The notes below the pieces were generated by a model. The model was not told the origin of the DNA. It saw nothing but the letters and a program-made list of their open reading frames with translations, and ran no database searches. 64,000 nucleotides of DNA from Olsenella sp. An285 (GTDB lineage: Bacteria > Actinomycetota > Coriobacteriia > Coriobacteriales > Atopobiaceae), in NCBI RefSeq assembly GCF_002159625.1, contig NZ_NFIZ01000002.1, positions 186,001 to 250,000 of the forward strand. Direction: 5' to 3'. This document shows, in pieces, positions 1 to 64,000 of this stretch. Numbering within the stretch: position 1 is the first letter of the stretch; every line of letters begins with the position of its first letter. The translations under genes were made by a program, and so were the position numbers.

Positions 1-828
1 GAGCGTGGGGCCCGTGTGAACCAGCAGGTCGGCGGAGAGGCCGGTCGTCAGGACCTCCACCGCGTTGCCCACGCGCTCGCGCAGGCGCGGCACGAGCTCC
101 TCGCGTAGCGCCGGGTCGTACGTGCACACCGCCAGGCGCACCTGCGGCCAGCGCGCCGCCTGCTCGGCCACGAGCGAGATCTGCGTGTCCAGCGCGCGCT
201 GCCACCCGCGCGCCTTCTTTTCGATGACGTACTTGCCCTCGGGGCTGCAGGTGAGGACGGGCTTGATGTTGAGGACGGAGCCCACGCGGTAGACGGCCTC
301 GCTGATGCGGCCGCCCTTGCGCAGGAAGTCCAGCTTCTGGACAGAGAAGAACACGCGCACCCGCTCGCTCACCGCGGTGAGCACGCTGCCCAGGCGCTCG
401 AGCGGCATGCCCGCCTCGATCTGGCGCACGGCCTCCATCACCACGAAGCCGGCCGCGATGCCGATGCTCTTGGTGTCCACCATGACCACGGGGAAGTTCT
501 CCATCTGGCGCGCCACCATGCCGATGGTCTCAAAGGTGGCGGAGAGCCCTGAGGAGATGGTCACCACCACGGCGCCGGTGTAGCCGTCGCGGCGCGCCTG
601 CTCCAGCGTGTCGCGGATCTTCATGGGGGAGGGGAGCGACGTGGAGGGGATCTCCTCGGCAAAGCGCTCGACGACCTCCTCGGCCGTGATGTCCACGCCG
701 TTCTCGTACGTCGAGCCGTCCGAGTAGTTGATGCGCAGCGGAATCACGCGCACGTCGTACTCGGCGGCAAAGGCCGCTGGCGTGTCGGTCCCGGAGTCGG
801 TGATGACGGCGATGCGCTGCTCGTTCAT
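1..828 (-). CDS. DegV family protein (C-terminal end cut by window)
   Basis: Probably a DegV-type fatty-acid-binding protein, a family linked to feeding exogenous fatty acids to lipid synthesis. The 276 visible codons open with MNEQRIAVITDSGTD, the usual DegV first strand. They also carry TSLPSP near residues 63-68 and TISSGLSAT near 90-98, which are the conserved ligand-pocket segments. The family is usually about 280 residues, so only a few C-terminal residues lie outside the window. The ATG at 828 is the first start in frame. The gene is divergent from the DUF1836 gene, and the two share an AT-richer gap of about 125 bp. Family assignment is firm; the ligand is not visible. Confidence 0.93.
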   Translation of the reverse strand, partial: MNEQRIAVITDSGTDTPAAFAAEYDVRVIPLRINYSDGSTYENGVDITAEEVVERFAEEIPSTSLPSPMKIRDTLEQARRDGYTGAVVVTISSGLSATFETIGMVARQMENFPVVMVDTKSIGIAAGFVVMEAVRQIEAGMPLERLGSVLTAVSERVRVFFSVQKLDFLRKGGRISEAVYRVGSVLNIKPVLTCSPEGKYVIEKKARGWQRALDTQISLVAEQAARWPQVRLAVCTYDPALREELVPRLRERVGNAVEVLTTGLSADLLVHTGPTL

Positions 829-952
829 GAGTCCCCCTCGTGACGTGACGCTGGGCGCCCCGGTCAGTATCATGGTGGGATGACTATAGCCCTTTCACAT
901 GGTTTTGAATACTAGGTAATCCGTTTCTGGAGATACTACGGAGGTGGGCGGC

Positions 953-1612
953 GTGGCCGAGAAGAACAGGGCGCTGGCGCCCGTGCGCGTCACGGACGGC
1001 CAGCGTCGCGAGCTCGCCGAGCGCATGCGCTCGGTGCACCTCTCGCGCATCCGCGAGATGCCCCGCATAGAGCTCTACCTGGACCAGCTCCTCACGCTGG
1101 TCTCGCAGGAGCTCGAGTTCATGGAGGTCCCCGGCGAGACCCTCGTCACGGGGTCGATGGTGAACAACTACGTCAAGCAGGGCGTGATTCCGGCGCCGCA
1201 CAAGAAGCGCTACACCCGCCGGCACGTCGCGGCCCTGCTCTTCGTGTGCGCGCTCAAGCGCGTCTTCTCCATCGCGCAGGTCACCACGCTCGCCGCCATG
1301 ATCTGGACCTCGGAGCTCGACCTCGAGTCCCTCTACGACCGCTCCTGCGAGGCGTTGGAGCGCGCCCTGGCCGCGCGCTTCTCGTACGCGGCGGGGGAGG
1401 GGGACGGCAAGGCCTCCCAGGATGACGACGCCCAGGGCGGGGACGCCGAGAAGGACCTCGCCCCGGCACCCGTTCCCGTGCTCGAGCTCCTCGACCGCTC
1501 GGGCGACCCGGCCGCCCCCGAGCTCGCGCGCGTGCTCCAGGCCGCGATCGACGCGCTCGCCGCGAAGGTTGCCGTGGAGCAGACGCTGCTCCTGGGCGAG
1601 AGGGGGATGTGA
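953..1612 (+). CDS. DUF1836 domain protein, putative regulator
   Basis: A 219-residue soluble protein. The central segment with TGSMVNNYVKQGVIPAP followed by KKRYTRRHVAAL is the DUF1836 hallmark and resembles a MerR-like winged helix, so a DNA-binding role is likely but unproven. I chose GTG 953 because GGAGGT at 940-945 lies 7 nt upstream; the GTG at 944 falls inside that ribosome site. The N-terminus reads MAEKN, encoded by a GAGAAGAAC word that recurs at other gene starts here. The tail is low-complexity and acidic, then alpha-helical. The stop overlaps the GTG alternative start of nhaA, so the two may be cotranscribed. Confidence 0.85.
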   Translation: MAEKNRALAPVRVTDGQRRELAERMRSVHLSRIREMPRIELYLDQLLTLVSQELEFMEVPGETLVTGSMVNNYVKQGVIPAPHKKRYTRRHVAALLFVCALKRVFSIAQVTTLAAMIWTSELDLESLYDRSCEALERALAARFSYAAGEGDGKASQDDDAQGGDAEKDLAPAPVPVLELLDRSGDPAAPELARVLQAAIDALAAKVAVEQTLLLGERGM

Positions 1613-1614
1613 GC

Positions 1615-3066
1615 ATGTCGCGCCCCGGGGCCATCTTCGAGGAGCCCGCGGTCGTCCGGCGCCTGGAGCGCAGGACCGCGCTCTCTGCCGTGACGGGCAA
1701 CGGCACCGTTGCCGCGGCGGTGATGGTGGCGGCTGCCGTCCTCGCCCTCATCGTTGCCAACACGCCGCTCTACGAGGGCATCGAGTACCTGCTCGAGCTG
1801 CCGCTCGTGGTGGGCGTGGGCCGCCTCACGGTCTCGCTCACCGTGGAGCAGTTCGTGAACGACTTCCTCATGGCGGTCTTCTTCCTGCTCGTGGGCATCG
1901 AGCTCAAGTACGAGACCACGGTGGGCCAGCTGCGGCGCCCCCGCCAGGCCATGCTCCCCATGCTTGCGGCCGTGGGCGGCGTCTGCGTGCCCGCCCTCAT
2001 CTACCTCGCGGTCAACCTCGCCGAGGGCGGCTCGCCCCGCGGCTGGGCGGTTCCCATCGCCACGGACATCGCCTTCGCGCTGGGCGTGGTGTCCCTCCTG
2101 GGAGACCGCATCTCGCCCGCGACCAAGGTGTTCTTCCAGACGCTCGCCATCGCGGACGACATCCTCGCCATCGTGGTGATCGCGCTCTTCTACGGCCAGG
2201 CGCCGGACCTCCCCTGGTGCGCGGCGTCGCTCGCGCTCGTGGGGGCCCTTCTCGCCCTCAACCGCGCCCGCGTGTACTCCGTGGCGCCGTATGTGGCGCT
2301 CGGGCTCGTGCTCTGGGCGTGCATGTTCAACTCGGGCATCCACGCCACGCTGGCCGGCGTCATCCTCGCCTTCGCGCTGCCCAGCCGCTCGGACGTGAGG
2401 CTCTCCGAGCTCGGCAGCTGGCTCGAGCACCGCGCCCACGACCTCGACGACACCTATGACGACGAGCACCACGTCCTCGGCCAGCATGACTTCACGGAAC
2501 GCGCCTGGCGCACCGAGCGCGTGATGCACCACGTGACGCCGCCCCTCCAGCGCATGGAGCGTTACGTCTCGGTCTTCGTGAACTTCCTCGTGCTGCCGCT
2601 CTTTGCCTTCGTGAACGCGGAGCTTCACCTGGTGGGGGAGAACTTCGGCGCCCTCCTGGCGAGTCCCGTGGCGCACGGTGCCTTCCTCGGCGCCGTTCTG
2701 GGCAAGCCCGTGGGCATCATCCTCGTGACCTGGCTCCTCGTGCGGCTGGGCTTCGCCCGCCTGCCGCGCGGCATGGACTGGCCGCAGGTCGTGGCCGTGG
2801 GCATCATGGGCGGCGTGGGCTTCACGATGTCGATCCTCATCACCGGGCTCGCCTTCTCCTCCCCGGAGGAGGCGGTTGCGGCCAAGTGCGCGATTCTTCT
2901 GGGATCCGTCACCTCGGCGGTGCTGGGGGCGTTCTTCGCCTGCCTCGCCATCCGCGGCGGGGAGCGGCGCGGCGGCGCGGGGCGGCGCGAACTCCGCGGG
3001 GAGCGGCGCGCCGAGCGTCCTTCTCGGCCTCTGCGCGATTCTCGTCCGGGCCAAGGGGTATCCTAG
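1615..3066 (+). CDS. nhaA: Na+/H+ antiporter NhaA
   Basis: Secondary Na+/H+ antiporter of the cytoplasmic membrane, for pH and sodium homeostasis. About a dozen hydrophobic segments are visible. The ion-site residues of the family are present: the Asp of PIATDIAFALG (about residue 151) and the Asp pair of LAIADDILAIVV (about 181-182). At 483 residues it is longer than E. coli NhaA (388). The extra length includes a hydrophilic, His/Asp-rich loop of about 60 residues near 280-340 and a basic Arg/Gly-rich tail. ATG 1615 has AGGGGG about 8 nt upstream; GTG 1609 is in frame but too close to that site. Transporter identity is secure. Confidence 0.95.
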   Translation: MSRPGAIFEEPAVVRRLERRTALSAVTGNGTVAAAVMVAAAVLALIVANTPLYEGIEYLLELPLVVGVGRLTVSLTVEQFVNDFLMAVFFLLVGIELKYETTVGQLRRPRQAMLPMLAAVGGVCVPALIYLAVNLAEGGSPRGWAVPIATDIAFALGVVSLLGDRISPATKVFFQTLAIADDILAIVVIALFYGQAPDLPWCAASLALVGALLALNRARVYSVAPYVALGLVLWACMFNSGIHATLAGVILAFALPSRSDVRLSELGSWLEHRAHDLDDTYDDEHHVLGQHDFTERAWRTERVMHHVTPPLQRMERYVSVFVNFLVLPLFAFVNAELHLVGENFGALLASPVAHGAFLGAVLGKPVGIILVTWLLVRLGFARLPRGMDWPQVVAVGIMGGVGFTMSILITGLAFSSPEEAVAAKCAILLGSVTSAVLGAFFACLAIRGGERRGGAGRRELRGERRAERPSRPLRDSRPGQGVS

Positions 3067-3126
3067 GGTACGTGACCCGCGGGAGGCGCCGCGCAGCCCG
3101 CGAGCCCCGGCTGATTGGAGATTCGC

Positions 3127-3807
3127 ATGAGTGGACTCAAGCGCCTGTGCATGGTGGTCTTCGTCCTTGCCTGCGCCTTCTCTCTGGCGTCCCTGGCGCT
3201 CACGTGGTTTGGCCCGTGGACCAAGGAGGCCTCGGTGCTCTTCAACCTGGAGCCCTACACCGTGGCGGTGCTGGCGAGCCTCGCGGTGAGCGCGCTGGGG
3301 TTGCTGGTGCTGCTGGGCCGGGCCCTCTTTGCGCGCCGCACGGTGCGCACGGTGGAGATCGCCACCGTTGACGGCGGCGTCATCTCCGTCACGCGCGACG
3401 CCATCGCCGCCCAGGCCTCGCACATCGTCGAGGCGGACGGCACCTGCACCGCCTCGCGCGTGCGCGTGGACGCCAAGGCGCGCGGGCACATTCGCGTGCA
3501 CGTGCGCGTGCTCCCGCACGAGACCGTGGACGTGGTGGTCAAGGGCGCGGAGCTCCACGAGGAGCTCATCGACGGGCTTGCCGCCGTGTGCGGCGACAAG
3601 GTCGAGGACGTGAGCCTCGAGTTCGTGGAGCCCGAGTCCGTGACCCTTGCCGGCGGCGAGGACGAGGCCGAGGGTGGCGCCGCAGCCAAGGAGCCCGCGG
3701 TCAAGGAGGCCAAGGAGCCCGTCGCTCCCGCAAGGAAGCAGGACGCCACCACCAGCGAGATCACGGTCTCCATGAGCGCCCCGCGCGAGCCCGAGAAGGA
3801 GGCGTAG
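3127..3807 (+). CDS. amaP: AmaP-like Asp23 membrane anchor protein
   Basis: A 226-residue protein with two N-terminal membrane helices (about residues 5-27 and 43-66) and a cytosolic domain rich in V/E, followed by an Ala/Lys/Glu-rich tail. This matches AmaP, which tethers Asp23 to the membrane in Gram-positive bacteria. The call is strengthened by the neighbours: a DUF2273 protein begins 2 nt after the stop, and an Asp23 protein follows. ATG 3127 has GGAG at 3117-3120; a TTG at 3115 is in frame but overlaps that site. Family membership comes from architecture and context more than from a single motif. Confidence 0.82.
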   Translation: MSGLKRLCMVVFVLACAFSLASLALTWFGPWTKEASVLFNLEPYTVAVLASLAVSALGLLVLLGRALFARRTVRTVEIATVDGGVISVTRDAIAAQASHIVEADGTCTASRVRVDAKARGHIRVHVRVLPHETVDVVVKGAELHEELIDGLAAVCGDKVEDVSLEFVEPESVTLAGGEDEAEGGAAAKEPAVKEAKEPVAPARKQDATTSEITVSMSAPREPEKEA

Positions 3808-3809
3808 CC

Positions 3810-4187
3810 ATGGCGGACGAGAAGAACCACAAGCCCAAGATCACCGTGGGGGAGAAGGACGCGGCCCCCGAGGCCGCCGACGTCTCGGACGCCCCGGAGA
3901 AGGCCCCGGCCGCGGGGGACGCCCGCTACACCGTGGGCGACGCCCTCCGCGACGGCGTGGGCCGCATCTCCGCCTGGGTGCGCCGCAGCTTCCCGGGGCA
4001 GGAGAAGGCCTTCTGGGGTGCCATCATCGGGCTCGTTGCCGCGATCGTGTTCCTGGCCGTGGGGCCGTGGCCGCTCGTGGTGATAGCCGTCTTCGTCTTT
4101 GTGGGCGTGGCCGCCGGCCAGGCGCTCGACGGTGATCCCAGGATCGTGAACACGCTGAGGCACCTCTTCAACAGGAACAGCCAGTAG
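3810..4187 (+). CDS. DUF2273 small membrane protein
   Basis: A 125-residue protein with a charged 60-residue head and a helical hairpin of two membrane segments at about 68-106. It ends in a short basic tail with NTLRHLFNRNSQ. DUF2273 proteins sit between AmaP and Asp23 genes in many Gram-positives and are thought to take part in the membrane-bound Asp23 assembly. AAGGAGG at 3797-3802 precedes ATG 3810. The N-terminus MADEKN again contains a GAGAAGAAC word. The head, rich in Ala, Asp, Glu and Pro, is longer than in most family members. Confidence 0.82.
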   Translation: MADEKNHKPKITVGEKDAAPEAADVSDAPEKAPAAGDARYTVGDALRDGVGRISAWVRRSFPGQEKAFWGAIIGLVAAIVFLAVGPWPLVVIAVFVFVGVAAGQALDGDPRIVNTLRHLFNRNSQ

Positions 4188-4233
4188 GGTAGTCGACGTC
4201 CGCCGGGCGGCGCCCGGCAGCGAGGAGCGAGAC

Positions 4234-4791
4234 ATGAGCAACAGCGAGAGCACCGCGGCCGAGCAGGTCGTCACGAAGGACGAGATCGTTGCCGCGAGCG
4301 AGGAGGCGGACCTCGCGAGGGCGTCCGACGCCGGCACGGACATCGAGGCCCTGACGGACGACGAGGACTTCGACTCCGAGGACTCCCTCACCTTCTCCAA
4401 TGGCGTGATCGAGAAGATCGTGGCCATCGCCATGCGCGAGGTCCCCGGTGTCGTGGGGATGAAGGGCAGCTGGTTCAACCGCGTCCAGGACGCCTTTGGA
4501 GCGAGCGACTCCACCAAGGGCGTGACCGTCGAGGTGACGCCCGAGAGCGCGGTGCGCGTGAACATCTCCGTGCTCATCGAGTACGGCGCCTACGCCCCGC
4601 AGGTCTTCGAGGACGTCAAGCGCGCCGTGGTGAAGCAGGTCACCGGCATGACGGGCCTCGAGGTCGCGGGCGTCAACCTGCGCATCGAGGACGTCCTCAC
4701 GCCCGAGGAGATCGAGCAGCGCTCGCGCAGGGCCGCCCCCTCCAAGAGGGACGAGAAGGACGCCAAGGACGCCCCCGAGGACGACGAGTAG
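4234..4791 (+). CDS. Asp23/Gls24 family envelope stress protein
   Basis: A 185-residue Asp23/Gls24 protein. An acidic 65-residue leader precedes the conserved domain, which starts near FSNGVIEKIVAIAMREVPGV and runs through VEVTPESAVRVNISVLIEYG to AGVNLRIEDVLTPEE. The tail is highly charged (Lys/Asp/Glu). The family acts in cell-envelope stress tolerance and sits at the membrane through AmaP. It is the last gene of the amaP cluster; GAGGAG before ATG 4234 is the ribosome site. A strong hairpin downstream (4841-4875) may end the transcript. Confidence 0.92.
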   Translation: MSNSESTAAEQVVTKDEIVAASEEADLARASDAGTDIEALTDDEDFDSEDSLTFSNGVIEKIVAIAMREVPGVVGMKGSWFNRVQDAFGASDSTKGVTVEVTPESAVRVNISVLIEYGAYAPQVFEDVKRAVVKQVTGMTGLEVAGVNLRIEDVLTPEEIEQRSRRAAPSKRDEKDAKDAPEDDE

Positions 4792-4840
4792 GTCCCCGGA
4801 AACTTAGATACGTAGCCCTGAAGCTTAGGAAGTCCGACGT

Positions 4841-4875
4841 CGGGGCCGCGGCGGCGCATGTCCGTCGCGGCCCCG
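4841..4875. terminator. Hairpin downstream of the asp23 gene
   Basis: CGGGGCCGCG pairs perfectly with CGCGGCCCCG, and the stem extends inward by about four pairs, leaving a loop of about 7 nt. It lies 50 bp past the asp23 stop. There is no T-run, so it may act as an mRNA end-stabiliser or a non-canonical terminator. Confidence 0.55.
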
Positions 4876-4992
4876 CGCCGTGGAGCCAGGGCCTTTCCCG
4901 CCCGTTCTTATCGCCCAGGTGGGGCGGAACCGTTGGGCCTCTGCCGAGCCCCGCTCTTGCCGAACCTTGCGCCGCCGAGCTCTGCTCTCGCA

Positions 4993-5165
4993 ATATTCCC
5001 TGGCGATTGGGTAGCACCTTTTATATAAATAGCGGGCGTAATCAAGAGTGTTGCCCAATCGCTCATGAGATCTGGCGAGAAGGACAAGCGGGGCATTAAT
5101 TCGCGCACCTGATGGTCCCCGGTCCCGTTCCGGGCATCAAAGGTTCTGCCCAATCGCCTGGGATT
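4993..5165. repeat. Three copies of a GCGATTGGG-centred intergenic repeat
   Basis: GGCGATTGGG (5002-5011, plus) followed by TAGCACCTTT matches the reverse complement of the segment 5141-5160 over about 29 bases with four differences. A third copy, GCCCAATCGC (5053-5062), gives an inverted pair with the first. Copies 1 and 2 could fold into a 60-nt hairpin. See findings. Confidence 0.55.
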
Positions 5166-5187
5166 ATGGCAAAAACGGCTCGTCCGC

Positions 5188-6171
5188 CTAGCGCACCTCG
5201 TAGGTCGTGTCCCCGCCCGCGGCAAACGCGAGCAGCGCCTCCACGTTGCTGCGGACCATGCCCTCCACGTCCTCGGCGGTGTAGAACGCCATATGGGGCG
5301 TCACGATGACGTTGGGCAGGGCCATGAGGGCGGCGCGGTCCCGGTTGGGCAGGACGACGCGGCTTCGGTCCAGGTAGTAGAGGTTGGCCTCGTGCTCGAT
5401 GGTGTCCAGCGCAGCGCCTCCCAGATGTCCGGACTCGAGCGCGTCGAGCAGCGCCCCCGTGTCCACGAGGCTGCCGCGCGCTGCGTTCACCAGGATGGCG
5501 CCCGGTTTCATGAGACCAAGCTCCGCCGCGCCGATCATGTGGTGGTTCTCGGGCAGGCCCGGCGCGTGGAGCGTCACCACGTCTGACGCGGCGAGGAGCT
5601 CCGGCAGGGCCACGTACTCGACGAGCCCGGCGAGCTCGTTCTTCTCGACGGGGTCGAACGCGAGCACGCGGCAGCCAAAGCCCTGGAGCTCCCGTGTCAC
5701 GCAGGCGCCGATGGCGCCCGTGCCCACCACGCCCACCGTGCAGCTTCCGAGCGAGCGGCCGATCTTGCCCTCGAGGGTGAAGTCCTGAGCCGCCGCGTGG
5801 CGCTGGACGAGCTTGATCTTTCGCAGGGCCATGAGCATCAGCATGATCGTGTAGTCGGCAACTCCCTCGGGGGGATATGCCGCGTGCGCCACGCGGATGC
5901 CCAGCTCGCGGGCATGGGCCACATCGATGTGGTCGTAGCCGATCGAGCGCGTGGCGATGCCGCGAATCCCCAGCTCGTGGTAGCGGTCCAGCAGCGGGGC
6001 CGTCATGGGGTTGGTGATGATGCAGAGCGCGTCCGCCCCGGCGGCGAGCCCGGCGTTCTCGAGCGTGGGGTAGTCGGGCGTCCAGTCGTACTCGAAGCCG
6101 AGCTCCCGGCTCAGGGCGTCGAGGTACCCCAGCTCGTCGTACGGCCGCAGCGAATAGGCAAAGATCTTCAC
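5188..6171 (-). CDS. D-2-hydroxyacid dehydrogenase, D-lactate dehydrogenase/VanH-like
   Basis: NAD-dependent reduction of a 2-keto acid to a D-2-hydroxy acid, most likely pyruvate to D-lactate. The 327 residues show the typical RSIGYDHID loop (75-83), the Rossmann motif GTGAIG (150-155), the substrate Arg in NAARGS (232), an acidic catalytic residue in DTIEHE (about 259) and the acid-base His in TPHMAF (293). I chose GTG 6171 because an AAGGAAAGGGG ribosome site lies just upstream. An earlier in-frame start would run through the palindrome at 6194-6222. It could serve fermentation or cell-wall precursor supply; nothing nearby decides. Confidence 0.9.
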   Translation of the reverse strand: MKIFAYSLRPYDELGYLDALSRELGFEYDWTPDYPTLENAGLAAGADALCIITNPMTAPLLDRYHELGIRGIATRSIGYDHIDVAHARELGIRVAHAAYPPEGVADYTIMLMLMALRKIKLVQRHAAAQDFTLEGKIGRSLGSCTVGVVGTGAIGACVTRELQGFGCRVLAFDPVEKNELAGLVEYVALPELLAASDVVTLHAPGLPENHHMIGAAELGLMKPGAILVNAARGSLVDTGALLDALESGHLGGAALDTIEHEANLYYLDRSRVVLPNRDRAALMALPNVIVTPHMAFYTAEDVEGMVRSNVEALLAFAAGGDTTYEVR

Positions 6172-6193
6172 GGGACGCCCCTTTCCTTCGGTC

Positions 6194-6222
6194 TGTAAAT
6201 TGGGGACTGTCCCCAATTTACA
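6194..6222. repeat. 29-bp palindrome with GGGGACTGTCCCC core (type I)
   Basis: TGTAAATTGGGGA and its reverse complement flank a single central base pair, so the palindrome is perfect apart from the centre. It lies in the divergent gap between the dehydrogenase and the C_GCAxxG_C_C gene. A near copy lies at 14046-14076, and shorter relatives at 20441, 31870 and 55687. Confidence 0.9.
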
Positions 6223-6263
6223 CCCTTGCTAGAATCGACGTGACTTCGACGTGAGGGGGAGCC

Positions 6264-6716
6264 ATGCGTGACAGCGTGAGCATTGCGGCCGTCGAGGCCG
6301 CCGCAAGGAGCAACAACCAGCCCGGCCCGGACCACATGAACTGCGGCGAGTCCGTCATCGCGGCACTCTGGGACGCCTTCGAGCCGGACTTCCCGCGCTC
6401 CGTGGTGGCCGTGGGTGCCGGCATGGGCGCGGGCATCGGCGGCTCGGGCTGCATCTGCGGCGCGCTCGCCGGGGGCGTTGCGTTTCTCGGCCTCATGACG
6501 GGGACCAAGGAGCGCACCAAGCCACTTGCCGCCGAGCTGCACGACGCGTTCTGCGCGGGCACGGGGCACCGCACGCCCTGCTGCCGCGTGCTCACGCGCG
6601 GCATGGAGTGGGGGAGCGCCGAGCGCGTGGCCAGCTGCCAGGACCACTGCGCGCTCGCGGCGGGCGTCGCGGCGCGGATCCTCTGCCGCGAGCTCGAGGT
6701 GCGGGCGGAGGCGTAG
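6264..6716 (+). CDS. C_GCAxxG_C_C family protein
   Basis: A 150-residue protein of the C_GCAxxG_C_C family, a cysteine-rich group found in anaerobes and thought to be redox-related. The core reads GSGCICGALAGG (61-71). Further cysteines are at 27, 97, 106, 107, 125 and 129, matching the spaced Cys pattern that names the family. GAGGGGGAGCC before ATG 6264 is the ribosome site. The function is not known; a metal or disulfide role is plausible from the cysteines only. Confidence 0.88.
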   Translation: MRDSVSIAAVEAAARSNNQPGPDHMNCGESVIAALWDAFEPDFPRSVVAVGAGMGAGIGGSGCICGALAGGVAFLGLMTGTKERTKPLAAELHDAFCAGTGHRTPCCRVLTRGMEWGSAERVASCQDHCALAAGVAARILCRELEVRAEA

Positions 6717-6752
6717 GGCGCCGGGTTCTGCCTGGCATCTGCCTCGCGGCGC

Positions 6753-6819
6753 TCATCGCGCTTATCCGACCACTTCTCGTCCGATTTGGCCCTCTGCTGT
6801 GGTCGTCTGAGCGCGATGA
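6753..6819 (+). repeat. 67-bp palindromic element, copy 1
   Basis: The ends TCATCGCGC (6753-6761) and GCGCGATGA (6811-6819) are inverted repeats, and CGACCAC (6767-6773) pairs with GTGGTCG (6799-6805). The element would fold into one long interrupted hairpin. Copy 2 lies inverted at 7511-7577, with about 60 of 67 bases the same. The pair flanks the YdjM-like gene, whose ATG (6816) lies inside this copy. Confidence 0.88.
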
Positions 6820-7463
6820 ATGAGGGCGAGGCGCCTAGCAGCGAGAAGAACGGGGGGCACGTGACCGGGAGGACGCACGTCATTGTGGGCGCGGCGGCGG
6901 GAGTCGCCGCGGCGTCGGCGCTCGGAGGACCTGTCGCGGTGACGGAGCTCGCAGCGGCCGCGGCGGGCGGGGCGCTCGGAGGAACGCTTCCCGACCTCGA
7001 CGTTCGCGACAGCGCGCATCCGCTGCGTGACCGGCTCGCGCGCGTGGCGGCCGTGGCGCTGCTTGTCCTTGCCATCTGCTTGGACGCGACTGCGGGCTGG
7101 CCGCTCGCACGGCGCGCCGCGCAGGCCGGGCTCGAGTCCATCGCGCTCGGGGCTGTGGCCTTTGCCGCGCTCTGCTGCGCGGCGCGGCTCTCAGCCCACC
7201 GGTCCTTCTCGCACTCGCTTCTGGCGCTCGTGGGATTTGCCGCCGCGACCCGCCTAGCCTGCCCTCCGCTCGCCCCGGCGCTCGCGGCCGGCCTTGCCTC
7301 CCACCTTGTCCTCGACCTCTTCAACCACCGGCCGATTCGGCTGCTCTGGCCCGTTCGGCACGGCTTTTGCCTGGGGCTCTGCAAGACCGACGGCATCGTC
7401 GACGCGTGCTGCACCGCGGCGGGGCTCGTCGTGGTGGCTGGCGCTGCCCTTCTCGCGCTCTGA
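6816..7463 (+). CDS. YdjM/DUF457-type membrane-bound metal-dependent hydrolase
   Basis: A membrane protein of about 215 residues resembling the YdjM family of LexA-regulated, presumed zinc-dependent hydrolases. Support comes from TGRTHVIVGAAAG near the start, the metal-site-like GTLPDLD with Asp pairs, SAHRSFSHSLLAL (His-rich, between helices) and HLVLDLFNH near the C-terminus. At least four hydrophobic segments are present. The start is uncertain: ATG 6816 lies in the palindromic element and has no clear ribosome site, while GTG 6861 gives the more typical MTGRTHV start after GGGGGG. Substrate unknown. The gene between two inverted repeats may have been transposed or simply bracketed by repeat insertions. 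Confidence 0.72.
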   Translation: MNEGEAPSSEKNGGHVTGRTHVIVGAAAGVAAASALGGPVAVTELAAAAAGGALGGTLPDLDVRDSAHPLRDRLARVAAVALLVLAICLDATAGWPLARRAAQAGLESIALGAVAFAALCCAARLSAHRSFSHSLLALVGFAAATRLACPPLAPALAAGLASHLVLDLFNHRPIRLLWPVRHGFCLGLCKTDGIVDACCTAAGLVVVAGAALLAL

Positions 7464-7510
7464 CGCCCTTTCGTGTCGCCGCCCCTTCCGCCCGCGTCCT
7501 CCATTTGCGT

Positions 7511-7577
7511 TCATCGCGTCCAGACGACCACAACGGAGGGCCAAATCGGACGATAAGCGGTCGGATGAGCGCGATGA
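7511..7577 (-). repeat. 67-bp palindromic element, copy 2 (inverted)
   Basis: TCATCGCG (7511-7518) and CGCGATGA (7570-7577) bound a 67-bp element whose reverse complement matches copy 1 (6753-6819) at about 60 of 67 positions. It follows the YdjM-like gene by 47 bp. No transposase gene is near, so it behaves like a MITE or REP-type element. Confidence 0.88.
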
Positions 7578-7654
7578 ACGAGGGGGCGGGATGACGAGAA
7601 GAGCCCCCGCGCCCGTCCCTCTTGCCTGCGTGCGTGCTACACTACCTAACGACA

Positions 7655-7765
7655 ACGGGGGGCTGGCGCACGCCGGCTGAGATTGGGCCCAGGAGAGCGG
7701 ACGCGCGTCCGAGGGCGGCCCTGACCCAGGAACCTGATCCGGGTAATGCCGGCGTAGGGAAGAGC
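7655..7765 (+). promoter_or_regulatory. TPP (thiamine pyrophosphate) riboswitch
   Basis: The aptamer signature is clear: CTGAGA at 7677-7682, CCCTGA before position 7725, GAACCTGATCC at 7730-7740, GGGTAATGCC, then GGCGTAGGGAAG. This is the conserved thi-box core. An extended -10-like TGCTACACT ends at 7643. It precedes the thiamine-binding protein and ThiXYZ genes, so TPP should reduce expression of thiamine or precursor uptake. Confidence 0.96.
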
Positions 7766-7776
7766 TTCGCGCGCAA

Positions 7777-7813
7777 CGAGGCACCTACGAGAGACGGGGT
7801 GCCTCGAGCACCC
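7777..7813 (+). promoter_or_regulatory. Riboswitch expression platform, two exclusive hairpins
   Basis: CGAGGCACC (7777-7785) can pair with GGTGCCTCG (7798-7806). Alternatively GGGTGC (7797-7802) pairs with GCACCC (7808-7813) next to the ribosome site GGAAGGGAGGG (7814-7824). The two cannot form together. This fits translational or termination control; there is no T-run, so occlusion of translation seems more likely. That last step is inference. Confidence 0.6.
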
Positions 7814-7827
7814 GGAAGGGAGGGCGC

Positions 7828-8169
7828 GTGAACTGCTCGATCGCAATCCAGTTCCTGCCCATGGACGCCACGACCGACGATGCCACCTGCGACGCCGTTG
7901 ACGCGGTGATCGCCTACATCGACTCCACGGGCGTGGACTACTTCGTGGGGCCGTTCGAGACGGCCATCGAGGGCGACTACGAGACCTGCATGGAGATCCT
8001 CAAGAACTGCCAGCTCGTGGGTGCCAAGGCGGGGTGCAAGCACATGATGACCTACGCCAAGATCAACTTCCGCCCCGAGGGCGACGTCATGTCCACGGAG
8101 CACAAGGTTGGCAAGTACCACCCCGGCGACCCCGAGTTCGCCGAGAAGTCCGCGGCTGCGGCGGCCTAG
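7828..8169 (+). CDS. Thiamine-binding (YkoF/MTH1187-type) protein
   Basis: A 113-residue protein of the thiamine-binding, ferredoxin-like fold seen in YkoF and MTH1187/YkoF-type proteins. SIAIQFLPM near the start, then VDAVIAYIDSTGVDYFVGPFETAIEGDYETCMEI-type spacing with the conserved GPFETAIEGD, are characteristic. It probably binds thiamine or its pyrimidine moiety in the cytosol. GTG 7828 follows the strong ribosome site that ends the TPP riboswitch. It is the first gene of the thiamine uptake operon; the permease gene starts 2 nt after the stop. Confidence 0.85.
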   Translation: MNCSIAIQFLPMDATTDDATCDAVDAVIAYIDSTGVDYFVGPFETAIEGDYETCMEILKNCQLVGAKAGCKHMMTYAKINFRPEGDVMSTEHKVGKYHPGDPEFAEKSAAAAA

Positions 8170-8170
8170 C

Positions 8171-8959
8171 GTGTCCGCCCGCCCCGAGCCCAGCCGCGCG
8201 CGGCGCGTCATCACGCCGCTCGTGACCATTGCGGCGCTGCTCGCCCTGTGGCAGGCCGTGGTGACGGTGGGCATCGTGCCCAATTTCCTGCTGCCGACGC
8301 CGGTGCAGGTGGTCGAGGCGCTGGCGCAGGACGCCGCCCTTCTTGCCGGCCACTGCGTGACCACGCTCGCCGAGGCCGCCGCCGGCCTTGCGGCGGGCGT
8401 TGCCCTGGGCTTTGCCTTTGCGGTGCTCATGGGCCGCTTCGAGAGCTTCTACCTGGCCTTCGAGCCCATCATGACCATCTCGCAGACCATCCCCACGGTG
8501 GCGATAGCACCGCTTCTGGTGCTGTGGCTCGGCTACGGCGCGCTGCCCAAGGTCGTGCTCGTGATCGTCTCGACGTTCTTTCCCATCACGGTCTCGCTGG
8601 TGGCGGGCTTCCGCTCGGTGGACCGCGACGTCATCGACCTCATGCGCACGATGAACGCCTCGCGCTGGCAGATCTTCTGGTACGCCAAGCTGCCCGCCGC
8701 CGCGGACCAGTTCTTCAGCGGCCTCAAGATCTCCGCCACCTACGCCATCGTGGGCGCCGTCATCGCCGAGTGGCTGGGCGGCAACGAGGGCCTGGGCGTC
8801 TACATGACGCGCGTCCGCAAGTCCTTCTCGTACGACCGCATGTTTGCCGCGATCATCGTCATCTCCGCGCTCTCGCTGGGCCTCATGAAGCTCGTGGAGC
8901 TCGCCCAGCGCCTGTGCATGCCCTGGAAGTGGGCAGAAAGGAACAGCAATGAGCGATAA
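8171..8959 (+). CDS. thiX: ABC transporter permease, ThiX-like (pyrimidine/thiamine precursor)
   Basis: A 262-residue inner-membrane permease of the SsuC/TauC/ThiX type with about six helices. The cytoplasmic coupling loop reads DLMRTMNASRWQIFWYAKLP, the usual EAA-like region contacting the ATPase. Start GTG 8171 directly follows the upstream stop. The 3' end overlaps the binding-protein gene by 11 nt. With ThiY and ThiZ it forms a transporter most likely for a thiamine pyrimidine precursor (HMP or its formyl-amino derivative). The substrate is inferred from the riboswitch and the NMT1-like binding protein. Confidence 0.87.
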   Translation: MSARPEPSRARRVITPLVTIAALLALWQAVVTVGIVPNFLLPTPVQVVEALAQDAALLAGHCVTTLAEAAAGLAAGVALGFAFAVLMGRFESFYLAFEPIMTISQTIPTVAIAPLLVLWLGYGALPKVVLVIVSTFFPITVSLVAGFRSVDRDVIDLMRTMNASRWQIFWYAKLPAAADQFFSGLKISATYAIVGAVIAEWLGGNEGLGVYMTRVRKSFSYDRMFAAIIVISALSLGLMKLVELAQRLCMPWKWAERNSNER

Positions 8960-10028
8960 GAACCTCTCGCAGAGTCTCTTCAAGAACCTCAGCCGCCGTC
9001 AGTTTGTCGCCGCCTCCGGTGCCGTCGCGGCCACCGCGGCGCTCGCCGCGTGCAACAACAGCTCCGGGACCGTCGAGGGCCCGGACGGCACGGCCTCCTC
9101 GAGTGACAACGCCGGCGACGCCGACAAGACCAAGATCTCCTTTGTCCTGGACTACACGCCCAACACCAACCACACGGGCATCTACGTGGCGCTGGCCAAC
9201 GGCTACTTTGCCGACGAGGGCCTCGAGGTCGAGATCGTCCAGCCGCCCGCGGACGGCGCGGACGCCCTCATCGGTGCCGGCGGCGCTCAGATGGGCGTCT
9301 CCTACCAGGACTACATCGCCAACAACCTGGCCTCCGACCAGCCGATGCCCTACTCCGCCGTGGCCGCCGTCATCCAGCACAACACCTCCGGCATCATGAG
9401 CCGCGAGGAGGACGGCATCACGCACCCCGCCGCCATGGAGGGCCACACCTACGCCACCTGGAACATGCCCGTCGAGCAGGCCACGGTCGCCCGCGTGATG
9501 GAGGCCGACGGCGGAGACTTCTCCAAGGTCGAGCTCGTGCCCTACGAGGTGGACGACGAGGTCTCCGGCCTGCGCGCCAACATGTTCGACACCGTGTGGG
9601 TCTACGAGGCCTGGGCCGTGCAGAACGCCGTTGTCCAGGACTTCCCGTACAACTACTTCAGCTTCATCTCGGTGGACCCGGTCTTCGACTACTACACCCC
9701 GGTCATCGCCGCCAACGACGACTTCGCGGCCGAGAACCCCGACGCCGTGAAGGCCTTCCTGCGCGCGGTCAAGAAGGGCTACGAGTACGCCGTGGAGAAC
9801 CCCGACGCCGCCGCGGACATCCTCTGCGAGCAGGTGCCCGAGCTCGACGCCGACCTCGTCCACCAGAGCCAGACCTTCCTGGCCGACCAGTACACCGCCG
9901 ACGCCGAGAGCTGGGGCGTCATCGACCCCGAGCGCTGGGCCGCCTTCTACCAGTGGCTCAACGACAACGACCTCGTGGCCAACAAGCTCGATGTCAACGC
10001 GGGCTACGACCTCTCCTTCCTGGAGTAG
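8949..10028 (+). CDS. thiY: ABC substrate-binding lipoprotein, ThiY/NMT1-like
   Basis: A 359-residue exported binding protein. The N-terminus has a twin-Arg-like SRRQF (15-19), a hydrophobic stretch and a lipobox LAAC with Cys35, so it should be a lipoprotein. The mature part resembles the NMT1/THI5-like fold: FVLDYTPNTNHTGIYVA followed by NGYFADEGLEVEIVQPP, and DGADALIGAGGAQMGVSY. This is typical of ThiY/SsuA-like HMP-binding proteins. It overlaps the permease and is followed after 3 nt by the ATPase. Firm as a family call; the ligand is inferred from the TPP riboswitch. Confidence 0.88.
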   Translation: MSDKNLSQSLFKNLSRRQFVAASGAVAATAALAACNNSSGTVEGPDGTASSSDNAGDADKTKISFVLDYTPNTNHTGIYVALANGYFADEGLEVEIVQPPADGADALIGAGGAQMGVSYQDYIANNLASDQPMPYSAVAAVIQHNTSGIMSREEDGITHPAAMEGHTYATWNMPVEQATVARVMEADGGDFSKVELVPYEVDDEVSGLRANMFDTVWVYEAWAVQNAVVQDFPYNYFSFISVDPVFDYYTPVIAANDDFAAENPDAVKAFLRAVKKGYEYAVENPDAAADILCEQVPELDADLVHQSQTFLADQYTADAESWGVIDPERWAAFYQWLNDNDLVANKLDVNAGYDLSFLE

Positions 10029-10031
10029 CCC

Positions 10032-10811
10032 ATGGCACAGGCTGGCGAGAAGAACGTGGCGCCCGCGCTCGAGGCGCGCGACCTCACGCTGTCCTGGGAC
10101 GGGGAGCACCTCGTCGTCCAGGGCGTTGACGTGACCGTCGCGCCCGGCGAGGTCTGCTGCCTCGTGGGACGTTCCGGCTGCGGCAAGACCACGATCCTGC
10201 ACGCGCTCGCCGGCCTCACGACCCCCATGGCCGGTCGCGTCCTCCTGCACGGGGAGGACGTGACCGGCAGGCCGGGCCGCGTGAGCTACATGCTCCAGAA
10301 GGACCTCTTGCTGCCGAGCCGCCGCATCATCGACAACGTGTGCCTGCCGCTCGTGCTCGCGGGCACGAAGAAGGCCGAGGCGCGCGCCAAGGCGGCGCCC
10401 TTCTTCGAGCGCTTTGGCCTCGCGGGCTCGGAACTCAAGTGGCCGAGCGAGCTCTCCGGCGGCATGCGCCAGCGCGCGGCCTTCCTGCGCACCTACCTCA
10501 TGGGCGCGGACGTGACGCTGCTGGACGAGCCCTTCTCGGCGCTCGACGCCCTCACGCGCACGGAGGTACGCCAGTGGTTCGTGGGCGTGGCGAAGGAGCT
10601 CGGGCTCTCAGCGCTGGTGATCACGCACGACGTGGACGAGGCCGTCTCCATGGCGAGCCGCATCTACGTGCTCGCGGGGGTGCCCGCCGTGGGCGAGCCG
10701 AGCCACGTCATCGGCGAGGTGGCGGTGACGCGCCCCGCGGGCGAGCGGAGCTTCGAGCTCACCGACGAGTACCTCGCCGCCAAGCGCCAGGTCATGGCAC
10801 TGCTGGGGTAG
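10032..10811 (+). CDS. thiZ: ABC transporter ATP-binding protein, ThiZ-like
   Basis: A 259-residue ATPase powering the ThiXY importer. It has Walker A GRSGCGKT (46-53), the signature LSGGMRQ (141-147), Walker B VTLLDEP (161-167) and a switch His in ITHDVDEA. The family is the SsuB/TauB type. The N-terminus MAQAGEKN is longer than usual and encoded by the GGCGAGAAGAAC word also seen at other starts. ATG 10032 lies 3 nt after the ThiY stop. It is the last gene of the TPP-controlled operon; a GGCGGGCGCCCGCC palindrome follows at 10826. Confidence 0.9.
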   Translation: MAQAGEKNVAPALEARDLTLSWDGEHLVVQGVDVTVAPGEVCCLVGRSGCGKTTILHALAGLTTPMAGRVLLHGEDVTGRPGRVSYMLQKDLLLPSRRIIDNVCLPLVLAGTKKAEARAKAAPFFERFGLAGSELKWPSELSGGMRQRAAFLRTYLMGADVTLLDEPFSALDALTRTEVRQWFVGVAKELGLSALVITHDVDEAVSMASRIYVLAGVPAVGEPSHVIGEVAVTRPAGERSFELTDEYLAAKRQVMALLG

Positions 10812-10825
10812 GCTGCCGGCGTTGG

Positions 10826-10839
10826 GCGGGCGCCCGCCG
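10826..10839. terminator. Short perfect palindrome after thiZ
   Basis: GGCGGGCGCCCGCC lies 15 bp past the thiZ stop. It is perfectly self-complementary, and with its minimal loop it may form a weak 3' hairpin. There is no T-run. Confidence 0.35.
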
Positions 10840-10873
10840 TGTCCGCGCCTCTGGACCGTCGTGGATTTCTTGA

Positions 10874-10925
10874 CCAGGGCACGCTTCTCGAGAAGCGCGT
10901 TGCAGGAGTTGCGGTCGGGGCACGG
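10874..10925 (+). repeat. 52-bp GGGCACG-bounded repeat unit
   Basis: Starts CCAGGGCACG and ends GGGGCACGG with a central GCGTTG. It has exactly the same length as the unit at 34358-34409 and about two-thirds of its bases. The conserved blocks are the two ends and the centre. Confidence 0.6.
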
Positions 10926-11047
10926 GGCGTGGCGCGAGGAAGTCGTCCGGATGCGCTGCGGCGGGCCCGCGACAGGCAAAGTGTTGCGACAATTGGAAGC
11001 TGGGCACGTCCCGCACCCCTCGCGCGCGGCTACGGAACGCAGGCGTG

Positions 11048-11097
11048 GTGCCCCGAGTCCGATTTCCTCAACGCGTCTCCGAGAATCCGTGCCCTGG
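11048..11097 (-). repeat. 52-bp-family GGGCACG repeat, inverted copy
   Basis: Read on the minus strand it starts CCAGGGCACGGATTC, has GCGTTGAGG in the middle and ends GGGGCAC. This aligns closely with the plus-strand unit at 34358-34409, which shares CCAGGGCACGGATTC and GCGTTGAGG. Confidence 0.65.
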
Positions 11098-11248
11098 CCC
11101 CGTTTTTCTCGACGTCGCCACGTCCTCCCCCGTCTCCGCCTGCGCGCCGCAGTGACCGTAAGCTCTTCGTAAGCCTGGCCCCCGCAGGTGGGGGAGGGCC
11201 CTTCTGTCGACGTATCGTTGTGCCATAGATACGTTCGAAGGGGGTTAG

Positions 11249-12397
11249 GTGGGCTCGAGAGCCAAGACGTTGGTGGCGGGCGTGGTCCTCATCCTGGCAG
11301 CGATAGTGGTCGCGGGTGGCATTGCGCTCGGCCCGGGGCTGCTCGCCGGGAGCGAGCCGGCAGACAACGAGTCCGCCGACCAGTCTCAGGAGCTCACAAC
11401 GGTTCACGGGGTCATCGGCTCGGAGAAGGAGTCGCTCTTCGCCGACCCCGAGGCCAAGGAGATCTTCGCGCGCTACGGCCTCGACGTCCAGGTCACGACG
11501 TCGGGCTCCTGGGCCATGGCGGAGCGTGCGGGAATCGAGCAGGAGGACTTCGCCTCGCCTTCGTCCGAGGTGGCCGCCGCGCACCTCACGGACGTCCACG
11601 GCGACGCCGTCCTCTCCACCACGCGCCCCTTTTACTCGCCGCTCGCTATTGCCACCGGCAGCACCGTCCTCGACGTGCTCGCGGCCAACGGCCTCGCCGA
11701 GCAGCGCGACGGCGTCTGGTACCTCGACATGGCTGCCTACCTCGACGCTGTCGCGAACGGCCGACGTTGGACGGACCTCGCGGGCTCGGAGGCCTACCCC
11801 TCCAGCAGAAACGTCATGATTACCTCGACCGACGTGCGCTCCTCCAACTCCGCGCTCATGTACCTCAGCCTCGCGAGCTACGTCCTCAACGGCAACGCCG
11901 TGGTCACGAGCGAGGACGCCGCCCGCGAGCAGGCCATGGCCTCGCTCGCTCGCCTCTTCCTCGACCAGGGCTACTCGCAGTCGTCTTCCGCGGGGCCGTG
12001 GGAGTCCTTCCTCTCCAAGGGCCCCATGAACCAGCCGCTCACCCTCATCTACGAGAGCCAGTACCTCGAGGCCCAGATGAACGAGCCCACGCGCGTGACC
12101 GACGAGATGCGCATCTGCTACCCCGACCCCACGATCTTCTCGGACCACGTGGTCGTGGCCTTCTCGGAGGCAGGCCAGCGGGTCCAGGACGTGCTGGACA
12201 ACGACCCTGACATGGCGCGCGTCATCGCTCGGCACGGCTTTCGGGTGAACGGCGCCAACTCCGGGGCCTTCTCGGAACAGATCAGCCAGGCCGGGCTCAC
12301 GGGCTACGCCGCCGACGGTACCTTCATCGACGCCGCCCAGGCTCCCAGCTACGAGGTGGCGGACGCCATGCTCCAGACCATCGAGGCGCTCTACTAG
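11249..12397 (+). CDS. Membrane-anchored extracytoplasmic protein of a TelA locus
   Basis: A 382-residue protein. One N-terminal membrane segment (about residues 6-33) with no lipobox is followed by an extracytoplasmic region with the strand-helix layout of a periplasmic-binding fold: VHGVIGSEKESLFADPEAKEIFARYG, then DVQVTTSGS. GTG 11249 follows AAGGGGGTTAGG. It heads a run of four genes ending in a TelA protein. In other actinobacteria and firmicutes, binding-protein-like and VWA proteins occur beside TelA. No ligand can be assigned. The binding-fold reading is inference from pattern, not from a diagnostic motif. Confidence 0.6.
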   Translation: MGSRAKTLVAGVVLILAAIVVAGGIALGPGLLAGSEPADNESADQSQELTTVHGVIGSEKESLFADPEAKEIFARYGLDVQVTTSGSWAMAERAGIEQEDFASPSSEVAAAHLTDVHGDAVLSTTRPFYSPLAIATGSTVLDVLAANGLAEQRDGVWYLDMAAYLDAVANGRRWTDLAGSEAYPSSRNVMITSTDVRSSNSALMYLSLASYVLNGNAVVTSEDAAREQAMASLARLFLDQGYSQSSSAGPWESFLSKGPMNQPLTLIYESQYLEAQMNEPTRVTDEMRICYPDPTIFSDHVVVAFSEAGQRVQDVLDNDPDMARVIARHGFRVNGANSGAFSEQISQAGLTGYAADGTFIDAAQAPSYEVADAMLQTIEALY

Positions 12398-12421
12398 GCG
12401 CCGGGGAGGAGAGGAACCGTG

Positions 12422-14041
12422 ATGAACGCACCCGTTACCCGCCGTCGATGGCTCGCCGTTCTTCTCGCCCTGGGCTGCGCGCTCGGCGGGGCGGTCGCCC
12501 TGTCCGCATGCGGGGGCGGCGAGCCCGCGGCGAGCGAGCCCCAGGGGCAGCCCGCCGGCGAAGACCCTGGCTCCGAGCCCGCGGTCGACGTCTCGGGCGC
12601 GACGCTGCACGTGCTCGCCGGCTCCGAGGTCAAGGACATGCTGCCCATCCTGGAGGACGCCGAGGACGAGCTCGGAATCTCGGTGGAGCTCGAGTACATG
12701 GGCACGCTCGACGGCACCGAGGCGGTCATGGCGGGCGAGGGGGACTACGACGCAACGTGGTTCCCGTCCAACGCCTACATGAGCCTCTTTGACGAGAAGA
12801 GCTCGCTCGTGTCACAGGAGACCTCGATCATGCGGACGCCCGTCGTCCTGGGCGTCAAGGCCGAGCGCGCAGCCGAGCTCGGCTGGGACGAGCAGAGCCC
12901 CACATGGGCCGAGGTCGTGGACGCGGCGGAATCGGGCGAGTTTGCCTATGGCATGTCGAGCCCGGTCTCCTCCAACAGCGGATTCTCGACGCTGGTCGAG
13001 CTCGCGACGGCGCTCTCCGGCACGGGCGCCGCCATCACGGCCGACGACGTCACGGCCGTGGCGGCCGACCTCACGCGGTTCGCCCAGGGGCAGGCGCTTG
13101 CGAGCGGGTCCTCGGGCTGGCTCATGGAGGCCTACGACAAGGACGCGTCCGCCGTCGACGGCGTCTTCAACTACGAGTCGCTCATCCTTCAGGACGAGAA
13201 CCTCGTCGAGGTGATTCCGCAGGACGGCGTCATCACGGCCGACTACCCGCTCACGCTGCTCGCTGGTCGGGGGGAGGACGCCGGGGCGGCGTACCGGGCG
13301 CTCGTGGACTACCTGCGTCGCGACGACGTGCAGCGGCGCATCGCAGACGAGACGTTCCGTCGCACGGACGCCACCACGGCAGACGACGCCGTGGAGGCGT
13401 TCGAGATCCCCTTCCCCAACCGGCTCGAGACGGTCCGCGCCCTGCTCTCCAGCTGGGTCTCCGACGTGCGCAAGCCCGCCAACATGGTCTTCCAGATAGA
13501 CACCTCGGGCTCCATGGAGGGCGCGCGCCTCGACGCGCTCAAGGCCGCGCTCGTCTCCCTCACGGACACCGGGGCAGACGGCGCGACCTCGCTCCTCACG
13601 TTCCAGCCGCGCGAGACGGTGCACTTCGTGGAGTTTGCCTCCGAGGTCAAGAGCGAGAAGGACCTCGAGGTTGCGGCGGACGGCGACCTCTCCGAGGTGC
13701 GCTCCTACGTGGAGGGTCTGAGCACCGCCGGCAACACCGCGATCTACGGCACGCTCCAACACTCCCTCGAGCTGGCGGCGCAGAGCCGCTCGGGTGACAA
13801 CGTGACGTCGGTCGTGCTCTTCTCGGACGGCGAGAACACCGACTGGCCGAGCATCGTCGAGTTCTCGTCCTGGTACGAGGCAACGCCCGAGGTCCAGGGG
13901 ATTCCCGTCTACGCGATTCTCTTTGGCGAGGCCAGCAGAACCGAGATGGAGCAGCTTGCCGAGCTCACGGGCGGGCGCGTCTTCGACGCCGCGGACGGCG
14001 ACCTCACCGCCGCCTTCAAGGAGATCCGCGGCTATCTGTAG
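12422..14041 (+). CDS. Lipoprotein with binding-protein-like region and C-terminal VWA domain
   Basis: A 539-residue lipoprotein: basic N-region, hydrophobic stretch and lipobox LSAC with Cys30. Residues about 55-330 read like a type-2 periplasmic binding protein (LHVLAGSEVKDMLPILEDAE, then TWFPSNAYMSL). A von Willebrand A domain follows from about 350, with the MIDAS motif DTSGS (360-364), a conserved Thr region (NTAIYGTL) and LFSDGEN. VWA domains bind metals and mediate protein contacts. ATG 12422 was preferred over GTG 12419; GGAGGAGAGG precedes both. It lies between the anchored protein and TelA genes, suggesting one envelope complex. The fusion is notable; its function is unknown. Confidence 0.8.
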   Translation: MNAPVTRRRWLAVLLALGCALGGAVALSACGGGEPAASEPQGQPAGEDPGSEPAVDVSGATLHVLAGSEVKDMLPILEDAEDELGISVELEYMGTLDGTEAVMAGEGDYDATWFPSNAYMSLFDEKSSLVSQETSIMRTPVVLGVKAERAAELGWDEQSPTWAEVVDAAESGEFAYGMSSPVSSNSGFSTLVELATALSGTGAAITADDVTAVAADLTRFAQGQALASGSSGWLMEAYDKDASAVDGVFNYESLILQDENLVEVIPQDGVITADYPLTLLAGRGEDAGAAYRALVDYLRRDDVQRRIADETFRRTDATTADDAVEAFEIPFPNRLETVRALLSSWVSDVRKPANMVFQIDTSGSMEGARLDALKAALVSLTDTGADGATSLLTFQPRETVHFVEFASEVKSEKDLEVAADGDLSEVRSYVEGLSTAGNTAIYGTLQHSLELAAQSRSGDNVTSVVLFSDGENTDWPSIVEFSSWYEATPEVQGIPVYAILFGEASRTEMEQLAELTGGRVFDAADGDLTAAFKEIRGYL

Positions 14042-14045
14042 GGCT

Positions 14046-14076
14046 CTGCAAGTTGGGGACAGTCCCCAATTTGCAG
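14046..14076. repeat. 31-bp palindrome with GGGGACAGTCCCC core (type I)
   Basis: CTGCAAGTTGGGGAC pairs with GTCCCCAATTTGCAG around a single A, with one G-T position. It lies 4 bp past the VWA gene stop and 23 bp before the next start, inside the operon. It is closely related to 6194-6222. Confidence 0.9.
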
Positions 14077-14099
14077 AAACGGTTTGGGGGGGAGGACAG

Positions 14100-14768
14100 G
14101 TGCAGGGCGACAAGGGCCTCGTGCTCGGCATATCCGGGGCGGTGTTCGTGGTCTTCTGCGGCGCGGCCGTCGTTCTTGCCGTAGGGGTCGTGGCCCAGGC
14201 CGCGCTCGTGGCGGCCGGCGCCCTCATGTCGACGGGTTCGTGGCTGCTGCTGACCTCGCTCAACATGCCGCGTCACGTGGCGGCGATAGATCTGGACGCG
14301 CTCGCCGGCGCCGACCCCACGCTCAAGGAGTCCGCCGAGGCTGTGAGCGGCATGGCAAGTCGCATCGACGAGGCCTGCGCAGAGGACAGCCCTCACGGCA
14401 TCGCGGCGGAGTCCGAGCGGCTGCGTGCTGTGGTGGCATCGATGGTCGAGCTTGTGGAGCTGCCCGAGTTTGCCTCGGCCGGAGCGGAGGAGGACCGGCA
14501 CCTGGTTCTCTCGCTTGCTACCACGTGGCTGCCGGGCGCCTGGGACCAGCTCGTGACCAATGTGCGCTACCTCGGCTTCGGCGGACGAGCGAGCTCGCGC
14601 GCCCGGCAGAACGTGACCGCGCTTGACGGGCAGTGTGCAAACGTTGCCGGGGCGCTCGACCGCATACGGACCAACATCGTCGACGGGGCCTCCGCGCAGA
14701 TCGAGACGGGCTCCGACTACCTGCGCCAGCGCCTTGGGCACCGTCCGAGCGAACTCGATCTGACCTGA
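14100..14768 (+). CDS. Membrane protein upstream of TelA, possibly XpaC-like
   Basis: A 222-residue protein with two adjacent N-terminal membrane segments (about residues 6-52), then a soluble alpha-helical region. The start GTG 14100 has GGGGGGAGGA 6 nt upstream. In many genomes a small membrane protein of the XpaC (5-bromo-4-chloroindolyl phosphate hydrolysis) family sits directly before TelA, and this one has the same size, layout and position. I see no diagnostic motif, so the XpaC label is context-based. It probably works with the VWA and TelA proteins at the membrane. Confidence 0.6.
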   Translation: MQGDKGLVLGISGAVFVVFCGAAVVLAVGVVAQAALVAAGALMSTGSWLLLTSLNMPRHVAAIDLDALAGADPTLKESAEAVSGMASRIDEACAEDSPHGIAAESERLRAVVASMVELVELPEFASAGAEEDRHLVLSLATTWLPGAWDQLVTNVRYLGFGGRASSRARQNVTALDGQCANVAGALDRIRTNIVDGASAQIETGSDYLRQRLGHRPSELDLT

Positions 14769-14824
14769 CGATCAACCCTGGCACCTTTGTCAGGCCCCCG
14801 CCGCCACGACGAAAGGAAACTCAT

Positions 14825-16006
14825 ATGGCACATGACCTTCTCGACGCGCCCGACGACAGCTTCGACCTCGAGGTGGCGCCGGCGCCGGAGCCCGTCAAGA
14901 CCGAGGGCGCCCTCGCGCAGGTGCCCGCACCAAGCTCCGACGAGCTGCTGCGCCTGAGCAACAACGCCAGCTCCTGGGTCTCCAAGGTGGCAGCCCTGCC
15001 ACCTCAGAGCCTGGAGTTCAAGCAGGAGGTCGACGCGATCTTTGAGGTGGGGTCCGACGCCTTCCGCGAGACGTCGGCGACCTCGAGCCGCTTCCTCGAG
15101 CAGTCGCTGGCAACGTCCAAGAGCGGCGGCGCACAGGAACAGGTCTCCAGGAGCCTCGTTGACCTGCGCAACGAGGTGGACGAGCTCGCCCCGGGGGAGG
15201 ACACCTTCGCCGAGCGCCTGCTGGGGGCGCTGCCCTTCTCCAATCGCGTGAAGCGCTACTTCAAGCGCTACGAGTCCAACCAGCAGCAGCTCAACTCCAT
15301 CCTGGTGTCTCTCAACAAGGGTCAGGACCTGCTGCGCAAGGACAACGCCGCGCTCAACGTGGAGCGTCGCAGCCTCTGGGGAAACCTCGGCACCCTCAAG
15401 CGCGCCTACGAGCTGCTTACGAACATTGACGACGAGCTCGTGGCGCGCATAGGGAGGGAGCGCGCGGCGGGTAACGCCGACCTTGCGTCCTCCCTCGAGA
15501 GGGACGCGCTCTTTGCCGTGCGCCAGCGCAGGCAGGACGTGCAGACGCAGGCCGCCGTCACCATACAGGCGTATCTCTCGATGGGCATTATCCAGCAGAA
15601 CAACGACCAGCTCGTCCGAGGCGTCGAGCGCGCCAAGACCACCACGGTGACCGCACTGCGCACGGCCGTAATCGTGGCGCAGTCGCTTGAGAACCAGAAG
15701 CTCGTGCTTGACCAGATCGACGCAGTCAACAGGACCACGGACGCCATGATCGACCGCACGAGCAAGCTCCTGCAGGAAAACTCCCTGCGCACGCAGCAGC
15801 AGGCGGTCTCGAGCGGCGTCTCCCCGGAGACTCTGCGGCGCGCCTACGACGCGGTCTTCTCCACGCTCGACAGCATCGACAAGTTCCGCGAGCAGGCCAA
15901 CGAGTCCTTCTCCAAGACGATTGACGTGCTGAACGACCAGCTCGAGCGCGCTCGCGACTATGCGGAGCGCATGAACCGCGATGGCGAGGGCGCCGCGACG
16001 GAATAG
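14825..16006 (+). CDS. TelA-type toxic anion resistance protein
   Basis: A 393-residue, largely helical cytosolic protein of the TelA/KlaA (toxic anion resistance) family. Typical stretches are LPFSNRVKRYFKRYES, LLRKDNAALNVERRSLW, and RVQTQ-like RRQDVQTQAAVTIQAYLS, then a long helical tail. The family was named from tellurite resistance; its biochemical role is unsettled and it is often linked to envelope stress. ATG 14825 follows GAAAGGAAAC. It ends 13 bp from the convergent DeoR gene. It is the last of four genes that appear to form one module. Confidence 0.88.
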   Translation: MAHDLLDAPDDSFDLEVAPAPEPVKTEGALAQVPAPSSDELLRLSNNASSWVSKVAALPPQSLEFKQEVDAIFEVGSDAFRETSATSSRFLEQSLATSKSGGAQEQVSRSLVDLRNEVDELAPGEDTFAERLLGALPFSNRVKRYFKRYESNQQQLNSILVSLNKGQDLLRKDNAALNVERRSLWGNLGTLKRAYELLTNIDDELVARIGRERAAGNADLASSLERDALFAVRQRRQDVQTQAAVTIQAYLSMGIIQQNNDQLVRGVERAKTTTVTALRTAVIVAQSLENQKLVLDQIDAVNRTTDAMIDRTSKLLQENSLRTQQQAVSSGVSPETLRRAYDAVFSTLDSIDKFREQANESFSKTIDVLNDQLERARDYAERMNRDGEGAATE

Positions 16007-16019
16007 CCCGGGGTGCGGG

Positions 16020-16769
16020 TCAGCTCGCGCAGACGAGCTCCACGCCGGCGCGCTCCAGCTCGGCGCGCGCCTCTTCGCTCACGTGGGGGTCGGTGATCAC
16101 GGTGACGCTCTTGTCTCCCAGGGAGAGCGGCACGGTTCCGTGACGGCTGAACTTCTCGCTCTCCGTGAGCACCACCACGCGCTCGGCGTGCTCCGCCATG
16201 TCACGCACCGCCTGGGCGCGCATCTGGTCGCTGTTGGTGAAGCCGGTGCGCGCGGAGTAGCCGTCCGTGCCTGCAAAGAGCAGGTCCACGAAGAACCCCT
16301 CGGCGCACTGCCTGACCATGGGCCCCACCATGACCTGGGAGTCCTTCTGGTAGATGCCGCCCAGGAGGATGGTCTGCACGCTCGGGCAGTCGCGCACGTA
16401 CGAGGCGATGAAGGCGCTGTTGGTGACCACGGTCACGTCCCGTTCCGCGGCGGCGAGCTCAGCCACGAGAAGCGCGCAGCAGCTCCCGCTCTCCACCATG
16501 ACGGTGTCCCCGTCGCGCACGAGGTCCGCCGCGCGTCGGGCGATGCGGCGCTTCTCCTCGTAGTGATAGGCGAGGCGGCCCTCCACGTTGTCCGAGCTGC
16601 GAAGCACCGCAAAGCCGTGCTCGCGGCGTATGAGGCCGCGCCGCTCGAGCTCGGTGAGGTCCTTGCGCATGGTGACCTGCGATACGCCGAGCTCCTCGGC
16701 GAGGGCGGAGACCTCCACGCGCTCGCGCTCGGTCAGGATTTCGAGGATTCGGTTGGTGCGTGACGGCAT
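16020..16769 (-). CDS. DeoR/GlpR family regulator of the glycyl radical locus
   Basis: A 249-residue DeoR-family repressor. The N-terminal winged helix includes RILEILTERERVEVSALAEEL and VSQVTMRKDLTELERRGLIRREHG; the C-terminal part is the DeoR sugar-phosphate sensor with ESGSCCALL and LLGGIYQ. Such proteins usually respond to phosphorylated sugars. The upstream region has two TTCGAA boxes and a CTTTCGAACGAAG site (16817-16829). A near-identical site (17914-17927) lies in the activase/glycyl-radical-enzyme gap, so this protein very likely regulates that operon and itself. The effector is not known. Confidence 0.9.
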   Translation of the reverse strand: MPSRTNRILEILTERERVEVSALAEELGVSQVTMRKDLTELERRGLIRREHGFAVLRSSDNVEGRLAYHYEEKRRIARRAADLVRDGDTVMVESGSCCALLVAELAAAERDVTVVTNSAFIASYVRDCPSVQTILLGGIYQKDSQVMVGPMVRQCAEGFFVDLLFAGTDGYSARTGFTNSDQMRAQAVRDMAEHAERVVVLTESEKFSRHGTVPLSLGDKSVTVITDPHVSEEARAELERAGVELVCAS

Positions 16770-16778
16770 GGCAACTCC

Positions 16779-16829
16779 TTCGAATGGCTATTCGAAAGTA
16801 TAGCGCCTTCCATCGCTTTCGAACGAAGA
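16779..16829. promoter_or_regulatory. Candidate DeoR operators upstream of its gene
   Basis: TTCGAA occurs at 16779-16784 and 16791-16796, 12 bp apart, and CTTTCGAACGAAG at 16817-16829. The last matches the site CTTACGAACGAAAG at 17914-17927. Autoregulation by the DeoR protein is a reasonable inference. Confidence 0.6.
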
Positions 16830-16864
16830 TGATGTGGCGTCACACGACGAAGGTGGATCGGCCA

Positions 16865-16925
16865 ACCATACGTACCCGTAATCTAAGGCCGTCTTGGACC
16901 CCTAAAAATGACGGGTGCGTATGGT
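16865..16925. terminator. 15-bp inverted repeat downstream of the activase
   Basis: ACCATACGTACCCGT (16865-16879) and ACGGGTGCGTATGGT (16911-16925) are inverted repeats with one mismatch and a 31-nt loop. It lies 15 bp past the activase stop (minus strand). It could end that transcript, although the loop is long; a protein-binding pair is the alternative. Confidence 0.45.
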
Positions 16926-16940
16926 CGCCCGTCGTACTCC

Positions 16941-17849
16941 CTAGAAGAACGCGTCGATCCCGGCGTCCACGTAGGCCTGGCGGAACTCCTCGAGGTCCTC
17001 CTCGTGCAGGTTGGTGAGCCCGTGGAGGCGGTAGTCGCGGCCCAGGAGGTCGTACTTGCTCTCGCCCAGGTTGTGGAAGGGGAGGAGCTGAACGCGCGCG
17101 GCACCCACCTCGTGCAGGCGCTCGGCGAAGCGCCGCGCGTCGTCGAGCCCGTCGTTGAACCCGGGGATGACGGGCGTGCGCACGAGCACGTCCACGCCGC
17201 GCTCGATGGCGCCGCGCGTGTTGGCGAGGATGAGCTCGTTGTCCACGCCCGTGCCCTCGCGGTGCGCGGCCGCGTCCCAGTGCTTCATGTCTATGTAGGC
17301 GTGATCGAGGAGCGCCGTCACGCGCTCGAAGTCGCGCGCCGGCACGTGCGCCGTGGTCTCCACGTTGGTGTCCACGCCCGCCTCGCGCAGGCGCCCCAGC
17401 AGCTCGACGCAGAAGTCGGGCCAGGTGAGGGGCTCGCCGCCGGAGAGGGTGACGCCGCCCCCGCTCTGCTGGTAGAAGGGCTCGTCCTGCATGCACTCCT
17501 CGAAGATGTCCTCCACCGTGCGCGTACGGCCGGCCACGGTGAGCGCGCGGCCCGGGCAGCCCGCGACCGCGGCCGCCGCCTCGGCCGAGCTCGCGTCCAC
17601 GGAGCTCACGTCCACGTGGCGCCTGTCCTCCGGACCCGCGGCCCTCGCGCCCGGGCACGCGGTGAGGCACGCCCGGCAGCCCACGCAGCTCTTCTCGTTC
17701 CACTCAAGCTGTGGCGCGCGGGCCTGGCTCTCGGGGTTGGAGCACCAGTAGCAGCGCAGCGGGCAGCCCTTGAGGAAGACCACGGTGCGGATGCCCGGAC
17801 CGTCGTCGAGGCTGAACTTCTGGACGTTGAAGACGGTGGCGGACTGCAT
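16941..17849 (-). CDS. Glycyl-radical enzyme activating enzyme (radical SAM), YbiY-like
   Basis: A 302-residue radical SAM enzyme that would install the glycyl radical on its divergent partner at 18017. The SAM-cluster motif is GCPLRCYWC (Cys29, Cys33, Cys36). A ferredoxin-like site with Cys55, Cys58, Cys61 and Cys65 follows. An expected second ferredoxin site is reduced to CPGRAL (Cys97). TLSGGEPL is the SAM-binding region. I chose ATG 17849 because AAGGAGCCC precedes it, giving the family start MQSATVFNVQKFSLDDGPG. The reduced second cluster resembles E. coli YbiY as I recall it. Family identity is firm. Confidence 0.93.
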   Translation of the reverse strand: MQSATVFNVQKFSLDDGPGIRTVVFLKGCPLRCYWCSNPESQARAPQLEWNEKSCVGCRACLTACPGARAAGPEDRRHVDVSSVDASSAEAAAAVAGCPGRALTVAGRTRTVEDIFEECMQDEPFYQQSGGGVTLSGGEPLTWPDFCVELLGRLREAGVDTNVETTAHVPARDFERVTALLDHAYIDMKHWDAAAHREGTGVDNELILANTRGAIERGVDVLVRTPVIPGFNDGLDDARRFAERLHEVGAARVQLLPFHNLGESKYDLLGRDYRLHGLTNLHEEDLEEFRQAYVDAGIDAFF

Positions 17850-17913
17850 GGTGGGCTCCTTCTGGGCGATTTGGCGGGCGAACGGTTCTTCTTGGCAGCT
17901 CAATGGTAGTGAA

Positions 17914-17927
17914 CTTACGAACGAAAG
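17914..17927. promoter_or_regulatory. Candidate DeoR operator in the divergent gap
   Basis: CTTACGAACGAAAG is nearly palindromic and matches CTTTCGAACGAAG upstream of the DeoR gene. It lies 18 bp before the -35 box of the glycyl radical enzyme promoter and near the activase promoter on the other strand. Confidence 0.65.
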
Positions 17928-17945
17928 TAAATATCATTGCGAACG

Positions 17946-17974
17946 TTGACCTTGCGTCTGCGAGCTGCTATAAG
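17946..17974 (+). promoter_or_regulatory. Sigma-70-type promoter for the glycyl radical enzyme
   Basis: TTGACC (17946-17951) and TATAAG (17969-17974) are separated by 17 bp. Transcription should begin near 17981, giving a 5' leader of about 35 nt before ATG 18017. Confidence 0.75.
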
Positions 17975-18016
17975 TATGTCAAAGCGGAAGGCGTCCCAGG
18001 AGAAGGGGAGTACACG

Positions 18017-20437
18017 ATGTCCCAGGCCAACGAGAGTCACTTCGGAGAGCTCACGCCCCGCATGAGGGCGTTTCGAGAGGAGATGCTCGACGAGAAGCCC
18101 TACGTCGACGCCGAGCGCGCGGTTCTTGCCACCGAGGCCTACAAGGCATGCCAGAACCAGCCCAACGTCATGAAGCGCGCCCTCATGCTCGAGAAGATCC
18201 TCGACAACATGAGCATCTACATCGAGGACAAGACCCTCATCGTGGGCAACCAGGCCACCAAGAACAGGAACGCCCCCGTCTTCCCCGAGTACACGATGGA
18301 GTTCGTCCTGAACGAGCTCGACACCTTCGAGAAGCGCGACGGCGACGTCTTCTACATCACGGAGGAGACCAAGCAGCAGCTCCGCGACCTCGCGCCCTTC
18401 TGGGAGAACAACAACCTGCGCTCCCGCGGGGAGGCCCTGCTGCCCGACGAGGTCCAGGTCTACATGGAGACCGGCCTCTTTGGCATGGAGGGCAAGCTCA
18501 ACGCCGGCGACGCCCACCTCGCGGTCAACTACGCCCGCGTGCTCTCGGACGGCCTCGCCGGCTACGAGGAGCGCGTCCGCGCGTGCCGCGACGCCCTTGA
18601 CCTCACCGACCCCGAGTCCATCGACAAGAACGTCTTCTACAAGGCCGTCCTCGTGGTGATCGCCGCGGTGCGCCGCTTTGCCGCTCGCTATGCCGCGCTC
18701 GCCCGCGAGATGGCGGAGGCCGAGAAGGACGAGGCGCGCGCCGCCGAGCTGCGCCAGATCGCCGAGACCTGCGAGCGCGTGCCCTACGAGCCCGCCCGCT
18801 CCTTCCGCGAGGCCGTGCAGTCCGTCTGGTTCATCCAGCTCATCCTGCAGATCGAGTCCAACGGCCACAGCCTCTCCTACGGCCGCTTCGACCAGTACAT
18901 GTTCCCGTACTACCAGGCGGACATCGAGTCCGGCGCCATCACGCGCGACGAGGCGCTCGAGCTCCTCACCTGCCTCTGGATCAAGACGCTCTCCGTCAAC
19001 AAGGTGCGCAGCCAGGCGCACACCTTCTCCTCCGCCGGCAGCCCCATGTACCAGAACGTCACCATCGGCGGCCAGACCACGGACAAGAAGGACGCGGTCA
19101 ACGACCTCTCGTTCCTCGTGCTGCAGTCCGTGGCCCAGACCCGCCTCACCCAGCCCAACCTCACGGTGCGCTACCACGCCAACCTCAACAAGAAGTTCTA
19201 CGACGAGTGCATCGAGGTCATGAAGCTCGGCTTTGGCATGCCCGCCCTCAACAACGACGAGGTCATCATCCCGTCCTTCATCAACTGGGGCGTGGCCGAG
19301 GAGGACGCCTACAACTACTCCGCCATCGGCTGCGTGGAGACCGCGGTGCCGGGCAAGTGGGGCTACCGCTGCACGGGCATGAGCTACGTGAACTTCCCGC
19401 GCATGCTCCTCGTGGTGATGAACGACGGCGTGGACATGACCACCGGCAAGCGCTTTGCCAAGGGCTACGGCTACTTCAAGGACATGAAGAGCTACGACGA
19501 GCTCATGGAGGCCTGGGACAAGACCATCCGCGAGATCACCCGCGCGAGCGTCATCGTGGAGAACGCCATCGACCTGGCCTCCGAGCGCGACGTTCCGGAC
19601 ATCCTCTGCTCCGCGCTCACGGACGACTGCATCGGCCGCGGCAAGACCATCAAGGAGGGCGGCGCGGTCTACGACTTCATCTCCGGCCTCCAGGTGGGCA
19701 TCGCCAACATGGCGGACTCGCTCGCCGCGATCAAGAAGCTCGTCTTCGACGAGAAGCGCATCACGCCGGCAGAGCTCTGGGACGCGCTCGTGGACGACTT
19801 CCAGTCCCCGGAGAGCCAGCGCATCCAGTCCATGCTCGTGAACGACGCCCCCAAGTACGGCAACGACGACGACTCCGTGGACCAGCTCGTGGTGGACGCC
19901 TACGACTCCTACATCGACGAGATCGCCAAGTACCCCAACACGCGCCACGGCCGCGGGCCCATCGGCGGCATCCGCTACGCCGGCACCTCCTCGATCAGCG
20001 CCAACGTGGGGCAGGGCATGGGCACCATGGCCACGCCCGACGGCCGCCGCGCGCACGAGCCGCTGGCCGAGGGCTGCAGCCCGGCGCACAACGCGGACAC
20101 CCACGGCCCCACCGCCGTCTTCAAGTCCGTCTCCAAGCTCCCCACCGAGAAGATCACGGGCGGCGTTCTGCTCAACCAGAAGATGGCGCCCACGATGCTC
20201 GCCTCCGAGCGCAACAAGCAGAAGCTCGAGATGCTCATCTCCACGTTCTTTGACCGCCTGCACGGCTATCACGTGCAGTACAACATCGTGAGCCGCGAGA
20301 CCCTGCTCGACGCGCAGGCCCACCCCGAGAAGCACAAGGACCTGATCGTCCGCGTGGCCGGCTACTCCGCCTTCTTCAACGTGCTCTCTCGCGCCACCCA
20401 GGACGACATCATCGCCCGCACCGAGCAGACCCTGTAA
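18017..20437 (+). CDS. Glycyl radical enzyme, YbiW/PflD-like
   Basis: An 806-residue glycyl radical enzyme. The active-site Cys is in AIGCVETAVPGKWGYRCTG (Cys439) and the radical Gly in VRVAGYSAFF (Gly782, 24 from the end). GCVET followed by GKWGYRCTGM and the ending DDIIARTE are close to E. coli YbiW and unlike true pyruvate formate-lyase, which has a Cys-Cys active site. It is therefore probably not a formate acetyltransferase. From memory, YbiW-type enzymes open 1,5-anhydroglucitol-6-phosphate to 1-deoxyfructose-6-phosphate, and the aldolase next door would fit. ATG 18017 has AGGAGAAGGGG upstream. The substrate here is inference. Confidence 0.9.
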   Translation: MSQANESHFGELTPRMRAFREEMLDEKPYVDAERAVLATEAYKACQNQPNVMKRALMLEKILDNMSIYIEDKTLIVGNQATKNRNAPVFPEYTMEFVLNELDTFEKRDGDVFYITEETKQQLRDLAPFWENNNLRSRGEALLPDEVQVYMETGLFGMEGKLNAGDAHLAVNYARVLSDGLAGYEERVRACRDALDLTDPESIDKNVFYKAVLVVIAAVRRFAARYAALAREMAEAEKDEARAAELRQIAETCERVPYEPARSFREAVQSVWFIQLILQIESNGHSLSYGRFDQYMFPYYQADIESGAITRDEALELLTCLWIKTLSVNKVRSQAHTFSSAGSPMYQNVTIGGQTTDKKDAVNDLSFLVLQSVAQTRLTQPNLTVRYHANLNKKFYDECIEVMKLGFGMPALNNDEVIIPSFINWGVAEEDAYNYSAIGCVETAVPGKWGYRCTGMSYVNFPRMLLVVMNDGVDMTTGKRFAKGYGYFKDMKSYDELMEAWDKTIREITRASVIVENAIDLASERDVPDILCSALTDDCIGRGKTIKEGGAVYDFISGLQVGIANMADSLAAIKKLVFDEKRITPAELWDALVDDFQSPESQRIQSMLVNDAPKYGNDDDSVDQLVVDAYDSYIDEIAKYPNTRHGRGPIGGIRYAGTSSISANVGQGMGTMATPDGRRAHEPLAEGCSPAHNADTHGPTAVFKSVSKLPTEKITGGVLLNQKMAPTMLASERNKQKLEMLISTFFDRLHGYHVQYNIVSRETLLDAQAHPEKHKDLIVRVAGYSAFFNVLSRATQDDIIARTEQTL

Positions 20438-20440
20438 CCT

Positions 20441-20465
20441 TGACAGGGGGACAGTCCCTTCGTCA
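20441..20465. repeat. 25-bp GGGACAGTCCC palindrome (type II)
   Basis: TGACAGGGGGAC, A, GTCCCTTCGTCA with a few mismatches, then CGTTATGT. The same element with the same right flank lies at 31870-31894 and 55687-55711. Here it lies between the radical enzyme and aldolase genes, 3 bp past the stop. Confidence 0.85.
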
Positions 20466-20498
20466 CGTTATGTTCCAGCAAAGCGAAAGGAAGCGCTC

Positions 20499-21176
20499 AT
20501 GAAGCTCATCATCGACGATGCCGACGTCAACGCCATCAAGCGCCTGGTGGAGTACTACCCGGTCGACGGCGTGACCACCAACCCCTCGATCCTGGCCGCA
20601 TCCGGCCGCCAGCCCTTCGAGGTCCTGCGCGAGATCCGCGACATCATCGGCCCCGACATGGAGCTCCACGCCCAGGTCGTCGCCCGCGACGCCGAGGGCA
20701 TGGTCGCCGACGGCAAGCGCATCGTGGCGGAGCTGGGCGAGAACACCTTCCCCAAGGTCCCGAGCGTCCCCGAGGGCTTCAAGGCCATCCGCATGCTCGC
20801 CGCCGAGGGCATCCGCACCACGGCCACGGCCATCTACACCCCGATGCAGGCGTTCCTCGCCGCCAAGGCCGGCGCCTCCTACGCAGCGCCCTACATCAAC
20901 CGCATCGACAACATGGGCTATGACGGCGTGGGCGTTGCCATGGAGATCCACGACATCTTCCGTGCCAACGACCTTCCCTGCGAGGTCCTGGCCGCGAGCT
21001 TCAAGAACTCCCAGCAGATCCTCGAGCTCGCCCGCTACGGCGTGGGCGCCGTGACGGCCGCCTCCTCCGTGATTGAGGGCCTGGTCAAGAACGCCGCCAT
21101 CGATGCCGCCGTTGATGCCTTCACCGCCGACTTCGAGGGCCTCGTCGGCGTCGGCAAGACCATGGCCGACCTGTAG
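20499..21176 (+). CDS. fsa: Fructose-6-phosphate aldolase-like (transaldolase family)
   Basis: A 225-residue member of the small transaldolase / fructose-6-phosphate aldolase family. It starts MKLIIDDADVNAIKRL and has GVTTNPSI (24-31). The Schiff-base Lys is in FPKVPSVPEG (Lys86), followed by EGIRTTATAIYTP and AAPYINRIDNMG. As in E. coli fsaA, it follows a YbiW-type glycyl radical enzyme. It would cleave a 1-deoxyketose or ketose phosphate to glyceraldehyde-3-phosphate plus a C3 ketone such as hydroxyacetone or dihydroxyacetone. AAAGGAAGCG precedes ATG 20499. Family certain; the specific substrate is inferred from the partner. Confidence 0.9.
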   Translation: MKLIIDDADVNAIKRLVEYYPVDGVTTNPSILAASGRQPFEVLREIRDIIGPDMELHAQVVARDAEGMVADGKRIVAELGENTFPKVPSVPEGFKAIRMLAAEGIRTTATAIYTPMQAFLAAKAGASYAAPYINRIDNMGYDGVGVAMEIHDIFRANDLPCEVLAASFKNSQQILELARYGVGAVTAASSVIEGLVKNAAIDAAVDAFTADFEGLVGVGKTMADL

Positions 21177-21202
21177 GGCAACCGCACGGCAAAGCCATTT
21201 CC

Positions 21203-21250
21203 CGCGTGGCCCGGGACCTGCCGATAAGAGCGCAGGGCCCGGGCCACGCG
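21203..21250. terminator. Strong hairpin after the aldolase gene
   Basis: CGCGTGGCCCGGG (21203-21215) pairs with CCCGGGCCACGCG (21238-21250). After a one-base mismatch CCTGC pairs with GCAGG, leaving a 10-nt loop. It lies 26 bp past the aldolase stop. There is no T-run, so it may be a non-canonical terminator or an mRNA 3' guard. Confidence 0.65.
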
Positions 21251-21390
21251 CCCTTCTCGGCACCCGTCGAGACAAATCACGAACACACGTTGCAGTATCC
21301 ATGAAGCTGCGACCGCCTGCCGCCCAGACCCTGCCGCTTGGCTACACTGAGAGACGCTAAAAACTCGTCTCGCAAGATGCAGGAGGGCAC

Positions 21391-24264
<2,874 letters not shown>

Positions 24265-24270
24265 CAGGAG

Positions 24271-24771
24271 ATGGCCCGGCGGGAGAAGTTCCAGAAGACC
24301 AACGCCATGCGCGAGCTCGAGGCCGCCGGCGTGCCCTTCTCCTACGAGACGTACGAGGTGGACGAGACGGACACCTCCAACGAGCTCGGTCTGCACATCG
24401 CGCTGCGCCTGGGCGAGGACCCTGCGGCGAGCTTCAAGACCCTCGTCTGCGTGACGCCGGCAGGCGAGCACGTGGTCTGCTGCATTCCGGTGGCAGACGA
24501 GCTCGACCTCAAGAAGGCAGCAGCCGCGGCGGGCGAGAAGAGCCTCAGCCTCATGCACGTTCGCGACCTCGAGCCCACCACGGGATACGTGCGCGGTGGC
24601 TGCTCCCCGGTGGGCATGAAGCGGCGCTTCCCCACGCTCGTGGACGAGACCGCGCAGCTCTTCGAGGAGATTCACGTCTCCGGCGGGCGGCGCGGCCTCT
24701 CCCTCGTGCTCGCGCCGGACGACCTGGTTCGCTTCTGCGACGCCACCTACGCCGACATCGTCCGGGGCTAG
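24271..24771 (+). CDS. ybaK: Cys-tRNA(Pro) deacylase YbaK
   Basis: A 166-residue YbaK/ProX-type editing protein that hydrolyses mischarged Cys-tRNA(Pro). Diagnostic features are TNAMRELEAAGVPF at the start, FKTLVCV (the catalytic Lys region) and GYVRGGCSPVGMKR, the YbaK loop. GCAGGAG precedes ATG 24271, and the gene follows uvrA by 6 nt, so they are likely cotranscribed. A perfect hairpin at 24778-24799 ends it, shared with the convergent orphan gene. Confidence 0.94.
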   Translation: MARREKFQKTNAMRELEAAGVPFSYETYEVDETDTSNELGLHIALRLGEDPAASFKTLVCVTPAGEHVVCCIPVADELDLKKAAAAAGEKSLSLMHVRDLEPTTGYVRGGCSPVGMKRRFPTLVDETAQLFEEIHVSGGRRGLSLVLAPDDLVRFCDATYADIVRG

Positions 24772-24777
24772 GGGATG

Positions 24778-24799
24778 GGCGGGGGCGCGTGCCCCCGCC
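24778..24799. terminator. Bidirectional hairpin between ybaK and orphan gene
   Basis: GGCGGGGGC (24778-24786), loop GCGT, GCCCCCGCC (24791-24799), then GTTAT. It lies between converging stops at 24771 and 24804 and could serve both transcripts. Confidence 0.7.
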
Positions 24800-24803
24800 G
24801 TTA

Positions 24804-25295
24804 TCAGCCTCCTATGACCATCTCGTCACAGTGCTCGATGACGATCTGCACCGGGTGGTGCGCAGGCCAGTCGCCGCAGCCCCCGCACGCCTCGCGCTCG
24901 AAGAGGTCGCGCAGGGAGAAGGGGTCCTCCTCGTACTCGCCGTCGCCGGCGCGCCCAAAGAGCGCCTCGTCCATGCCGCGCTCCTCCTCGGCCATGAACG
25001 CTTCGACAAAGCGCCGCTCCGCCTCGAAGGCGGCCTGGTCCTCGCGGCGCGCGTCCCCTGTGTCCTTCTCGCCCGCCGCTTTTTCGTCGTGCGCCCGCCC
25101 CTCGCCCCTGTCCATCTCGTTCTCGAGGGTGCGAAGCGCGACCACGTGCCTCACCGCGCGCACGAAGGAGGGGTCGTCCGCCTGCCCCGGCTTCATCACG
25201 ATGACGATCGTGTCCTCCGGGCAGTCCCTCTCGTCCTCCCTGAACTCGTCCTCGTAGCGCACCTTCACCCTTGCCCCAGACCAGTACAGTGCCAT
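24804..25295 (-). CDS. Acidic hypothetical protein
   Basis: A 163-residue protein I do not recognise. ATG 25295 (MALYWSGARVKVRYEDEF) is preceded by AAAGGAGAGCG, so the upstream extension is not used. The middle (about 65-135) is a highly charged helical stretch rich in Glu, Arg and Asp. A C-terminal CGGCGDWPAHHPVQIVIEHC holds four cysteines and two histidines that could bind a metal. No membrane segment or signal peptide. It is convergent with ybaK and divergent from hisZG. Confidence 0.75.
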   Translation of the reverse strand: MALYWSGARVKVRYEDEFREDERDCPEDTIVIVMKPGQADDPSFVRAVRHVVALRTLENEMDRGEGRAHDEKAAGEKDTGDARREDQAAFEAERRFVEAFMAEEERGMDEALFGRAGDGEYEEDPFSLRDLFEREACGGCGDWPAHHPVQIVIEHCDEMVIGG

Positions 25296-25611
25296 CTCGC
25301 TCTCCTTTCCGTCGCCGTGTGTGGGGACAGAGCCTAGCAGGGGAGTGGGGAGGGTTGTCTTCCCAGGCGCTGACACGGTTCTTGCGGCGCTGGCCAGGGG
25401 CGGCGTCCGGCAAGACTGATTTAAAGTTTGTTCGGTCGACGGCCGGATCTCGCCCCCGGACGGCGGCCATCCGAGGGCCCTGCCGCCCGGGCGTTCCCCT
25501 TGGTCGCCGGCGTCCGATGTTTCGCCTCTGCAACGCCGCCCCGGCCCCGGCGCGGCAGCTACTTTACTGTGCTAAAGTCATGCCCGCGACACCAACCGAA
25601 AGGACCTGAAC
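25296..25611. other. Non-coding gap upstream of the histidine genes
   Basis: No gene supported. The gap is GC-rich with a more AT-rich patch near 25420 and another just upstream of hisZG (25560-25580, with TTTACT and TAAAGT, a possible promoter). I looked for a T-box or a His leader peptide and saw neither. Confidence 0.5.
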
Positions 25612-27282
25612 GTGATAGCAAGAACCCCTCGGGGCTTTCGCGACATCCTCCCGCGGGAGGCGCTCGCGCGCGAGCGGATCACCGCCGTCGTGCGCGAGCG
25701 CTTCTCCGCCGCGGGCTACCTTCCCGTCGAGACCCCACTTCTCGAGGACCGCTCAGTCCTCGAGCGCGGGGCCCGCATCAAGGACTCCGCCTTCCAGCTC
25801 TTTGACTCGGACGGCACGCTCCTCATGCTCCGCCCGGACCTCACGCTGCCCGTCGCGCGGCTCGTGGCCGGGCGCGTGGGAGCGGACCGGCTCCCGGCGC
25901 GCTTTCGATACGAGGCGCCCGTCGTGCGCGAGGAGCCGAGCCTGCGCGGCCAGCCGCGCCAGTTCACGCAGCTGGGCGTGGAGCTCGTGGGCGAGGACGG
26001 CGCGGCGGCGGAGGTGGAGGTCGTGCGCCTGCTCGGCGACGCCCTCGCCGCGCTGGAGGTGCCCGACTGGCGCATCGTCTTTGGCTCGGTGACCCCGCTC
26101 AAGGCGCTGCTCGACGCCTGCGCCCCCACGCCGGCGTTCCGGGAGCGCGTGCTCTCGCTCGTGCACGACTCCGACCTCGTGACCCTGAACGAGGCCATCG
26201 CCTCCGAGCCCGCGCTCGCCCCGGAGCAGGCGCGCGCCCTGCGCGAGGTGCCGCGCCTCTGCGGCGGCGCGGAGGTCATCGACAGGCTGGACGTTCTTCT
26301 CGCCGAGGCGGGCGTGCCCGCGGGGGAGCGCGGAACGGACGAGCTCGCCGAGCTCGCGCGCGCCCTCGAGGACCTCTTCAGGGCGGGGCGCCTCTCCTTC
26401 GACTTCTCCATCATCAACTCGTTCGACTACTATACGGGCATCATCTTCAAGGGCTACGCCGAGGGCATCGCCGCGAGCCTCGCCTCGGGCGGCCGCTACG
26501 ACGCGGTGCTCGCCAACCTGGGCCGGCCTGGGCTCGCCGCCTGCGGCTTTGCGCTCTCGCTCGAGCGCCTCCAGGAGGTCCTGGGCGAGCCCGGCGAGTC
26601 TGGCGTGGTGACGCCCGGCGTGCGCGTGGCGGCGCGGCCCATCCGCATCGCCGTTCCCAAGGGCTCGCTCTTCAAGCCGTGCGTGGCGGCGCTCGAGGCG
26701 GCGGGGCTGCCCACCGCCGAGCTCCGCGACCTGGGGCGCAAGCTCATCGTGCGCGACGGCGACGTGGAGTACGTCATCGTTCGCGCCCAGGACGCGCCGG
26801 CCTTCGTGGGGCACGGCGGCGCCGACTGCGGCATCTGCGGGCGCGACTCGCTCGTGGAGGCGGACCTCGACCTCCTGCAGCTCGTCGACCTGGGCTTTGG
26901 GGGGTGCCGCTTCGTGGTGGCGGAGCCGCGCGATAAGGCCGGGGAGGCCGAGAGCAACTACGAGTGGCGCGGCACGGTGCGCGTGGCCACCAAGTATCCG
27001 CGCATCACCCAGCAGTACTACGATTCCATCGGGCAGCAGGTGGACATCGTCACGCTCCACGGCAACATCGAGCTCGGGCCCATCGTGGGCATGGCCGACC
27101 GCATCGTGGACATCACGGCCACGGGCACCACGCTCGCCGAGAACGACCTCGTGATCGTTGACGAGGTGCTGCCGTGCACCGCGCGGTTCTTTGCGGGGCC
27201 GGCGGCCTACCGCTGCGACAGAAGGATCCGCGACCTCGCGCGAAGGCTCGCCGAGGTCTCGCACGAAGGGGGAAGGCAATGA
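25612..27282 (+). CDS. hisG: HisZ-HisG fusion: ATP phosphoribosyltransferase
   Basis: A 556-residue fusion for the first step of histidine synthesis, ATP plus PRPP to phosphoribosyl-ATP. Residues 1 to about 335 are HisZ, a His-tRNA-synthetase-like regulatory subunit (TPRGFRDILPREA, FRYEAPVVREEPSLRGQPRQFTQLG-type motif 2, YYTGIIFKGY, SGGRYD). Residues about 345-556 are a short-form HisG (RIAVPKGSLF, CGICGRDSL, VATKYPRITQQYY, DITATGTTL). Short HisG needs HisZ, normally as separate chains. GTG 25612 has AAAGGACC upstream. The stop overlaps hisD by 4 nt. The reading frame is continuous across the joint, with no sign of sequencing error. Confidence 0.93.
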   Translation: MIARTPRGFRDILPREALARERITAVVRERFSAAGYLPVETPLLEDRSVLERGARIKDSAFQLFDSDGTLLMLRPDLTLPVARLVAGRVGADRLPARFRYEAPVVREEPSLRGQPRQFTQLGVELVGEDGAAAEVEVVRLLGDALAALEVPDWRIVFGSVTPLKALLDACAPTPAFRERVLSLVHDSDLVTLNEAIASEPALAPEQARALREVPRLCGGAEVIDRLDVLLAEAGVPAGERGTDELAELARALEDLFRAGRLSFDFSIINSFDYYTGIIFKGYAEGIAASLASGGRYDAVLANLGRPGLAACGFALSLERLQEVLGEPGESGVVTPGVRVAARPIRIAVPKGSLFKPCVAALEAAGLPTAELRDLGRKLIVRDGDVEYVIVRAQDAPAFVGHGGADCGICGRDSLVEADLDLLQLVDLGFGGCRFVVAEPRDKAGEAESNYEWRGTVRVATKYPRITQQYYDSIGQQVDIVTLHGNIELGPIVGMADRIVDITATGTTLAENDLVIVDEVLPCTARFFAGPAAYRCDRRIRDLARRLAEVSHEGGRQ

Positions 27283-28658
27283 GGACGGTCACGCTCACGG
27301 GCGGGAGGCGCCTCACGCAGGCGGACCTCAACCGCACGGGTGCCCTGCCCGCGGACGTGTGCGCCGCGGCCGAGAAGATCGTGGACGACGTGCGCGCCCG
27401 CGGCGACGAGGCCGTGCGCGAGTACTGCCTGCGCTTCGACCGCGCGTGCCCGGAGAGCTTCCGCGTGCCCGACGAGCTGGTGCGAGGCGCGCTCGACCTC
27501 GTGAGCCCCGAGTTCCTGGCGTCGCTCACCCGCGCTCGCGACCAGATCCTCGCGTTTCACGAGCGCGAGCGCGAGCAGTCCTGGTTCACCACGCGCCCGG
27601 ACGGGACGCTCCTGGGCGTGCAGGTGACGCCCGTGGCCTCCGCGGCGGTCTACGTGCCCGGCGGGCGCGCCCAGTACCCCTCGACCGTCCTCATGGACAC
27701 GGTCCCGGCCAAGGTCGCGGGCGTGGGGCGCGTGGTGATGGTGACCCCTCCGCAGGCGGACGGCACCCTCTCCGCCTACACGCTCGCCGCCGCGGCGCTC
27801 GCCGGCGTGGACGAGGTCTACGCCGTGGGCGGCGCCCAGGCCGTGGCAGCCGTGGCGTACGGCACCGAGTCCATCCCCGCGGTCGAGAAGATCGTGGGCC
27901 CCGGCAACGCCTACGTGGCGGCCGCCAAGCGCTACGTCTCGGGGGACGTGGGCATAGACATGGTGGCGGGCCCATCCGAGGTCTGCGTGCTGGCGGACGC
28001 CACGGCGGACCCCGTGGTGGTGGCCGCCGACCTCATGGCCCAGGCCGAGCACGACCCCATGGCAAGCTGCTACCTCGTGACCTGCGACGCGGACCTGCCG
28101 GGGCGCGTGCTCGCCGCGGCGGAGCGCCTGGTCTCCCAGAGCCCGCGCGAGGACATCACGCGCGCGAGCCTCGACGAGCGCGGCGTGATCGTGGTGGCCG
28201 AGGGCCTGGATGCCGCCGCCGACGCCGTGAACGTGGTCGCCCCTGAGCACCTGGAGCTCCACTGCGAGGGCGCCATGGGGCTCCTGGGCAAGATCAGGAA
28301 CGCCGGCGCCATCTTCGTGGGCGCCTGGAGCTCCGAGCCGCTGGGGGACTACGTGGCCGGCCCCAACCACACGCTGCCCACGGGCGGAACCGCGCGCTGG
28401 GCCAACCCGCTGGGCGTCTACGACTTCCAGAAGCGCTCGAGCGTCATCTCCTACACGCCCGAGGGGCTTCTCGCGGACGCCCCGTCCGCCCAGACGCTCG
28501 CGCAGTCCGAGGGCCTCTGGGCGCACGCGCTCTCCGTGGGCCTGCGCCGGCGCCTTGCCGAGGGCGGCACCTATGACGTGGACGACGTGCGTCGCGTTGC
28601 CTGGCCGGAGGACCTGCCCGCCCCCGCCGGCGTGCGGCTGCCGCGCGAGGAGGCCTGA
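27279..28658 (+). CDS. hisD: Histidinol dehydrogenase
   Basis: A 459-residue HisD: zinc-dependent two-step oxidation of L-histidinol to L-histidine. VYVPGGRAQYPSTVLM, VGPGNAYVAAAKR, GPSEVCVLAD and the metal/base segment QAEHDP are conserved, as is GPNHTLPTGGTARW. ATG 27279 overlaps the hisZG stop (ATGA) and has AAGGGGGAAGG upstream. The gene is followed by hisC after 1 nt, so they form one operon. Confidence 0.96.
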   Translation: MRTVTLTGGRRLTQADLNRTGALPADVCAAAEKIVDDVRARGDEAVREYCLRFDRACPESFRVPDELVRGALDLVSPEFLASLTRARDQILAFHEREREQSWFTTRPDGTLLGVQVTPVASAAVYVPGGRAQYPSTVLMDTVPAKVAGVGRVVMVTPPQADGTLSAYTLAAAALAGVDEVYAVGGAQAVAAVAYGTESIPAVEKIVGPGNAYVAAAKRYVSGDVGIDMVAGPSEVCVLADATADPVVVAADLMAQAEHDPMASCYLVTCDADLPGRVLAAAERLVSQSPREDITRASLDERGVIVVAEGLDAAADAVNVVAPEHLELHCEGAMGLLGKIRNAGAIFVGAWSSEPLGDYVAGPNHTLPTGGTARWANPLGVYDFQKRSSVISYTPEGLLADAPSAQTLAQSEGLWAHALSVGLRRRLAEGGTYDVDDVRRVAWPEDLPAPAGVRLPREEA

Positions 28659-28659
28659 C

Positions 28660-29775
28660 ATGGGCGGGGAGAGCCGCGGCGCGCGTGGCGAGAAGGGCCG
28701 GGGCCTCGCGGGCAGGGTGCGTCCCTCGCTCGCCTCGTTCGAGCCCTACGACCCCGCCTTCACGCCGTGCAGGGTGAACCTCTCGGCGAACGAGAACACG
28801 CACGAGATGCCGGAGGAGTACGCGGACGCCGTGCGCGCCGCGCTGGCCGCGACGCCGCTCAACCGCTATCCGGACCCGATGGCCAACGCCCTGCGCAACG
28901 CCCTGGCAAAGCGCCACGGCGTCTCCCGCGGCAGCATTGTGGTGGGCAACGGCGGCGATGAGGTGCTCTTCAACCTGCTGATGGCGTTTGGAGGCCCGGG
29001 GCGCACGCTCGTCACCTGCCCGCCGGACTTCTCGGAGTACGCGCTCTTCGCGCAGATGACCGAGACCCCGCACGTGGCGGTCCCGCGCGACGCCGAGGAC
29101 TTCTCGGTTGACGCCGCCGCGCTCGTGGCGGCCGCCGCGGGCGCGGCGCTCGTGATCCTCACCTCGCCCAACAACCCCACGGGCGGCCTCCTCGACCGTG
29201 CTGTCCTGCGTCGCCTTCTGGACGAGACGGACGCCCTCGTGCTCGTGGACGAGGCATACGTGGAGTTCGCCCCGGAGGGCACGAGCGTCGTGGGCCTCGT
29301 TGCCTCCGAGCCGCGCCTCGTGGTGTTGCGCACGCTCTCCAAGGCCTTTGGTCTCGCAGGCGTGCGCGCGGGCTACCTCGTGGCGGACCCGACGGTCGTG
29401 GACGTCCTGGGGGCCGTGCGTCAGATATACTCCGTTGACGTGCTCGCACAGGCCGCCGCGCTCGCCGCGGTCACGCACCGGGACGCCCTCGCGCCCGTCG
29501 TGGCGGACGTGGTGGCCGAGCGGGAGCGCCTCTCGGCCGGCCTCTCTGCGCTCCCCGGGGTGCGCACGTGGCCATCCGCCGGCAACTTCGTGCTCGTGCG
29601 GGTGGCAGGCGCCCACCGCGTGTGGGAGCGTCTGCGCGACGAGCACTCCGTCCTGGTGCGCGACTTCTCGTCTGCGCCGGGGCTTGAGGGGTGTCTCAGG
29701 ATCTCCGTGGGCACGCGCGAGGAGAACGACGTTCTTCTCGACGCGCTCGCGACGCTTTTGAGGGAGGAAGCATGA
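28660..29775 (+). CDS. hisC: Histidinol-phosphate aminotransferase
   Basis: A 371-residue fold-type I PLP aminotransferase for imidazole acetol-phosphate to histidinol-phosphate. Key parts: [41 protein letters not shown] and the PLP Lys in [10 protein letters not shown]. The first 25 residues ([15 protein letters not shown]...) are an Arg/Gly-rich extension absent from most HisC proteins. ATG 28660 follows the hisD stop directly, and GCGCGAGGAGGCC is the ribosome site. The end overlaps hisB. Confidence 0.95.
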
Positions 29776-30359
29776 CCAGGACCGCCAAGGCCGTCCGCGC
29801 CACCGCAGAGACCGACATCGGACTGTCCGTCGACCTCGACGGGACGGGCGCCTACGACATCGAGACCGGCGTGGGCTTCTTCGACCACATGCTCGCCGCG
29901 TTCTCCCGGCACTCGCTCGTGGACCTCACCGTCCGCGTGAAGGGCGACACCCAGGTGGACGACCACCACACCGTGGAGGACACGGGCATCGTGCTGGGCC
30001 AGGCCCTGCGCGAGGCGCTGGGGGACAAGCGCGGCATCCGGCGCTTTGGCTCTGTCATGGTGCCGCTGGACGAGGCGCTCGTGATGGCCGCCGTGGACGT
30101 CTCCGGCCGCGGCGAGCTCTACTGGGACGTGCCGATCGGCCCCGCCAAGGTGGGGACCTTCGACACCGAGCTCGGCCACGAGTTCTTCTGCGGCCTGGCG
30201 CGCGAGGCGGGCGTCACGCTTCATCTGCGCCTCGTGTGCGGCGAGAACGCCCACCACATCCTCGAGGCTACCTTCAAGGCCGCGGCGCGGGCTCTGCGCG
30301 AGGCCGTGGAGCCGGACCCGCGCGTCGAGGGCGTGCCGTCCACCAAGGGGAGCCTGTGA
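29772..30359 (+). CDS. hisB: Imidazoleglycerol-phosphate dehydratase
   Basis: A 195-residue single-domain HisB converting imidazole glycerol-phosphate to imidazole acetol-phosphate. The manganese-site motifs [28 protein letters not shown], and later [14 protein letters not shown] with [13 protein letters not shown] are all present. There is no fused histidinol-phosphatase domain, and no separate phosphatase gene is in the window. ATG 29772 overlaps the hisC stop by 4 nt (ATGA) and has GAGGGAGGAAGC upstream. Confidence 0.97.
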
Positions 30360-31045
30360 TGACGGGCCCCGCGGGCGCGGGCCGCATCGTCGTCGTCGAC
30401 TACCACAAGGGCAACATCAGCTCCGTGGTGCGCGGCCTGGTGGAGGCGGGCGGCACCGCGGCGGTCTCCGACGTCCCCGACGAGATCCGCGCCGCCTCCG
30501 GCGTGGTGCTGCCCGGTGTGGGGAGCTTCGGGGACGCGATGGGCTACCTTCGCAAGAGCGGAGAGGCGGACGCCGTGCTGGACGCGATCGGTCGCGGCGT
30601 GCCCTTCCTCGGCATCTGCCTGGGCCTCCAGCTCCTCTTCGAGCGCGGCAACGAGACGGACGACGGCTCGTGGGCCGAGGGCCTGGGCGTGCTCCCCGGC
30701 TCTGCCACGCGCCTGGAGTCCGACCGCCTCAAGGTTCCGCACGTGGGCTGGGACCAGCTCCACCTGACGGAGCGCGGTCGCGCGTGCCCGCTCTTCTCGG
30801 CCGTGCCCGAGGGCGCCAACGTCTACTTCACGCACTCCTTCGCCCTTGCGGACGACGTTCCCGACGAGGTGGTGGCGGCCCGCACGCACTACGTGCGCAG
30901 CTTTGCCTCCGCCGTGTGGCGCGACAACGTCTTTGGCGTGCAGTTCCACCCGGAGAAGTCCTCCGCGGTGGGGCTCGCCATGCTCCGGGGTTTCGTGGCG
31001 GTGGTCGGCGGCGCGGCCGGCGGACACCCGAGCGCGTTGGGATAA
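30359..31045 (+). CDS. hisH: Imidazole glycerol-phosphate synthase, glutaminase subunit
   Basis: A 228-residue class I glutamine amidotransferase that feeds ammonia to HisF. VVVDYHKGNISSV at the start, PGVGSFGDAM, the nucleophile Cys87 in FLGICLGLQLLFE, and the His-x-Glu of VQFHPEKS complete the triad. ATG 30359 shares its A with the hisB stop (TGATG). The partner hisF is 2.5 kb downstream, not adjacent. Confidence 0.96.
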   Translation: MTGPAGAGRIVVVDYHKGNISSVVRGLVEAGGTAAVSDVPDEIRAASGVVLPGVGSFGDAMGYLRKSGEADAVLDAIGRGVPFLGICLGLQLLFERGNETDDGSWAEGLGVLPGSATRLESDRLKVPHVGWDQLHLTERGRACPLFSAVPEGANVYFTHSFALADDVPDEVVAARTHYVRSFASAVWRDNVFGVQFHPEKSSAVGLAMLRGFVAVVGGAAGGHPSALG

Positions 31046-31061
31046 CACTCGCGGCTTGACT

Positions 31062-31090
31062 TTTGCCGCCTGGGTATCTGCTGTTATATA
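31062..31090 (+). promoter_or_regulatory. Internal promoter candidate before hisA
   Basis: TTTGCC (31062-31067) and TATATA (31085-31090) are 17 bp apart in a locally AT-rich gap between hisH and hisA. TTGACT overlaps just upstream. It would allow hisA and the reductase gene to be expressed apart from hisZGDCBH. Confidence 0.5.
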
Positions 31091-31129
31091 AAGTGAAAAC
31101 AATCTGTGCGTGTTATCTGGAGGTGCGGC

Positions 31130-31867
31130 ATGATCCTCTTTCCCGCAATCGACCTGGTGGGCGGCCGCGTGGTGCGCCTCGCGCGCGGCGAGCGCGCCCA
31201 CATGGACGTCTACTCCGACGACCCCGCCGCCGTTGCGGAGTCCTTCCGCGACGCCGGTGCGGAGTGGGTCCACGTGGTCGACCTCTCGGCCACGCTGGAG
31301 GAGGACGACGCCGCCCGCGCCGCAAATGCTGCGGCCATCCGTGCGATCTGCTCTGTCCCCGGCATCTCCGTGGACGCCGGCGGCGGCGTGCGCGACCTCG
31401 CGGCGGTGGAGCGCCTGGCGGAGCTGGGCGTGCGCCGCATCGCCATCGGCACGGCGCTCGTGCGCGACCCCGCGTTCGCCGCTGAGGCCGCCCGCAGCTT
31501 TGGCGAGCTCGTGGTGGCGGACGTGGCGGCGCGCGGGGGAGAGGTGCGCGTGAACGGCTGGCGCGAGGGCGCCTCGCTCTCCGCAGACGAGCTCGTGGCG
31601 CGCCTCGCGGGGCTGGGCTACCGGCACCTGGTGTTCACGGATGTGGCGCGCGACGGCATGCGCTGCGGCGTGGACGCGGAGGTGTACCGTCACGTGGCAG
31701 AGGTCGCGGGCTTTCCCGTGGTGGCCTCGGGCGGCATCGCGAGCCTGGACGACCTGCGCGCCCTGGTCGCCCTGGGGCCGGGCGTGGTGGAGGGCGCCAT
31801 CACCGGGCGAGCCCTCTACGAGGGGTCCTTCTCGCTCGAGGACGCGCTCGCCGCCGCCCGCGCGTAA
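31130..31867 (+). CDS. hisA: ProFAR isomerase HisA
   Basis: A 245-residue TIM-barrel isomerase acting on phosphoribosylformimino-AICAR-phosphate. It opens MILFPAIDLVGGRVVRL with the catalytic Asp, and has SVDAGGGVRDL, IAIGTALV, the second catalytic Asp in VFTDVARDGM and the phosphate site ASGGIASLDD. ATG 31130 has TGGAGG upstream. This start lies 84 bp from hisH with a likely promoter between them. The related barrel HisF is at 33545. Confidence 0.94.
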   Translation: MILFPAIDLVGGRVVRLARGERAHMDVYSDDPAAVAESFRDAGAEWVHVVDLSATLEEDDAARAANAAAIRAICSVPGISVDAGGGVRDLAAVERLAELGVRRIAIGTALVRDPAFAAEAARSFGELVVADVAARGGEVRVNGWREGASLSADELVARLAGLGYRHLVFTDVARDGMRCGVDAEVYRHVAEVAGFPVVASGGIASLDDLRALVALGPGVVEGAITGRALYEGSFSLEDALAAARA

Positions 31868-31869
31868 CA

Positions 31870-31894
31870 TGACAAAGGGACAGTCCCTTTGTCA
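31870..31894. repeat. 25-bp perfect GGGACAGTCCC palindrome (type II)
   Basis: TGACAAAGGGAC, A, GTCCCTTTGTCA is perfectly palindromic about one base, followed by CGTTATGT as at 20441. It starts 2 bp past the hisA stop and 29 bp before the next start. Confidence 0.93.
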
Positions 31895-31922
31895 CGTTAT
31901 GTCAGCCGAGGAGGAGGGGAAC

Positions 31923-33107
31923 ATGCAGTACCGCACCAACCCGCGCAATGGGGACCGCATCTCCGCGCTCGGCCTGGGGTGCATGCGCTTTCCCGGCCCG
32001 CCCGGTCGCCCCGACCCCGTGCGGGCGCGCGAGCTCACCGCCCGTGCTGTGGAGCGTGGCATAAACTACCTGGACACCGCCTACCTCTATCCCGGGAACG
32101 AGGCCTGCGTGGGCGCCACGCTCGAGGAGCTGGGCCTGCGCGACCAGGTGCTTCTTGCCACCAAGCTCCCGCACGGCTCCGTTCGAGCCCGGCAGGACCT
32201 CGACCGCATCTTCGACGAGCAGCTCCGTCGCCTGCGCACGGACCACGTTGACTACTACCTCGTCCACAACGTCACGAGCCCCGCCCAGTGGGAGCGCCTG
32301 TGCGAGCTGGGCATCGAGGACTGGATCGCCCGACAGCGCGCGGCGGGGCGCATCCGGCAGATGGGGTTCTCCTACCACGGCAGCGCGGGAGACTTCCCCG
32401 TGGTGCTGGACGCCTATGACTGGGACTTCTGCCAGATCCAGTACAACTACGCGGGAGAGACGTACCAGGCGGGTACGGCGGGCCTTCGCGCGGCCGCCGC
32501 GCGCGGCCTCGCCGTCTTTGTGATGGAGCCCCTGCTGGGAGGGCGCCTGGCGGACAGGCTGCCGGACCGCGCGCGGCGCATCATCGACGCCGCGGCCACG
32601 CCCGAGCTGGCCACACCCGCCGCCTGGGGGCTCTCCTGGGTGTGGGACCACCCGGAGGTGACGATGCTCCTCTCCGGCATGAACGCCCCCGAGCAGATAG
32701 ACGAGAACGCCGCACTGGCCGAGCGCGCGCTCCCGGGGTCCCTCGCGCCCGCCCAGCACGAGGTCATCGCCCGCGTGGTGGAGGAGTTCGAGCGCACGAA
32801 CCGCGTCCCCTGCACGGGGTGCAACTACTGCATGCCCTGCCCGCAGGGGATCAACATCCCCGGGTGCTTCTCGGCCTACAACGCGAGCTACGCGCACGGC
32901 TGGTTCACGGGCCTCTCGCAGTACTTCACCGCGAGCGCCATCCGCACGTCCGAGCCCAAGCTCGTGAGCAACTGCGTCCGCTGCGGGGCGTGCGCGCGCC
33001 ACTGCCCCCAGCACATCGACATCCCGGCCCGCCTGGAGGAGGTGGCGCGCCGCTTCCAGCCCGGTCCCGTGGGCTGGGCCCTGCGCGCGTGGTCGCACCG
33101 GGGGTGA
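31923..33107 (+). CDS. Aldo/keto reductase with two ferredoxin-type 4Fe-4S sites
   Basis: A 394-residue protein. An aldo/keto reductase barrel (ISALGLGCMRFPG, the Asp-Tyr of NYLDTAYLYPGNE, the Lys of LATKLPHG and the His of YYLVHN) is followed by two cysteine clusters, CTGCNYCMPCPQGINIP and CVRCGACARHCPQHIDIP. This fused type is common in anaerobes; the iron-sulfur tail likely passes electrons to or from the NAD(P)-dependent barrel. The substrate is unknown. GAGGAGGGGAAC precedes ATG 31923. It lies between hisA and hisF but has no known role in histidine synthesis. Confidence 0.9.
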   Translation: MQYRTNPRNGDRISALGLGCMRFPGPPGRPDPVRARELTARAVERGINYLDTAYLYPGNEACVGATLEELGLRDQVLLATKLPHGSVRARQDLDRIFDEQLRRLRTDHVDYYLVHNVTSPAQWERLCELGIEDWIARQRAAGRIRQMGFSYHGSAGDFPVVLDAYDWDFCQIQYNYAGETYQAGTAGLRAAAARGLAVFVMEPLLGGRLADRLPDRARRIIDAAATPELATPAAWGLSWVWDHPEVTMLLSGMNAPEQIDENAALAERALPGSLAPAQHEVIARVVEEFERTNRVPCTGCNYCMPCPQGINIPGCFSAYNASYAHGWFTGLSQYFTASAIRTSEPKLVSNCVRCGACARHCPQHIDIPARLEEVARRFQPGPVGWALRAWSHRG

Positions 33108-33157
33108 TGGCGCCGCGACGCTGGTCCGCGGGCGCGGCTTCGTGGTGCCGGAGCTCC

Positions 33158-33248
33158 TTGCTACCCTCTCGAAGGTGTAGGAATCGATGCATCGAGCTGC
33201 TTTTTGAGGACTTGCATCCCGTCGTTACACTTCTAGGGGGGTAACAAA
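33158..33248. repeat. Two palindromes at 64-bp spacing
   Basis: CTACCCTCTCGAAGGTGTAG (33161-33180) and GTTACACTTCTAGGGGGG then GTAAC (33224-33245) have centres about 64 bp apart. They are the same type as the four-unit array after fruK (58837-59050). Confidence 0.7.
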
Positions 33249-33431
33249 GGAGGGGGCAACAAAGACCGTCCCGCCAATCTACGTGGCATCTGGGGGGGCG
33301 TCGCCGAGCATGACCATGAGCTCCGAAGCCCTTGCCACGTACGAAGTGTAAACACCTCAGGGCGAGAAGAACCACGAGCTCTGGGATGCCTCTGCGAGCC
33401 GTTATGATTGCAGCGTCCTTCGCTCGTGCGA

Positions 33432-33517
33432 GGCTCGCCGGGCCCGTCCCACGCGGCGAGTCACGCGGTGAGCGAGCGAAGCGAGCGCCGAGCCGCGTGG
33501 GACGGGCCCGGCGAGCC
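33432..33517. promoter_or_regulatory. Perfect 26-bp stem in the hisF leader
   Basis: Positions 33432-33457 (start GGCTCGCCGGGCCCG) are exactly complementary to 33492-33517. The 34-nt loop contains a direct repeat GCGAGCG-AA-GCGAGCG. It ends 27 bp before the hisF ATG. It could be a terminator of upstream transcription, a leader structure or an insertion scar. Confidence 0.75.
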
Positions 33518-33544
33518 GGGACCCCGTGCGTCGAAAGGACCCCC

Positions 33545-34312
<768 letters not shown>

Positions 34313-34357
34313 GGGCGGGCGTCGCTCTCGCTCCGTGCTGCGTGGTGAAAAAGCCGG

Positions 34358-34409
34358 CCAGGGCACGGATTCGCGAAACGGCGTTGAGGCAATTCGAGCC
34401 AGGGCACGG
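34358..34409 (+). repeat. 52-bp GGGCACG-bounded repeat unit
   Basis: Starts CCAGGGCACGGATTC, has GCGTTGAGG in the middle, ends CCAGGGCACGG; preceded by GTGAAAAAG. It is the plus-strand partner of 11048-11097 and the same length as 10874-10925. Looser matches continue to about 34590 on the minus strand (34509-34590). Confidence 0.65.
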
Positions 34410-34595
34410 TGCGGACCCGCGCCGAGCCGCCCATGGGCGAGAAGAACGGCGAAACCCGTGCCACAGCCCCCAAAGCAGCAACGGCGCCGGCGCATCGGAC
34501 TGCTGCGACAACCGGTCGCGTGCCCTGGACGGAAAAGCCGCAACTCCTCTCTCGCCCTCCCGTGCCGTGCCCCCGCTTTTCGCAACGCCGCGGGG

Positions 34596-36139
34596 TCAGT
34601 CGAGCGTGAGCGGCTCGGCCAGGGGGCTACCGTCGCCATCCAGCGTCACCGCGAGCGGGCGCGCCTGCGACGGGTCCTCGTCCGGGAAGTCGGCGCGGTG
34701 GTGCGCGCCGCGGCTCTCCGTGCGCGCGAGCATCGCGGTCACGAGCGCCCGTGCCGAGAGGGTGGCGTTTGCCAGGCGCGCGGAGCCGATCCGCGCGTTC
34801 TTCTCGTCCAGCTGATCGAGCAGGCAACCCATCTCGCGCAGGCCCTCGTCCGTGCGCCCGAGCAGGCAGCGCTCGTCCATGGCGCTCCGCAGGCCGAGAA
34901 GGGCCGCGCGGTCGCCTGCCTCCACCTTGGGCACGGCCGTGGGGCGGCCGCCTCTCCGGCGGCATGGCCGAAGACCAGGCCGTTTGCGCTCGAGAGCCCG
35001 CCGATGCGGTCCGCCCCGTGCATGCCGCCCGTGGCCTCGCCGCAGGCGTAGAGCCCCTCGACCCCGGTCCAGCCGCACTCGTCCACGAGGATGCCGCCGT
35101 TGGAGGCGTGCGCGTAGGGCGCGATGCGCACGCCGCTCGCGGGGCTGCGCCCGAACTCCCCCTCGAACCAGGAGAAGTACGTCTGCATGAACTCGGGCAG
35201 CTCGTCGGGCAGGTCGTAGGCCACCGCGGCGCCGCGCGCGCCGGCTGCGGAAAACGCGAAGTCCACCGCGCGGTCCGGGAGGCTCGCGGTGAAGGGCCCA
35301 TGCCCGCCACGCTCGTCCAGGAGCTCGGCCGCGTCTGGGACGTCGAGCCCCTCCACGTGCGCGTAGCGGAAGGTGCGCTCGTTGAAGACCACGTTTCTCA
35401 CCGGCTCCACGAGCCCGGGCATGATCTGGATGAACTCGACGTTCACCAGGCGCGCCCCGTGGCGCAGCGCCACCGCGGCGGCGGTGCCGGCGACGTCGGG
35501 CATCGTGAGCGTGCGCGAGAAGAGCCCGCCGAAGCCGCCCGTCGCCAGGACCACGGCCCCTGCCGTCACGGGGAGCGTCTCGCCCGACCGCAGGTTGGCG
35601 AGCTCGCCGCCGCAGACCCGCCCGTCCTTCTCGAGAAGGTCGAGCAGCTCGTGGCGGGGGAGCGCCGTCACGCCGGCTCGCTCGAGCGCGGCGGAGGTCG
35701 CGGCGCGGTACGATGCGCGCTCGAGCCCGTGCCAGCTGCGGCAGCGGCGGTCGAAGCAGGGGATGAAGTCGCGCTCGTCAGGGCGCTCGGCCCCCCGGAG
35801 CCCCACGCCGCGCCCCTCGAGCCTGGCCACGGCGGGCGCGATTCCGCGAACGAGCCCTTTCACGAGCTTGGGCAGCGCCATCCCACGGCCCACCTCGAGA
35901 ATCGTGGAGACGAAGTCGTCCACGTCCCTCTCGTCTGCCGGGCCCACGAGGCCGAGACCCCACGTGCCGGGAAAGAAGCTCGAGCCGGAGAACGTCTCGC
36001 CCGTGCTCGCCAGGGCAACGCGCGCTCCCGACTCGGCCGCCGCGAGCGCCGCCTCGCAGCCCGCGATGCCGGATCCCACGACCAGCACGTCGAAATCCTG
36101 GGGACCGTGCGTCCGGCGGGTGTTACGCGTCTGGCACAT
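34596..36139 (-). pseudogene. FAD flavoprotein of fumarate reductase/aspartate oxidase type, frameshifted
   Basis: A flavoprotein dehydrogenase interrupted by one frameshift near 34940. The first frame has the FAD site VLVVGSGIAGCEAALAAAE and later NGGILVDE and YACGEATGGMHGADRIGG, as in FrdA/NadB proteins. It loses sense after GLVFGHAAGEAA. The C-terminal part (TAVPKVEAGDRAAL to TLD, stop 34596) continues in another frame. Adding one C to the run near 34940 restores a single protein of about 514 residues. ATG 36139 has GGAAGGG upstream. Either a sequencing slip or a real inactivation; the intact sequence elsewhere argues for a recent or technical event. Substrate unknown. Confidence 0.78.
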
Positions 36140-36197
36140 GGCGTCAACCCTTCCTCTGGGCGGGATAGACTGGGTGGGGCTATGAAGGAGGTTCCGA

Positions 36198-36581
36198 ATG
36201 ACGCAAAGTGTAGCCGATTGCACCTATGCCGGAGAGCAGGTGGAGCTCGTGAGCCGCTCCGCCGCGAACGTCCGCTTTGACGAGCGCGGCCTGGTGCCGG
36301 CCGTGGTGCAGCAGGAGGGGACGGGAGAGGTCCTCATGGTCGCGTGGATGAGCGAGGAGTCGCTCGGCCTCACGCTCGAGACCGGGACCACGTGGTTCTG
36401 GAGCCGCAGCCGCCAGGAGCTCTGGAACAAGGGCGCCACGAGCGGAAACGTCCAGCGCGTGCGCCGCGTGCTCGTGGACTGTGACGCCGACACGCTGCTC
36501 GTGGTGGTGGACTCCCCGGGACCCGCGTGTCACACGGGGCACCGCAGCTGCTTCTACCGGGAGCTCTCTACCGAGAGCTGA
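36198..36581 (+). CDS. hisI: Phosphoribosyl-AMP cyclohydrolase
   Basis: A 127-residue HisI opening the purine ring of phosphoribosyl-AMP. The family motifs are [25 protein letters not shown] and ATSGN, followed by VDCDADTLL with metal-binding Asp/Cys residues and [12 protein letters not shown] 36198 has AAGGAGGTT upstream. It is divergent from the flavoprotein gene, and its 3' end overlaps the convergent racemase gene by 14 bp. Confidence 0.96.
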
Positions 36582-37296
36582 TGTCTCCCTCGGCGGCGAC
36601 CTCCTGGTAGCGCGCGCCCGAGCGCACGATGGACTCGCGCACGAGGACGTCCATGGCGTCGAGGCAGATGTCGCCGGCGCCGTGGTTGCGCTTGACGACG
36701 GAGAGCTCCGTGCAGGCAAGGATGACGGCGTCGCAGCCACGTTCCGCGAGCTCGTCCACCACGCGCCCGAACTTGGAGAGGTCCGCCTCGCGGCCGGCCT
36801 TGACGTCGTCGTAGATGAGCGACATCACGTCTGCCTGGCGCTCGGGCGAGGGAGCCACGGCCTCCACGCCGAGCGCCTCGCACTCGCGCGCATAGACGCC
36901 CGCGCGCACGGTGCCGTCCGTCCCCATGATGCCCACGCGCCGGGCGCCGCGCCCGCGGACCGCCTCGAGCACGGCCTCGCGGGGCATGTGGATGATGGGG
37001 ACCGAGGTGAAGGACTGGATCGTGTCGTAGAAGTAGTGGGAGGTGTTGCACGGGATGGCGATGTGCGCGCACCCCAGCGCCTCGAGGGCATGGGTGTCCG
37101 CGCGCATGGCGTCGAGCAGGGGGCCCGTCTCGCCGGTGAGGATGGCGCGGGTGCGGTCGGGCATGGAGGCGTGGCTCAGAACGACCATGTCTATGTGGTC
37201 CTGGTCCCGCTCGGCGGCGGTGTGGGCGATGACCTGGTCATAGAAGTATGACGTTGCCTCGGGTCCCATTCCCCCGATCACGCCGAGCCTCTCCAT
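36568..37296 (-). CDS. Aspartate/glutamate racemase family protein
   Basis: A 242-residue cofactor-independent racemase. [16 protein letters not shown] at the start, the first catalytic Cys in IPCNTSHYF and the second in LACTELSVV are the signature of the Asp/Glu racemase family. Aspartate racemase is the likeliest activity by similarity of the opening. A D-aspartate-ligase-like gene at 42167 would need its product. It converges on hisI, overlapping by 14 bp, and is transcribed against the his genes, so it is independent of them. Confidence 0.88.
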
Positions 37297-37454
37297 GCTG
37301 CCTCCTCTGCCGATCTCGCACCTACTGCTGACGGGACACTATACCCCGAGGGTGTCAAGGCCCTGTGAACGTGGGCCCGACCCGGCGCGGCGGCCGGGCC
37401 CGGCATGTGATAGGGTGGTCACGCAGGGCCGCGAAGAGGGAAGCGAGGGCGATC

Positions 37455-37772
37455 ATGGGCGTGCGCACCGCAAACGTGCAGGACGGGGACATCGGGAGGA
37501 CCCTCACGGGCCTCGCCGAGGTGATTCACTCCCGCCGCGAGGCGTCTCCTGAGAGCTCCTACACGGCCCGCCTGCTCACGGACGTCGAGGACGAGCTCCT
37601 GAAGAAGCTCGCCGAGGAGGCCTCCGAGGTCATCATGGCGTGCAAGGACAACGATCACGATCACATCCGCTATGAGGCGGCCGACCTCGTCTATCACCTC
37701 ATGGTCACGCTCGAGCGCTACGGGGTCTCCGTGGCCGAGCTCGCGGGGGAGCTCGACGCCCGACACAGGTAA
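37455..37772 (+). CDS. hisE: Phosphoribosyl-ATP pyrophosphatase
   Basis: A 105-residue HisE, the second step of the pathway. The MazG-like EEASEVIMACKDND and the later EAADLVYHLMV carry the acidic metal ligands. ATG 37455 lies behind AGGGAAGCGAGGGCG. HisE and HisI are separate proteins here, whereas in many bacteria they are fused. It is the last histidine gene of the window; no histidinol-phosphatase gene was found. Confidence 0.95.
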   Translation: MGVRTANVQDGDIGRTLTGLAEVIHSRREASPESSYTARLLTDVEDELLKKLAEEASEVIMACKDNDHDHIRYEAADLVYHLMVTLERYGVSVAELAGELDARHR

Positions 37773-37916
37773 CAGGTAGCGGCCTTCCTGCGCCTCCTTT
37801 GGCAGTGTGTAAGGCAGATGAACGTGCCAGCGCGCCCGTTTGCGCCCCACCTACGAGTCAAATAGAATGGCGAGCAGCTTTATCTGACGAATCTGTAAGC
37901 AGAAGGAAGGAACGCG

Positions 37917-39236
37917 GTGCATCGCAATCATACTCTTCCGAGGTTCTCCTTCGGCGTCGCCGCCGTGCTCACGGCGGCTCTTGCCATCCCTCCGGTGATC
38001 TCGCCCGTGGTGGCCTCCGCCGCCACCTCCGCCGAGCTCCAGTCCGAGCTCGACTCCGCACGTGCCGAGCTCGACGTCCTCGACAGCCAGATCTTGACCG
38101 CCACGCGCGAGCTCGAGATCGCGCAGTCCGACCTCGAGCAGACCGAGGCGGACATCGAGGCGGTCACCGCCAGCATCCAGGAGAACGAGGCCAAGCTCGC
38201 CGAGAAGCGCTCCACGCTCTCCGGCATGATGTCCGACAACTACAAGACGGCGGACAACGTCCTCTCGTTCGTCCTGGGCGCCACCGACTTCGAGGAGCTC
38301 GTCTCCCGCGTCTTCTACGCCAACAAGATGTCCGACACGCTCTCCAGCGCCATCAGCGAGGTCGTGACGCTCCAGTCGCAGCTCGACAGCGAGAAGGCCG
38401 AGCTCGAGCAGAAGCGCTCCGACCAGGAGGCCCAGACGCAGCAGCTCGCCGCGAACGCCCAGTCCTTCCAGGACGCGCGCAACCAGCAGGCCAGCTACGT
38501 GAACGGGCTCTCCGCCGACGTTCAGGCCGCCCTCGAGCAGGAGCGCCAGGCCGAGCTCGAGCGCCAGCGCCAGGAGGCCGAGGAGGCCCTGCGCCAGGAG
38601 CAGGAGGCCATGGAGAACCAGCAGCAGGGCGGCTCCACCTCCTCCGACGGCGGCAGCAACGGCTCCGCGTCCGGCTCCGATGACGCCGCCGGCAACGACG
38701 GCGGGTCCACGAGCAACGGCGGCGCCTCCAACGGCGGGTCCACCTCCAACGGTGGCTCCACCTCCAACGACGGCGGCTCCAACACCGGCAACACCGGCGG
38801 GTCTGTCGCCAAGCCCGACCCCGAGCCCAGCACCCCCTCCATCCCCTCCCAGCCGAGCAGCGTCAAGCAGGCTGCCGTGAGCGCCGCCATGACGGTCCTG
38901 GGCTACCCCTACGTCACCAACGGCAGCTACCCCAGCGAGGGCTTTGACTGCTCCGGCCTGGTCTGGTGGGCCTACCAGCAGGCGGGCGTGAGCATCCCGC
39001 GCTCCCAGGGCAGCGGCATGTATCCCACCGTCCTCAACAGCGGCACCTGGACCACCGACCCGTACAGCCTCTCCGTGGGCGACCTCGTCTTCTACTCCTA
39101 CAACGGCGGGGCCTCCACCTACCACGTTGCCATGTACATCGGCGGCGGCCAGGTCATCCACGCCAACGGCATCGACGTGTGCATCACCGGCGTGTACTAC
39201 GACACCGGCTTCATCGGCGGCGGGTCGATCCTGTAG
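37917..39236 (+). CDS. Secreted NlpC/P60 peptidoglycan endopeptidase with coiled coil
   Basis: A 439-residue exported cell-wall hydrolase. A signal peptide (to about residue 38) is followed by a long coiled coil (about 40-235) rich in Glu, Gln and Leu, a Gly/Ser/Asn-rich linker (about 236-300) and a C-terminal NlpC/P60 domain. The catalytic Cys is in FDCSGLVWWAYQQ and the His in TYHVAMYIGGG. This is the RipA/CwlO type, in which the coil holds the enzyme in check. GTG 37917 has AAGGAAGGAACGC upstream; TAGAAT at 37863-37868 is a likely -10 box. A terminator hairpin follows. Confidence 0.92.
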   Translation: MHRNHTLPRFSFGVAAVLTAALAIPPVISPVVASAATSAELQSELDSARAELDVLDSQILTATRELEIAQSDLEQTEADIEAVTASIQENEAKLAEKRSTLSGMMSDNYKTADNVLSFVLGATDFEELVSRVFYANKMSDTLSSAISEVVTLQSQLDSEKAELEQKRSDQEAQTQQLAANAQSFQDARNQQASYVNGLSADVQAALEQERQAELERQRQEAEEALRQEQEAMENQQQGGSTSSDGGSNGSASGSDDAAGNDGGSTSNGGASNGGSTSNGGSTSNDGGSNTGNTGGSVAKPDPEPSTPSIPSQPSSVKQAAVSAAMTVLGYPYVTNGSYPSEGFDCSGLVWWAYQQAGVSIPRSQGSGMYPTVLNSGTWTTDPYSLSVGDLVFYSYNGGASTYHVAMYIGGGQVIHANGIDVCITGVYYDTGFIGGGSIL

Positions 39237-39270
39237 CAAAGACGTTCGCCGGAGCGCCGGCGAGAACTCG

Positions 39271-39309
39271 CATGCGTACCCCGAGCCCGCCCGGCTTGGG
39301 GTACGCATG
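39271..39309 (+). terminator. Terminator-like hairpin after the NlpC/P60 gene
   Basis: CATGCGTACCCC (39271-39282) and GGGGTACGCATG (39298-39309) pair perfectly, and the stem extends inward three more pairs around a 9-nt loop. There is no T-run. It separates the hydrolase from the FemAB gene. Confidence 0.6.
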
Positions 39310-39346
39310 TGTCATGTGTGACGAGCGGAAACGGAGCGTGCGCCCA

Positions 39347-40372
39347 ATGATCGAGGTTCGCGACCTAACGTTTGAGCAGATGGAGCAGCGTGCCCGGGAG
39401 GCCGGGACGACCCTTCCCATCGAGCAGACCGAGCTCTGGTCGCGCTTCGAGGCCACGGTGCCCGGGCGCACCCCCTGGGGCGCCTGCGAGATCGTGAGGG
39501 ACGGTGACCCCATGGGCTTCGTCTCGCTCATCGAGTACGAGACCCACGGCTACCGCTACCTGCGCGCGCACCATGCGCCGGTCTGGGTGGGGGAGCCCTC
39601 CCCCGAGCAGGAGGACGAGGCCCTCGCCGCCCTTGCGGCGCACCTGCACGCGCGCGACAGGAAGCAGGTCTTCGTGCGCCTGGCCGTTTCCGCTGAGCTC
39701 GACCGCTGCTGCGAGACCCTCTCCACGCTGCCGTACGACACCACCGTCGTGGTGGACCTCACGGGAGGGGAGGACGAGATCCTCGCCCGCATGAAGCCGC
39801 GCGGCCGCCGCGACGTGCGCAAGGCCCTGCGCGAGAGCCCCGTGGAGTGCGCGGACGAGACCGAGCGCGCCACCGAGTCCTTCGAGGAGTACCACGCGCT
39901 CATGCGCGAGACCGCGGAGCGCGACGGCTTCTCCTGCGCGCCCGTCGACTACTTCCAGAACATGATTCGCACCCTCGGGCCCGAGCACTGCCGCGTCTTT
40001 GCCGGCCGCATCGACGGCGAGCTCGTGACCTGGGCCATCGACACCGTCTACGAGGGCGTCTCCGTGCACTACTACGCCGCTTCCAAGAGCGGTTCCGTCC
40101 GTGCCTACGCCACGGACAAGCTCGTGTTCTTCGAGTGCTGCGCCCTCGCCGAGAGGGGCGTGACCGCCTTCGACCTCATGGGCATCGGCTCCGACCGCTT
40201 CCCCGAGATGCTGACGCTCAACAAGTTCAAGACCAAGTTCTCCAAGGAGACGGCGCCCGTCGCGCCGGACCGAGACCTCCCGCTCTGCCCGCGCTTCTAC
40301 GGCGCGCTCGTCGCGGCCAAGAAGCTGCGCGCCAAGGCGCGCTCCCATGCGAGCGGGGAGAAGGACGCGTGA
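39347..40372 (+). CDS. FemAB/FmhB-like peptidoglycan bridge aminoacyltransferase
   Basis: A 341-residue GNAT-like protein of the FemAB family, which adds amino acids from aminoacyl-tRNA to the lipid II stem peptide. Evidence: FEATVPGRTPWG near the start, the central MKPRGRRDVRKALRE helix pair, RETAERDGFSCAP, and YEGVSVHYYAASKS with LMGIGSDRFPEMLTLNKFKTKFS at the end. I chose ATG 39347 (CGGAG about 10 nt upstream); ATG 39314 is an in-frame alternative. The 3' end overlaps murJ by 4 nt. The residue added is unknown. Confidence 0.87.
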   Translation: MIEVRDLTFEQMEQRAREAGTTLPIEQTELWSRFEATVPGRTPWGACEIVRDGDPMGFVSLIEYETHGYRYLRAHHAPVWVGEPSPEQEDEALAALAAHLHARDRKQVFVRLAVSAELDRCCETLSTLPYDTTVVVDLTGGEDEILARMKPRGRRDVRKALRESPVECADETERATESFEEYHALMRETAERDGFSCAPVDYFQNMIRTLGPEHCRVFAGRIDGELVTWAIDTVYEGVSVHYYAASKSGSVRAYATDKLVFFECCALAERGVTAFDLMGIGSDRFPEMLTLNKFKTKFSKETAPVAPDRDLPLCPRFYGALVAAKKLRAKARSHASGEKDA

Positions 40373-42153
40373 GCCGCGGGGAGGGTCCGCGCGGCGCCCA
40401 CTTTGCGAGCGAGGCCGGGCGCGCGCGACGCGACGGCGGCTCGGGAAAGCACTTCTCCGCCTCCGCTCAGGGCGCCAAGGGGGGCGACGAGGTCCCGGCG
40501 AGCGCCGAGGGGGACGCTGATAAGGACGTCGAGCCGGTCGCGAGCGACGACGATGACTTCTCCTCCTCGGGCGACTACGAGAGCGTGGGCCGCTCCGCGC
40601 GCCTGATGACCGGCCTCATCGTGGTGAGCCGCGTCACGGGCTTCGTGCGCACGTGGGTCATGGGCGTGGCGCTCGGCGTCTCGCTCCTCTCCACCTCCTA
40701 CCAGGTGGCGCAGAACCTTCCCGCGATGCTCTACGACCTCGTGATGGGCGGCATGCTCGTCACCGCCTTCCTGCCCGTCTACATGGACGTGCGCCGCAGG
40801 CGCGGAAAGCGCGGGGCGGAGGAGTACATCGGCAACCTCCTCGGCATCCTGCTCCTCCTCTTGGGGGTGCTCTCGCTCGCCGCCTCGGTCTTTGCCCCGG
40901 CCTTCATCTGGACGCAGTCGTTCATGAGCGGCGACGCAGACGGCATGGACACGGCGGTCCTCTTCTTCCGCTTCTTCGCGTTCCAGATCCTCTTCTACGG
41001 GCTCTCCTCGGTCTTCTCGGGCGTGCTCAACGCGCACCGCGACTACTTCTGGAGCAACCTCGGGCCCATCCTCAACAACGTCGTTGTCATCACGGGGTTC
41101 GCGCTCTTCCCGGTGCTCGAGCACGTGAACGAGCTCCTTGCCGTCATCGTGCTCGCCGTGTCCGCCACTTTGGGCGTGTTCGTGCAGATGGCCTGCCAGA
41201 TACCGGCGCTGCACCGCCACGGCATCCACCCGCGCGTGCACGTGGACTTCCACGACCCCGCCCTGCGCCAGACGCTCTCCCTGGGCATCCCCACGCTCGT
41301 TGCCACCGTCTGCACCTTCCTCACCACCTCGGTGCAGAACGCCGCGGCCCTCGTGGTGCAGCCCGAGACCGGTGCCTCGGTCATCTCCTACGCGCGCCTG
41401 TGGTACACGCTGCCCTACGCCCTTCTCGCCGTCTCCCTCACCACGGCCCTCTACACCGAGCTCGCTCGCGACGCCGCGCGCGACGACCTCCCGGCCGTAC
41501 GCCGCGGGGTCTCCACGGGCATAGGCCAGATGATGTTCTACCTCATTCCCTTTGCCCTCTACCTCATGGTGTTCAGCACACCGCTCAACATGATCTACTG
41601 CGCGGGCAAGTTCTCCCTCGAGGGCGTGGCGCTCGTGAGCGAGTACCTGCGCTTCCTCGCGGTGGCCCTGCCGTTCTACGGCATGTTCGCCCTCATGCAG
41701 AAGAGCTGCTCTGCCCTCATGAACATGAAGCCCTACGCGGTGGCGTGCATCCTCGGAGCCGTGGGGCAGATCGCCGTGGTCCTGGGCGTGGGCGTGGGGC
41801 TGGGAGCGGGCATGCCCGCCATCGCCGCCTCCACCGCCGTGTCCTACATCGCCTCGGACATCGGCGCGCTCGTCTGGATGCGCGGCCGGCTCCACGGCAT
41901 CCAGCTCAGGACCATCCTGCACGGCGTCTTCTTCGGGCTTCTGCTCGGCGGCCTCGGCGCCGCCGCGGGCGGTGGCGTCTACGCCCTGCTCGAGGCCGTG
42001 ATCGGTCCCGTGACGGGGTCGCTTGCCCAGTCCTTTGCCTATGTTGCCGTTGCGGGCACGGTCTCGCTCCTGGTCACCTTCGTGCCCGCCGTCGTACTGC
42101 GCCTGCCCGAGGCGGCCATGATCTCCTCGGTCACCCGGCGCTTCTCAAAGTAG
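40369..42153 (+). CDS. murJ: Lipid II flippase MurJ (MviN)
   Basis: A 594-residue MurJ/MviN with a cytosolic acidic N-terminal extension of about 75 residues, then 14 or so membrane helices. RLMTGLIVVSRVTGFVRTWV, then AFLPVYMDVRRRRGK and IPTLVATVCTFLTTSVQN, are typical. It would flip lipid-linked peptidoglycan precursor across the membrane. GTG 40369 overlaps the FemAB stop (GTGA) and has GGGGAGAAGG upstream. The neighbours (FemAB, D-Asp-ligase-like) match a wall-synthesis operon. The long Asp-rich extension is not in E. coli MurJ. Confidence 0.92.
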   Translation: MSRGEGPRGAHFASEAGRARRDGGSGKHFSASAQGAKGGDEVPASAEGDADKDVEPVASDDDDFSSSGDYESVGRSARLMTGLIVVSRVTGFVRTWVMGVALGVSLLSTSYQVAQNLPAMLYDLVMGGMLVTAFLPVYMDVRRRRGKRGAEEYIGNLLGILLLLLGVLSLAASVFAPAFIWTQSFMSGDADGMDTAVLFFRFFAFQILFYGLSSVFSGVLNAHRDYFWSNLGPILNNVVVITGFALFPVLEHVNELLAVIVLAVSATLGVFVQMACQIPALHRHGIHPRVHVDFHDPALRQTLSLGIPTLVATVCTFLTTSVQNAAALVVQPETGASVISYARLWYTLPYALLAVSLTTALYTELARDAARDDLPAVRRGVSTGIGQMMFYLIPFALYLMVFSTPLNMIYCAGKFSLEGVALVSEYLRFLAVALPFYGMFALMQKSCSALMNMKPYAVACILGAVGQIAVVLGVGVGLGAGMPAIAASTAVSYIASDIGALVWMRGRLHGIQLRTILHGVFFGLLLGGLGAAAGGGVYALLEAVIGPVTGSLAQSFAYVAVAGTVSLLVTFVPAVVLRLPEAAMISSVTRRFSK

Positions 42154-42166
42154 AGAGGTTACCCGC

Positions 42167-43408
42167 ATGTCTGCGAACGCCCCCAAGACTCCCGCCTCCC
42201 GTCCCTTCGTGCCCATTCTCCTGGGCACGGAGATCGCGGGCTACGGCATGGCCCGCGCCTTCTACGAGCGCTACGGCGCAAGGAGCGTGGTCTACGGCAC
42301 CTTCCCGCTCACGCCCACCTCGCACTCCAAGTTCATCGAGGTCCGCATAGACCCCGAGTTCTCGGACCCCGACCGCTTCGTCGAGGTGCTCAACGCCGAC
42401 GCCGAGCGCTACCGCGGCAAGGTTGCGCTCGTGGTGCCCTGCGGGGACGACTACGCCCTGCTCCTTGCGCGCGTGAAGCACCGACTCGACCCCGTCTACG
42501 CCTGCGTGTGCCCCGAGCCCGAGGTCATCGAGGCGCTTCTCGACAAGGCGGCCTTCTACCGACAGTGCGAGAAGACCGGCGTGAGCCACCCCGCCACGGT
42601 GGCCATCTCCGGGCCCGAGGTGCCCGAGCTGCCGTTTGGCTCCCCGTACGTGCTCAAGCCGGCCGATCCCGCTGCCTACCGCGCCCACCCCTTCGAGGGC
42701 CAGAAGAAGGCCTACGTCCTCTCCGACCGCGCGCAGCTCGAGCGCACGGCGCGTCTCGTGTACGAGGCCGGCTACCCCGGGCAGATGATCGTCCAGGACT
42801 TCGTCCCCGGCGACGACGACCGCATGCGCGTGGTCAACGGCTACGTTCGCGAGGACGGCACCGTCACGCTCATAGCCCTGGGCCACCCGCTCCTCGAGGA
42901 CTACTCGCCCATGGCCATCGGCAACTACGCCGCCATCCTCTCCTATGGTGACGACGGCATCTACGACATGGTGGAGAAGTTCATGCGCGGCATCCCGTAC
43001 CGTGGCTTCTTCAACATAGACATGAAGTACGACGAGCGCGACGGCTCGTACCGCCTCTTCGAGGTCAACCCGCGCGCCGGGCGCAGCAGCTTCTTCGCCA
43101 CCCTTGCCGGGCACAACCTCTCCCAGTACGCGGTGGACGACTTCGTGGACGGCGGTCGCCTCGAGCCCGTCCGCGCCTTCGACGAGGTGCTCTGGCTCGG
43201 CATCCCCCGGAGCGTCTTCAGGCGCTACACGCCGGACTCCGCCGACAAGCGCCGCGCGCTCGAGCTCATCTCCCAGGGCAAGGTGGGCACCACGCTCTTT
43301 GGGGCGGGGGACCGCGACCCGCGCCGCCTGGTTGCCATGGGCAAGCTCTGGCTTCGCTACGTCGACGACTATCGCCGCTACTTCGGTGACCGAGAGCTGG
43401 ACGCCTGA
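42167..43408 (+). CDS. D-aspartate ligase-like ATP-grasp enzyme
   Basis: A 413-residue ATP-grasp ligase strongly resembling the enterococcal D-aspartate ligase that builds the D-Asp bridge of peptidoglycan precursors. Shared stretches include FVPILLGTEIAGYGMARAF, the central GYPGQMIVQDFVPGDDDRMR, ALGHPLLEDYSPMAIGNYA and FNIDMKYDERDG with FEVNPRAGRSSFF. It would attach D-Asp to Lys, Orn or a similar diamino acid. The racemase at 36568 could supply D-Asp. AGAGAGG precedes ATG 42167; the gene lies in the wall operon directly after murJ. Substrate inferred from remembered family sequence. Confidence 0.85.
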   Translation: MSANAPKTPASRPFVPILLGTEIAGYGMARAFYERYGARSVVYGTFPLTPTSHSKFIEVRIDPEFSDPDRFVEVLNADAERYRGKVALVVPCGDDYALLLARVKHRLDPVYACVCPEPEVIEALLDKAAFYRQCEKTGVSHPATVAISGPEVPELPFGSPYVLKPADPAAYRAHPFEGQKKAYVLSDRAQLERTARLVYEAGYPGQMIVQDFVPGDDDRMRVVNGYVREDGTVTLIALGHPLLEDYSPMAIGNYAAILSYGDDGIYDMVEKFMRGIPYRGFFNIDMKYDERDGSYRLFEVNPRAGRSSFFATLAGHNLSQYAVDDFVDGGRLEPVRAFDEVLWLGIPRSVFRRYTPDSADKRRALELISQGKVGTTLFGAGDRDPRRLVAMGKLWLRYVDDYRRYFGDRELDA

Positions 43409-44625
43409 TGGGCGCGGGCGAGAAGAACCTCGGGCCCGCGGCCGAGGAGCTGCGCGCGGAGCTCGCGCGTCGCACGGGCACGCGCGCGGGGGAGTGGCAC
43501 CTCGTCCTCAAGGCCCGCTACGGAATGCTGGCGGCCTTCGAGGTCCTGCGCGCGCGGGGAGGGGAGGGCTCCGTGGTCACGCAGCCCTTCACCTGCTGCA
43601 CGGCGGTCGACCCCATAGTCTCTGCCGACCTTCGTCCCGTCTACGCCGAGCTCTCGCCCCGCTCGCTCGCCGTGGATCCCGAGGGCCTCTCGCTCCCGGG
43701 GGACGTGCGGGCCGTGGTGCTCCAGAACACCTGCGGCATCATCCACGAGGGGGACGCCTCCGCCCTTGCGCTCGCGGCGTACGGGGCCGGTGCGATCCTC
43801 GTGGAGGACTGCGCGCATTGCGTGGGCCGCATGGCCCGCGACGCCGCGGGCGAGCCCCTCGCGGACGTCTCGGTGCACTCCTTCGGCGTGGAGAAGATGC
43901 TCCGCACGAGCTTTGGCGGGGCCATCTGGGTGAACCCGCGCATGGCGGACGCCTCGCTGCGCGCGGCCCTCGAGTCCGCGCTCGACGCCCTGCCCGAGAT
44001 GACGCCCTCGCGCCAGAGGGCAACCCGCCTCTATAGAAACGAGATTCGCGTCCTCAACCGCCTGCCGCGCCCCGCCGCCCGCGCGCTGCGCGGCGCCCTC
44101 GAGCGTACGGGTCTCTTCGAGCCCGCCGTCACGGACGCCGAGCGCTCGGGCAGGGTCTCGGGCACGCCGGCGCGTCCGGACGAGTGGGTCTGCTCGCGAG
44201 CCCTTGAGGCGCTCTCCTCGGAGGACGCCCAGCTCGCCCAGCGCTCGGAGGCCGTTCGTGCCTACACCCGCGCACTCGCAGCCTCGCCGCTGGGCACGGG
44301 CGCCGCGTCGCCCCTGGAGGTCCCCCGCGCCCTCGTGCCCGAGTTCTCGCAGCCGCTCCTGACCTATCCTGTGTTCCTCGCGGACGCCGATGGGGCGGAC
44401 CGCGCGGTGGCGGAGGTCCTGGCTGCCGGATTCTATGCTCGTCCCTGGTACCGGCCTCTGCTCTATCCCGGCGCGCTGGATGCCGGCGCCTACGAGCTGC
44501 CCGCCGCGGGCGCGCTGCCGCTCACGGAGCGCTGCTCCGCGGGCGCGGTCATGCTTCCCACGGACGTCTCGCCCGAGGACGCGGAGCGCATCGCCGGCAT
44601 CGTGGTCCGCGTCGCGGGACGGTAG
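43408..44625 (+). CDS. DegT/DnrJ-like PLP-dependent enzyme
   Basis: A 405-residue protein resembling the DegT/DnrJ/EryC1/StrS aminotransferase fold. VEDCAHCVGR (phosphate/ring stacking), VHSFGVEKMLRTSFGG (the PLP Lys of SFGVEKM) and VVTQPFTCCTAVDPIV support it. It is shorter and more divergent than sugar aminotransferases, so the substrate is unclear; a cell-wall precursor or lipid-linked amino compound is possible from context. ATG 43408 shares its A with the upstream stop (TGATG). The N-terminus MGAGEKN comes from the GGCGAGAAGAAC word. Confidence 0.75.
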   Translation: MGAGEKNLGPAAEELRAELARRTGTRAGEWHLVLKARYGMLAAFEVLRARGGEGSVVTQPFTCCTAVDPIVSADLRPVYAELSPRSLAVDPEGLSLPGDVRAVVLQNTCGIIHEGDASALALAAYGAGAILVEDCAHCVGRMARDAAGEPLADVSVHSFGVEKMLRTSFGGAIWVNPRMADASLRAALESALDALPEMTPSRQRATRLYRNEIRVLNRLPRPAARALRGALERTGLFEPAVTDAERSGRVSGTPARPDEWVCSRALEALSSEDAQLAQRSEAVRAYTRALAASPLGTGAASPLEVPRALVPEFSQPLLTYPVFLADADGADRAVAEVLAAGFYARPWYRPLLYPGALDAGAYELPAAGALPLTERCSAGAVMLPTDVSPEDAERIAGIVVRVAGR

Positions 44626-45059
44626 CTCTTCTCGGCACTTTCTTGCTCGCGATGGTCCGCTGACGCGGTTGCGCGTTGCGCAATCGCGGGCTGGGGCACA
44701 AGTCTGCTTCGCAGCGCTTCGAAAAGCGGGGCGAGGGCACGATGGCTGACGGTATGCGGCTCGCTCTTTCCGTCCATCTCTCTCATAGATTATTCTCCAC
44801 GTTAAAATTATCAAGCCGCATTAAGCTGCATGATGAGCATGACGTGCGTTGCGAGTTACTCTTGTGCCCTGGCTCTGTTTTTCACAACTCTCCGTCTCCC
44901 GCTCGTGCCCCAGCCGCGATTCTTGCAACGCGATGTTGGGCAGCCCGCGATGCGGAGCGCGACGGGCGTGCAAGATTTCTTGACGTCGTGCCGAGCGGCC
45001 ATCTGTTGGGTATGCTGGGATAGCGGTCTGAAGGTGGGTTCGGTCGAAGGGGGGCACTG
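44626..45059. other. Non-coding gap with GGGCACG repeats and an AT-rich island
   Basis: No gene supported. It holds two clusters of the GGGCACG family: 44660-44745 (plus; GCGTTGCGCAATCGCGGG, then GGGGCACA and AGGGCACG) and 44865-44950 (minus; GTGAAAAAC and CCAGGGCAC, GCGTTGCAAGAATCG, GGGGCACGAG). Between them is an AT-rich stretch (about 44780-44835), the likely site of the uvrC promoter. Confidence 0.6.
44660..44950. repeat. GGGCACG-family repeats before uvrC
   Basis: Two divergent clusters facing an AT-rich centre. The pairing of a GCGTTGC word with GGGGCAC about 20-25 bp later recurs at 10981, 34509-34590 and here. They are degenerate, so an ancient family is likely. Confidence 0.5.
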
Positions 45060-47000
45060 GTGGACAGACGCGAACAGGGGCCGGCTGATCACCAGCGCAT
45101 GCCCACGCTCGCCGAGCAGGTTGCCAAGGTCCCCACCGATCCCGGCTGCTACCTCTGGAAGGACGGGCAGGGCACGGTGGTCTACGTGGGCAAGGCCAAG
45201 AACCTGCGCGCCCGCATGCGCCAGTACGTGACCCTGCAGGACGAGCGCGAGAAGATCCCGCTCATGATGCAGGTCGTCAGGTCCTTCGACTACGTGGTGG
45301 TGGGCTCCGAGCACGAGGCGCTGGTGCTGGAGCGCAACCTCATCGCGCAGTATCACCCCTACTTCAACGTCGACTTCAAGGACGACAAGTCCTATCCCTA
45401 CATCGCCATCACGGAGTCCGACGTCTTTCCGGCCATAAAGTACACGCGCGAGAAGCACCGCAAGGGCACGCGCTACTTTGGCCCGTACACCGACGCTCGT
45501 GCCGCCCGCGAGACCATAGACACCCTGCGCAAGGTCATCCCCATCTGCATGGCCACCTGCGTGGAGTGGAAGCGCGCCCGGCGCCTGCTCGAGAAGAACC
45601 CGGACCAGGCGGCCGTGGCCAACCTCATGCTGGCCGAGAGGTGCCGCCCGTGCTTCGACTACCACGTGGGGCGCGGGCCGGGCGTGTGCGCCGGCATGAT
45701 AGACACCGTCGAGTACGCCCGTCACGTGCGCCAGGTGGAGAGCTTCCTGCAGGGGCATCGCTCGCAGGTGGTGGGGGAGCTCACCGAGCAGATGCGCGCC
45801 GCCGCCGCCGACCTCGACTTCGAGCGGGCGGGGCGCATCAAGGCGCGCCTGGACGGCATCTCCGCCCTGGACGACCGCCAGCAGGTGGTCTTCTCGTCGA
45901 GCGTGAGCCTCGACCTCGTGGGGGTCTACCGCGAGGAGACCATCAGCTGCGCCTGCGTCTTCGCCGTGCGCGAGGGTAGGACCGTCCGCTCGGTTGAGTT
46001 CGTGCTGGACAAGGGGCTCGACGTCTCCGAGGAGGAGCTCGTGGGCGGCTTCGTCAAGCGCTACTACGACGAGACGGCGGACGTTCCCGCCGAGGTCGAC
46101 CTGCCGGTCGGGCTCTCGGACGCCGAGGTGGTGGAGGGCTGGCTCACCGAGAAGCGCGGGCATGTGGTGCGCCTCCACCGCCCGCAGCGCGGCGAGAAGC
46201 GCCATCTGCTGGACATGGCCTCAGAGAACGCCCGGCACGCGCTCATGCGCTACATGGTGCGCACGGGCTATGCGGACGACCGCACGAACAAGGCGCTCCT
46301 TCAGCTGGAGAGCGCCCTTGCGCTCGACGCCCCGCCGATGCGCATAGAGTGCTTCGACATCTCCACGCTGCACGGCCACTTCACGGTGGCCTCCATGGTG
46401 GTCTTCACCAACGGGCGGCCGGACAAGTCCCAGTACCGCCGCTTCAAGATCCAGACTCCCCTCGAGGAGGCAAACGACTTCGTCTCCATGTCAGAGGTCC
46501 TGGGCAGGCGCTACTCCCCGGAGCGCATGGCCGACGGCCGCTTTGGCTCGCGCCCGGACCTCCTTGTGGTGGACGGCGGAAAGCCCCAGCTCACGGCGGC
46601 GATCGAGCAGCTGGAGAGCCTGGGGCTGGACATTCCGGTCTGCGGGCTCGCCAAGTCCGACGAGGAGATCTTCGTCCCCTGGGACGACACGCCTGTCGTG
46701 CTGCCCTCCGGTTCGCCCTCCCTCTACCTCATCAAGCAGGTGCGCGACGAGTCCCACCGCTTTGCCATCACGTTCCACCGCGAGCTCCGCGACAAGGCGA
46801 TGACGGTCTCCGTGCTGGACGACGTGCCGGGCGTGGGGCCCAAGCGCAAGCGCGCGCTCATGAGGCGCTTTGGCTCGCTCAGGCGCATGCGCGAGGCGAG
46901 CGAGGAGGAGATCGCGCAGACCCCGGGCGTCCCTGCCGAGGTGGCAGCCGCGGTGTGGCAGGCACTGCGCGCCTGGAGGGACGAGAAGGCCTCGTCCTGA
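45060..47000 (+). CDS. uvrC: Excinuclease ABC subunit C
   Basis: A 646-residue UvrC making both incisions in nucleotide excision repair. The GIY-YIG domain starts at VPTDPGCYLWKD and has VVYVGKAKNLRARMRQY. A UvrB-binding UVR segment (LTEQMRAAAADLDFERAGRIK) follows, then the RNase H-like endonuclease half (MRIECFDISTLHG, LLVVDGGKPQ) and C-terminal helix-hairpin-helix motifs (VLDDVPGVGPKRKRALM). GTG 45060 has GAAGGGGGG upstream. uvrA is 24 kb away. It stands alone in its operon. Confidence 0.97.
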   Translation: MDRREQGPADHQRMPTLAEQVAKVPTDPGCYLWKDGQGTVVYVGKAKNLRARMRQYVTLQDEREKIPLMMQVVRSFDYVVVGSEHEALVLERNLIAQYHPYFNVDFKDDKSYPYIAITESDVFPAIKYTREKHRKGTRYFGPYTDARAARETIDTLRKVIPICMATCVEWKRARRLLEKNPDQAAVANLMLAERCRPCFDYHVGRGPGVCAGMIDTVEYARHVRQVESFLQGHRSQVVGELTEQMRAAAADLDFERAGRIKARLDGISALDDRQQVVFSSSVSLDLVGVYREETISCACVFAVREGRTVRSVEFVLDKGLDVSEEELVGGFVKRYYDETADVPAEVDLPVGLSDAEVVEGWLTEKRGHVVRLHRPQRGEKRHLLDMASENARHALMRYMVRTGYADDRTNKALLQLESALALDAPPMRIECFDISTLHGHFTVASMVVFTNGRPDKSQYRRFKIQTPLEEANDFVSMSEVLGRRYSPERMADGRFGSRPDLLVVDGGKPQLTAAIEQLESLGLDIPVCGLAKSDEEIFVPWDDTPVVLPSGSPSLYLIKQVRDESHRFAITFHRELRDKAMTVSVLDDVPGVGPKRKRALMRRFGSLRRMREASEEEIAQTPGVPAEVAAAVWQALRAWRDEKASS

Positions 47001-47340
47001 GCTGGCCGGGCTGCGAACTGGTTCCATCTTGTGTCGGAAAGATAATACCACTGGCTGAAATGGAATCAATCTCACATTAGTGCGCTAAAGCGGTAATAAG
47101 TTAGTTATCTGCAGTTCATTCAAAACGACCAGTTTGATTACCGGCACGACGTCGGTCGAAAACTAACTATGACCAGAATACCAGTTAGGGTCTCAGTTTA
47201 CCTGTTGGTAACCGTCTGGGGTGCCCGTTGGTGCCGTTTGCCTGTTTGTCAGGAGGAGTTCAGAAGAATGTTCGTAATGTAAACAGAGAAGGGACGACCG
47301 CTGCCACGAGGCGGTCGCAGGAGGAGAAAAGGAAGAGACT
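47001..47340. promoter_or_regulatory. AT-rich leader of the ABC importer operon
   Basis: The lowest-GC stretch of the window, 340 bp without a gene. It has several operator-like repeats: ACCTGTTGGTAACCGT (47200-47215) and GCCCGTTGGTGCCGT (47223-47237), 23 bp apart, and CCTGTTTGTCAGG (47241-47253). A hairpin CGACCGC / GCGGTCG (47295-47317) lies just before the GGAGGAG ribosome site. The promoter and control site of the importer are likely here. Confidence 0.6.
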
Positions 47341-48948
47341 ATGAAGAAGCTCATGAACAGCGCCGTGTCTCGTCGTGCGTTCCTTGGTGGGACCGCTGCG
47401 GCGTCCGCGCTCGCGCTTGCCGCGTGCGGCGGCGACACCGGCGGCGAGACCACTGGCGACGAGGGCGGCGAGACCACCTCTGGCGGCGGAACCATCACCG
47501 CCGGCTCCGCGTACGCGCCGTCCGAGTACAACCCGACGAAGACCTCCTCGGCCTTCTGCCTGGGCTCCAACTGGCACGTCCTCGAGGGCCTCTACGGCAC
47601 CGACCCGCACGACTACTCCACCTTCCCCGAGCTCGCCACCGGCGACCCGGAGCAGGTTGACGACACCACCTTCACCGTCACCATCCGCGATGGCGCTGCC
47701 TTCTCCGACGGCAACCCCGTGACCGCCGCCGACGTGGTCGAGGCCTTCGACCGCACCAAGGCCGACGCCACCTACGGCGCCTTCCTCGCCCCGATCGACT
47801 CTCTCGAGGCCACCGACGACACCACCGTCACCATCAAGACGGCCATCGCCAACTTCTCGCTCCTCAAGGAGCGCCTGGCGCTCGTCCGCGTCTTCCCCGC
47901 CGGCACCTCCGACGAGGGCCTCTCCAGCAAGCCGGTTGGCTCCGGCCCCTGGATGTACGACGCCATCACGGACAACACCGTCGACCTCCTGCCCAACCCC
48001 AACTACAACGGCTCCTATCCCGCCGAGGACGCCGGCCTGCACTACGACATCCTCGTCGACGCCACCGCGCGCATGACCGCTCAGCAGCAGGGCACCACGC
48101 TCGTCATGGAGTCCGTCACCGCCGACGCCATCGAGATGATCGAGTCCGCCGGCTGCAAGGTCGACCAGGTCCAGGGCTTCGGCACCCGCTTCATCATGTT
48201 CAACACCGCCAAGGCTCCGTGGGACAACAAGGTCGCCCGCCAGGCCGTGATGTACGCGATCAACACCGACCAGATGATCGACAACATCTTCAACGGCCTC
48301 GCCGCCACCGCGTCCTCCTACATCCCCAAGGACTTCCCGAACTACCAGGAGGCCGCCACGGTCTACACCTACGACCAGGAGAAGGCCAAGTCCCTGCTCG
48401 ACGAGGCCGGCGTGACCCCGAGCGCCCTCAAGATCCGCTGCACGGACAACACCCAGGCCTCCGGCATGGCCACCCAGGCCAAGCAGGACCTCGACGCCCT
48501 CGGCTTCACCTGCGAGATTGCCGAGGAGACCTCCGCTGCCACCTACGCTGCCATCGACGGCGGCACGGATGACTTCGACATCCTCATCGCCCCGGGCGAT
48601 CCGTCCTGCTGGGGCGCCGACCCTGACCTGCTCCTCAACTGGTGGTACGGCGACAACGTCTGGCAGCAGACCCGCACCGGCTGGGGCAGCTCCGCCGAGT
48701 TCGCTCAGATCCGCGAGCTCATGACCGCCGCCCTCGGCCAGTCCGGTGACGAGCAGCAGGCCACCTGGAAGCAGGTCTACGACATCATCGCCGACAACGC
48801 CGTCCTCTACCCGCTGATTCACGTCCAGACCGTGACCGCCTCCTGGGCTGACGCCTCCGCCTCCCCGACCGGCACCGCCATCGAGGGCTTCGCGGGCATC
48901 GGCACCACGGGCATGAACTTCATCGGCTGCAAGACGGTCAGCGCGTAG
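47341..48948 (+). CDS. ABC substrate-binding lipoprotein, oligopeptide type (SBP_bac_5)
   Basis: A 535-residue exported binding protein: SRRAFLGG twin-Arg-like motif, hydrophobic stretch and lipobox LAAC, then a Gly/Thr/Glu-rich linker. The mature chain has the SBP_bac_5 layout (FTVTIRDGAAFSDGNPVTAADVVEAF, GSGPWMY, ARQAVMYAINTD). Family 5 proteins carry peptides, nickel or sugars. Downstream permease, ATPase and nan-like genes suggest sialic acid or an amino sugar, as in SatA-like systems. ATG 47341 has AGGAGGAG upstream. A terminator-like hairpin after it probably raises its level over the rest of the operon. Confidence 0.85.
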   Translation: MKKLMNSAVSRRAFLGGTAAASALALAACGGDTGGETTGDEGGETTSGGGTITAGSAYAPSEYNPTKTSSAFCLGSNWHVLEGLYGTDPHDYSTFPELATGDPEQVDDTTFTVTIRDGAAFSDGNPVTAADVVEAFDRTKADATYGAFLAPIDSLEATDDTTVTIKTAIANFSLLKERLALVRVFPAGTSDEGLSSKPVGSGPWMYDAITDNTVDLLPNPNYNGSYPAEDAGLHYDILVDATARMTAQQQGTTLVMESVTADAIEMIESAGCKVDQVQGFGTRFIMFNTAKAPWDNKVARQAVMYAINTDQMIDNIFNGLAATASSYIPKDFPNYQEAATVYTYDQEKAKSLLDEAGVTPSALKIRCTDNTQASGMATQAKQDLDALGFTCEIAEETSAATYAAIDGGTDDFDILIAPGDPSCWGADPDLLLNWWYGDNVWQQTRTGWGSSAEFAQIRELMTAALGQSGDEQQATWKQVYDIIADNAVLYPLIHVQTVTASWADASASPTGTAIEGFAGIGTTGMNFIGCKTVSA

Positions 48949-48998
48949 CCTCAAGCACGTTCTCGCTTCCCACTGAAAGGCTGGGGACACAGACGTTC

Positions 48999-49034
48999 GA
49001 GGGGCCCGGGCAAGGATCGCTCGGGCCCCTCTTT
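48999..49034 (+). terminator. Intra-operon terminator after the binding protein
   Basis: GAGGGGCCCGGGC (48999-49011) and GCTCGGGCCCCTC (49019-49031) pair with one mismatch over a 7-nt loop, followed by TTT. Partial termination here would give high binding protein relative to permease and ATPase. Confidence 0.75.
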
Positions 49035-49063
49035 ATCCATAAGGCCTAGAGAGAGGAGAGGGT

Positions 49064-50029
49064 ATGAACAACCTTCTGCGCCTCGTCGGCCGGCGCATCA
49101 TCGCGCTGCCGATCATGGCCCTGGGCGTCACCCTGCTCGTGTTCTTCCTCATGTCCTTCACCGACCCCTCCATCCCCGCGCGCACCGTCCTCGGCGAGGG
49201 CGCGTCCCCGGAGGCGGTCGCTGAGTACATGGACGAGCATGGCATGAACGACCCGTGGCCCGTCCGCTACGTCGACTACATCGGCGGCCTCGTCCAGGGC
49301 GACCTGGGAACCTACGGCAGCCGCCAGACCCCCGTCTCCGACGCCATCGCCTCGGCCCTGCCGATCACGATGCAGCTCACGTTCTTCGGCCTGCTCCTGG
49401 CCGCGATCTTCTCGTTTACGCTCGGCGTCATCTCGGCCCTGTATCGTGACAAGTGGCCGGACCAACTGATTCGAGTGATATCAATCGCGGGAATCGCGAC
49501 GCCGTCCTTCTGGCTGGCGGTCCTGCTCATCCTCGCCGTCACCCTGGGCGGCCTCACGCGCGTCTTCCCGTCCTCCGGCGCGCTTCCGAACCTCTTCACC
49601 AACCCGGGTGGTTACTTCGGCCGCATGATCATGCCCGCCATCGCCCTGGCCTTCCCGGTCATCGGTCAGATGACGCGTATCGTGCGTACCGCCATGGTCG
49701 AGGAGCTCGACAAGGACTACGTGCAGACGGCCCGCGGCTCGGGCATCCCCGAGAACGTCGTCATCGCCAAGAACGTCCTGCGCAACGCCCTCATCACCCC
49801 GGTCACCACGCTCGGCCTCAAGATCGGCTACCTCATGGGCGGCGCGGTCGTCATCGAGGTCATCTTCGCCCTCCCCGGCATGGGCACCCTCATCCAGCAG
49901 GGCATCACCGGCGGCGAGATCACGCTCGTCCAGGGCGTCGTCGTTGTCGTGGCTCTGGCCTTCGTCATCATCAACATCGTGGTTGACATGCTCTACCTGC
50001 TGATCAACCCGCGCATTAGGACGGTGTAG
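49064..50029 (+). CDS. ABC transporter permease, DppB type
   Basis: A 321-residue inner-membrane permease of the oligopeptide family with six helices. RRIIALPIMALGVTLLVFFLM at the start and the coupling loop VQTARGSGIPENVVIAKNVLRNALI are diagnostic of DppB/OppB proteins. AGAGAGGAGAGGG precedes ATG 49064. It starts 115 bp after the binding protein and lies 5 nt before the permease-ATPase fusion. Confidence 0.92.
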   Translation: MNNLLRLVGRRIIALPIMALGVTLLVFFLMSFTDPSIPARTVLGEGASPEAVAEYMDEHGMNDPWPVRYVDYIGGLVQGDLGTYGSRQTPVSDAIASALPITMQLTFFGLLLAAIFSFTLGVISALYRDKWPDQLIRVISIAGIATPSFWLAVLLILAVTLGGLTRVFPSSGALPNLFTNPGGYFGRMIMPAIALAFPVIGQMTRIVRTAMVEELDKDYVQTARGSGIPENVVIAKNVLRNALITPVTTLGLKIGYLMGGAVVIEVIFALPGMGTLIQQGITGGEITLVQGVVVVVALAFVIINIVVDMLYLLINPRIRTV

Positions 50030-50034
50030 GCCCC

Positions 50035-52056
50035 ATGACTAAGATTAGGGAAAACAAGACCGCCCAGCTCGAGAAGGCCGCGTCCAAGGGCCTGAAGCTC
50101 GGCGGCCTCAAGAAGATGAGCACCCCGAGCAAGATCTCGCTCGTCCTTCTCGTCCTGGTGGCGCTCTCCGCCATCCTGGCGCCCGTCATCGCGCCGCACG
50201 ACCCGCTCGAGATCACGAAGGCCTACCAGCCGCCCAACGGGACCTACCTCTTTGGTACGGACAACGCCGGCCGAGACATCCTCTCCCGCATGCTCTACGG
50301 CGGCCAGTACTCGCTCGTGATCGGCTTCGGCGCCACCGCGTTCGCGCTCGTGCTCGGCTCGGTCATCGGTGCCATCGCCGCCGTCGCGCGCAAGGCCGTC
50401 TCCGAGGTCATCATGCGCGTCCTCGACGTCATCATGTCCATCCCGGGCATCGCCCTCGCGGCCATCCTGGTCCTCATCCTGGGCAACTCCGTCCCGGCCA
50501 TCATCTTCTCGATCGGCTTCATGTACACGCCGCAGATCGCGCGCATCGTCCGCGCCAACGTGGTGTCCGAGTACGGCGAGGACTACGTCCGCGCGGTCAT
50601 CGTCTCCGGCGCCCGCGCCCCGTGGATCCTCATGAAGCACGTCCTGCGCAACTGCATCGCCCCGATCATGGTCTTCACGGTCACCCTCGTGGCTGACGCC
50701 ATCATCTTCGAGGCGTCCCTGACCTTCATCGGCGCCGGCATCGCGGAGCCCACGCCCACGTGGGGCAACATCCTGTCCTCCGCGCGCGACGGCGTCCTTC
50801 TGGGCCGCTGGTGGCAGGCGCTCTTCCCGGGCATCGCGATCATGGTCACGTGCCTCGCCCTCAACATCCTCTCCGAGGGCCTGACCGACGCCATGGCGGC
50901 TGCTCCGTCCGCCCCCGTCTCCAACGAGAACGCCGACAGCCGCCGCGAGGCCGACCTCCTCGTCGCCGACCCCGTGCGCGCCTACAAGGAGCAGGCCGAC
51001 TCCCTCGCCCGTCGCCTTGGCGCCCTGCGCGAGGTCGAGCTCGCCCGCACCGACCGTCGCGTTCCCGACTACTCGGTCGAGCCCATCCTCCAGGTCAAGA
51101 ACCTCTCGATCGGCTTCCCGCGCCACGGTGACGTCCACGTGGTGGACAACGTCTCCTTCGACGTGCGCCCCGGCCAGTGCATGGCCCTCGTGGGCGAGTC
51201 CGGCTGCGGCAAGTCCATCACCACCAAGACCATCATGAACCTGCTGCCGAGCAGCGCCCGCATCGAGGGCCAGATCCTCTACAAGGGCCAGGACCTCCTC
51301 AAGCTCACCAAGGAGGAGCACCGCAAGCTGCTGGGCCACGAGCTCGCGATGGTCTACCAGGACTCCCTGTCCTCGCTCAACCCGTCGATGCTCATCTCCG
51401 AGCAGATGAAGCAGCTCACGAGCCGCGGCGGCACCCGCAGCGCCGAGGAGCTCCTCGAGCTCGTCGGCCTCGACCCCAAGCGCACGCTCGAGTCCTACCC
51501 GCACGAGCTCTCCGGCGGCCAGTGCCAGCGCGTCATCATCGCCATGGCGCTCACGAGGGACCCGTCCCTCGTCATCTGCGACGAGCCCACTACGGCCCTC
51601 GACGTGACGGTCCAGAAGCAGGTCATCAAGCTCCTGAACGACCTTCAGAAGCAGCTCGGCTTTGCCATGATCTTCGTGTCCCACGACCTCGCGCTCGTGG
51701 CCGAGGTCGCCTCCGAGATCACCGTCATGTACGCCGGCCAGGTCATCGAGTCCGCCCCCACCAAGGAGCTGCTCACCAACCCGATCCACGAGTACACCCA
51801 GGGCCTGCTCGGTGCCGTCCTCTCCATCGAGGCACACGACGGCAGCCGCCTGCACCAGGTGCCCGGCTCCGTCCCGAGCCCCGCGGACTTCCCCAAGGGC
51901 GACCGCTTCGCGCCGCGCTCGAGCCACCCGACGGTGGGCCTCGATGTCCATCCCATCCTCAAGCCCGTTCCCGGCGCCGACCACCATCTCGTCTCGGAGA
52001 TCCCCGACGAGGAGCTCGCGAAGAACGGTCTCGTTTCTCGACTGGAGGTGAGGTAG
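50035..52056 (+). CDS. Fused ABC permease and ATPase (DppC-DppD)
   Basis: A 673-residue single-chain fusion. Residues about 1-290 are a DppC-type permease (FGTDNAGRDILSRMLYG, with coupling loop YVRAVIVSGARAPWILMKHVLRN). A hydrophilic, charged linker (about 295-345) leads to a DppD-type ATPase: Walker A GESGCGKS, signature LSGGQCQR, Walker B VICDEPTTALD and a His switch in VSHDLALV. The ends differ from two separate genes, and the frame is continuous. It is likely one half-transporter subunit pairing with DppB and the second ATPase. Such fusions occur in actinobacterial sialic-acid importers as I recall. ATG 50035 follows GGCCCC. Confidence 0.93.
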   Translation: MTKIRENKTAQLEKAASKGLKLGGLKKMSTPSKISLVLLVLVALSAILAPVIAPHDPLEITKAYQPPNGTYLFGTDNAGRDILSRMLYGGQYSLVIGFGATAFALVLGSVIGAIAAVARKAVSEVIMRVLDVIMSIPGIALAAILVLILGNSVPAIIFSIGFMYTPQIARIVRANVVSEYGEDYVRAVIVSGARAPWILMKHVLRNCIAPIMVFTVTLVADAIIFEASLTFIGAGIAEPTPTWGNILSSARDGVLLGRWWQALFPGIAIMVTCLALNILSEGLTDAMAAAPSAPVSNENADSRREADLLVADPVRAYKEQADSLARRLGALREVELARTDRRVPDYSVEPILQVKNLSIGFPRHGDVHVVDNVSFDVRPGQCMALVGESGCGKSITTKTIMNLLPSSARIEGQILYKGQDLLKLTKEEHRKLLGHELAMVYQDSLSSLNPSMLISEQMKQLTSRGGTRSAEELLELVGLDPKRTLESYPHELSGGQCQRVIIAMALTRDPSLVICDEPTTALDVTVQKQVIKLLNDLQKQLGFAMIFVSHDLALVAEVASEITVMYAGQVIESAPTKELLTNPIHEYTQGLLGAVLSIEAHDGSRLHQVPGSVPSPADFPKGDRFAPRSSHPTVGLDVHPILKPVPGADHHLVSEIPDEELAKNGLVSRLEVR

Positions 52057-52869
52057 ATGGCTGAGCAGACCCCCATCATCTTCCTTGACAACATCTCGGT
52101 CACGTTCAAGTCTCGCACGGGCTCTCTCTTCCACCCCAACCTCGTGCACGCCGTGAACGGCCTCACGCTCAAGCTCATGCCGGGCGAGACCATCGGCATC
52201 GTGGGCGAGTCCGGCTGCGGCAAGTCCACCACCGCCAACGTCATGTGCGGCCTGCAGTCGCCCACGGACGGCCACGTCTACTTCAAGGGCGACGACGTCA
52301 CCAAGCGCACCGCCGAGCTCCGCAAGAAGATCGGCCGCGTGGTCTCTGTCGTGTTCCAGAACCCCGCCACGGCCCTGAACCCGCGCATGTCCGTCCACGA
52401 CCAGCTGCTCGATCCGCTGATCGTGCACAAGGTGGGCAACGAGGACGAGCGCGAGGCGCGCGTCCGCGAGCTCCTCGGCATCGTGGGCCTGCCGTCCTCG
52501 GCCATGTACGCCCTGCCCGGCCAGCTCTCCGGCGGCCAGCGCCAGCGCGTCGCCATCGCCCGCGCCCTCTCCCTCCAGCCCGACGTCATCATCGCCGACG
52601 AGCCCACGTCGGCCCTCGACGTCTCCGTCCGCGCGCAGATCCTCAACCTGCTCACGGACCTCAAGAAGGAGCTCGGCCTGGCCATGGTCTTCATCAGCCA
52701 CGACATCCAGACGGAGCGCTACATCTCCGACCGCATCGTCGTCATGAACCACGGCCAGATCATGGAGCAGGGCCCGGCGCAGCAGATCTTCGAGGATCCC
52801 AAGGACGCCTACACCAAGACGCTCCTCGGCGCCGCCCCGTCGCTGCTTCACCCCAACCTGGGCAAGTAG
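52057..52869 (+). CDS. ABC ATPase, DppF type
   Basis: A 270-residue ATPase, second of the pair powering the importer. Walker A GESGCGKSTT, signature LSGGQRQR, Walker B VIIADEPTSALD and the switch His in ISHDIQTE are present. The usual C-terminal OppF/DppF tail (HPNLGK here) is short and lacks a cysteine cluster. ATG 52057 directly follows the fusion stop, and GGAGGTGAGG is the ribosome site. A strong terminator follows it. Confidence 0.92.
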   Translation: MAEQTPIIFLDNISVTFKSRTGSLFHPNLVHAVNGLTLKLMPGETIGIVGESGCGKSTTANVMCGLQSPTDGHVYFKGDDVTKRTAELRKKIGRVVSVVFQNPATALNPRMSVHDQLLDPLIVHKVGNEDEREARVRELLGIVGLPSSAMYALPGQLSGGQRQRVAIARALSLQPDVIIADEPTSALDVSVRAQILNLLTDLKKELGLAMVFISHDIQTERYISDRIVVMNHGQIMEQGPAQQIFEDPKDAYTKTLLGAAPSLLHPNLGK

Positions 52870-52886
52870 GCCCCACCCGTTCGACC

Positions 52887-52915
52887 GCGGGCGCGCCTCC
52901 GGGCGCGCCCGCTTT
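52887..52915 (+). terminator. Rho-independent terminator after the importer
   Basis: GCGGGCGCGCC (52887-52897), loop TCCG and GGCGCGCCCGC (52902-52912) form an 11-bp perfect stem followed by TTT. It ends the ABC importer genes before the nanA-like gene. Confidence 0.85.
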
Positions 52916-53022
52916 GCAGAATCGGCCAGCGGCGCGTTCTTCTCGCCGTCCCTGGCATAGCATCTGAGTGCTCCATCCAAGCTGTGGCGGACACCCCCCG
53001 CCGCCCACGAGAAAGGATCAGC

Positions 53023-53943
53023 ATGGCAGACTTCAAGATCAAGGGCGTCGTTCCCCCCGTCGTCGTCCCCGACACCCCCGACCACGAGCTCGACGTTCCC
53101 TCTTTCGAGCGCCTCATCAACCGCATGATCGACGCCGGCGTCGACGGCCTGTTCTTCCTGGGCTCCTCCGGCGAGGTCGTCTTCTCCACCGACGAGCGCC
53201 GTCGCCAGATCATCTCCGAGGCCATCCGCATCGTCGACCACCGCGTGCCGGTGCTCGTTGGCATCATCGACACCGAGACCGAGCGCGTGATCGAGCACGG
53301 CAAGGTCGCCCAGGAGCTCGGCGCCGACGCCCTCGTGGCCACCGCGCCCTTCTACGCCCTCGGCGGCATGACTGAGGTCGAGGAGCACTTCCGCATCCTC
53401 CACGAGGAGCTCGACCTGCCCATCTTTGCCTATGACATCCCGGTGTGCGTGCACACCAAGCTCCCGTGGCCGCTCCTCGTGAAGCTCGGCAAGGACGGCG
53501 TCCTCGCCGGCGTCAAGGACTCCTCCGGCGACGACATCTCCTTCCGCTACCTCTGCCAGGAGAACGAGAAGGCGGGCCACCCGCTCTCCCTGCTCACCGG
53601 CCACGAGATCGTCGTGGACGGTGCGTACCTCTCCGGCGCCGACGGCTCCGTCCCGGGCCTCGCCAACGTCGAGCCCGAGGGCTACGTCCGCATGTGGAAG
53701 GCCGCCGAGGCCGGTGACTGGGCCACCGTCAAGGCCGAGCAGGACCGCCTGAACGAGATCAGCCACATCTTCGACGTCACCTCCGGCGTGCAGGGCTACG
53801 CTGGCGGCGTGGGCGCCTTCAAGACCGCCCTCATGCTGCTCGGCGTCTTTGATTCCAATACCATGCCGCGCCCGGTCAAGGCCCTCGAGGGCGCCAACGT
53901 CGAGGCCATCAAGAAGGTCCTCGAGGACACCGGCCTTCTCTAG
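53023..53943 (+). CDS. nanA: N-acetylneuraminate lyase/DapA family aldolase (NanA-like)
   Basis: A 306-residue class I aldolase of the DapA/NanA fold. The Schiff-base Lys is in GVKDSSGD; GSSGEVVFSTDER is the phosphate-like carboxylate site in the position of GSTGE; and the conserved Tyr is in FAYDIPV. NanA cleaves N-acetylneuraminate to ManNAc and pyruvate. The alternatives (DapA or another pyruvate aldolase) are less likely because NanK- and NanE-like genes follow directly. ATG 53023 has AAAGGATCAGC upstream. The start at 52984 is less likely. Confidence 0.8.
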   Translation: MADFKIKGVVPPVVVPDTPDHELDVPSFERLINRMIDAGVDGLFFLGSSGEVVFSTDERRRQIISEAIRIVDHRVPVLVGIIDTETERVIEHGKVAQELGADALVATAPFYALGGMTEVEEHFRILHEELDLPIFAYDIPVCVHTKLPWPLLVKLGKDGVLAGVKDSSGDDISFRYLCQENEKAGHPLSLLTGHEIVVDGAYLSGADGSVPGLANVEPEGYVRMWKAAEAGDWATVKAEQDRLNEISHIFDVTSGVQGYAGGVGAFKTALMLLGVFDSNTMPRPVKALEGANVEAIKKVLEDTGLL

Positions 53944-53954
53944 GAGGGATCCAC

Positions 53955-54914
53955 ATGAGCCAGACCATCGTCGCCGTTGACATCGGCGGCACCAAGATCG
54001 CGTGCGGGCTCGTCACCCTGGGAGGGGAGAGCCCCGTCATCGAGAAGGTCGAGAAGGTCCCCACCGAGGCCATGAAGGGCGGCGAGCACGTTCTTGCCAC
54101 CGTCCTGACTCAGGTCAAGGCCGCCATCGAGCGCGCCGACCAGAAGCCCGTGGGCGTGGGCATCTCCTCTGCCGGCGTGGTCAACCCCAGGAACGGTGAC
54201 ATCACCTTCGCCAACGAGCTCATGCCCGGCTGGGGCGGCACCCACCTGGGCGCCGAGGTCACCGCTGCCACCGGCCTGCCGTGCCGCGTCCTCAACGACG
54301 TTCACGCCCATGCCCTGGGCGAGGCCCGCTGGGGCGGCGGCCGCGACAAGAAGAGCTGCCTCGTGGCGGCCGTGGGCACTGGCATCGGCGGCGCCTTCGT
54401 CGAGTACGGCAAGATCATGCTCGGCGCGCACGACGAGGCAGGCCACATCGGCCACGTCTGCTGCCCTGCTGCCGCGGGCGTGCCCTGCTCCTGCGGAGCC
54501 ACCGGCCATCTCGAGCCCATCGCCGCGGGCCCGGGCATCATCCGCGAGTACGTGCGCCTGGGCGGCGCCGAGACCAAGGATGACGGCACCCCCATGGACG
54601 GTGCGGAGATCGACCGTCGCGCCGCCGCCGGCGACGAGGCCGCCAAGTCCGCCGAGGCCCGAGCGGGCCGCGCGCTGGGCGAGGTCCTGGGCAGCATGTG
54701 CAACATGCTCGACCCGGACGTCGTGATCCTCTCCGGCTCCGTCGCGCAGTGCGGGCCCAACTGGTCCGACGCCATGGCCGAGGCCTTCAAGGGCCAGGCC
54801 ATGCCGCCGGTCGCCACCACGCCCATCGTGGGCGGCGAGCTCGGCGGCGACGCCCCGCTCGTCGGCGCCGCAGAGAACTTCGTGAAGTCTGGCTACGCCG
54901 AGGTCGCGGACTAG
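53955..54914 (+). CDS. nanK: ROK family kinase, N-acetylmannosamine kinase-like
   Basis: A 319-residue ROK sugar kinase. VAVDIGGTKIACGLV is the phosphate site, LNDVHAHALGEARWGGG carries the catalytic Asp, and AVGTGIGGAFV follows. The ROK zinc motif reads CSCGATGHLE: the usual Cys of GCLE is replaced by His, so zinc may be bound differently or not at all. ManNAc kinase is inferred from its place between nanA- and nanE-like genes; glucokinase is the alternative. ATG 53955 follows GGAGGGATCC. Confidence 0.85.
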   Translation: MSQTIVAVDIGGTKIACGLVTLGGESPVIEKVEKVPTEAMKGGEHVLATVLTQVKAAIERADQKPVGVGISSAGVVNPRNGDITFANELMPGWGGTHLGAEVTAATGLPCRVLNDVHAHALGEARWGGGRDKKSCLVAAVGTGIGGAFVEYGKIMLGAHDEAGHIGHVCCPAAAGVPCSCGATGHLEPIAAGPGIIREYVRLGGAETKDDGTPMDGAEIDRRAAAGDEAAKSAEARAGRALGEVLGSMCNMLDPDVVILSGSVAQCGPNWSDAMAEAFKGQAMPPVATTPIVGGELGGDAPLVGAAENFVKSGYAEVAD

Positions 54915-54936
54915 CCCGTTCTTCTCGTCACTCCTG

Positions 54937-54962
54937 GCCGGCGGGGACCCGTCCCCGCCGGC
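54937..54962. terminator. Perfect hairpin between nanK and nanE
   Basis: GCCGGCGGGGA (54937-54947), loop CCCG, TCCCCGCCGGC (54952-54962). No T-run follows. It may tune expression of nanE. Confidence 0.6.
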
Positions 54963-54985
54963 TCCCCGTGAAATAGGAGGCACCC

Positions 54986-55675
54986 ATGCCCATCTCACCG
55001 CTCGTCCAGTCCCTCAAGGGCAAGCTCATCGTCTCCGTCCAGGCCTATCCCGGCGAGCCGCTCCGTCACCCCGAGACCATGGCGCAGATGGCTCGCGCCT
55101 GCGAGCTCGGCGGTGCGGCCGCCATCCGCTGCCAGGGCCTCTCCGACATCGCAGCCATCAAGGGCCGCGTGGACATCCCCGTCATCGGCCTATGGAAGGA
55201 GGGGCACGAGGGCGTCTACATCACCCCGACCCTGCGTCACGCGATGGCGTGCGTCCATGCCGGCGCCGACGTGGTGGCCCTCGACGCCACCGATCGCCCG
55301 CGCCCGGACGGCCGCACCTTCGCTGAGACGGTCAAGGCCATCCGCGAGCAGTCCGACGTCCTCATCATGGCCGACTGCATGACCATCGACGACATCCGCA
55401 ACGCCGTGGCCTGCGGCTGCGACCTCGTGTCTACCACGCTCTCCCACAACAAGGCCGCCATCGACACCACGATGGACGACGGCCCCGACGTGCCGCTGCT
55501 CAAGCAGGCAACCTCGGAGTTCCCCGACTACCCGATCATCTGCGAGGGCCACGTCCACACTCCCGCCGACGGCAAGACCGCCATTGACGCCGGCGCCTGG
55601 GCCGTCGTGGTGGGCACCGGCATCACCCACCCCACCTCGCTCACCAAGTGGTTCAAGGCCGCGATCGAGGAGTAG
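54986..55675 (+). CDS. nanE: N-acetylmannosamine-6-phosphate 2-epimerase
   Basis: A 229-residue TIM barrel converting ManNAc-6-P to GlcNAc-6-P. LKGKLIVSVQAYPGEPL, the Lys of PVIGLWKEGHEG, VVALDATDRPRPDG and CEGHVHTP are the NanE pattern. ATG 54986 has ATAGGAGGCACC upstream. Together with the NanA- and NanK-like genes it makes the core route from sialic acid to GlcNAc-6-P. nagA and nagB are not in the window. A T-rich terminator follows. Confidence 0.94.
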   Translation: MPISPLVQSLKGKLIVSVQAYPGEPLRHPETMAQMARACELGGAAAIRCQGLSDIAAIKGRVDIPVIGLWKEGHEGVYITPTLRHAMACVHAGADVVALDATDRPRPDGRTFAETVKAIREQSDVLIMADCMTIDDIRNAVACGCDLVSTTLSHNKAAIDTTMDDGPDVPLLKQATSEFPDYPIICEGHVHTPADGKTAIDAGAWAVVVGTGITHPTSLTKWFKAAIEE

Positions 55676-55686
55676 GGGAGTCTTCT

Positions 55687-55711
55687 TGACAGAGGGACAG
55701 TCACTTTGTCA
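55687..55711. repeat. 25-bp GGGACAGTCAC palindrome (type II)
   Basis: TGACAGAGGGAC, A, GTCACTTTGTCA with two mismatches, then TGTTATGC. Same orientation and right flank as at 20441 and 31870. Confidence 0.85.
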
Positions 55712-55720
55712 TGTTATGCA

Positions 55721-55756
55721 GGGCCGCAGGTCTCGTCTGGGACTTGCGGCCCTTTT
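55721..55756 (+). terminator. Rho-independent terminator of the nan operon
   Basis: GGGCCGCAGGTC (55721-55732) pairs with GACTTGCGGCCC (55741-55752), one G-T pair, 8-nt loop, followed by TTTT (55753-55756). Confidence 0.9.
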
Positions 55757-55759
55757 GAC

Positions 55760-55929
55760 GTGCGGGAACTCGACGTTCTTCTCGCCCAGACTGTCGCGTT
55801 GCCGCACCTCACCGCCTGGCGTGCGGAAATTCGACGGAATGTGCCCCTGGACTGTCGCGAATTTGCACCGATTCCACTGGCGTGCGGAATCTCGACGTTT
55901 CCGGACGTCAGACTGTCGCAGTTTCGCAC
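55760..55929. repeat. Three hairpin units at an exact 61-bp period
   Basis: Units at 55760-55807, 55821-55868 and 55882-55929. Each begins GTGCGG, has TCGACG near base 11 and GACTGTCGC about 30 bases in, and ends GCAC, so it folds on itself. 13-bp linkers separate them, the second and third unit following CTGGC. The spacing of both CGTGCGG and ACTGTCGC is 61 bp twice. Not a CRISPR: the repeat is a 48-nt hairpin with only a 13-nt linker. Confidence 0.88.
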
Positions 55930-55945
55930 CCCTCATGAACCTGGT

Positions 55946-56055
55946 TGCATAAAACTGCGTAAAATTGCGCAGAAATGACCATTTACGCGTGATATGCTAC
56001 CGTTCGTCGGCAGAGTGCGCATACATGCGCAAAACTGACTGAACCTGCGTAAAAA
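55946..56055. promoter_or_regulatory. 10-bp repeats on one helical grid, putative operator array
   Basis: TGCATAAAAC (55946), TGCGTAAAAT (55956) and TGCGCAGAAA (55966), then TGCGCATACA (56016), TGCGCAAAAC (56026) and TGCGTAAAAA (56046). All start on multiples of 10 bp from the first. TATGCT (55993-55998) between the two groups may be a -10 box. Likely regulator sites for the operon starting at 56091. Confidence 0.7.
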
Positions 56056-56090
56056 TGAGATCAGCCAAGAGCCCACAAAGGAGGGAGCCA

Positions 56091-57173
56091 ATGTCAGACA
56101 CCGAAAAGAGCACCCCGCTCGACTCCGCCGCCGCGGCGGCCGCCGCCTTCGAGGCCATCGAGAACCGCCCGTTCCCCGATGACATCTTCACCGCGCCCGA
56201 GCTCCGCTGGGCCGTCATCGGCTGCGGCGTCATCGCCAACCAGATGGCCGCCTCGCTCGCGCTCGCGGGCCGCCACCTGCACGGCGTTGCCAACCGCACC
56301 CGCGAGAAGGCCGTCGCCTTTGCCGAGAAGTACCACGTGCCGCGCGTCTACGACAGCTTCGAGGAGCTCTACGCGGACCCCGACGTCGACGCCGTCTACA
56401 TCACCACTCCGCACAACACGCACATCACCTACCTGCGCGCTGCGCTCGCGGCGGGCAAGCACGTGCTCTGCGAGAAGTCCATCACCCTCAACTCCGAGGA
56501 GCTCGACGAGGCCCGCGCCCTCGCGGACGCCAACGGCGTCGTGCTCATGGACGCCACTACGATCCTGCACATGCCGCTCTACCGCGAGCTGCGTCGCCGC
56601 GCGGACGCGGGCGAGTTCGGTCGCATGAACCTCGCGCAGGTCAACTTTGGCTCCTACAAGGAGTACGGCGACCTTACCAACCGCTTCTACAACATCAACC
56701 TCGCGGGCGGCGCGATGCTCGACATCGGCGTCTACGCGCTCACGATTATGCGCCTCTTCATGGAGAGCCAGCCGACCGAGGTCCTCTCCCTCGGCAACCT
56801 CTGCGAGACGGGCGTGGACGTGGCGGGCGGCATCGTCTGTCGCAACCAGGAGGGCCAGATCGGCGTGGTCTCGCTCACGCTCCACTCCAAGCAGCCCAAG
56901 CGCGCCGTGCTCAGCTTCGACAAGTGCTACGTCGAGATCATGGAGTACCCGCGCGCGGACACCGCCACGATCGTGTGGACCGCCGACGGCCGCCGCGAGA
57001 CCGTGACCGCCGGCGTGGAGGGCTACGCGCTCTGCTACGAGATGGCCGACCTCGAGTGCGCCGTCGCCGGCGACACGCAGGCCGCGGGCCTCATCGACAC
57101 GGCCTCCGACGTCATGCGCCTCATGACCGACGTGCGCCGCTCCTGGGGCGTCACCTACCCCGAGGAGGCGTAA
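56091..57173 (+). CDS. Gfo/Idh/MocA family NAD-dependent oxidoreductase
   Basis: A 360-residue sugar oxidoreductase. The Rossmann site is WAVIGCGVIANQMAASL, CEKSITLN carries the EKP-like Lys (here EKS), and GGAMLDIGVYAL has the Asp-His-type site (Asp-Ile-Gly-Val-Tyr). The first 40 residues are an extra Ala-rich extension. A member of this family (NanOx/YjhC) acts on 2,7-anhydro-sialic acid in gut bacteria, so its place after the nan genes is suggestive. It heads an operon with a DeoR regulator and fruK, so a different sugar is also possible. AAAGGAGGGAGCC precedes ATG 56091. Confidence 0.85.
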   Translation: MSDTEKSTPLDSAAAAAAAFEAIENRPFPDDIFTAPELRWAVIGCGVIANQMAASLALAGRHLHGVANRTREKAVAFAEKYHVPRVYDSFEELYADPDVDAVYITTPHNTHITYLRAALAAGKHVLCEKSITLNSEELDEARALADANGVVLMDATTILHMPLYRELRRRADAGEFGRMNLAQVNFGSYKEYGDLTNRFYNINLAGGAMLDIGVYALTIMRLFMESQPTEVLSLGNLCETGVDVAGGIVCRNQEGQIGVVSLTLHSKQPKRAVLSFDKCYVEIMEYPRADTATIVWTADGRRETVTAGVEGYALCYEMADLECAVAGDTQAAGLIDTASDVMRLMTDVRRSWGVTYPEEA

Positions 57174-57178
57174 GCGCC

Positions 57179-57928
57179 ATGCTGACCGCAGAGCGCCACG
57201 CGCGCATCGTCGAGATGGTGCGCCTGCGCGGGACCGTCACCGTGCCGGAGCTGGCCGCCGCGCTCGAGACCTCCGAGTCCACCATCCGTCGTGACCTCGA
57301 CAAGCTCGACCAGGCCCACCAGCTGGTCAAGGTTCACGGCGGCGCCACCACCCGCGAGTCCGCCCACCTCACGCGCGACCTCACGCTGGGGGAGCGCCAC
57401 GGCCTGCACGACGAGGAGAAGCGTGCCGTCTGCACGCGCGCCGCCTCGCTGGTCCAGCCTGACGACTTCGTCTACCTCGACGCCGGCTCCACCACGGAGA
57501 TCCTGCTCGACCTGCTGCCCCCCACGCGCGCCGGCTACGTGACCGACTCGGTCTCCCATGCCATCCGCCTGGCGGCGCGCGGGCTCTCCGTGATGGTCCT
57601 CGGCGGGGAGCTCAAGAGCGCGACCGAGGCGCTCGTGGGGCCCGGCGCCCTCGACGCCCTCGCGCGCCTCCACTTCACGCTGGGGTTCTGGGGCTCCAAC
57701 GGCATCACGCCGGAGGCGGGCCTCACCACGCCCGAGCCCAACGAGGCCATGGTCAAGCGGGAGTCGATGGCGCGCGCCACGCGGCGCTACGTGCTCGCCG
57801 ACGCCTCAAAGCTCGGCCGCACGAGCCTCGTCACGTTCGCGGACTTCTGCGACGCCACGATCGTCACCTGCGGGGACGTCCCCGAGGAGTACCGGAGCTT
57901 CGACAACGTCACGGAGGTGTCGCTGTGA
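57179..57928 (+). CDS. DeoR/FruR family regulator
   Basis: A 249-residue DeoR-family protein with winged helix (RIVEMVRLRGTVTVPELAAAL, then SESTIRRDLDKLD) and the sugar-phosphate sensor part (YLDAGSTTEILLDLL, LGGELKSATEALVGP). Pairing with fruK by a 4-bp overlap matches the fruR-fruK arrangement, so fructose-1-phosphate is the probable effector. It is a candidate to bind the 10-bp repeats upstream of the operon. ATG 57179 has GAGGAGGCG upstream. The relation to the DeoR at 16020 is family-level only. Confidence 0.9.
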   Translation: MLTAERHARIVEMVRLRGTVTVPELAAALETSESTIRRDLDKLDQAHQLVKVHGGATTRESAHLTRDLTLGERHGLHDEEKRAVCTRAASLVQPDDFVYLDAGSTTEILLDLLPPTRAGYVTDSVSHAIRLAARGLSVMVLGGELKSATEALVGPGALDALARLHFTLGFWGSNGITPEAGLTTPEPNEAMVKRESMARATRRYVLADASKLGRTSLVTFADFCDATIVTCGDVPEEYRSFDNVTEVSL

Positions 57929-58854
57929 TCGCAACTGTCACGTTCAACCCGTCGCTCGACTACATCGTCCGCGTGGACGACATGCGCCTGGGCGCCATCA
58001 ACCGCACCACCTACGAGCAGGTGCTCCCGGGCGGCAAGGGCGTGAACGTCTCCATCGTGCTCGGAAACCTCGGGCACAAGAGCCGCGCGCTCGGCTTCGT
58101 GGCCGGCTTCACGGGCGACGAGCTCTGCCGACGCTGCTCCGAGGCAGGGGTCGACGCCGACTTCATTCGCGTTGCCGAGGGCATGACCCGCATCAACGTC
58201 AAGGTCAAGTCCGCCGAGGAGACCGAGCTCAACGGCATGGGGCCCAAGATTGCCGAGAAGGACGTCGATGTTCTTCTATCCAAGCTGGACGCGCTGGGAG
58301 ACGGCGACACGCTCGTCATCTCCGGCTCCGTGCCCTCGACGCTCCCGCACGACCTGTACGAGCGCATCATGGCACGCCTTTCCGGCCGCGGCGTCCGCAT
58401 CGTCGTGGACGCCGAGCGCGACCTGCTCACGCGCGTCCTGCCGTACCGCCCCTTCCTCGTGAAGCCCAACAACCACGAGCTCGGGGACATCTTCGGCGTG
58501 GAGCTGCGCGCCCGCGGCGAGGTCGTGCCCTATGCGCGCCGCCTCCAGGAGATGGGTGCCGCGAACGTGCTCGTCTCCATGGCGGGGGAGGGCGGCGTGC
58601 TCGTGGACGAGACGGGCGCCGTTCACCAGAGCCCTGCCGCCCGCGGCACCGTGGTGAACTCCGTGGGCGCAGGAGACTCCTCCGTGGCGGGATTCCTCGC
58701 GGGCCTCATGGAGACCGGCAGCTACGAGGACGCCTTCCGCATGGCGCTCGCGGCCGGCTCTGCCAGCGCGTTCTCCGACCACCTGGCCACGAGGCCCGAG
58801 GTGGAGGCGCTGCTCGCCTTGGCCCCCTCTGAGATTCCCCCGTTGGGAGTGTAA
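57925..58854 (+). CDS. fruK: 1-phosphofructokinase-type PfkB kinase
   Basis: A 309-residue PfkB/ribokinase-family kinase. VTFNPSLDYIVRVDDM, PGGKGVNVSIVLGNLGHKS and the catalytic GAGDSSVAGFLAG are diagnostic of 1-phosphofructokinase and the close tagatose-6-phosphate kinases. It overlaps the DeoR gene by GTGA. GTG 57925. It would make fructose-1,6-bisphosphate. No PTS transporter is near, so the entry route is outside the window. The stop (GTGTAA) lies inside the first unit of a palindrome array. Confidence 0.88.
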   Translation: MIATVTFNPSLDYIVRVDDMRLGAINRTTYEQVLPGGKGVNVSIVLGNLGHKSRALGFVAGFTGDELCRRCSEAGVDADFIRVAEGMTRINVKVKSAEETELNGMGPKIAEKDVDVLLSKLDALGDGDTLVISGSVPSTLPHDLYERIMARLSGRGVRIVVDAERDLLTRVLPYRPFLVKPNNHELGDIFGVELRARGEVVPYARRLQEMGAANVLVSMAGEGGVLVDETGAVHQSPAARGTVVNSVGAGDSSVAGFLAGLMETGSYEDAFRMALAAGSASAFSDHLATRPEVEALLALAPSEIPPLGV

Positions 58855-59050
58855 CAACGGGGGCAAACTTGGCCGATTCGCTGATTTGGATGCCGTCCCT
58901 ACACTCTCGAGGGTGTAACAACTCGCGAATCGGTGACTCATGCGTCCTCTCCGCCGCGTTGTTCCCCTCTCGAGGGTGTAGCAACTTGGACGAACTATCC
59001 AAGACCGGCTGGAATCTGCTCGTTGCTCCCCTTCCGGGAGGGTAGCAACG
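58837..59050. repeat. Array of four palindromes at about 60-63 bp period
   Basis: Palindrome centres lie near 58850, 58908, 58971 and 59034. Examples are CACTCTCGAGGGTGTAACAA and CCCCTCTCGAGGGTGTAG, with CCCCTTCCGGGAGGG last. Spacers of about 35-40 nt do not match each other. The first unit overlaps the fruK stop. The copies differ too much for a CRISPR; the same kind lies at 33158-33248. Confidence 0.8.
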
Positions 59051-59112
59051 GCAGCCTGAGCCCGCCTCCGGTTCCTCGCACCCCGTCGGCGATTGTTGTC
59101 CGGCGCCTGCCG

Positions 59113-59118
59113 TATACT
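59113..59118 (+). promoter_or_regulatory. Possible -10 box before rapZ
   Basis: TATACT, directly followed by GGCGAGAAGAAC and then GGAGGGAGGACCC, the ribosome site. A -35 box is not clear. Confidence 0.45.
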
Positions 59119-59146
59119 GGCGAGAAGAACGACGGAGGGAGGACCC

Positions 59147-60073
59147 ATGGCGGACGCGGGTCAGCAGATGAGGGCGGCGGAGAGCGCGGCGCGCGTGCCG
59201 GACGTCGTGGTGATCACGGGCATGTCCGGCTCGGGGCGCACGCAGGCCCTGCACGTCTTCGAGGACATGGGCTACTTCTGCATCGACAACCTCCCGCCGC
59301 GCCTGCTCCTGCAGCTCGCCGAGCTCGTGGGCATCAACTCGGGCGTGGGGAGGCACCTCGCCGTCACCTGCGACCTGCGCAGCCAGGGGCTCTTTGACGA
59401 GTTCTCCGACTCCGTCACGCAGCTGCGCGAGCACGAGCTCACGGTGAGCGTGGTCTTCCTCGACACGGCAGACGACGTCCTCATGCGCCGCTACGACGAG
59501 AATCGCCGCCGTCATCCGCTCGCCGCCCCCGGAGAGGCGCTCACGAGCGCCATCTCGCGCGAGCGCTCTCAGCTCGATACCGTGCGCGACGCCGCTGACC
59601 TTGTGATAGACACGAGTCGCCTCAAGACCAAGGAGCTTCGCGCCCGTCTGCGCCGTGCCTACTCCGAGCTCACGGACCAGCAGCTCATGGAGGTGTCGGT
59701 CTTCTCCTTTGGGTTCAAGCACGGCATGCCCGTCGAGGCGGACCTCATGATAGACGTGCGCTTCCTGCCTAATCCCTTCTACGACCCCCAGATGCGCACC
59801 CTCACGGGCAACGACCGCCTGGTGGCAGACTTCGTCCTCAACAACCCCACCACCGAGAAGTTCCTCGACGCGTGGTACCGCCTGCTCGACGTCGCGATGC
59901 CTGGCTACGTGGCCGAGGGCAAGAGCCACCTCTCCATCGCCGTGGGCTGCACGGGGGGCCAGCACAGGAGCGTGGCCATAGCCGCGGCAACGGCCTCCTA
60001 CCTCGAGAAGAGCGGCTACCACGTGACCCTCTCGCACCGCGACCTCGCGCTCGCCAACGTGAGGACGAGCTAG
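59147..60073 (+). CDS. rapZ: RapZ-family nucleotide-binding protein (RNase adapter)
   Basis: A 308-residue RapZ (YvcJ) protein. It has Walker A GMSGSGRT, FIDNLPPRLLLQL, the Walker B-like FLDTADDVLMRRYDENRRRHPL and the C-terminal GCTGGQHRSV with HRDL. In enteric bacteria it guides small RNAs controlling glucosamine-6-P synthase; in Gram-positives the role is less clear, though binding to a sugar-derived ligand is known. The GGAGGGAGGACCC site before ATG 59147 is strong. whiA follows after 1 nt. yvcK, often between them, is absent. Confidence 0.95.
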   Translation: MADAGQQMRAAESAARVPDVVVITGMSGSGRTQALHVFEDMGYFCIDNLPPRLLLQLAELVGINSGVGRHLAVTCDLRSQGLFDEFSDSVTQLREHELTVSVVFLDTADDVLMRRYDENRRRHPLAAPGEALTSAISRERSQLDTVRDAADLVIDTSRLKTKELRARLRRAYSELTDQQLMEVSVFSFGFKHGMPVEADLMIDVRFLPNPFYDPQMRTLTGNDRLVADFVLNNPTTEKFLDAWYRLLDVAMPGYVAEGKSHLSIAVGCTGGQHRSVAIAAATASYLEKSGYHVTLSHRDLALANVRTS

Positions 60074-60074
60074 C

Positions 60075-61007
60075 ATGTCCTTCACGGCGCAGGTGAAAGA
60101 CGAGCTCGCGCGCGTGGACGGGCCCACGCCCGCCGCCGAGCTCGCGCAGCTCTCCGCCCTCATCCGCGTGTGCGGCACCCTCTCCTTCCGCGGCTCGGGG
60201 CGCTACTCCATCCGCATAGCCACCGAGACGGGCGCCGTGGCGCGCACGATCATCAAGCTCACGCACAAGCTCTTCGACCTGGAGACCCCGCTCACGGTGC
60301 GCCGCTCGGTCCTGCACAAGACGCGCAACTACCTCATAGAGATGCCAGAGCAAGACGAGCTCGCGGAGGACCTCGTGACGCTCGGCATCCTGGTGCCGGG
60401 GCGCGGCCTGGCCACCGGGGTGCCCGCGTGCCTCCTGGGGACGCCCGCGGCACGCGCAGCCTTCGTCCGGGGAGCGTTCATGGCGGGCGGCTTCATCGCC
60501 GATCCGCGCGGGGACTTTCACCTGGAGATAGCCGTGACGGGGGAGGACTTCGCCCGCGGCCTCGTGGCGATCGTGGGCTCCTTTGGCGTCTCCGCGCGCC
60601 TCAACCGCCGCCGTGGCGCCTATGCCATCTACCTCAAGAGCTTCGACGACGTCATTGCGCTTCTGCGCGCGATGGGCGCGGGTCGCATGGCCCGCGTCGT
60701 GGAGCTCGCGCGCGCCAAGAAGTCCGTCAAGAACGACGTCAACCGCCGCGTCAACGCCGAGATGGCCAACCAGGCCCGCTCCACGGGCGCCGCGGCGGAG
60801 CAGCTCGAGCTCATAGACCGCATCGAGAAGAACCCCGGCCTCGCCGCGCTCTCGCCGGCGCTGCGCTCCTTCTGTCGCGCGCGCCGGGCCCACCCGGAGC
60901 TCTCCCTCGCCGCACTGGGCGCCGAGCTCGACCCCCCGGTCTCCAAGTCCGCCATGTACCATCGCCTCCTGCGCCTCCAGGAGATCGCCGAGCAGGCCGC
61001 GAAGTAA
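60075..61007 (+). CDS. whiA: DNA-binding protein WhiA
   Basis: A 310-residue WhiA, a LAGLIDADG-like plus helix-turn-helix regulator found in Gram-positives, involved in cell division and chromosome segregation. SFTAQVKDELARV, SALIRVCGTLSFRG, AFVRGAFMAGGFIADP and the C-terminal helix-turn-helix LAALGAELDPPVSKSAMYHRL identify it. ATG 60075 lies 1 nt after the rapZ stop, and GTGAGGACGAGC is its ribosome region. It is followed by the glycolytic genes. Confidence 0.95.
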   Translation: MSFTAQVKDELARVDGPTPAAELAQLSALIRVCGTLSFRGSGRYSIRIATETGAVARTIIKLTHKLFDLETPLTVRRSVLHKTRNYLIEMPEQDELAEDLVTLGILVPGRGLATGVPACLLGTPAARAAFVRGAFMAGGFIADPRGDFHLEIAVTGEDFARGLVAIVGSFGVSARLNRRRGAYAIYLKSFDDVIALLRAMGAGRMARVVELARAKKSVKNDVNRRVNAEMANQARSTGAAAEQLELIDRIEKNPGLAALSPALRSFCRARRAHPELSLAALGAELDPPVSKSAMYHRLLRLQEIAEQAAK

Positions 61008-61245
61008 CGGGATCGGGGGCTCCTTCCCAGCTTGCGCGGCACGCGTTATGTCGATGCGCGCCGGGATGCATCTCGCGTCGGCGGACAAAATCTGAGCGCC
61101 CACCGCTCAAATCCCGGCCGCGTTTCAGTTTTGGCGGTATGCGGCGTTGCGTGTGGGGTACACTATCGGGTGGCAAGGGCGTCATGCCCGTGTGTGCTTT
61201 GGTCCGCCGGGGAGGGTCCCCGACGGCCCCGTGAAAGGAGAAAGC

Positions 61246-62271
61246 ATGGCAGTAAAGGTTGCTATCAACGGCTTTGGTCGCATCGGCCGTCTGGCGTTCC
61301 GTCAGATGTTCGGTCACGAGGGCTCCGAGATCGTCGCTATCAACGACCTCACCTCCCCCGACATGCTCGCGTACCTCCTGAAGTATGACACCACGCAGGG
61401 CAACTACGCCCGCGACCACGAGGTCGTTGCCGGCGAGGACTCCATCACCGTCGACGGCAAGCAGATCACCATCTACAAGGAGGCCGACGCCTCCAAGCTC
61501 CCCTGGGGCGAGCTCGGCGTTGACGTCGTCCTCGAGTGCACCGGCTTCTACACCTCCAAGGCCAAGGCCCAGGCTCACATCGACGCCGGCGCCAAGAAGG
61601 TCGTCATCTCCGCTCCCGCGGGCAACGACCTCCCCACGATCGTCTACAACGTCAACCACGAGCAGCTGACCGCTGATGACAACATCATCTCCGCTGCCTC
61701 CTGCACCACCAACTGCCTCGCCCCGATGGCCAAGGGCCTCAACGACTTCGCGCCCATCGTCTCCGGCATCATGACCACCATCCACGCCTACACCGGCGAC
61801 CAGATGCCGCTCGACGGCCCGCAGCGCAAGGGCAACAAGCGTCGTTCCCGCGCCTGCGCGCAGAACATCGTCCCCAACTCCACCGGTGCCGCCAAGGCCA
61901 TCGGCCTCGTTCTCCCCGAGCTCAACGGCAAGCTGATCGGTGCCGCCCAGCGCGTTCCCACGCCCACCGGCTCCATCACCAACCTCTACTGCGTCGTTGA
62001 CAAGGTCGTCACCAAGGACGAGGTCAACGCTGCCATGAAGGCCTATGCCGAGACCATCCCCGAGACCTTCGCCTACAACGAGGACGACATCGTCTCCTCC
62101 GACATCATCGGCGAGACTCACGGCTCCATCTTCGATGCCACCCAGACCATGGTCTGCGACCTCGGCAACGGCCAGAGCCTCGTTCAGGTCACCTCTTGGT
62201 ACGACAACGAGAACTCCTACACCTCCCAGATGGTCCGCACCATCAAGTACTTCGAGAAGTTCGTCGCGTAG
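61246..62271 (+). CDS. gap: Glyceraldehyde-3-phosphate dehydrogenase
   Basis: A 341-residue NAD-dependent [19 protein letters not shown] is the Rossmann start, [12 protein letters not shown] holds the catalytic Cys with the following His in [11 protein letters not shown], and [12 protein letters not shown] closes the chain. AAAGGAGAAAGC precedes ATG 61246; TACACT near 61159 is a likely -10 box. It begins the gap-pgk-tpi order. Codon use is strongly biased, as for a highly expressed gene. Confidence 0.97.
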
Positions 62272-62296
62272 CAGACGCTTCGCAGAGGCTTTTCGC

Positions 62297-62342
62297 AGGG
62301 GGTGCGGTCGCAGCTCACAGGGCCGCGGCCGCGCCCCTCTTT
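62297..62342 (+). terminator. Terminator-like hairpin between gap and pgk
   Basis: AGGGGGTGCGG pairs imperfectly with CCGCGCCCCT and is followed by CTTT. Partial termination would give more gap than pgk mRNA. Confidence 0.5.
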
Positions 62343-62370
62343 CATTAGCAGCGAGTCAAGGAGTGAAAGC

Positions 62371-63561
62371 ATGGCATTCACCAAGAAGACCGTTCGCGAC
62401 GCGGACGTCGCGGGCAAGCGCGTCCTCATGCGCGTTGACTTCAACGTGCCCCTGAAGGACGGCGTCGTCACCGACGACACGCGCGTGCGCGCCGCCATCC
62501 CCACCATCGAGTACCTCAAGGACAAGGGCGCCAAGATCATCCTCATGAGCCACCTCGGCCGCCCCAAGGGCGACGGTCCCGAGCCCGCGTTCTCCCTCAA
62601 GCCGGCTGCCGACAAGCTTGCCGAGCTCACCGGCTACGACGTGAAGTTCGTTGACGACACCTATGGCGAGAAGGCCAAGGCCGCCGTCGACGCCCTCCAG
62701 GACGGCGACATCCTCGTTCTCGAGAACGTCCGCTTTGACAAGCGCGAGAAGAAGAACGACCCGGAGATCGCCAAGACCCTCGCCTCCTACGGCGACATCT
62801 TCGTGCTCGACGCCTTCGGCACCGCGCACCGCGCCCAGGGCTCCGTCGTGGGCCCCGCCGCGTACCTGCCCGCCTACGCCGGCTTCCTGCTGGAGAAGGA
62901 GGTCGACACCCTGACCTCCATCTTCGCCGAGCCCGAGCGCCCCTTCGTCGCCATCGTCGGCGGCTCCAAGGTGTCCTCCAAGATCGGCGTCCTCGATCAC
63001 CTGATCGACTCCGCTGACACCCTCATCATCGGTGGCGGCATGGCCTATACCTTCTTCCTCGCCCAGGGCTACACCGTGGGCACCTCCCTCAAGGAGGAGG
63101 ACTGGGTCGAGCGCGCTGGCGAGATGCTGAAGAAGGCCGAGGAGAAGGGCGTCAAGATCCTCCTTCCGGTCGACAACGTCGTCGCCGACCACTTTGGCGA
63201 GGACGCCGTGGGCGAGGTCGTCGACTCCGACAACATCCCCGACGACCGCATGGGCATGGACATCGGCCCCAAGACCCGCGAGCTCTACTGCGAGGCCATC
63301 AAGGGCGCCAAGACCGTCTTCTGGAACGGCCCCATGGGCGTCTTCGAGATGGATCAGTTCGCCGCCGGCACCGAGGCCGTCGCCCGCGCCGTTGCCGACT
63401 CCGACTGCACCTCGATCATCGGCGGCGGCGACTCCGTCGCGGCCATCAACAAGTTTGACCTTGCCGACAAGATGAGCTGGATCTCCACGGGCGGCGGCGC
63501 CTCCATGGAGCTCGTCGAGGGCAAGGCCCTTCCTGGAGTGGAGGCGCTTCTCGATGCGTAA
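62371..63561 (+). CDS. pgk: Phosphoglycerate kinase
   Basis: A 396-residue PGK. KRVLMRVDFNVPLKDG, the substrate-site Arg of SHLGRPKG, ENVRFDKREKKND, VGGSKVSSKI and the Gly-rich IIGGGDSVAAIN complete the fold. The start ATG 62371 has CAAGGAGTG upstream. The 3' end overlaps tpiA by 8 bp. It acts with gap and tpiA in glycolysis. Confidence 0.98.
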   Translation: MAFTKKTVRDADVAGKRVLMRVDFNVPLKDGVVTDDTRVRAAIPTIEYLKDKGAKIILMSHLGRPKGDGPEPAFSLKPAADKLAELTGYDVKFVDDTYGEKAKAAVDALQDGDILVLENVRFDKREKKNDPEIAKTLASYGDIFVLDAFGTAHRAQGSVVGPAAYLPAYAGFLLEKEVDTLTSIFAEPERPFVAIVGGSKVSSKIGVLDHLIDSADTLIIGGGMAYTFFLAQGYTVGTSLKEEDWVERAGEMLKKAEEKGVKILLPVDNVVADHFGEDAVGEVVDSDNIPDDRMGMDIGPKTRELYCEAIKGAKTVFWNGPMGVFEMDQFAAGTEAVARAVADSDCTSIIGGGDSVAAINKFDLADKMSWISTGGGASMELVEGKALPGVEALLDA

Positions 63562-64000
63562 GAGGATGATCGCTGGCAACTGGAAGATGAACAAGACCTG
63601 GGGCGAGGGTGTCGTCCTGGCCCAGGGCCTGGCCGACGAGCTCAAGGACGGCACCGGCGACGTCGACGTCGTCGTCTGCCCGCCCGCCGTCGACCTCAAG
63701 GGCGTCTCCGAGGTCATCGACCAGACGTCCGCCCCGTTCGCGCTCGGCGCCCAGAACGTCTACTGGGAGGAGTCCGGCGCCTACACCGGCGAGACCGCTC
63801 CCAACATGCTCGAGGCCGTGGGCGCCACCCACTGCATCATCGGTCACTCCGAGCGCCGCGACTACTTCGGCGAGACGGACGAGGACGTGAACAAGAAGGC
63901 CAAGGCCCTCATGGCTCACGGCATCGTGCCCATCTCCTGCTGCGGCGAGTCCCTCGAGATCCGCGAGGCCGGCAAGCACGTCGAGTTCGTCGTCGACCAG
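63554..64000 (+). CDS. tpiA: Triosephosphate isomerase (N-terminal part, cut by window)
   Basis: 149 codons of TpiA. MRKRMIAGNWKMNKTW has the substrate Asn and Lys. ALGAQNVYWEESGAYTGE and the catalytic His of CIIGHSERRDYF follow. The catalytic Glu lies beyond the window. ATG 63554 overlaps the pgk stop (63559-63561); the ribosome site lies within pgk. Standard gap-pgk-tpi operon. Confidence 0.97.
   Translation, partial: MRKRMIAGNWKMNKTWGEGVVLAQGLADELKDGTGDVDVVVCPPAVDLKGVSEVIDQTSAPFALGAQNVYWEESGAYTGETAPNMLEAVGATHCIIGHSERRDYFGETDEDVNKKAKALMAHGIVPISCCGESLEIREAGKHVEFVVDQ

Follow-up and report, generated by a model that had tools for sequence, protein, structure and literature searches.

Two short palindromic elements stand in opposite orientation around a membrane protein gene in Olsenella sp. 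An285, and the locus raises the question of what these elements are, what spreads them, and whether they have moved the gene that they enclose or supplied its start. The window analysed is a stretch of 64,000 nucleotides of this genome (an Atopobiaceae MAG of 2.41 Mb in 33 contigs, referred to as G000), and most of the genomes compared with it are MAGs. The elements are assigned here to a family named A, and the features of the locus are the following (positions in the window):

6264 to 6716, + strand: left neighbour, gene of a C_GCAxxG_C_C redox-type protein, taken as an orientation marker for the inversion
6752 to 6820, + strand: element copy 1 (arms at 6752-6771 on the left and 6801-6820 on the right, with the spacer between them at 6772-6800)
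6861 to 7463, + strand: ydjM-family membrane protein gene (PF04307) starting at GTG 6861, inverted here relative to congeners
7510 to 7578, - strand: element copy 2, opposite in orientation to copy 1 (arms at 7510-7529 and 7559-7578, with the spacer between them at 7530-7558)
7646 to 7777, + strand: TPP riboswitch upstream of thiamine-type transport (thi) genes, taken as the right orientation marker

The inverted pair and the ydjM gene

The preliminary description reported two copies of like size in opposite orientation, and these are present, with the unit corrected from 67 to 69 nt: 61 of 69 bases are identical between the inverted copies (63 of 71 with two extra bases), and the sequence outside the 69-nt unit is unrelated between them. 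In a repeat search of the window the pair ranked first among 104 inverted pairs (71 nt, 89%). The copies are foldable as had been claimed, with 16 of the 20 arm positions pairing in both; folding "end to end" was an overstatement, as 19 and 17 of the 34 mirrored positions pair over the whole unit. The hairpin fold is real but modest (DNA folding z-scores against shuffles of -2.35, -2.46, -1.42 and -2.64). A separate hairpin, with a perfect 26-bp stem and a 34-nt loop, is found at window positions 33432-33517.

An in-frame ATG does lie within copy 1, at position 6816, and the element had been proposed to supply the start of ydjM from there. This origin was rejected, the conserved start being the GTG at 6861, outside copy 1. 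In the congener G015, whose ydjM protein is 97% identical, copy 1 is absent at the orthologous site and copy 2 is present; because G015 retains the same conserved leader and GTG start despite the absence of copy 1, the start of ydjM does not come from the element.

Movement of the gene had also been suggested, and one of its two forms held. Import was rejected, since ydjM is present in 27 of the 31 genomes of the genus; inversion relative to both neighbours was confirmed, for this lineage only. The gene order in G000 is redox gene, ydjM and TPP riboswitch with thi genes, all on the + strand (the riboswitch match reaches 42.7 bits, below the Rfam gathering score of 54.3, with E 1.9e-6), and G015 has the same order, the TPP element having been read in its alignment. 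The thi genes or the riboswitch are visible at 21 of the 27 ydjM loci, namely in G000 and 20 other genomes, and in all of these 20 the thi genes point away from ydjM, which was therefore inverted in the lineage of G000 and G015. The flipped segment is the one bracketed by the element pair. Recombination between the two inverted copies of the window may have flipped ydjM, although no family-A element was seen at the ydjM locus of the eight other congeners examined; by this route G015 would have lost copy 1, or copy 1 would have arrived later. The one close comparison of a filled and an empty site, between G000 and G015, gave a difference of 113 nt, which exceeds the unit, with no clear target duplication.

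A dispersed family of two-armed elements

The preliminary description had likened the pair to a dispersed repeat of the REP or MITE type, and further copies do occur throughout the genome, so that the opposite possibility, a pair unique to this locus, fails. The family-A arm, TTCATCGCGCTCAAACGACC, has 22 matches in G000 at up to three mismatches and none for the reversed pattern; at the same threshold there are three in the window, where 0.01 are expected. The genome holds ten two-armed elements, one element with a degenerate second arm and one half-site. The arms, of about 20 nt and inverted, are 49 nt apart in nine of the ten elements and 48 nt apart in one. The spacers differ at most loci and are common to the partners within two inverted pairs, that of the window and a second one, 1.36 kb apart, on contig C23; unlike the spacers, the flanks outside the unit are unrelated within these pairs. 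Elements sit between genes or at gene ends, their neighbours being convergent, co-directional or divergent, and several lie in upstream regions. A serine-hydrolase gene and a reading frame for a membrane protein appear to take their C-terminal codons from elements (L066:11077-11145 and L070:4980-5047). The 11-mer GCGAGAAGRAC occurs at 16 places of the window (for example 6841-6851, 10045-10055 and 59120-59130) against 0.13 expected, and close variants of it lie inside several element spacers.

At up to two mismatches, the arm was found in seven of the 40 genomes searched, G000 included; one of the seven has a single match and belongs to another genus, probably by chance. The named matches of the element in a contig collection are all uncultured Atopobiaceae MAGs (six stretches). 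No phage record matches, nor did viral contigs give any exact match to the arm; a phage origin was rejected, as none of 17 pattern-bearing stretches in viral contigs encodes a relative. Orthologous elements keep their arms and their spacers drift; an example is the element that lies upstream of the gene for malic enzyme and is present in G000, G015, G016 and G006. No recent insertion or movement of elements was seen in the genomes compared.

What keeps the arms alike can be read from 21 distinct elements, in which 38 cells are changed on one arm only and seven are complementary on both; it is therefore chiefly the sequence of the arms that is preserved, and their folding less strongly so. These figures bear on the idea that the elements are structured RNAs or bidirectional terminators with no protein partner, for which their ability to form hairpins would speak, together with the mirrored pairs of the spacer (88 of 294 against 67.6 in shuffles, a value reached in 2 of 2000). 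Compensatory changes are nevertheless few (seven against a permutation mean of 3.4, with 110 of 5000 permutations reaching seven) and strong RNA covariation was not found among the 21 elements; no Rfam family overlaps them, the TPP riboswitch being the sole nearby match, they lie between convergent, co-directional and divergent genes alike, and the arms are specific to a gene, as described below. RNA or terminator function by itself is thus a highly improbable account.

The family might alternatively consist of MITEs that descend from an insertion sequence encoding a DDE transposase and bearing terminal repeats that match theirs. Family-A elements resemble MITEs in being short, dispersed, non-coding units with terminal inverted repeats; they differ in that no parent transposase was seen and no target duplication is clear at the loci compared. 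At none of the 22 arm-match loci do family-A arms bound a recognised transposase, and no insertion sequence with family-A ends was seen near the arm matches of the 40 genomes, in surroundings read in part. Many unrelated arm families, moreover, accompany one gene family, and the probability of a MITE origin is very small. That no transposase is present, as the preliminary description stated, is correct for the ydjM locus, yet the same element brackets a nuclease-like gene elsewhere in the genome.

An AbiEi-like gene flanked by matched hairpins

The C23 pair brackets, in inverted orientation, the gene of a 365-residue protein that lies downstream of prfC and has prfC and an M20 peptidase gene as neighbours. 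The protein itself gave no match in Pfam, NCBIfam, PHROG or PADLOC. Its homologues have weak AbiEi matches (PADLOC AbiEi, 3e-5); the AbiEi_4 cut-off is passed by four of eight further homologues scanned, a Collinsella protein being among the eight, and AbiEi_4 matches reach 9e-10 in distant homologues from other Actinomycetota. DUF559 matches of two homologues are weak (0.023 and 0.079). In 26 aligned homologues E206, E210, D244, E258, D260, G261 and K264 are invariant, and a C-terminal signature D...ExDGxxK is conserved, its set D244, E258, D260 and K264 being what we take to be a PD-(D/E)XK-type active site. Judged from sequence, the C23 gene is predicted to encode a DNA-binding protein that resembles AbiEi and carries a nuclease signature of PD-(D/E)XK type in its C-terminal domain. 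A single-sequence structure model of it has a pLDDT of 33, and a search of solved structures by sequence gave none below E 0.4. No AbiEii (DUF1814) toxin gene is adjacent at the C23 locus scanned in G000. Between G000 and G015 the gene has a dN of 0.022 and a dS of 0.074, hence a dN/dS of about 0.30, which points to purifying selection. The homologue at the prfC locus of G016 contains a stop codon, and a second paralogue of G000 (L232) has no matched hairpin pair. Downstream of prfC in G009 and G018 (L174 and L175) other repeated, partly inverted sequences occur, with no nuclease-like gene.

Within the genus 29 of the 31 genomes have homologues; within Coriobacteriales 56 of 149 genomes do, from 20 of 77 genera, and within the phylum 41 of 396 genomes. 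The association of the gene with hairpins is well supported across Coriobacteriales. Matched hairpins lie on both sides at 23 of 35 loci of the genus against none of 400 random positions; when the order search is taken together with the Collinsella record, 18 of 31 loci have them (12 of 22 outside the genus). Counted by distinct homologue, 36 of 57 have them and 21 do not, against none of 1000 random positions and none of 23 ydjM loci; nine further loci bring the count to 39 of 66, where swapped flanks give 19 of 1500. The thresholds for matched hairpins were set after the first loci had been seen, two settings and three kinds of control were used, and the locus sets overlap. As a positive control of the detector, which leaves out loop-less palindromes, Y1 loci gave 6 of 25 only. 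Beyond Coriobacteriales the association is weak, and suggestive at most (3 of 10, where swapped flanks give 3 of 90).

The geometry is as regular as the presence of the hairpins. At one stringency 23 of 26 loci tried have hairpins on both sides, and in 22 of these 23 the spacing is equal on the two sides (49/49, 45/45, 52/52, 37/37, 30/30 or 62/62, among others); the exception is 67/66, and at one of the 22 the spacings are 44 with a single 45. In Collinsella aerofaciens six hairpins accompany the gene (WP_148332043.1), all with arms 43 nt apart. Arm sequence follows the protein: where two proteins are more than 70% identical their arms are alike in 15 of 20 pairs, and where they are less than 45% identical in 9 of 560, with a Mantel r of -0.54 that was reached in none of 5000 permutations.

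Other arm families are dispersed in the same manner. Elements ending in CGAGCATGCC number 16 in G022, 19 in G011, 14 in G017, 10 in G006, 12 in G018 and 8 in G016, with one each in G013 and G009, none in 23 of the 31 genomes and none for the reversed control. A homologue with CGAGCATGCC arms is present in G022, G011, G017 and G016; in G018, despite its 12 elements, no homologue was found at 1e-8, and G006 has one homologue, with arms of another kind. This mismatch speaks against strict dependence on the gene, or for gene loss. Arms of the CGCCGAGTGTGCAC type are commonest in G043, G010, G024 and G045, which hold homologues with such arms, and the stretch flanking the Collinsella aerofaciens gene has at least 28 matching places in the same record. 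Further hairpin families of similar size occur in G000 (L064:7500-7571, L068:4768-4833, L070:977-1052 and L069:4904-4980), and one of them, TCACCATGTTTCTCCGGACA, resembles the arms that bracket the G016 homologue.

These data could reflect operators only, the AbiEi-like protein regulating its own gene at the adjacent hairpins and a small regulon through the dispersed copies, with no mobility. For AbiEi-type antitoxins, binding to inverted repeats of 23 bp, arranged in pairs within the promoters of their own genes, has been described (PMC7319586); the preservation of the arms by sequence over pairing and the position of several elements in upstream regions agree with such a role. It does not readily accommodate hairpin copies downstream as well as upstream of the gene, duplication of whole units, spacer included, with exact ends, up to 19 copies per genome with some between convergent genes, or the invariance of the nuclease signature. 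We regard regulation alone as unlikely, while giving it appreciable weight.

Relation to known systems and a candidate mechanism

REPINs are characterised, in the accessible part of the source, as inverted REP doublets with conserved ends, a spacer of constrained length and a RAYT partner (PMC3116915); likewise, GTAG-tagged REPs, RAYTs and their TIR-flanked relatives (PMC3733652) and TnpAREP (PMC8266576) have been described, RAYT/TnpAREP being the transposase partner of REP-type repeats in the portions available. The elements studied here share with REPIN/RAYT systems an inverted doublet of a short conserved sequence at a near-fixed distance with a variable spacer, dispersal between genes, the presence of the same sequence on the flanks of the partner gene, and several families per genome. 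They differ in a partner that is AbiEi-like with a PD-(D/E)XK-type signature and not an HUH/Y1 transposase, in a family-A arm with no GTAG-type tag, and in copy numbers of about 10-20 against the hundreds of REPINs. The system behaves like a REPIN system, yet two defining features, RAYT partner and GTAG tag, are missing, and it is not classed as REPIN.

A family of REPINs whose RAYT (Y1 transposase) was lost or is yet to be found, the nuclease-like gene being a passenger, would explain the REPIN-like geometry (PMC3116915, in the part available), and Y1_Tnp matches do occur in 28 of the 31 genomes of the genus, with five matches in G000. Nine Y1 loci were searched, five in G000 and four in G015, and none has family-A arms; they carry repeats of their own, mainly of the GGGACA or GGGACGTG kind. 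Family A is therefore not accounted for by RAYTs, and an origin from them was rejected for the loci searched; the arms, besides, follow the AbiEi-like protein over many lineages. A lost or hidden RAYT is accordingly a very unlikely source. Palindromes of GGGACAGTCCC type, the kind that brackets Y1 (RAYT-like) genes of G000, occur in the window at 6192-6222, 14047-14077, 31855-31894 and 55687-55726. In G015, L200:106-206 is a 101-nt palindrome with a 44-bp stem, resembling the palindrome at the Y1 locus G015:C57 of the same genome, and the matching site of G000 (L064:5713-5781) has a family-A element beside an ABC-F gene instead.

Two other known systems resemble the AbiEi-like gene in part. 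The two 23-bp inverted repeats to which AbiEi binds are separated by 3 bp, and those in the pairs bound by Rv2827c by 13 bp (PMC7319586). The protein studied here may share a winged-helix N-terminal part of AbiEi type with these type IV toxin-antitoxin components, which bind paired repeats at their own gene; it differs in its C-terminal nuclease-type signature and in repeats that lie on both sides of the gene and are dispersed. With DUF559/Vsr-like endonucleases it has in common the D...ExDGxxK signature and weak DUF559 matches, a homology weakly supported, and it departs from them in its fusion to an AbiEi-like part and its tie to repeats. A literature search, mostly without subscription papers and preprints, found no paper connecting REP-like repeats with AbiEi, with DUF559 or with any other nuclease.

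The reading that we consider probable, with considerable room for doubt, is that the window pair consists of REPIN-like miniature elements whose partner, the AbiEi-like protein with the nuclease signature, binds the arms and copies the units. It builds on the element family and its geometry, the gene within an inverted pair, the recurrence across Coriobacteriales and the co-variation of arm and protein, all seen directly; mobilisation or cutting by the protein is what we infer from them. By analogy with the binding of 23-bp inverted repeats by AbiEi-type proteins, two AbiEi-like molecules would bind the two arms, and the longer, fixed gap between arms of about 20 nt would suit a protein that is larger and ends in a nuclease domain. 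The nuclease domains would then act at or in the spacer, or on the extruded hairpin, breakage and repair would copy the unit into new intergenic places, and recombination of the two inverted copies in the window would flip the intervening ydjM.

A more specific version of this mechanism, which we put forward tentatively and think doubtful as it stands, is a natural paired-nuclease geometry like that of engineered paired nucleases, in which AbiEi-like/PD-(D/E)XK monomers would meet over a spacer whose length, and not its sequence, matters, and would drive RAYT-independent elements in Coriobacteriales and perhaps in other Actinomycetota.

Taken as a whole, the evidence suggests miniature mobile DNA of a kind not noticed before. 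If true, a second partner, from an antitoxin/nuclease lineage, would mean that REPIN-like systems arose more than once, and the system would account for many unannotated palindromes in gut Coriobacteriales. Each homologue, that of Collinsella aerofaciens (WP_148332043.1) included, would predict its own DNA site.

Follow-up and report, generated by a model that had tools for sequence, protein, structure and literature searches.

The array downstream of the nan genes

The 64,000-nucleotide stretch of DNA that was analysed (the window) contains an array of short palindromic repeats, which is preceded by nan-like genes encoding DHDPS/NanA, a ROK kinase and NanE and followed by genes encoding a Gfo/Idh/MocA oxidoreductase and a DeoR-type regulator. 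An earlier note, made from the sequence alone, had described three 48-nt hairpins with paired ends and an exact 61-bp period located after a nan operon, and the coordinates and neighboring genes bear this out (Table 1). The array consists of three 48-nt imperfect palindromes and 13-nt linkers; GTGCGG and GACTGTCGC are unchanged in all three units, and their starts are exactly 61 bp apart.

Table 1. Positions in the window of the array, its parts and the adjoining features.
Feature	Position	Strand	Remarks
Repeat ttgacagagggacagtcactttgtca	55690-55733		second dispersed repeat
Intrinsic-terminator-like hairpin AGGGCCGCAGGTC...GACTTGCGGCCCTTTT	55720-55757	+	between nanE and the array; outside the repeat
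Unit 1	55760-55807	+	48 nt
Unit 1 left half GTGCGGGAACTCGAC	55760-55774
Unit 1 loop	55775-55792		18 nt
Uptake-sequence-like 10-mer GTTCTTCTCG (+) / CGAGAAGAAC (-)	55775-55784	-	start of loop 1; abuts the CGAC core
Unit 1 right half GTCGCGTTGCCGCAC	55793-55807
Linker 1	55808-55820	+	13 nt
Unit 2	55821-55868	+	48 nt; most degenerate copy
Unit 2 left half GTGCGGAAATTCGAC	55821-55835
Unit 2 right half GTCGCGAATTTGCAC	55854-55868
Linker 2	55869-55881	+	13 nt
Unit 3	55882-55929	+	48 nt
Unit 3 left half GTGCGGAATCTCGAC	55882-55896
Unit 3 right half GTCGCAGTTTCGCAC	55915-55929
10-bp-phased direct repeats TGCGTAAAA/TGCGCAGAA	55936-56068		upstream of the Gfo/Idh oxidoreductase gene; kept in relatives

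When scored in the window with a model of the unit, units 2 and 3 have E-values of 2e-7 and 1.5e-10, and unit 1, which belonged to the training set of the model, has an E-value of 9e-17. The E-value of unit 1, together with the recurrence of the repeat at about 24 genomic sites, indicates more than a chance arrangement. When the units are folded as RNA single strands, only unit 1 clearly beats its dinucleotide shuffles (z -3.95), and the values for units 2 and 3 are unremarkable (z -0.86 and -1.46, respectively). The 265-nt region has a folding z of -4.6, a value that takes in the conserved terminator hairpin upstream.

This intrinsic-terminator-like hairpin is also kept in the closest relative (G018). 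Because it lies directly upstream of the array, the array is beyond the likely end of the nan transcript.

Two other features adjoin the array. Copies resembling ttgacagagggacagtcactttgtca occur as inverted pairs on both sides of the Y1_Tnp gene at G000:C29:43222, and therefore this repeat is probably the REP of that RAYT. The direct repeats on the other side of the array are probably operators for a sugar regulator, e.g., the nearby DeoR-type protein.

A dispersed family in the same genome

A strict DNA pattern finds only the three window copies in the genome from which the window comes (G000) and no copy in 30 other genomes of the genus; variation in the five middle bases and in the loop kept the remaining copies from matching. 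A pattern of this strict type gave 46 scattered, chance-like matches among 84,980 species, and a match in a viral contig was dismissed as a lone unit-like chance match with no repeat adjoining it. A DNA search with the intergenic region produced many partial matches clustered elsewhere in the G000 genome, and a sequence-only profile found at least 124 matches, counted on both strands, in about 24 arrays in this 2.41-Mb genome, a lower bound since 150 of the 2,436 candidates were scored. Thus, a search for the unit elsewhere, which the earlier note had proposed, revealed many copies, and the window array is one of about 24 scattered arrays and not an isolated locus.

The fetched copies are all built alike. 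The left half (GTGCGG-N5-CGAC) and the right half (GTCG-N5-CCGCAC) are 15 nt each, the center between them is 18 nt and the linker is 13 nt. Each 15-bp half is thus a 6-bp outer block, five variable bases and a CGAC or GGAC core. Sixty units were recovered by pattern from the G000 genome, which has 60 or more in all. The loci in hand comprise 61 distinct arrays of at least two units, with 158 units of exact 15+18+15(+13) geometry, and 91 of the 97 linkers in these arrays are exactly 13 nt. The sequence CTCAACGGTTGAG is commonly found near the fetched copies.

The arrays also have a preferred context. Both neighboring genes were called for 20 of the G000 arrays, and 12 of these are in tandem gaps, eight in convergent gaps and none in divergent gaps, against a background of 478 tandem, 150 convergent and 99 divergent gaps obtained with the same crude gene caller. 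Many of the arrays begin 3-60 bp past a stop codon. This location just past stop codons and away from divergent gaps would suit a function in RNA, in which the units are hairpins of the 3' UTR that stop 3' exonucleases or modulate readthrough and are conserved for their fold.

Three arrays are situated at contig ends (C2:1-107, C18:4-186 and C15:17627-17735); the draft assembly therefore seems to be broken at these places, and the copy numbers are probably underestimates. One unit (L220:1439-1504, which is C23:179639-179704 of G000) lies in frame within a 611-aa ORF (L220:638-2473), where it sits between an N-terminal region and XdhC domains and apparently fuses two genes. Relatives have matches at the same place.

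Distribution and covariation between species

The family was surveyed in sets of 31 and 140 genomes. The sequence-only profile has matches at an E-value of 1e-5 or better in 10 genomes, all from one genus, among the 35 genera of the family Atopobiaceae that were searched. A second model, which takes structure into account and was built for the most part on a single unit from each species, detects the repeat in 26 of the 31 genomes of the genus, and outside the genus it has only weak matches, one or two each in three genomes of the 35 genera. Therefore, the repeat is limited to one genus, weak stragglers aside. No Rfam 15 family matches above its gathering score.

The geometry is the same in the other species, and the arms differ. 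The GTGCGG/CCGCAC arms of G000 are replaced by GGGCGG/CCGCCC in G008, G009 and G025, by TAGGAG/CTCCTA in G001, G005, G010 and G020 and by arms resembling CGGGGC/GCCCCG in G014 and G029. Three further types occur in single genomes: GCACCG/CGGTGC (G006), GGGCCGC/GCGGCCC (G028) and TGGACG/CGTCCA (G013). Hence the outer blocks are species-specific and yet mutually complementary, with a geometry that is fixed throughout the genus.

This complementarity can be measured. At sites picked near profile matches by the inner core GAC-N18-GTC alone, a choice that is free of bias towards palindromes, 7.2 of the 11 outer positions are paired versus 3.6 in controls. In an alignment of 24 units, most of which come from separate species, the proportion of paired cells is 82%, compared with 67% for shuffles and 37-47% for slid structures, and 16 of the 21 pairs have changes on both sides. 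The covariation score of this alignment is 0.439 versus 0.174 for shuffled alignments, and none of 500 shuffles scored as high; the value leans upward since for several of the units the copy with the strongest palindrome at the locus was chosen, and the shuffles ignore relatedness among the units. The earlier note had let its proposal of a selected fold depend on other copies of the unit and on covariation in relatives. Both are present, and it is the outer and core pairs of the stem that covary strongly between species. Such covariation is also what a hairpin that functions as RNA would be expected to display, and two further observations point in the same direction: unit 1 folds well, and in G011 and G021 hairpins of 15+18+15 geometry occupy the terminator position.

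One stem or two motifs

Within a species the picture is different. Arm positions 7-11 and some of the loop positions are often unpaired in the 24-unit alignment. The variable positions of the GTGCGG type do pair more often than in random arrays (305 versus 277, p 0.002); however, when right halves are swapped among units of the same array the score is not lowered (p 0.79). In 59 units of the TAGGAG type there is modest covariation at the polymorphic fifth base (39 pairs versus 30 expected, p 0.015), and the four bases in the middle pair at the level of shuffles (86 versus 87.6). When all arrays are pooled, the number of paired bases among the middle five is 2.11 within a unit, 2.30 for halves that face each other across the linker and 1.58 when random arrays are compared.

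From the half swaps and these pairing values, the halves look like independent directional motifs that are arranged in inverted pairs with two dyad axes, and not like one conserved RNA stem. The half-swapping and middle-base results lend no support to a long RNA stem that is under selection in each unit. The suggestion in the earlier note that the fold is under selection is thus partly supported: the outer and core pairs covary across species, but the within-species data do not show selection on the fold of the individual unit, as would be expected for a discrete small RNA (p 0.79; 2.11 versus 2.30).

These results also bear on the role in RNA. The middle stem pairs little above chance within a species, and this pairing is not specific to the unit. 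In addition, near-identical outer ends at about 24 unrelated loci exceed what a fold needs, the window array comes after a terminator-like hairpin and two of its three units have ordinary folding energies. A conserved 3'-UTR hairpin is thus a fairly unlikely explanation for the family.

Halves that behave as independent bipartite sites (6+N5+4) would also be expected if the units bind a chromosomal protein, such as a nucleoid protein, a gyrase-like enzyme or a segregation factor. Each half would then be a bipartite binding site, and the ends would change with the protein. The rigid spacing, the two dyad axes in each period and the concerted, species-specific ends at many loci are consistent with such a DNA site. 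The distribution of the arrays among orthologous sites weighs the other way.

Orthologous sites

The gap between nanE and the oxidoreductase gene has arrays or units in six species, and they differ in arms or in unit number. There are three units in G000, four in G017, three of the GGAC type in G011, two each in G008 and G001, and one in G021 together with a repeat of another type. Only a truncated remnant is present in G018, and the gap has no array in G005, G022, G007, G014 or G029. In species that lack the array, another type of intergenic repeat (GGGTTACGCG...AACTCGGGATT, ...GAACGCGCAGCCTG...) fills the nanE gap; for example, it is located at 1074-1330 of L125 in G018 (contig C105), and it is also present in G007, G014 and G029.

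Sister genomes have array positions in common, with the number of units changed. Queries made of joined flanks indicate that some whole arrays are missing from close relatives: L106 is missing in G018, L170a in G021, and L168 in both G016 and G021. At L171 the alignment displays replaced intergenic DNA and no clean junction, and no target-site duplication was recognised in the empty-site comparisons. Deletion could also explain the absence of whole arrays in close relatives.

The arrays occupy only some intergenic regions and can be missing altogether in a close relative, and this patchiness argues against an essential, genome-wide architectural role. A binding site for a chromosomal protein is accordingly, in our judgement, an unlikely reading of the family.

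Transposase genes

REP and REPIN repeats are usually moved by a transposase. Y1_Tnp genes of RAYT size are numerous in the genus, and 20 of these loci were fetched: all five of G000, all of those in G017, G011, G016 and G021, and one of the three in G005. The unit is absent at all 20. Six of the loci (L196, L198, L199, L203, L204 and L206) were examined for repeats, and each has its own palindrome in inverted pairs, so that several REP/TIR families coexist in one genome. Furthermore, G001, which is 99% complete, has about 36 units of the TAGGAG type and no Y1_Tnp match. Membership in a REP-RAYT system was rejected on these two grounds, and the putative factor that acts on the 61-bp family is none of the RAYT-type transposases tested.

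One could still suppose that the units are REPINs proper with a RAYT mobilizer, of which the adjacent copy was lost or was missed in draft genomes. The architecture is almost that of published REPINs (PMC3116915), Y1/RAYT-type genes with palindromes of their own abound in the genus, and CGTC-tagged REPs that lack a transposase have been reported (PMC3733652). However, with the unit absent at every Y1_Tnp locus found in G000, G017, G011, G016 and G021, and with G001 as it is, we regard this as highly improbable.

A word resembling an uptake sequence

The loop of unit 1 begins with a 10-mer, CGAGAAGAAC/GTTCTTCTCG, that is the commonest in the window, with 19 sites (e.g., at 6842, 10046, 33363, 54918, 55775 and 59121). 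It lies inside 11 of 60 G000 units, in mirrored fixed registers beside the GAC core, and its density is 3 per kb in arrays versus 0.55 per kb outside. The 12-mer GGCGAGAAGAAC occurs 258 times in the genome, about equally on both strands, versus two times for a reversed control. It is frequent in six other genomes sampled from the genus (134-358), it occurs 78-180 and 33-69 times in two further genera, and it is mostly rare elsewhere in the family Atopobiaceae. In number, length and strand balance the word is like the DNA uptake sequences of Neisseriaceae (PMC3630211), and by this resemblance only we call it an uptake-sequence-like or Chi-like word. The literature searched holds no report of an uptake-sequence-like word in this lineage.

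How the family may spread

The family has a fixed geometry, about 24 sites in one genome, a location 3' of genes, complementary species-specific ends, a variable number of units, and presence or absence at orthologous sites. These features match the published behavior of REP and REPIN sequences (PMC3116915, PMC3733652). The family is real and REP/REPIN-like, and it has no earlier name in the sources searched. The explanation that we favor takes the window array as a member of this family of non-coding, palindromic intergenic repeats, which has a REPIN-like anatomy and extends through the genus, and adds spread by a trans-acting DNA-processing factor; we give this explanation about even odds.

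The putative factor, most likely a single-strand-processing transposase or a similar nuclease, would recognise each half and act on the hairpin that forms when the region is single-stranded. It would then copy or move units, which would keep the ends uniform among the arrays of a species, and slippage or recombination might subsequently add or remove 61-bp units locally. The movement would be slow, because array positions are often common to sister species. We infer mobility of the units from comparative genomics.

A more far-reaching version is distinctly unlikely in our estimation. Here a diverging DNA-recognition factor would act on single-stranded hairpins at dozens of sites and homogenise them, perhaps coupled to DNA uptake via the GTTCTTCTCG word in some of the loops. 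If true, such a system would be a RAYT-independent class of replicating bacterial palindromes.

Comparison with known systems

The array resembles a CRISPR in its regular period and in its alternation of constant and variable parts. However, it has one to five units at each of about 24 scattered places, both conserved blocks are inside the palindrome, and the variable part of 18 nt also lies inside the palindrome and is sometimes common to several units. A CRISPR array, in which the repeats are invariant and the spacers between them are unique and of one length, was ruled out for this reason, and the earlier note was right that this is neither a CRISPR nor a plain tandem duplication. Integron attC sites and parS-like sites were dropped on sequence grounds by comparison with their consensus sequences.

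REPINs (PMC3116915) are closer. Like them, the 61-bp family has a pair of conserved end motifs, each about 15-16 bp long, that are inverted relative to each other and stand a fixed distance apart, a variable hairpin-forming interior and many copies dispersed in intergenic space, and phased tandem arrays occur as well. The 61-bp family differs in that none of the RAYT genes examined is associated with it, the end motif is bipartite (6+N5+4), the ends vary between species of one genus while the geometry is fixed, and most copies are in short 61-bp arrays.

The nearest named precedent is the CGTC-tagged REPs, including the neisserial dRS3, which were reported to have no dedicated transposase (Di Nocera et al. 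2013, PMC3733652). They are likewise palindromic and intergenic, located 3' of genes in tandem or convergent gaps, with inverted dimers and no dedicated transposase, and the core of the 61-bp family even holds the CGTC word (cCGTCg). However, GACG is the pairing partner of this CGTC, each arm measures 15 bp and the centers are 18 and 13 nt. The CGTC-REPs are defined by an 8-9 bp stem starting with AT, a 4-5 nt loop, an unpaired CGTC tag and a CCA tail (PMC3733652); the unit sequence departs from this definition, and so identity with them was rejected. None of five Coriobacteriia names occurs in the text of PMC3733652.

The family is a clean case of REP-like palindromes without a known mobilizer, because one geometry is present in 26 of 31 genomes, compensated end switches occur at the same orthologous gap, each genome has many arrays and relatives have empty sites. 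Such palindromes are an old puzzle, and what recognises their ends and how scattered copies stay alike are questions that this family opens to direct tests by comparative genomics and pull-down.
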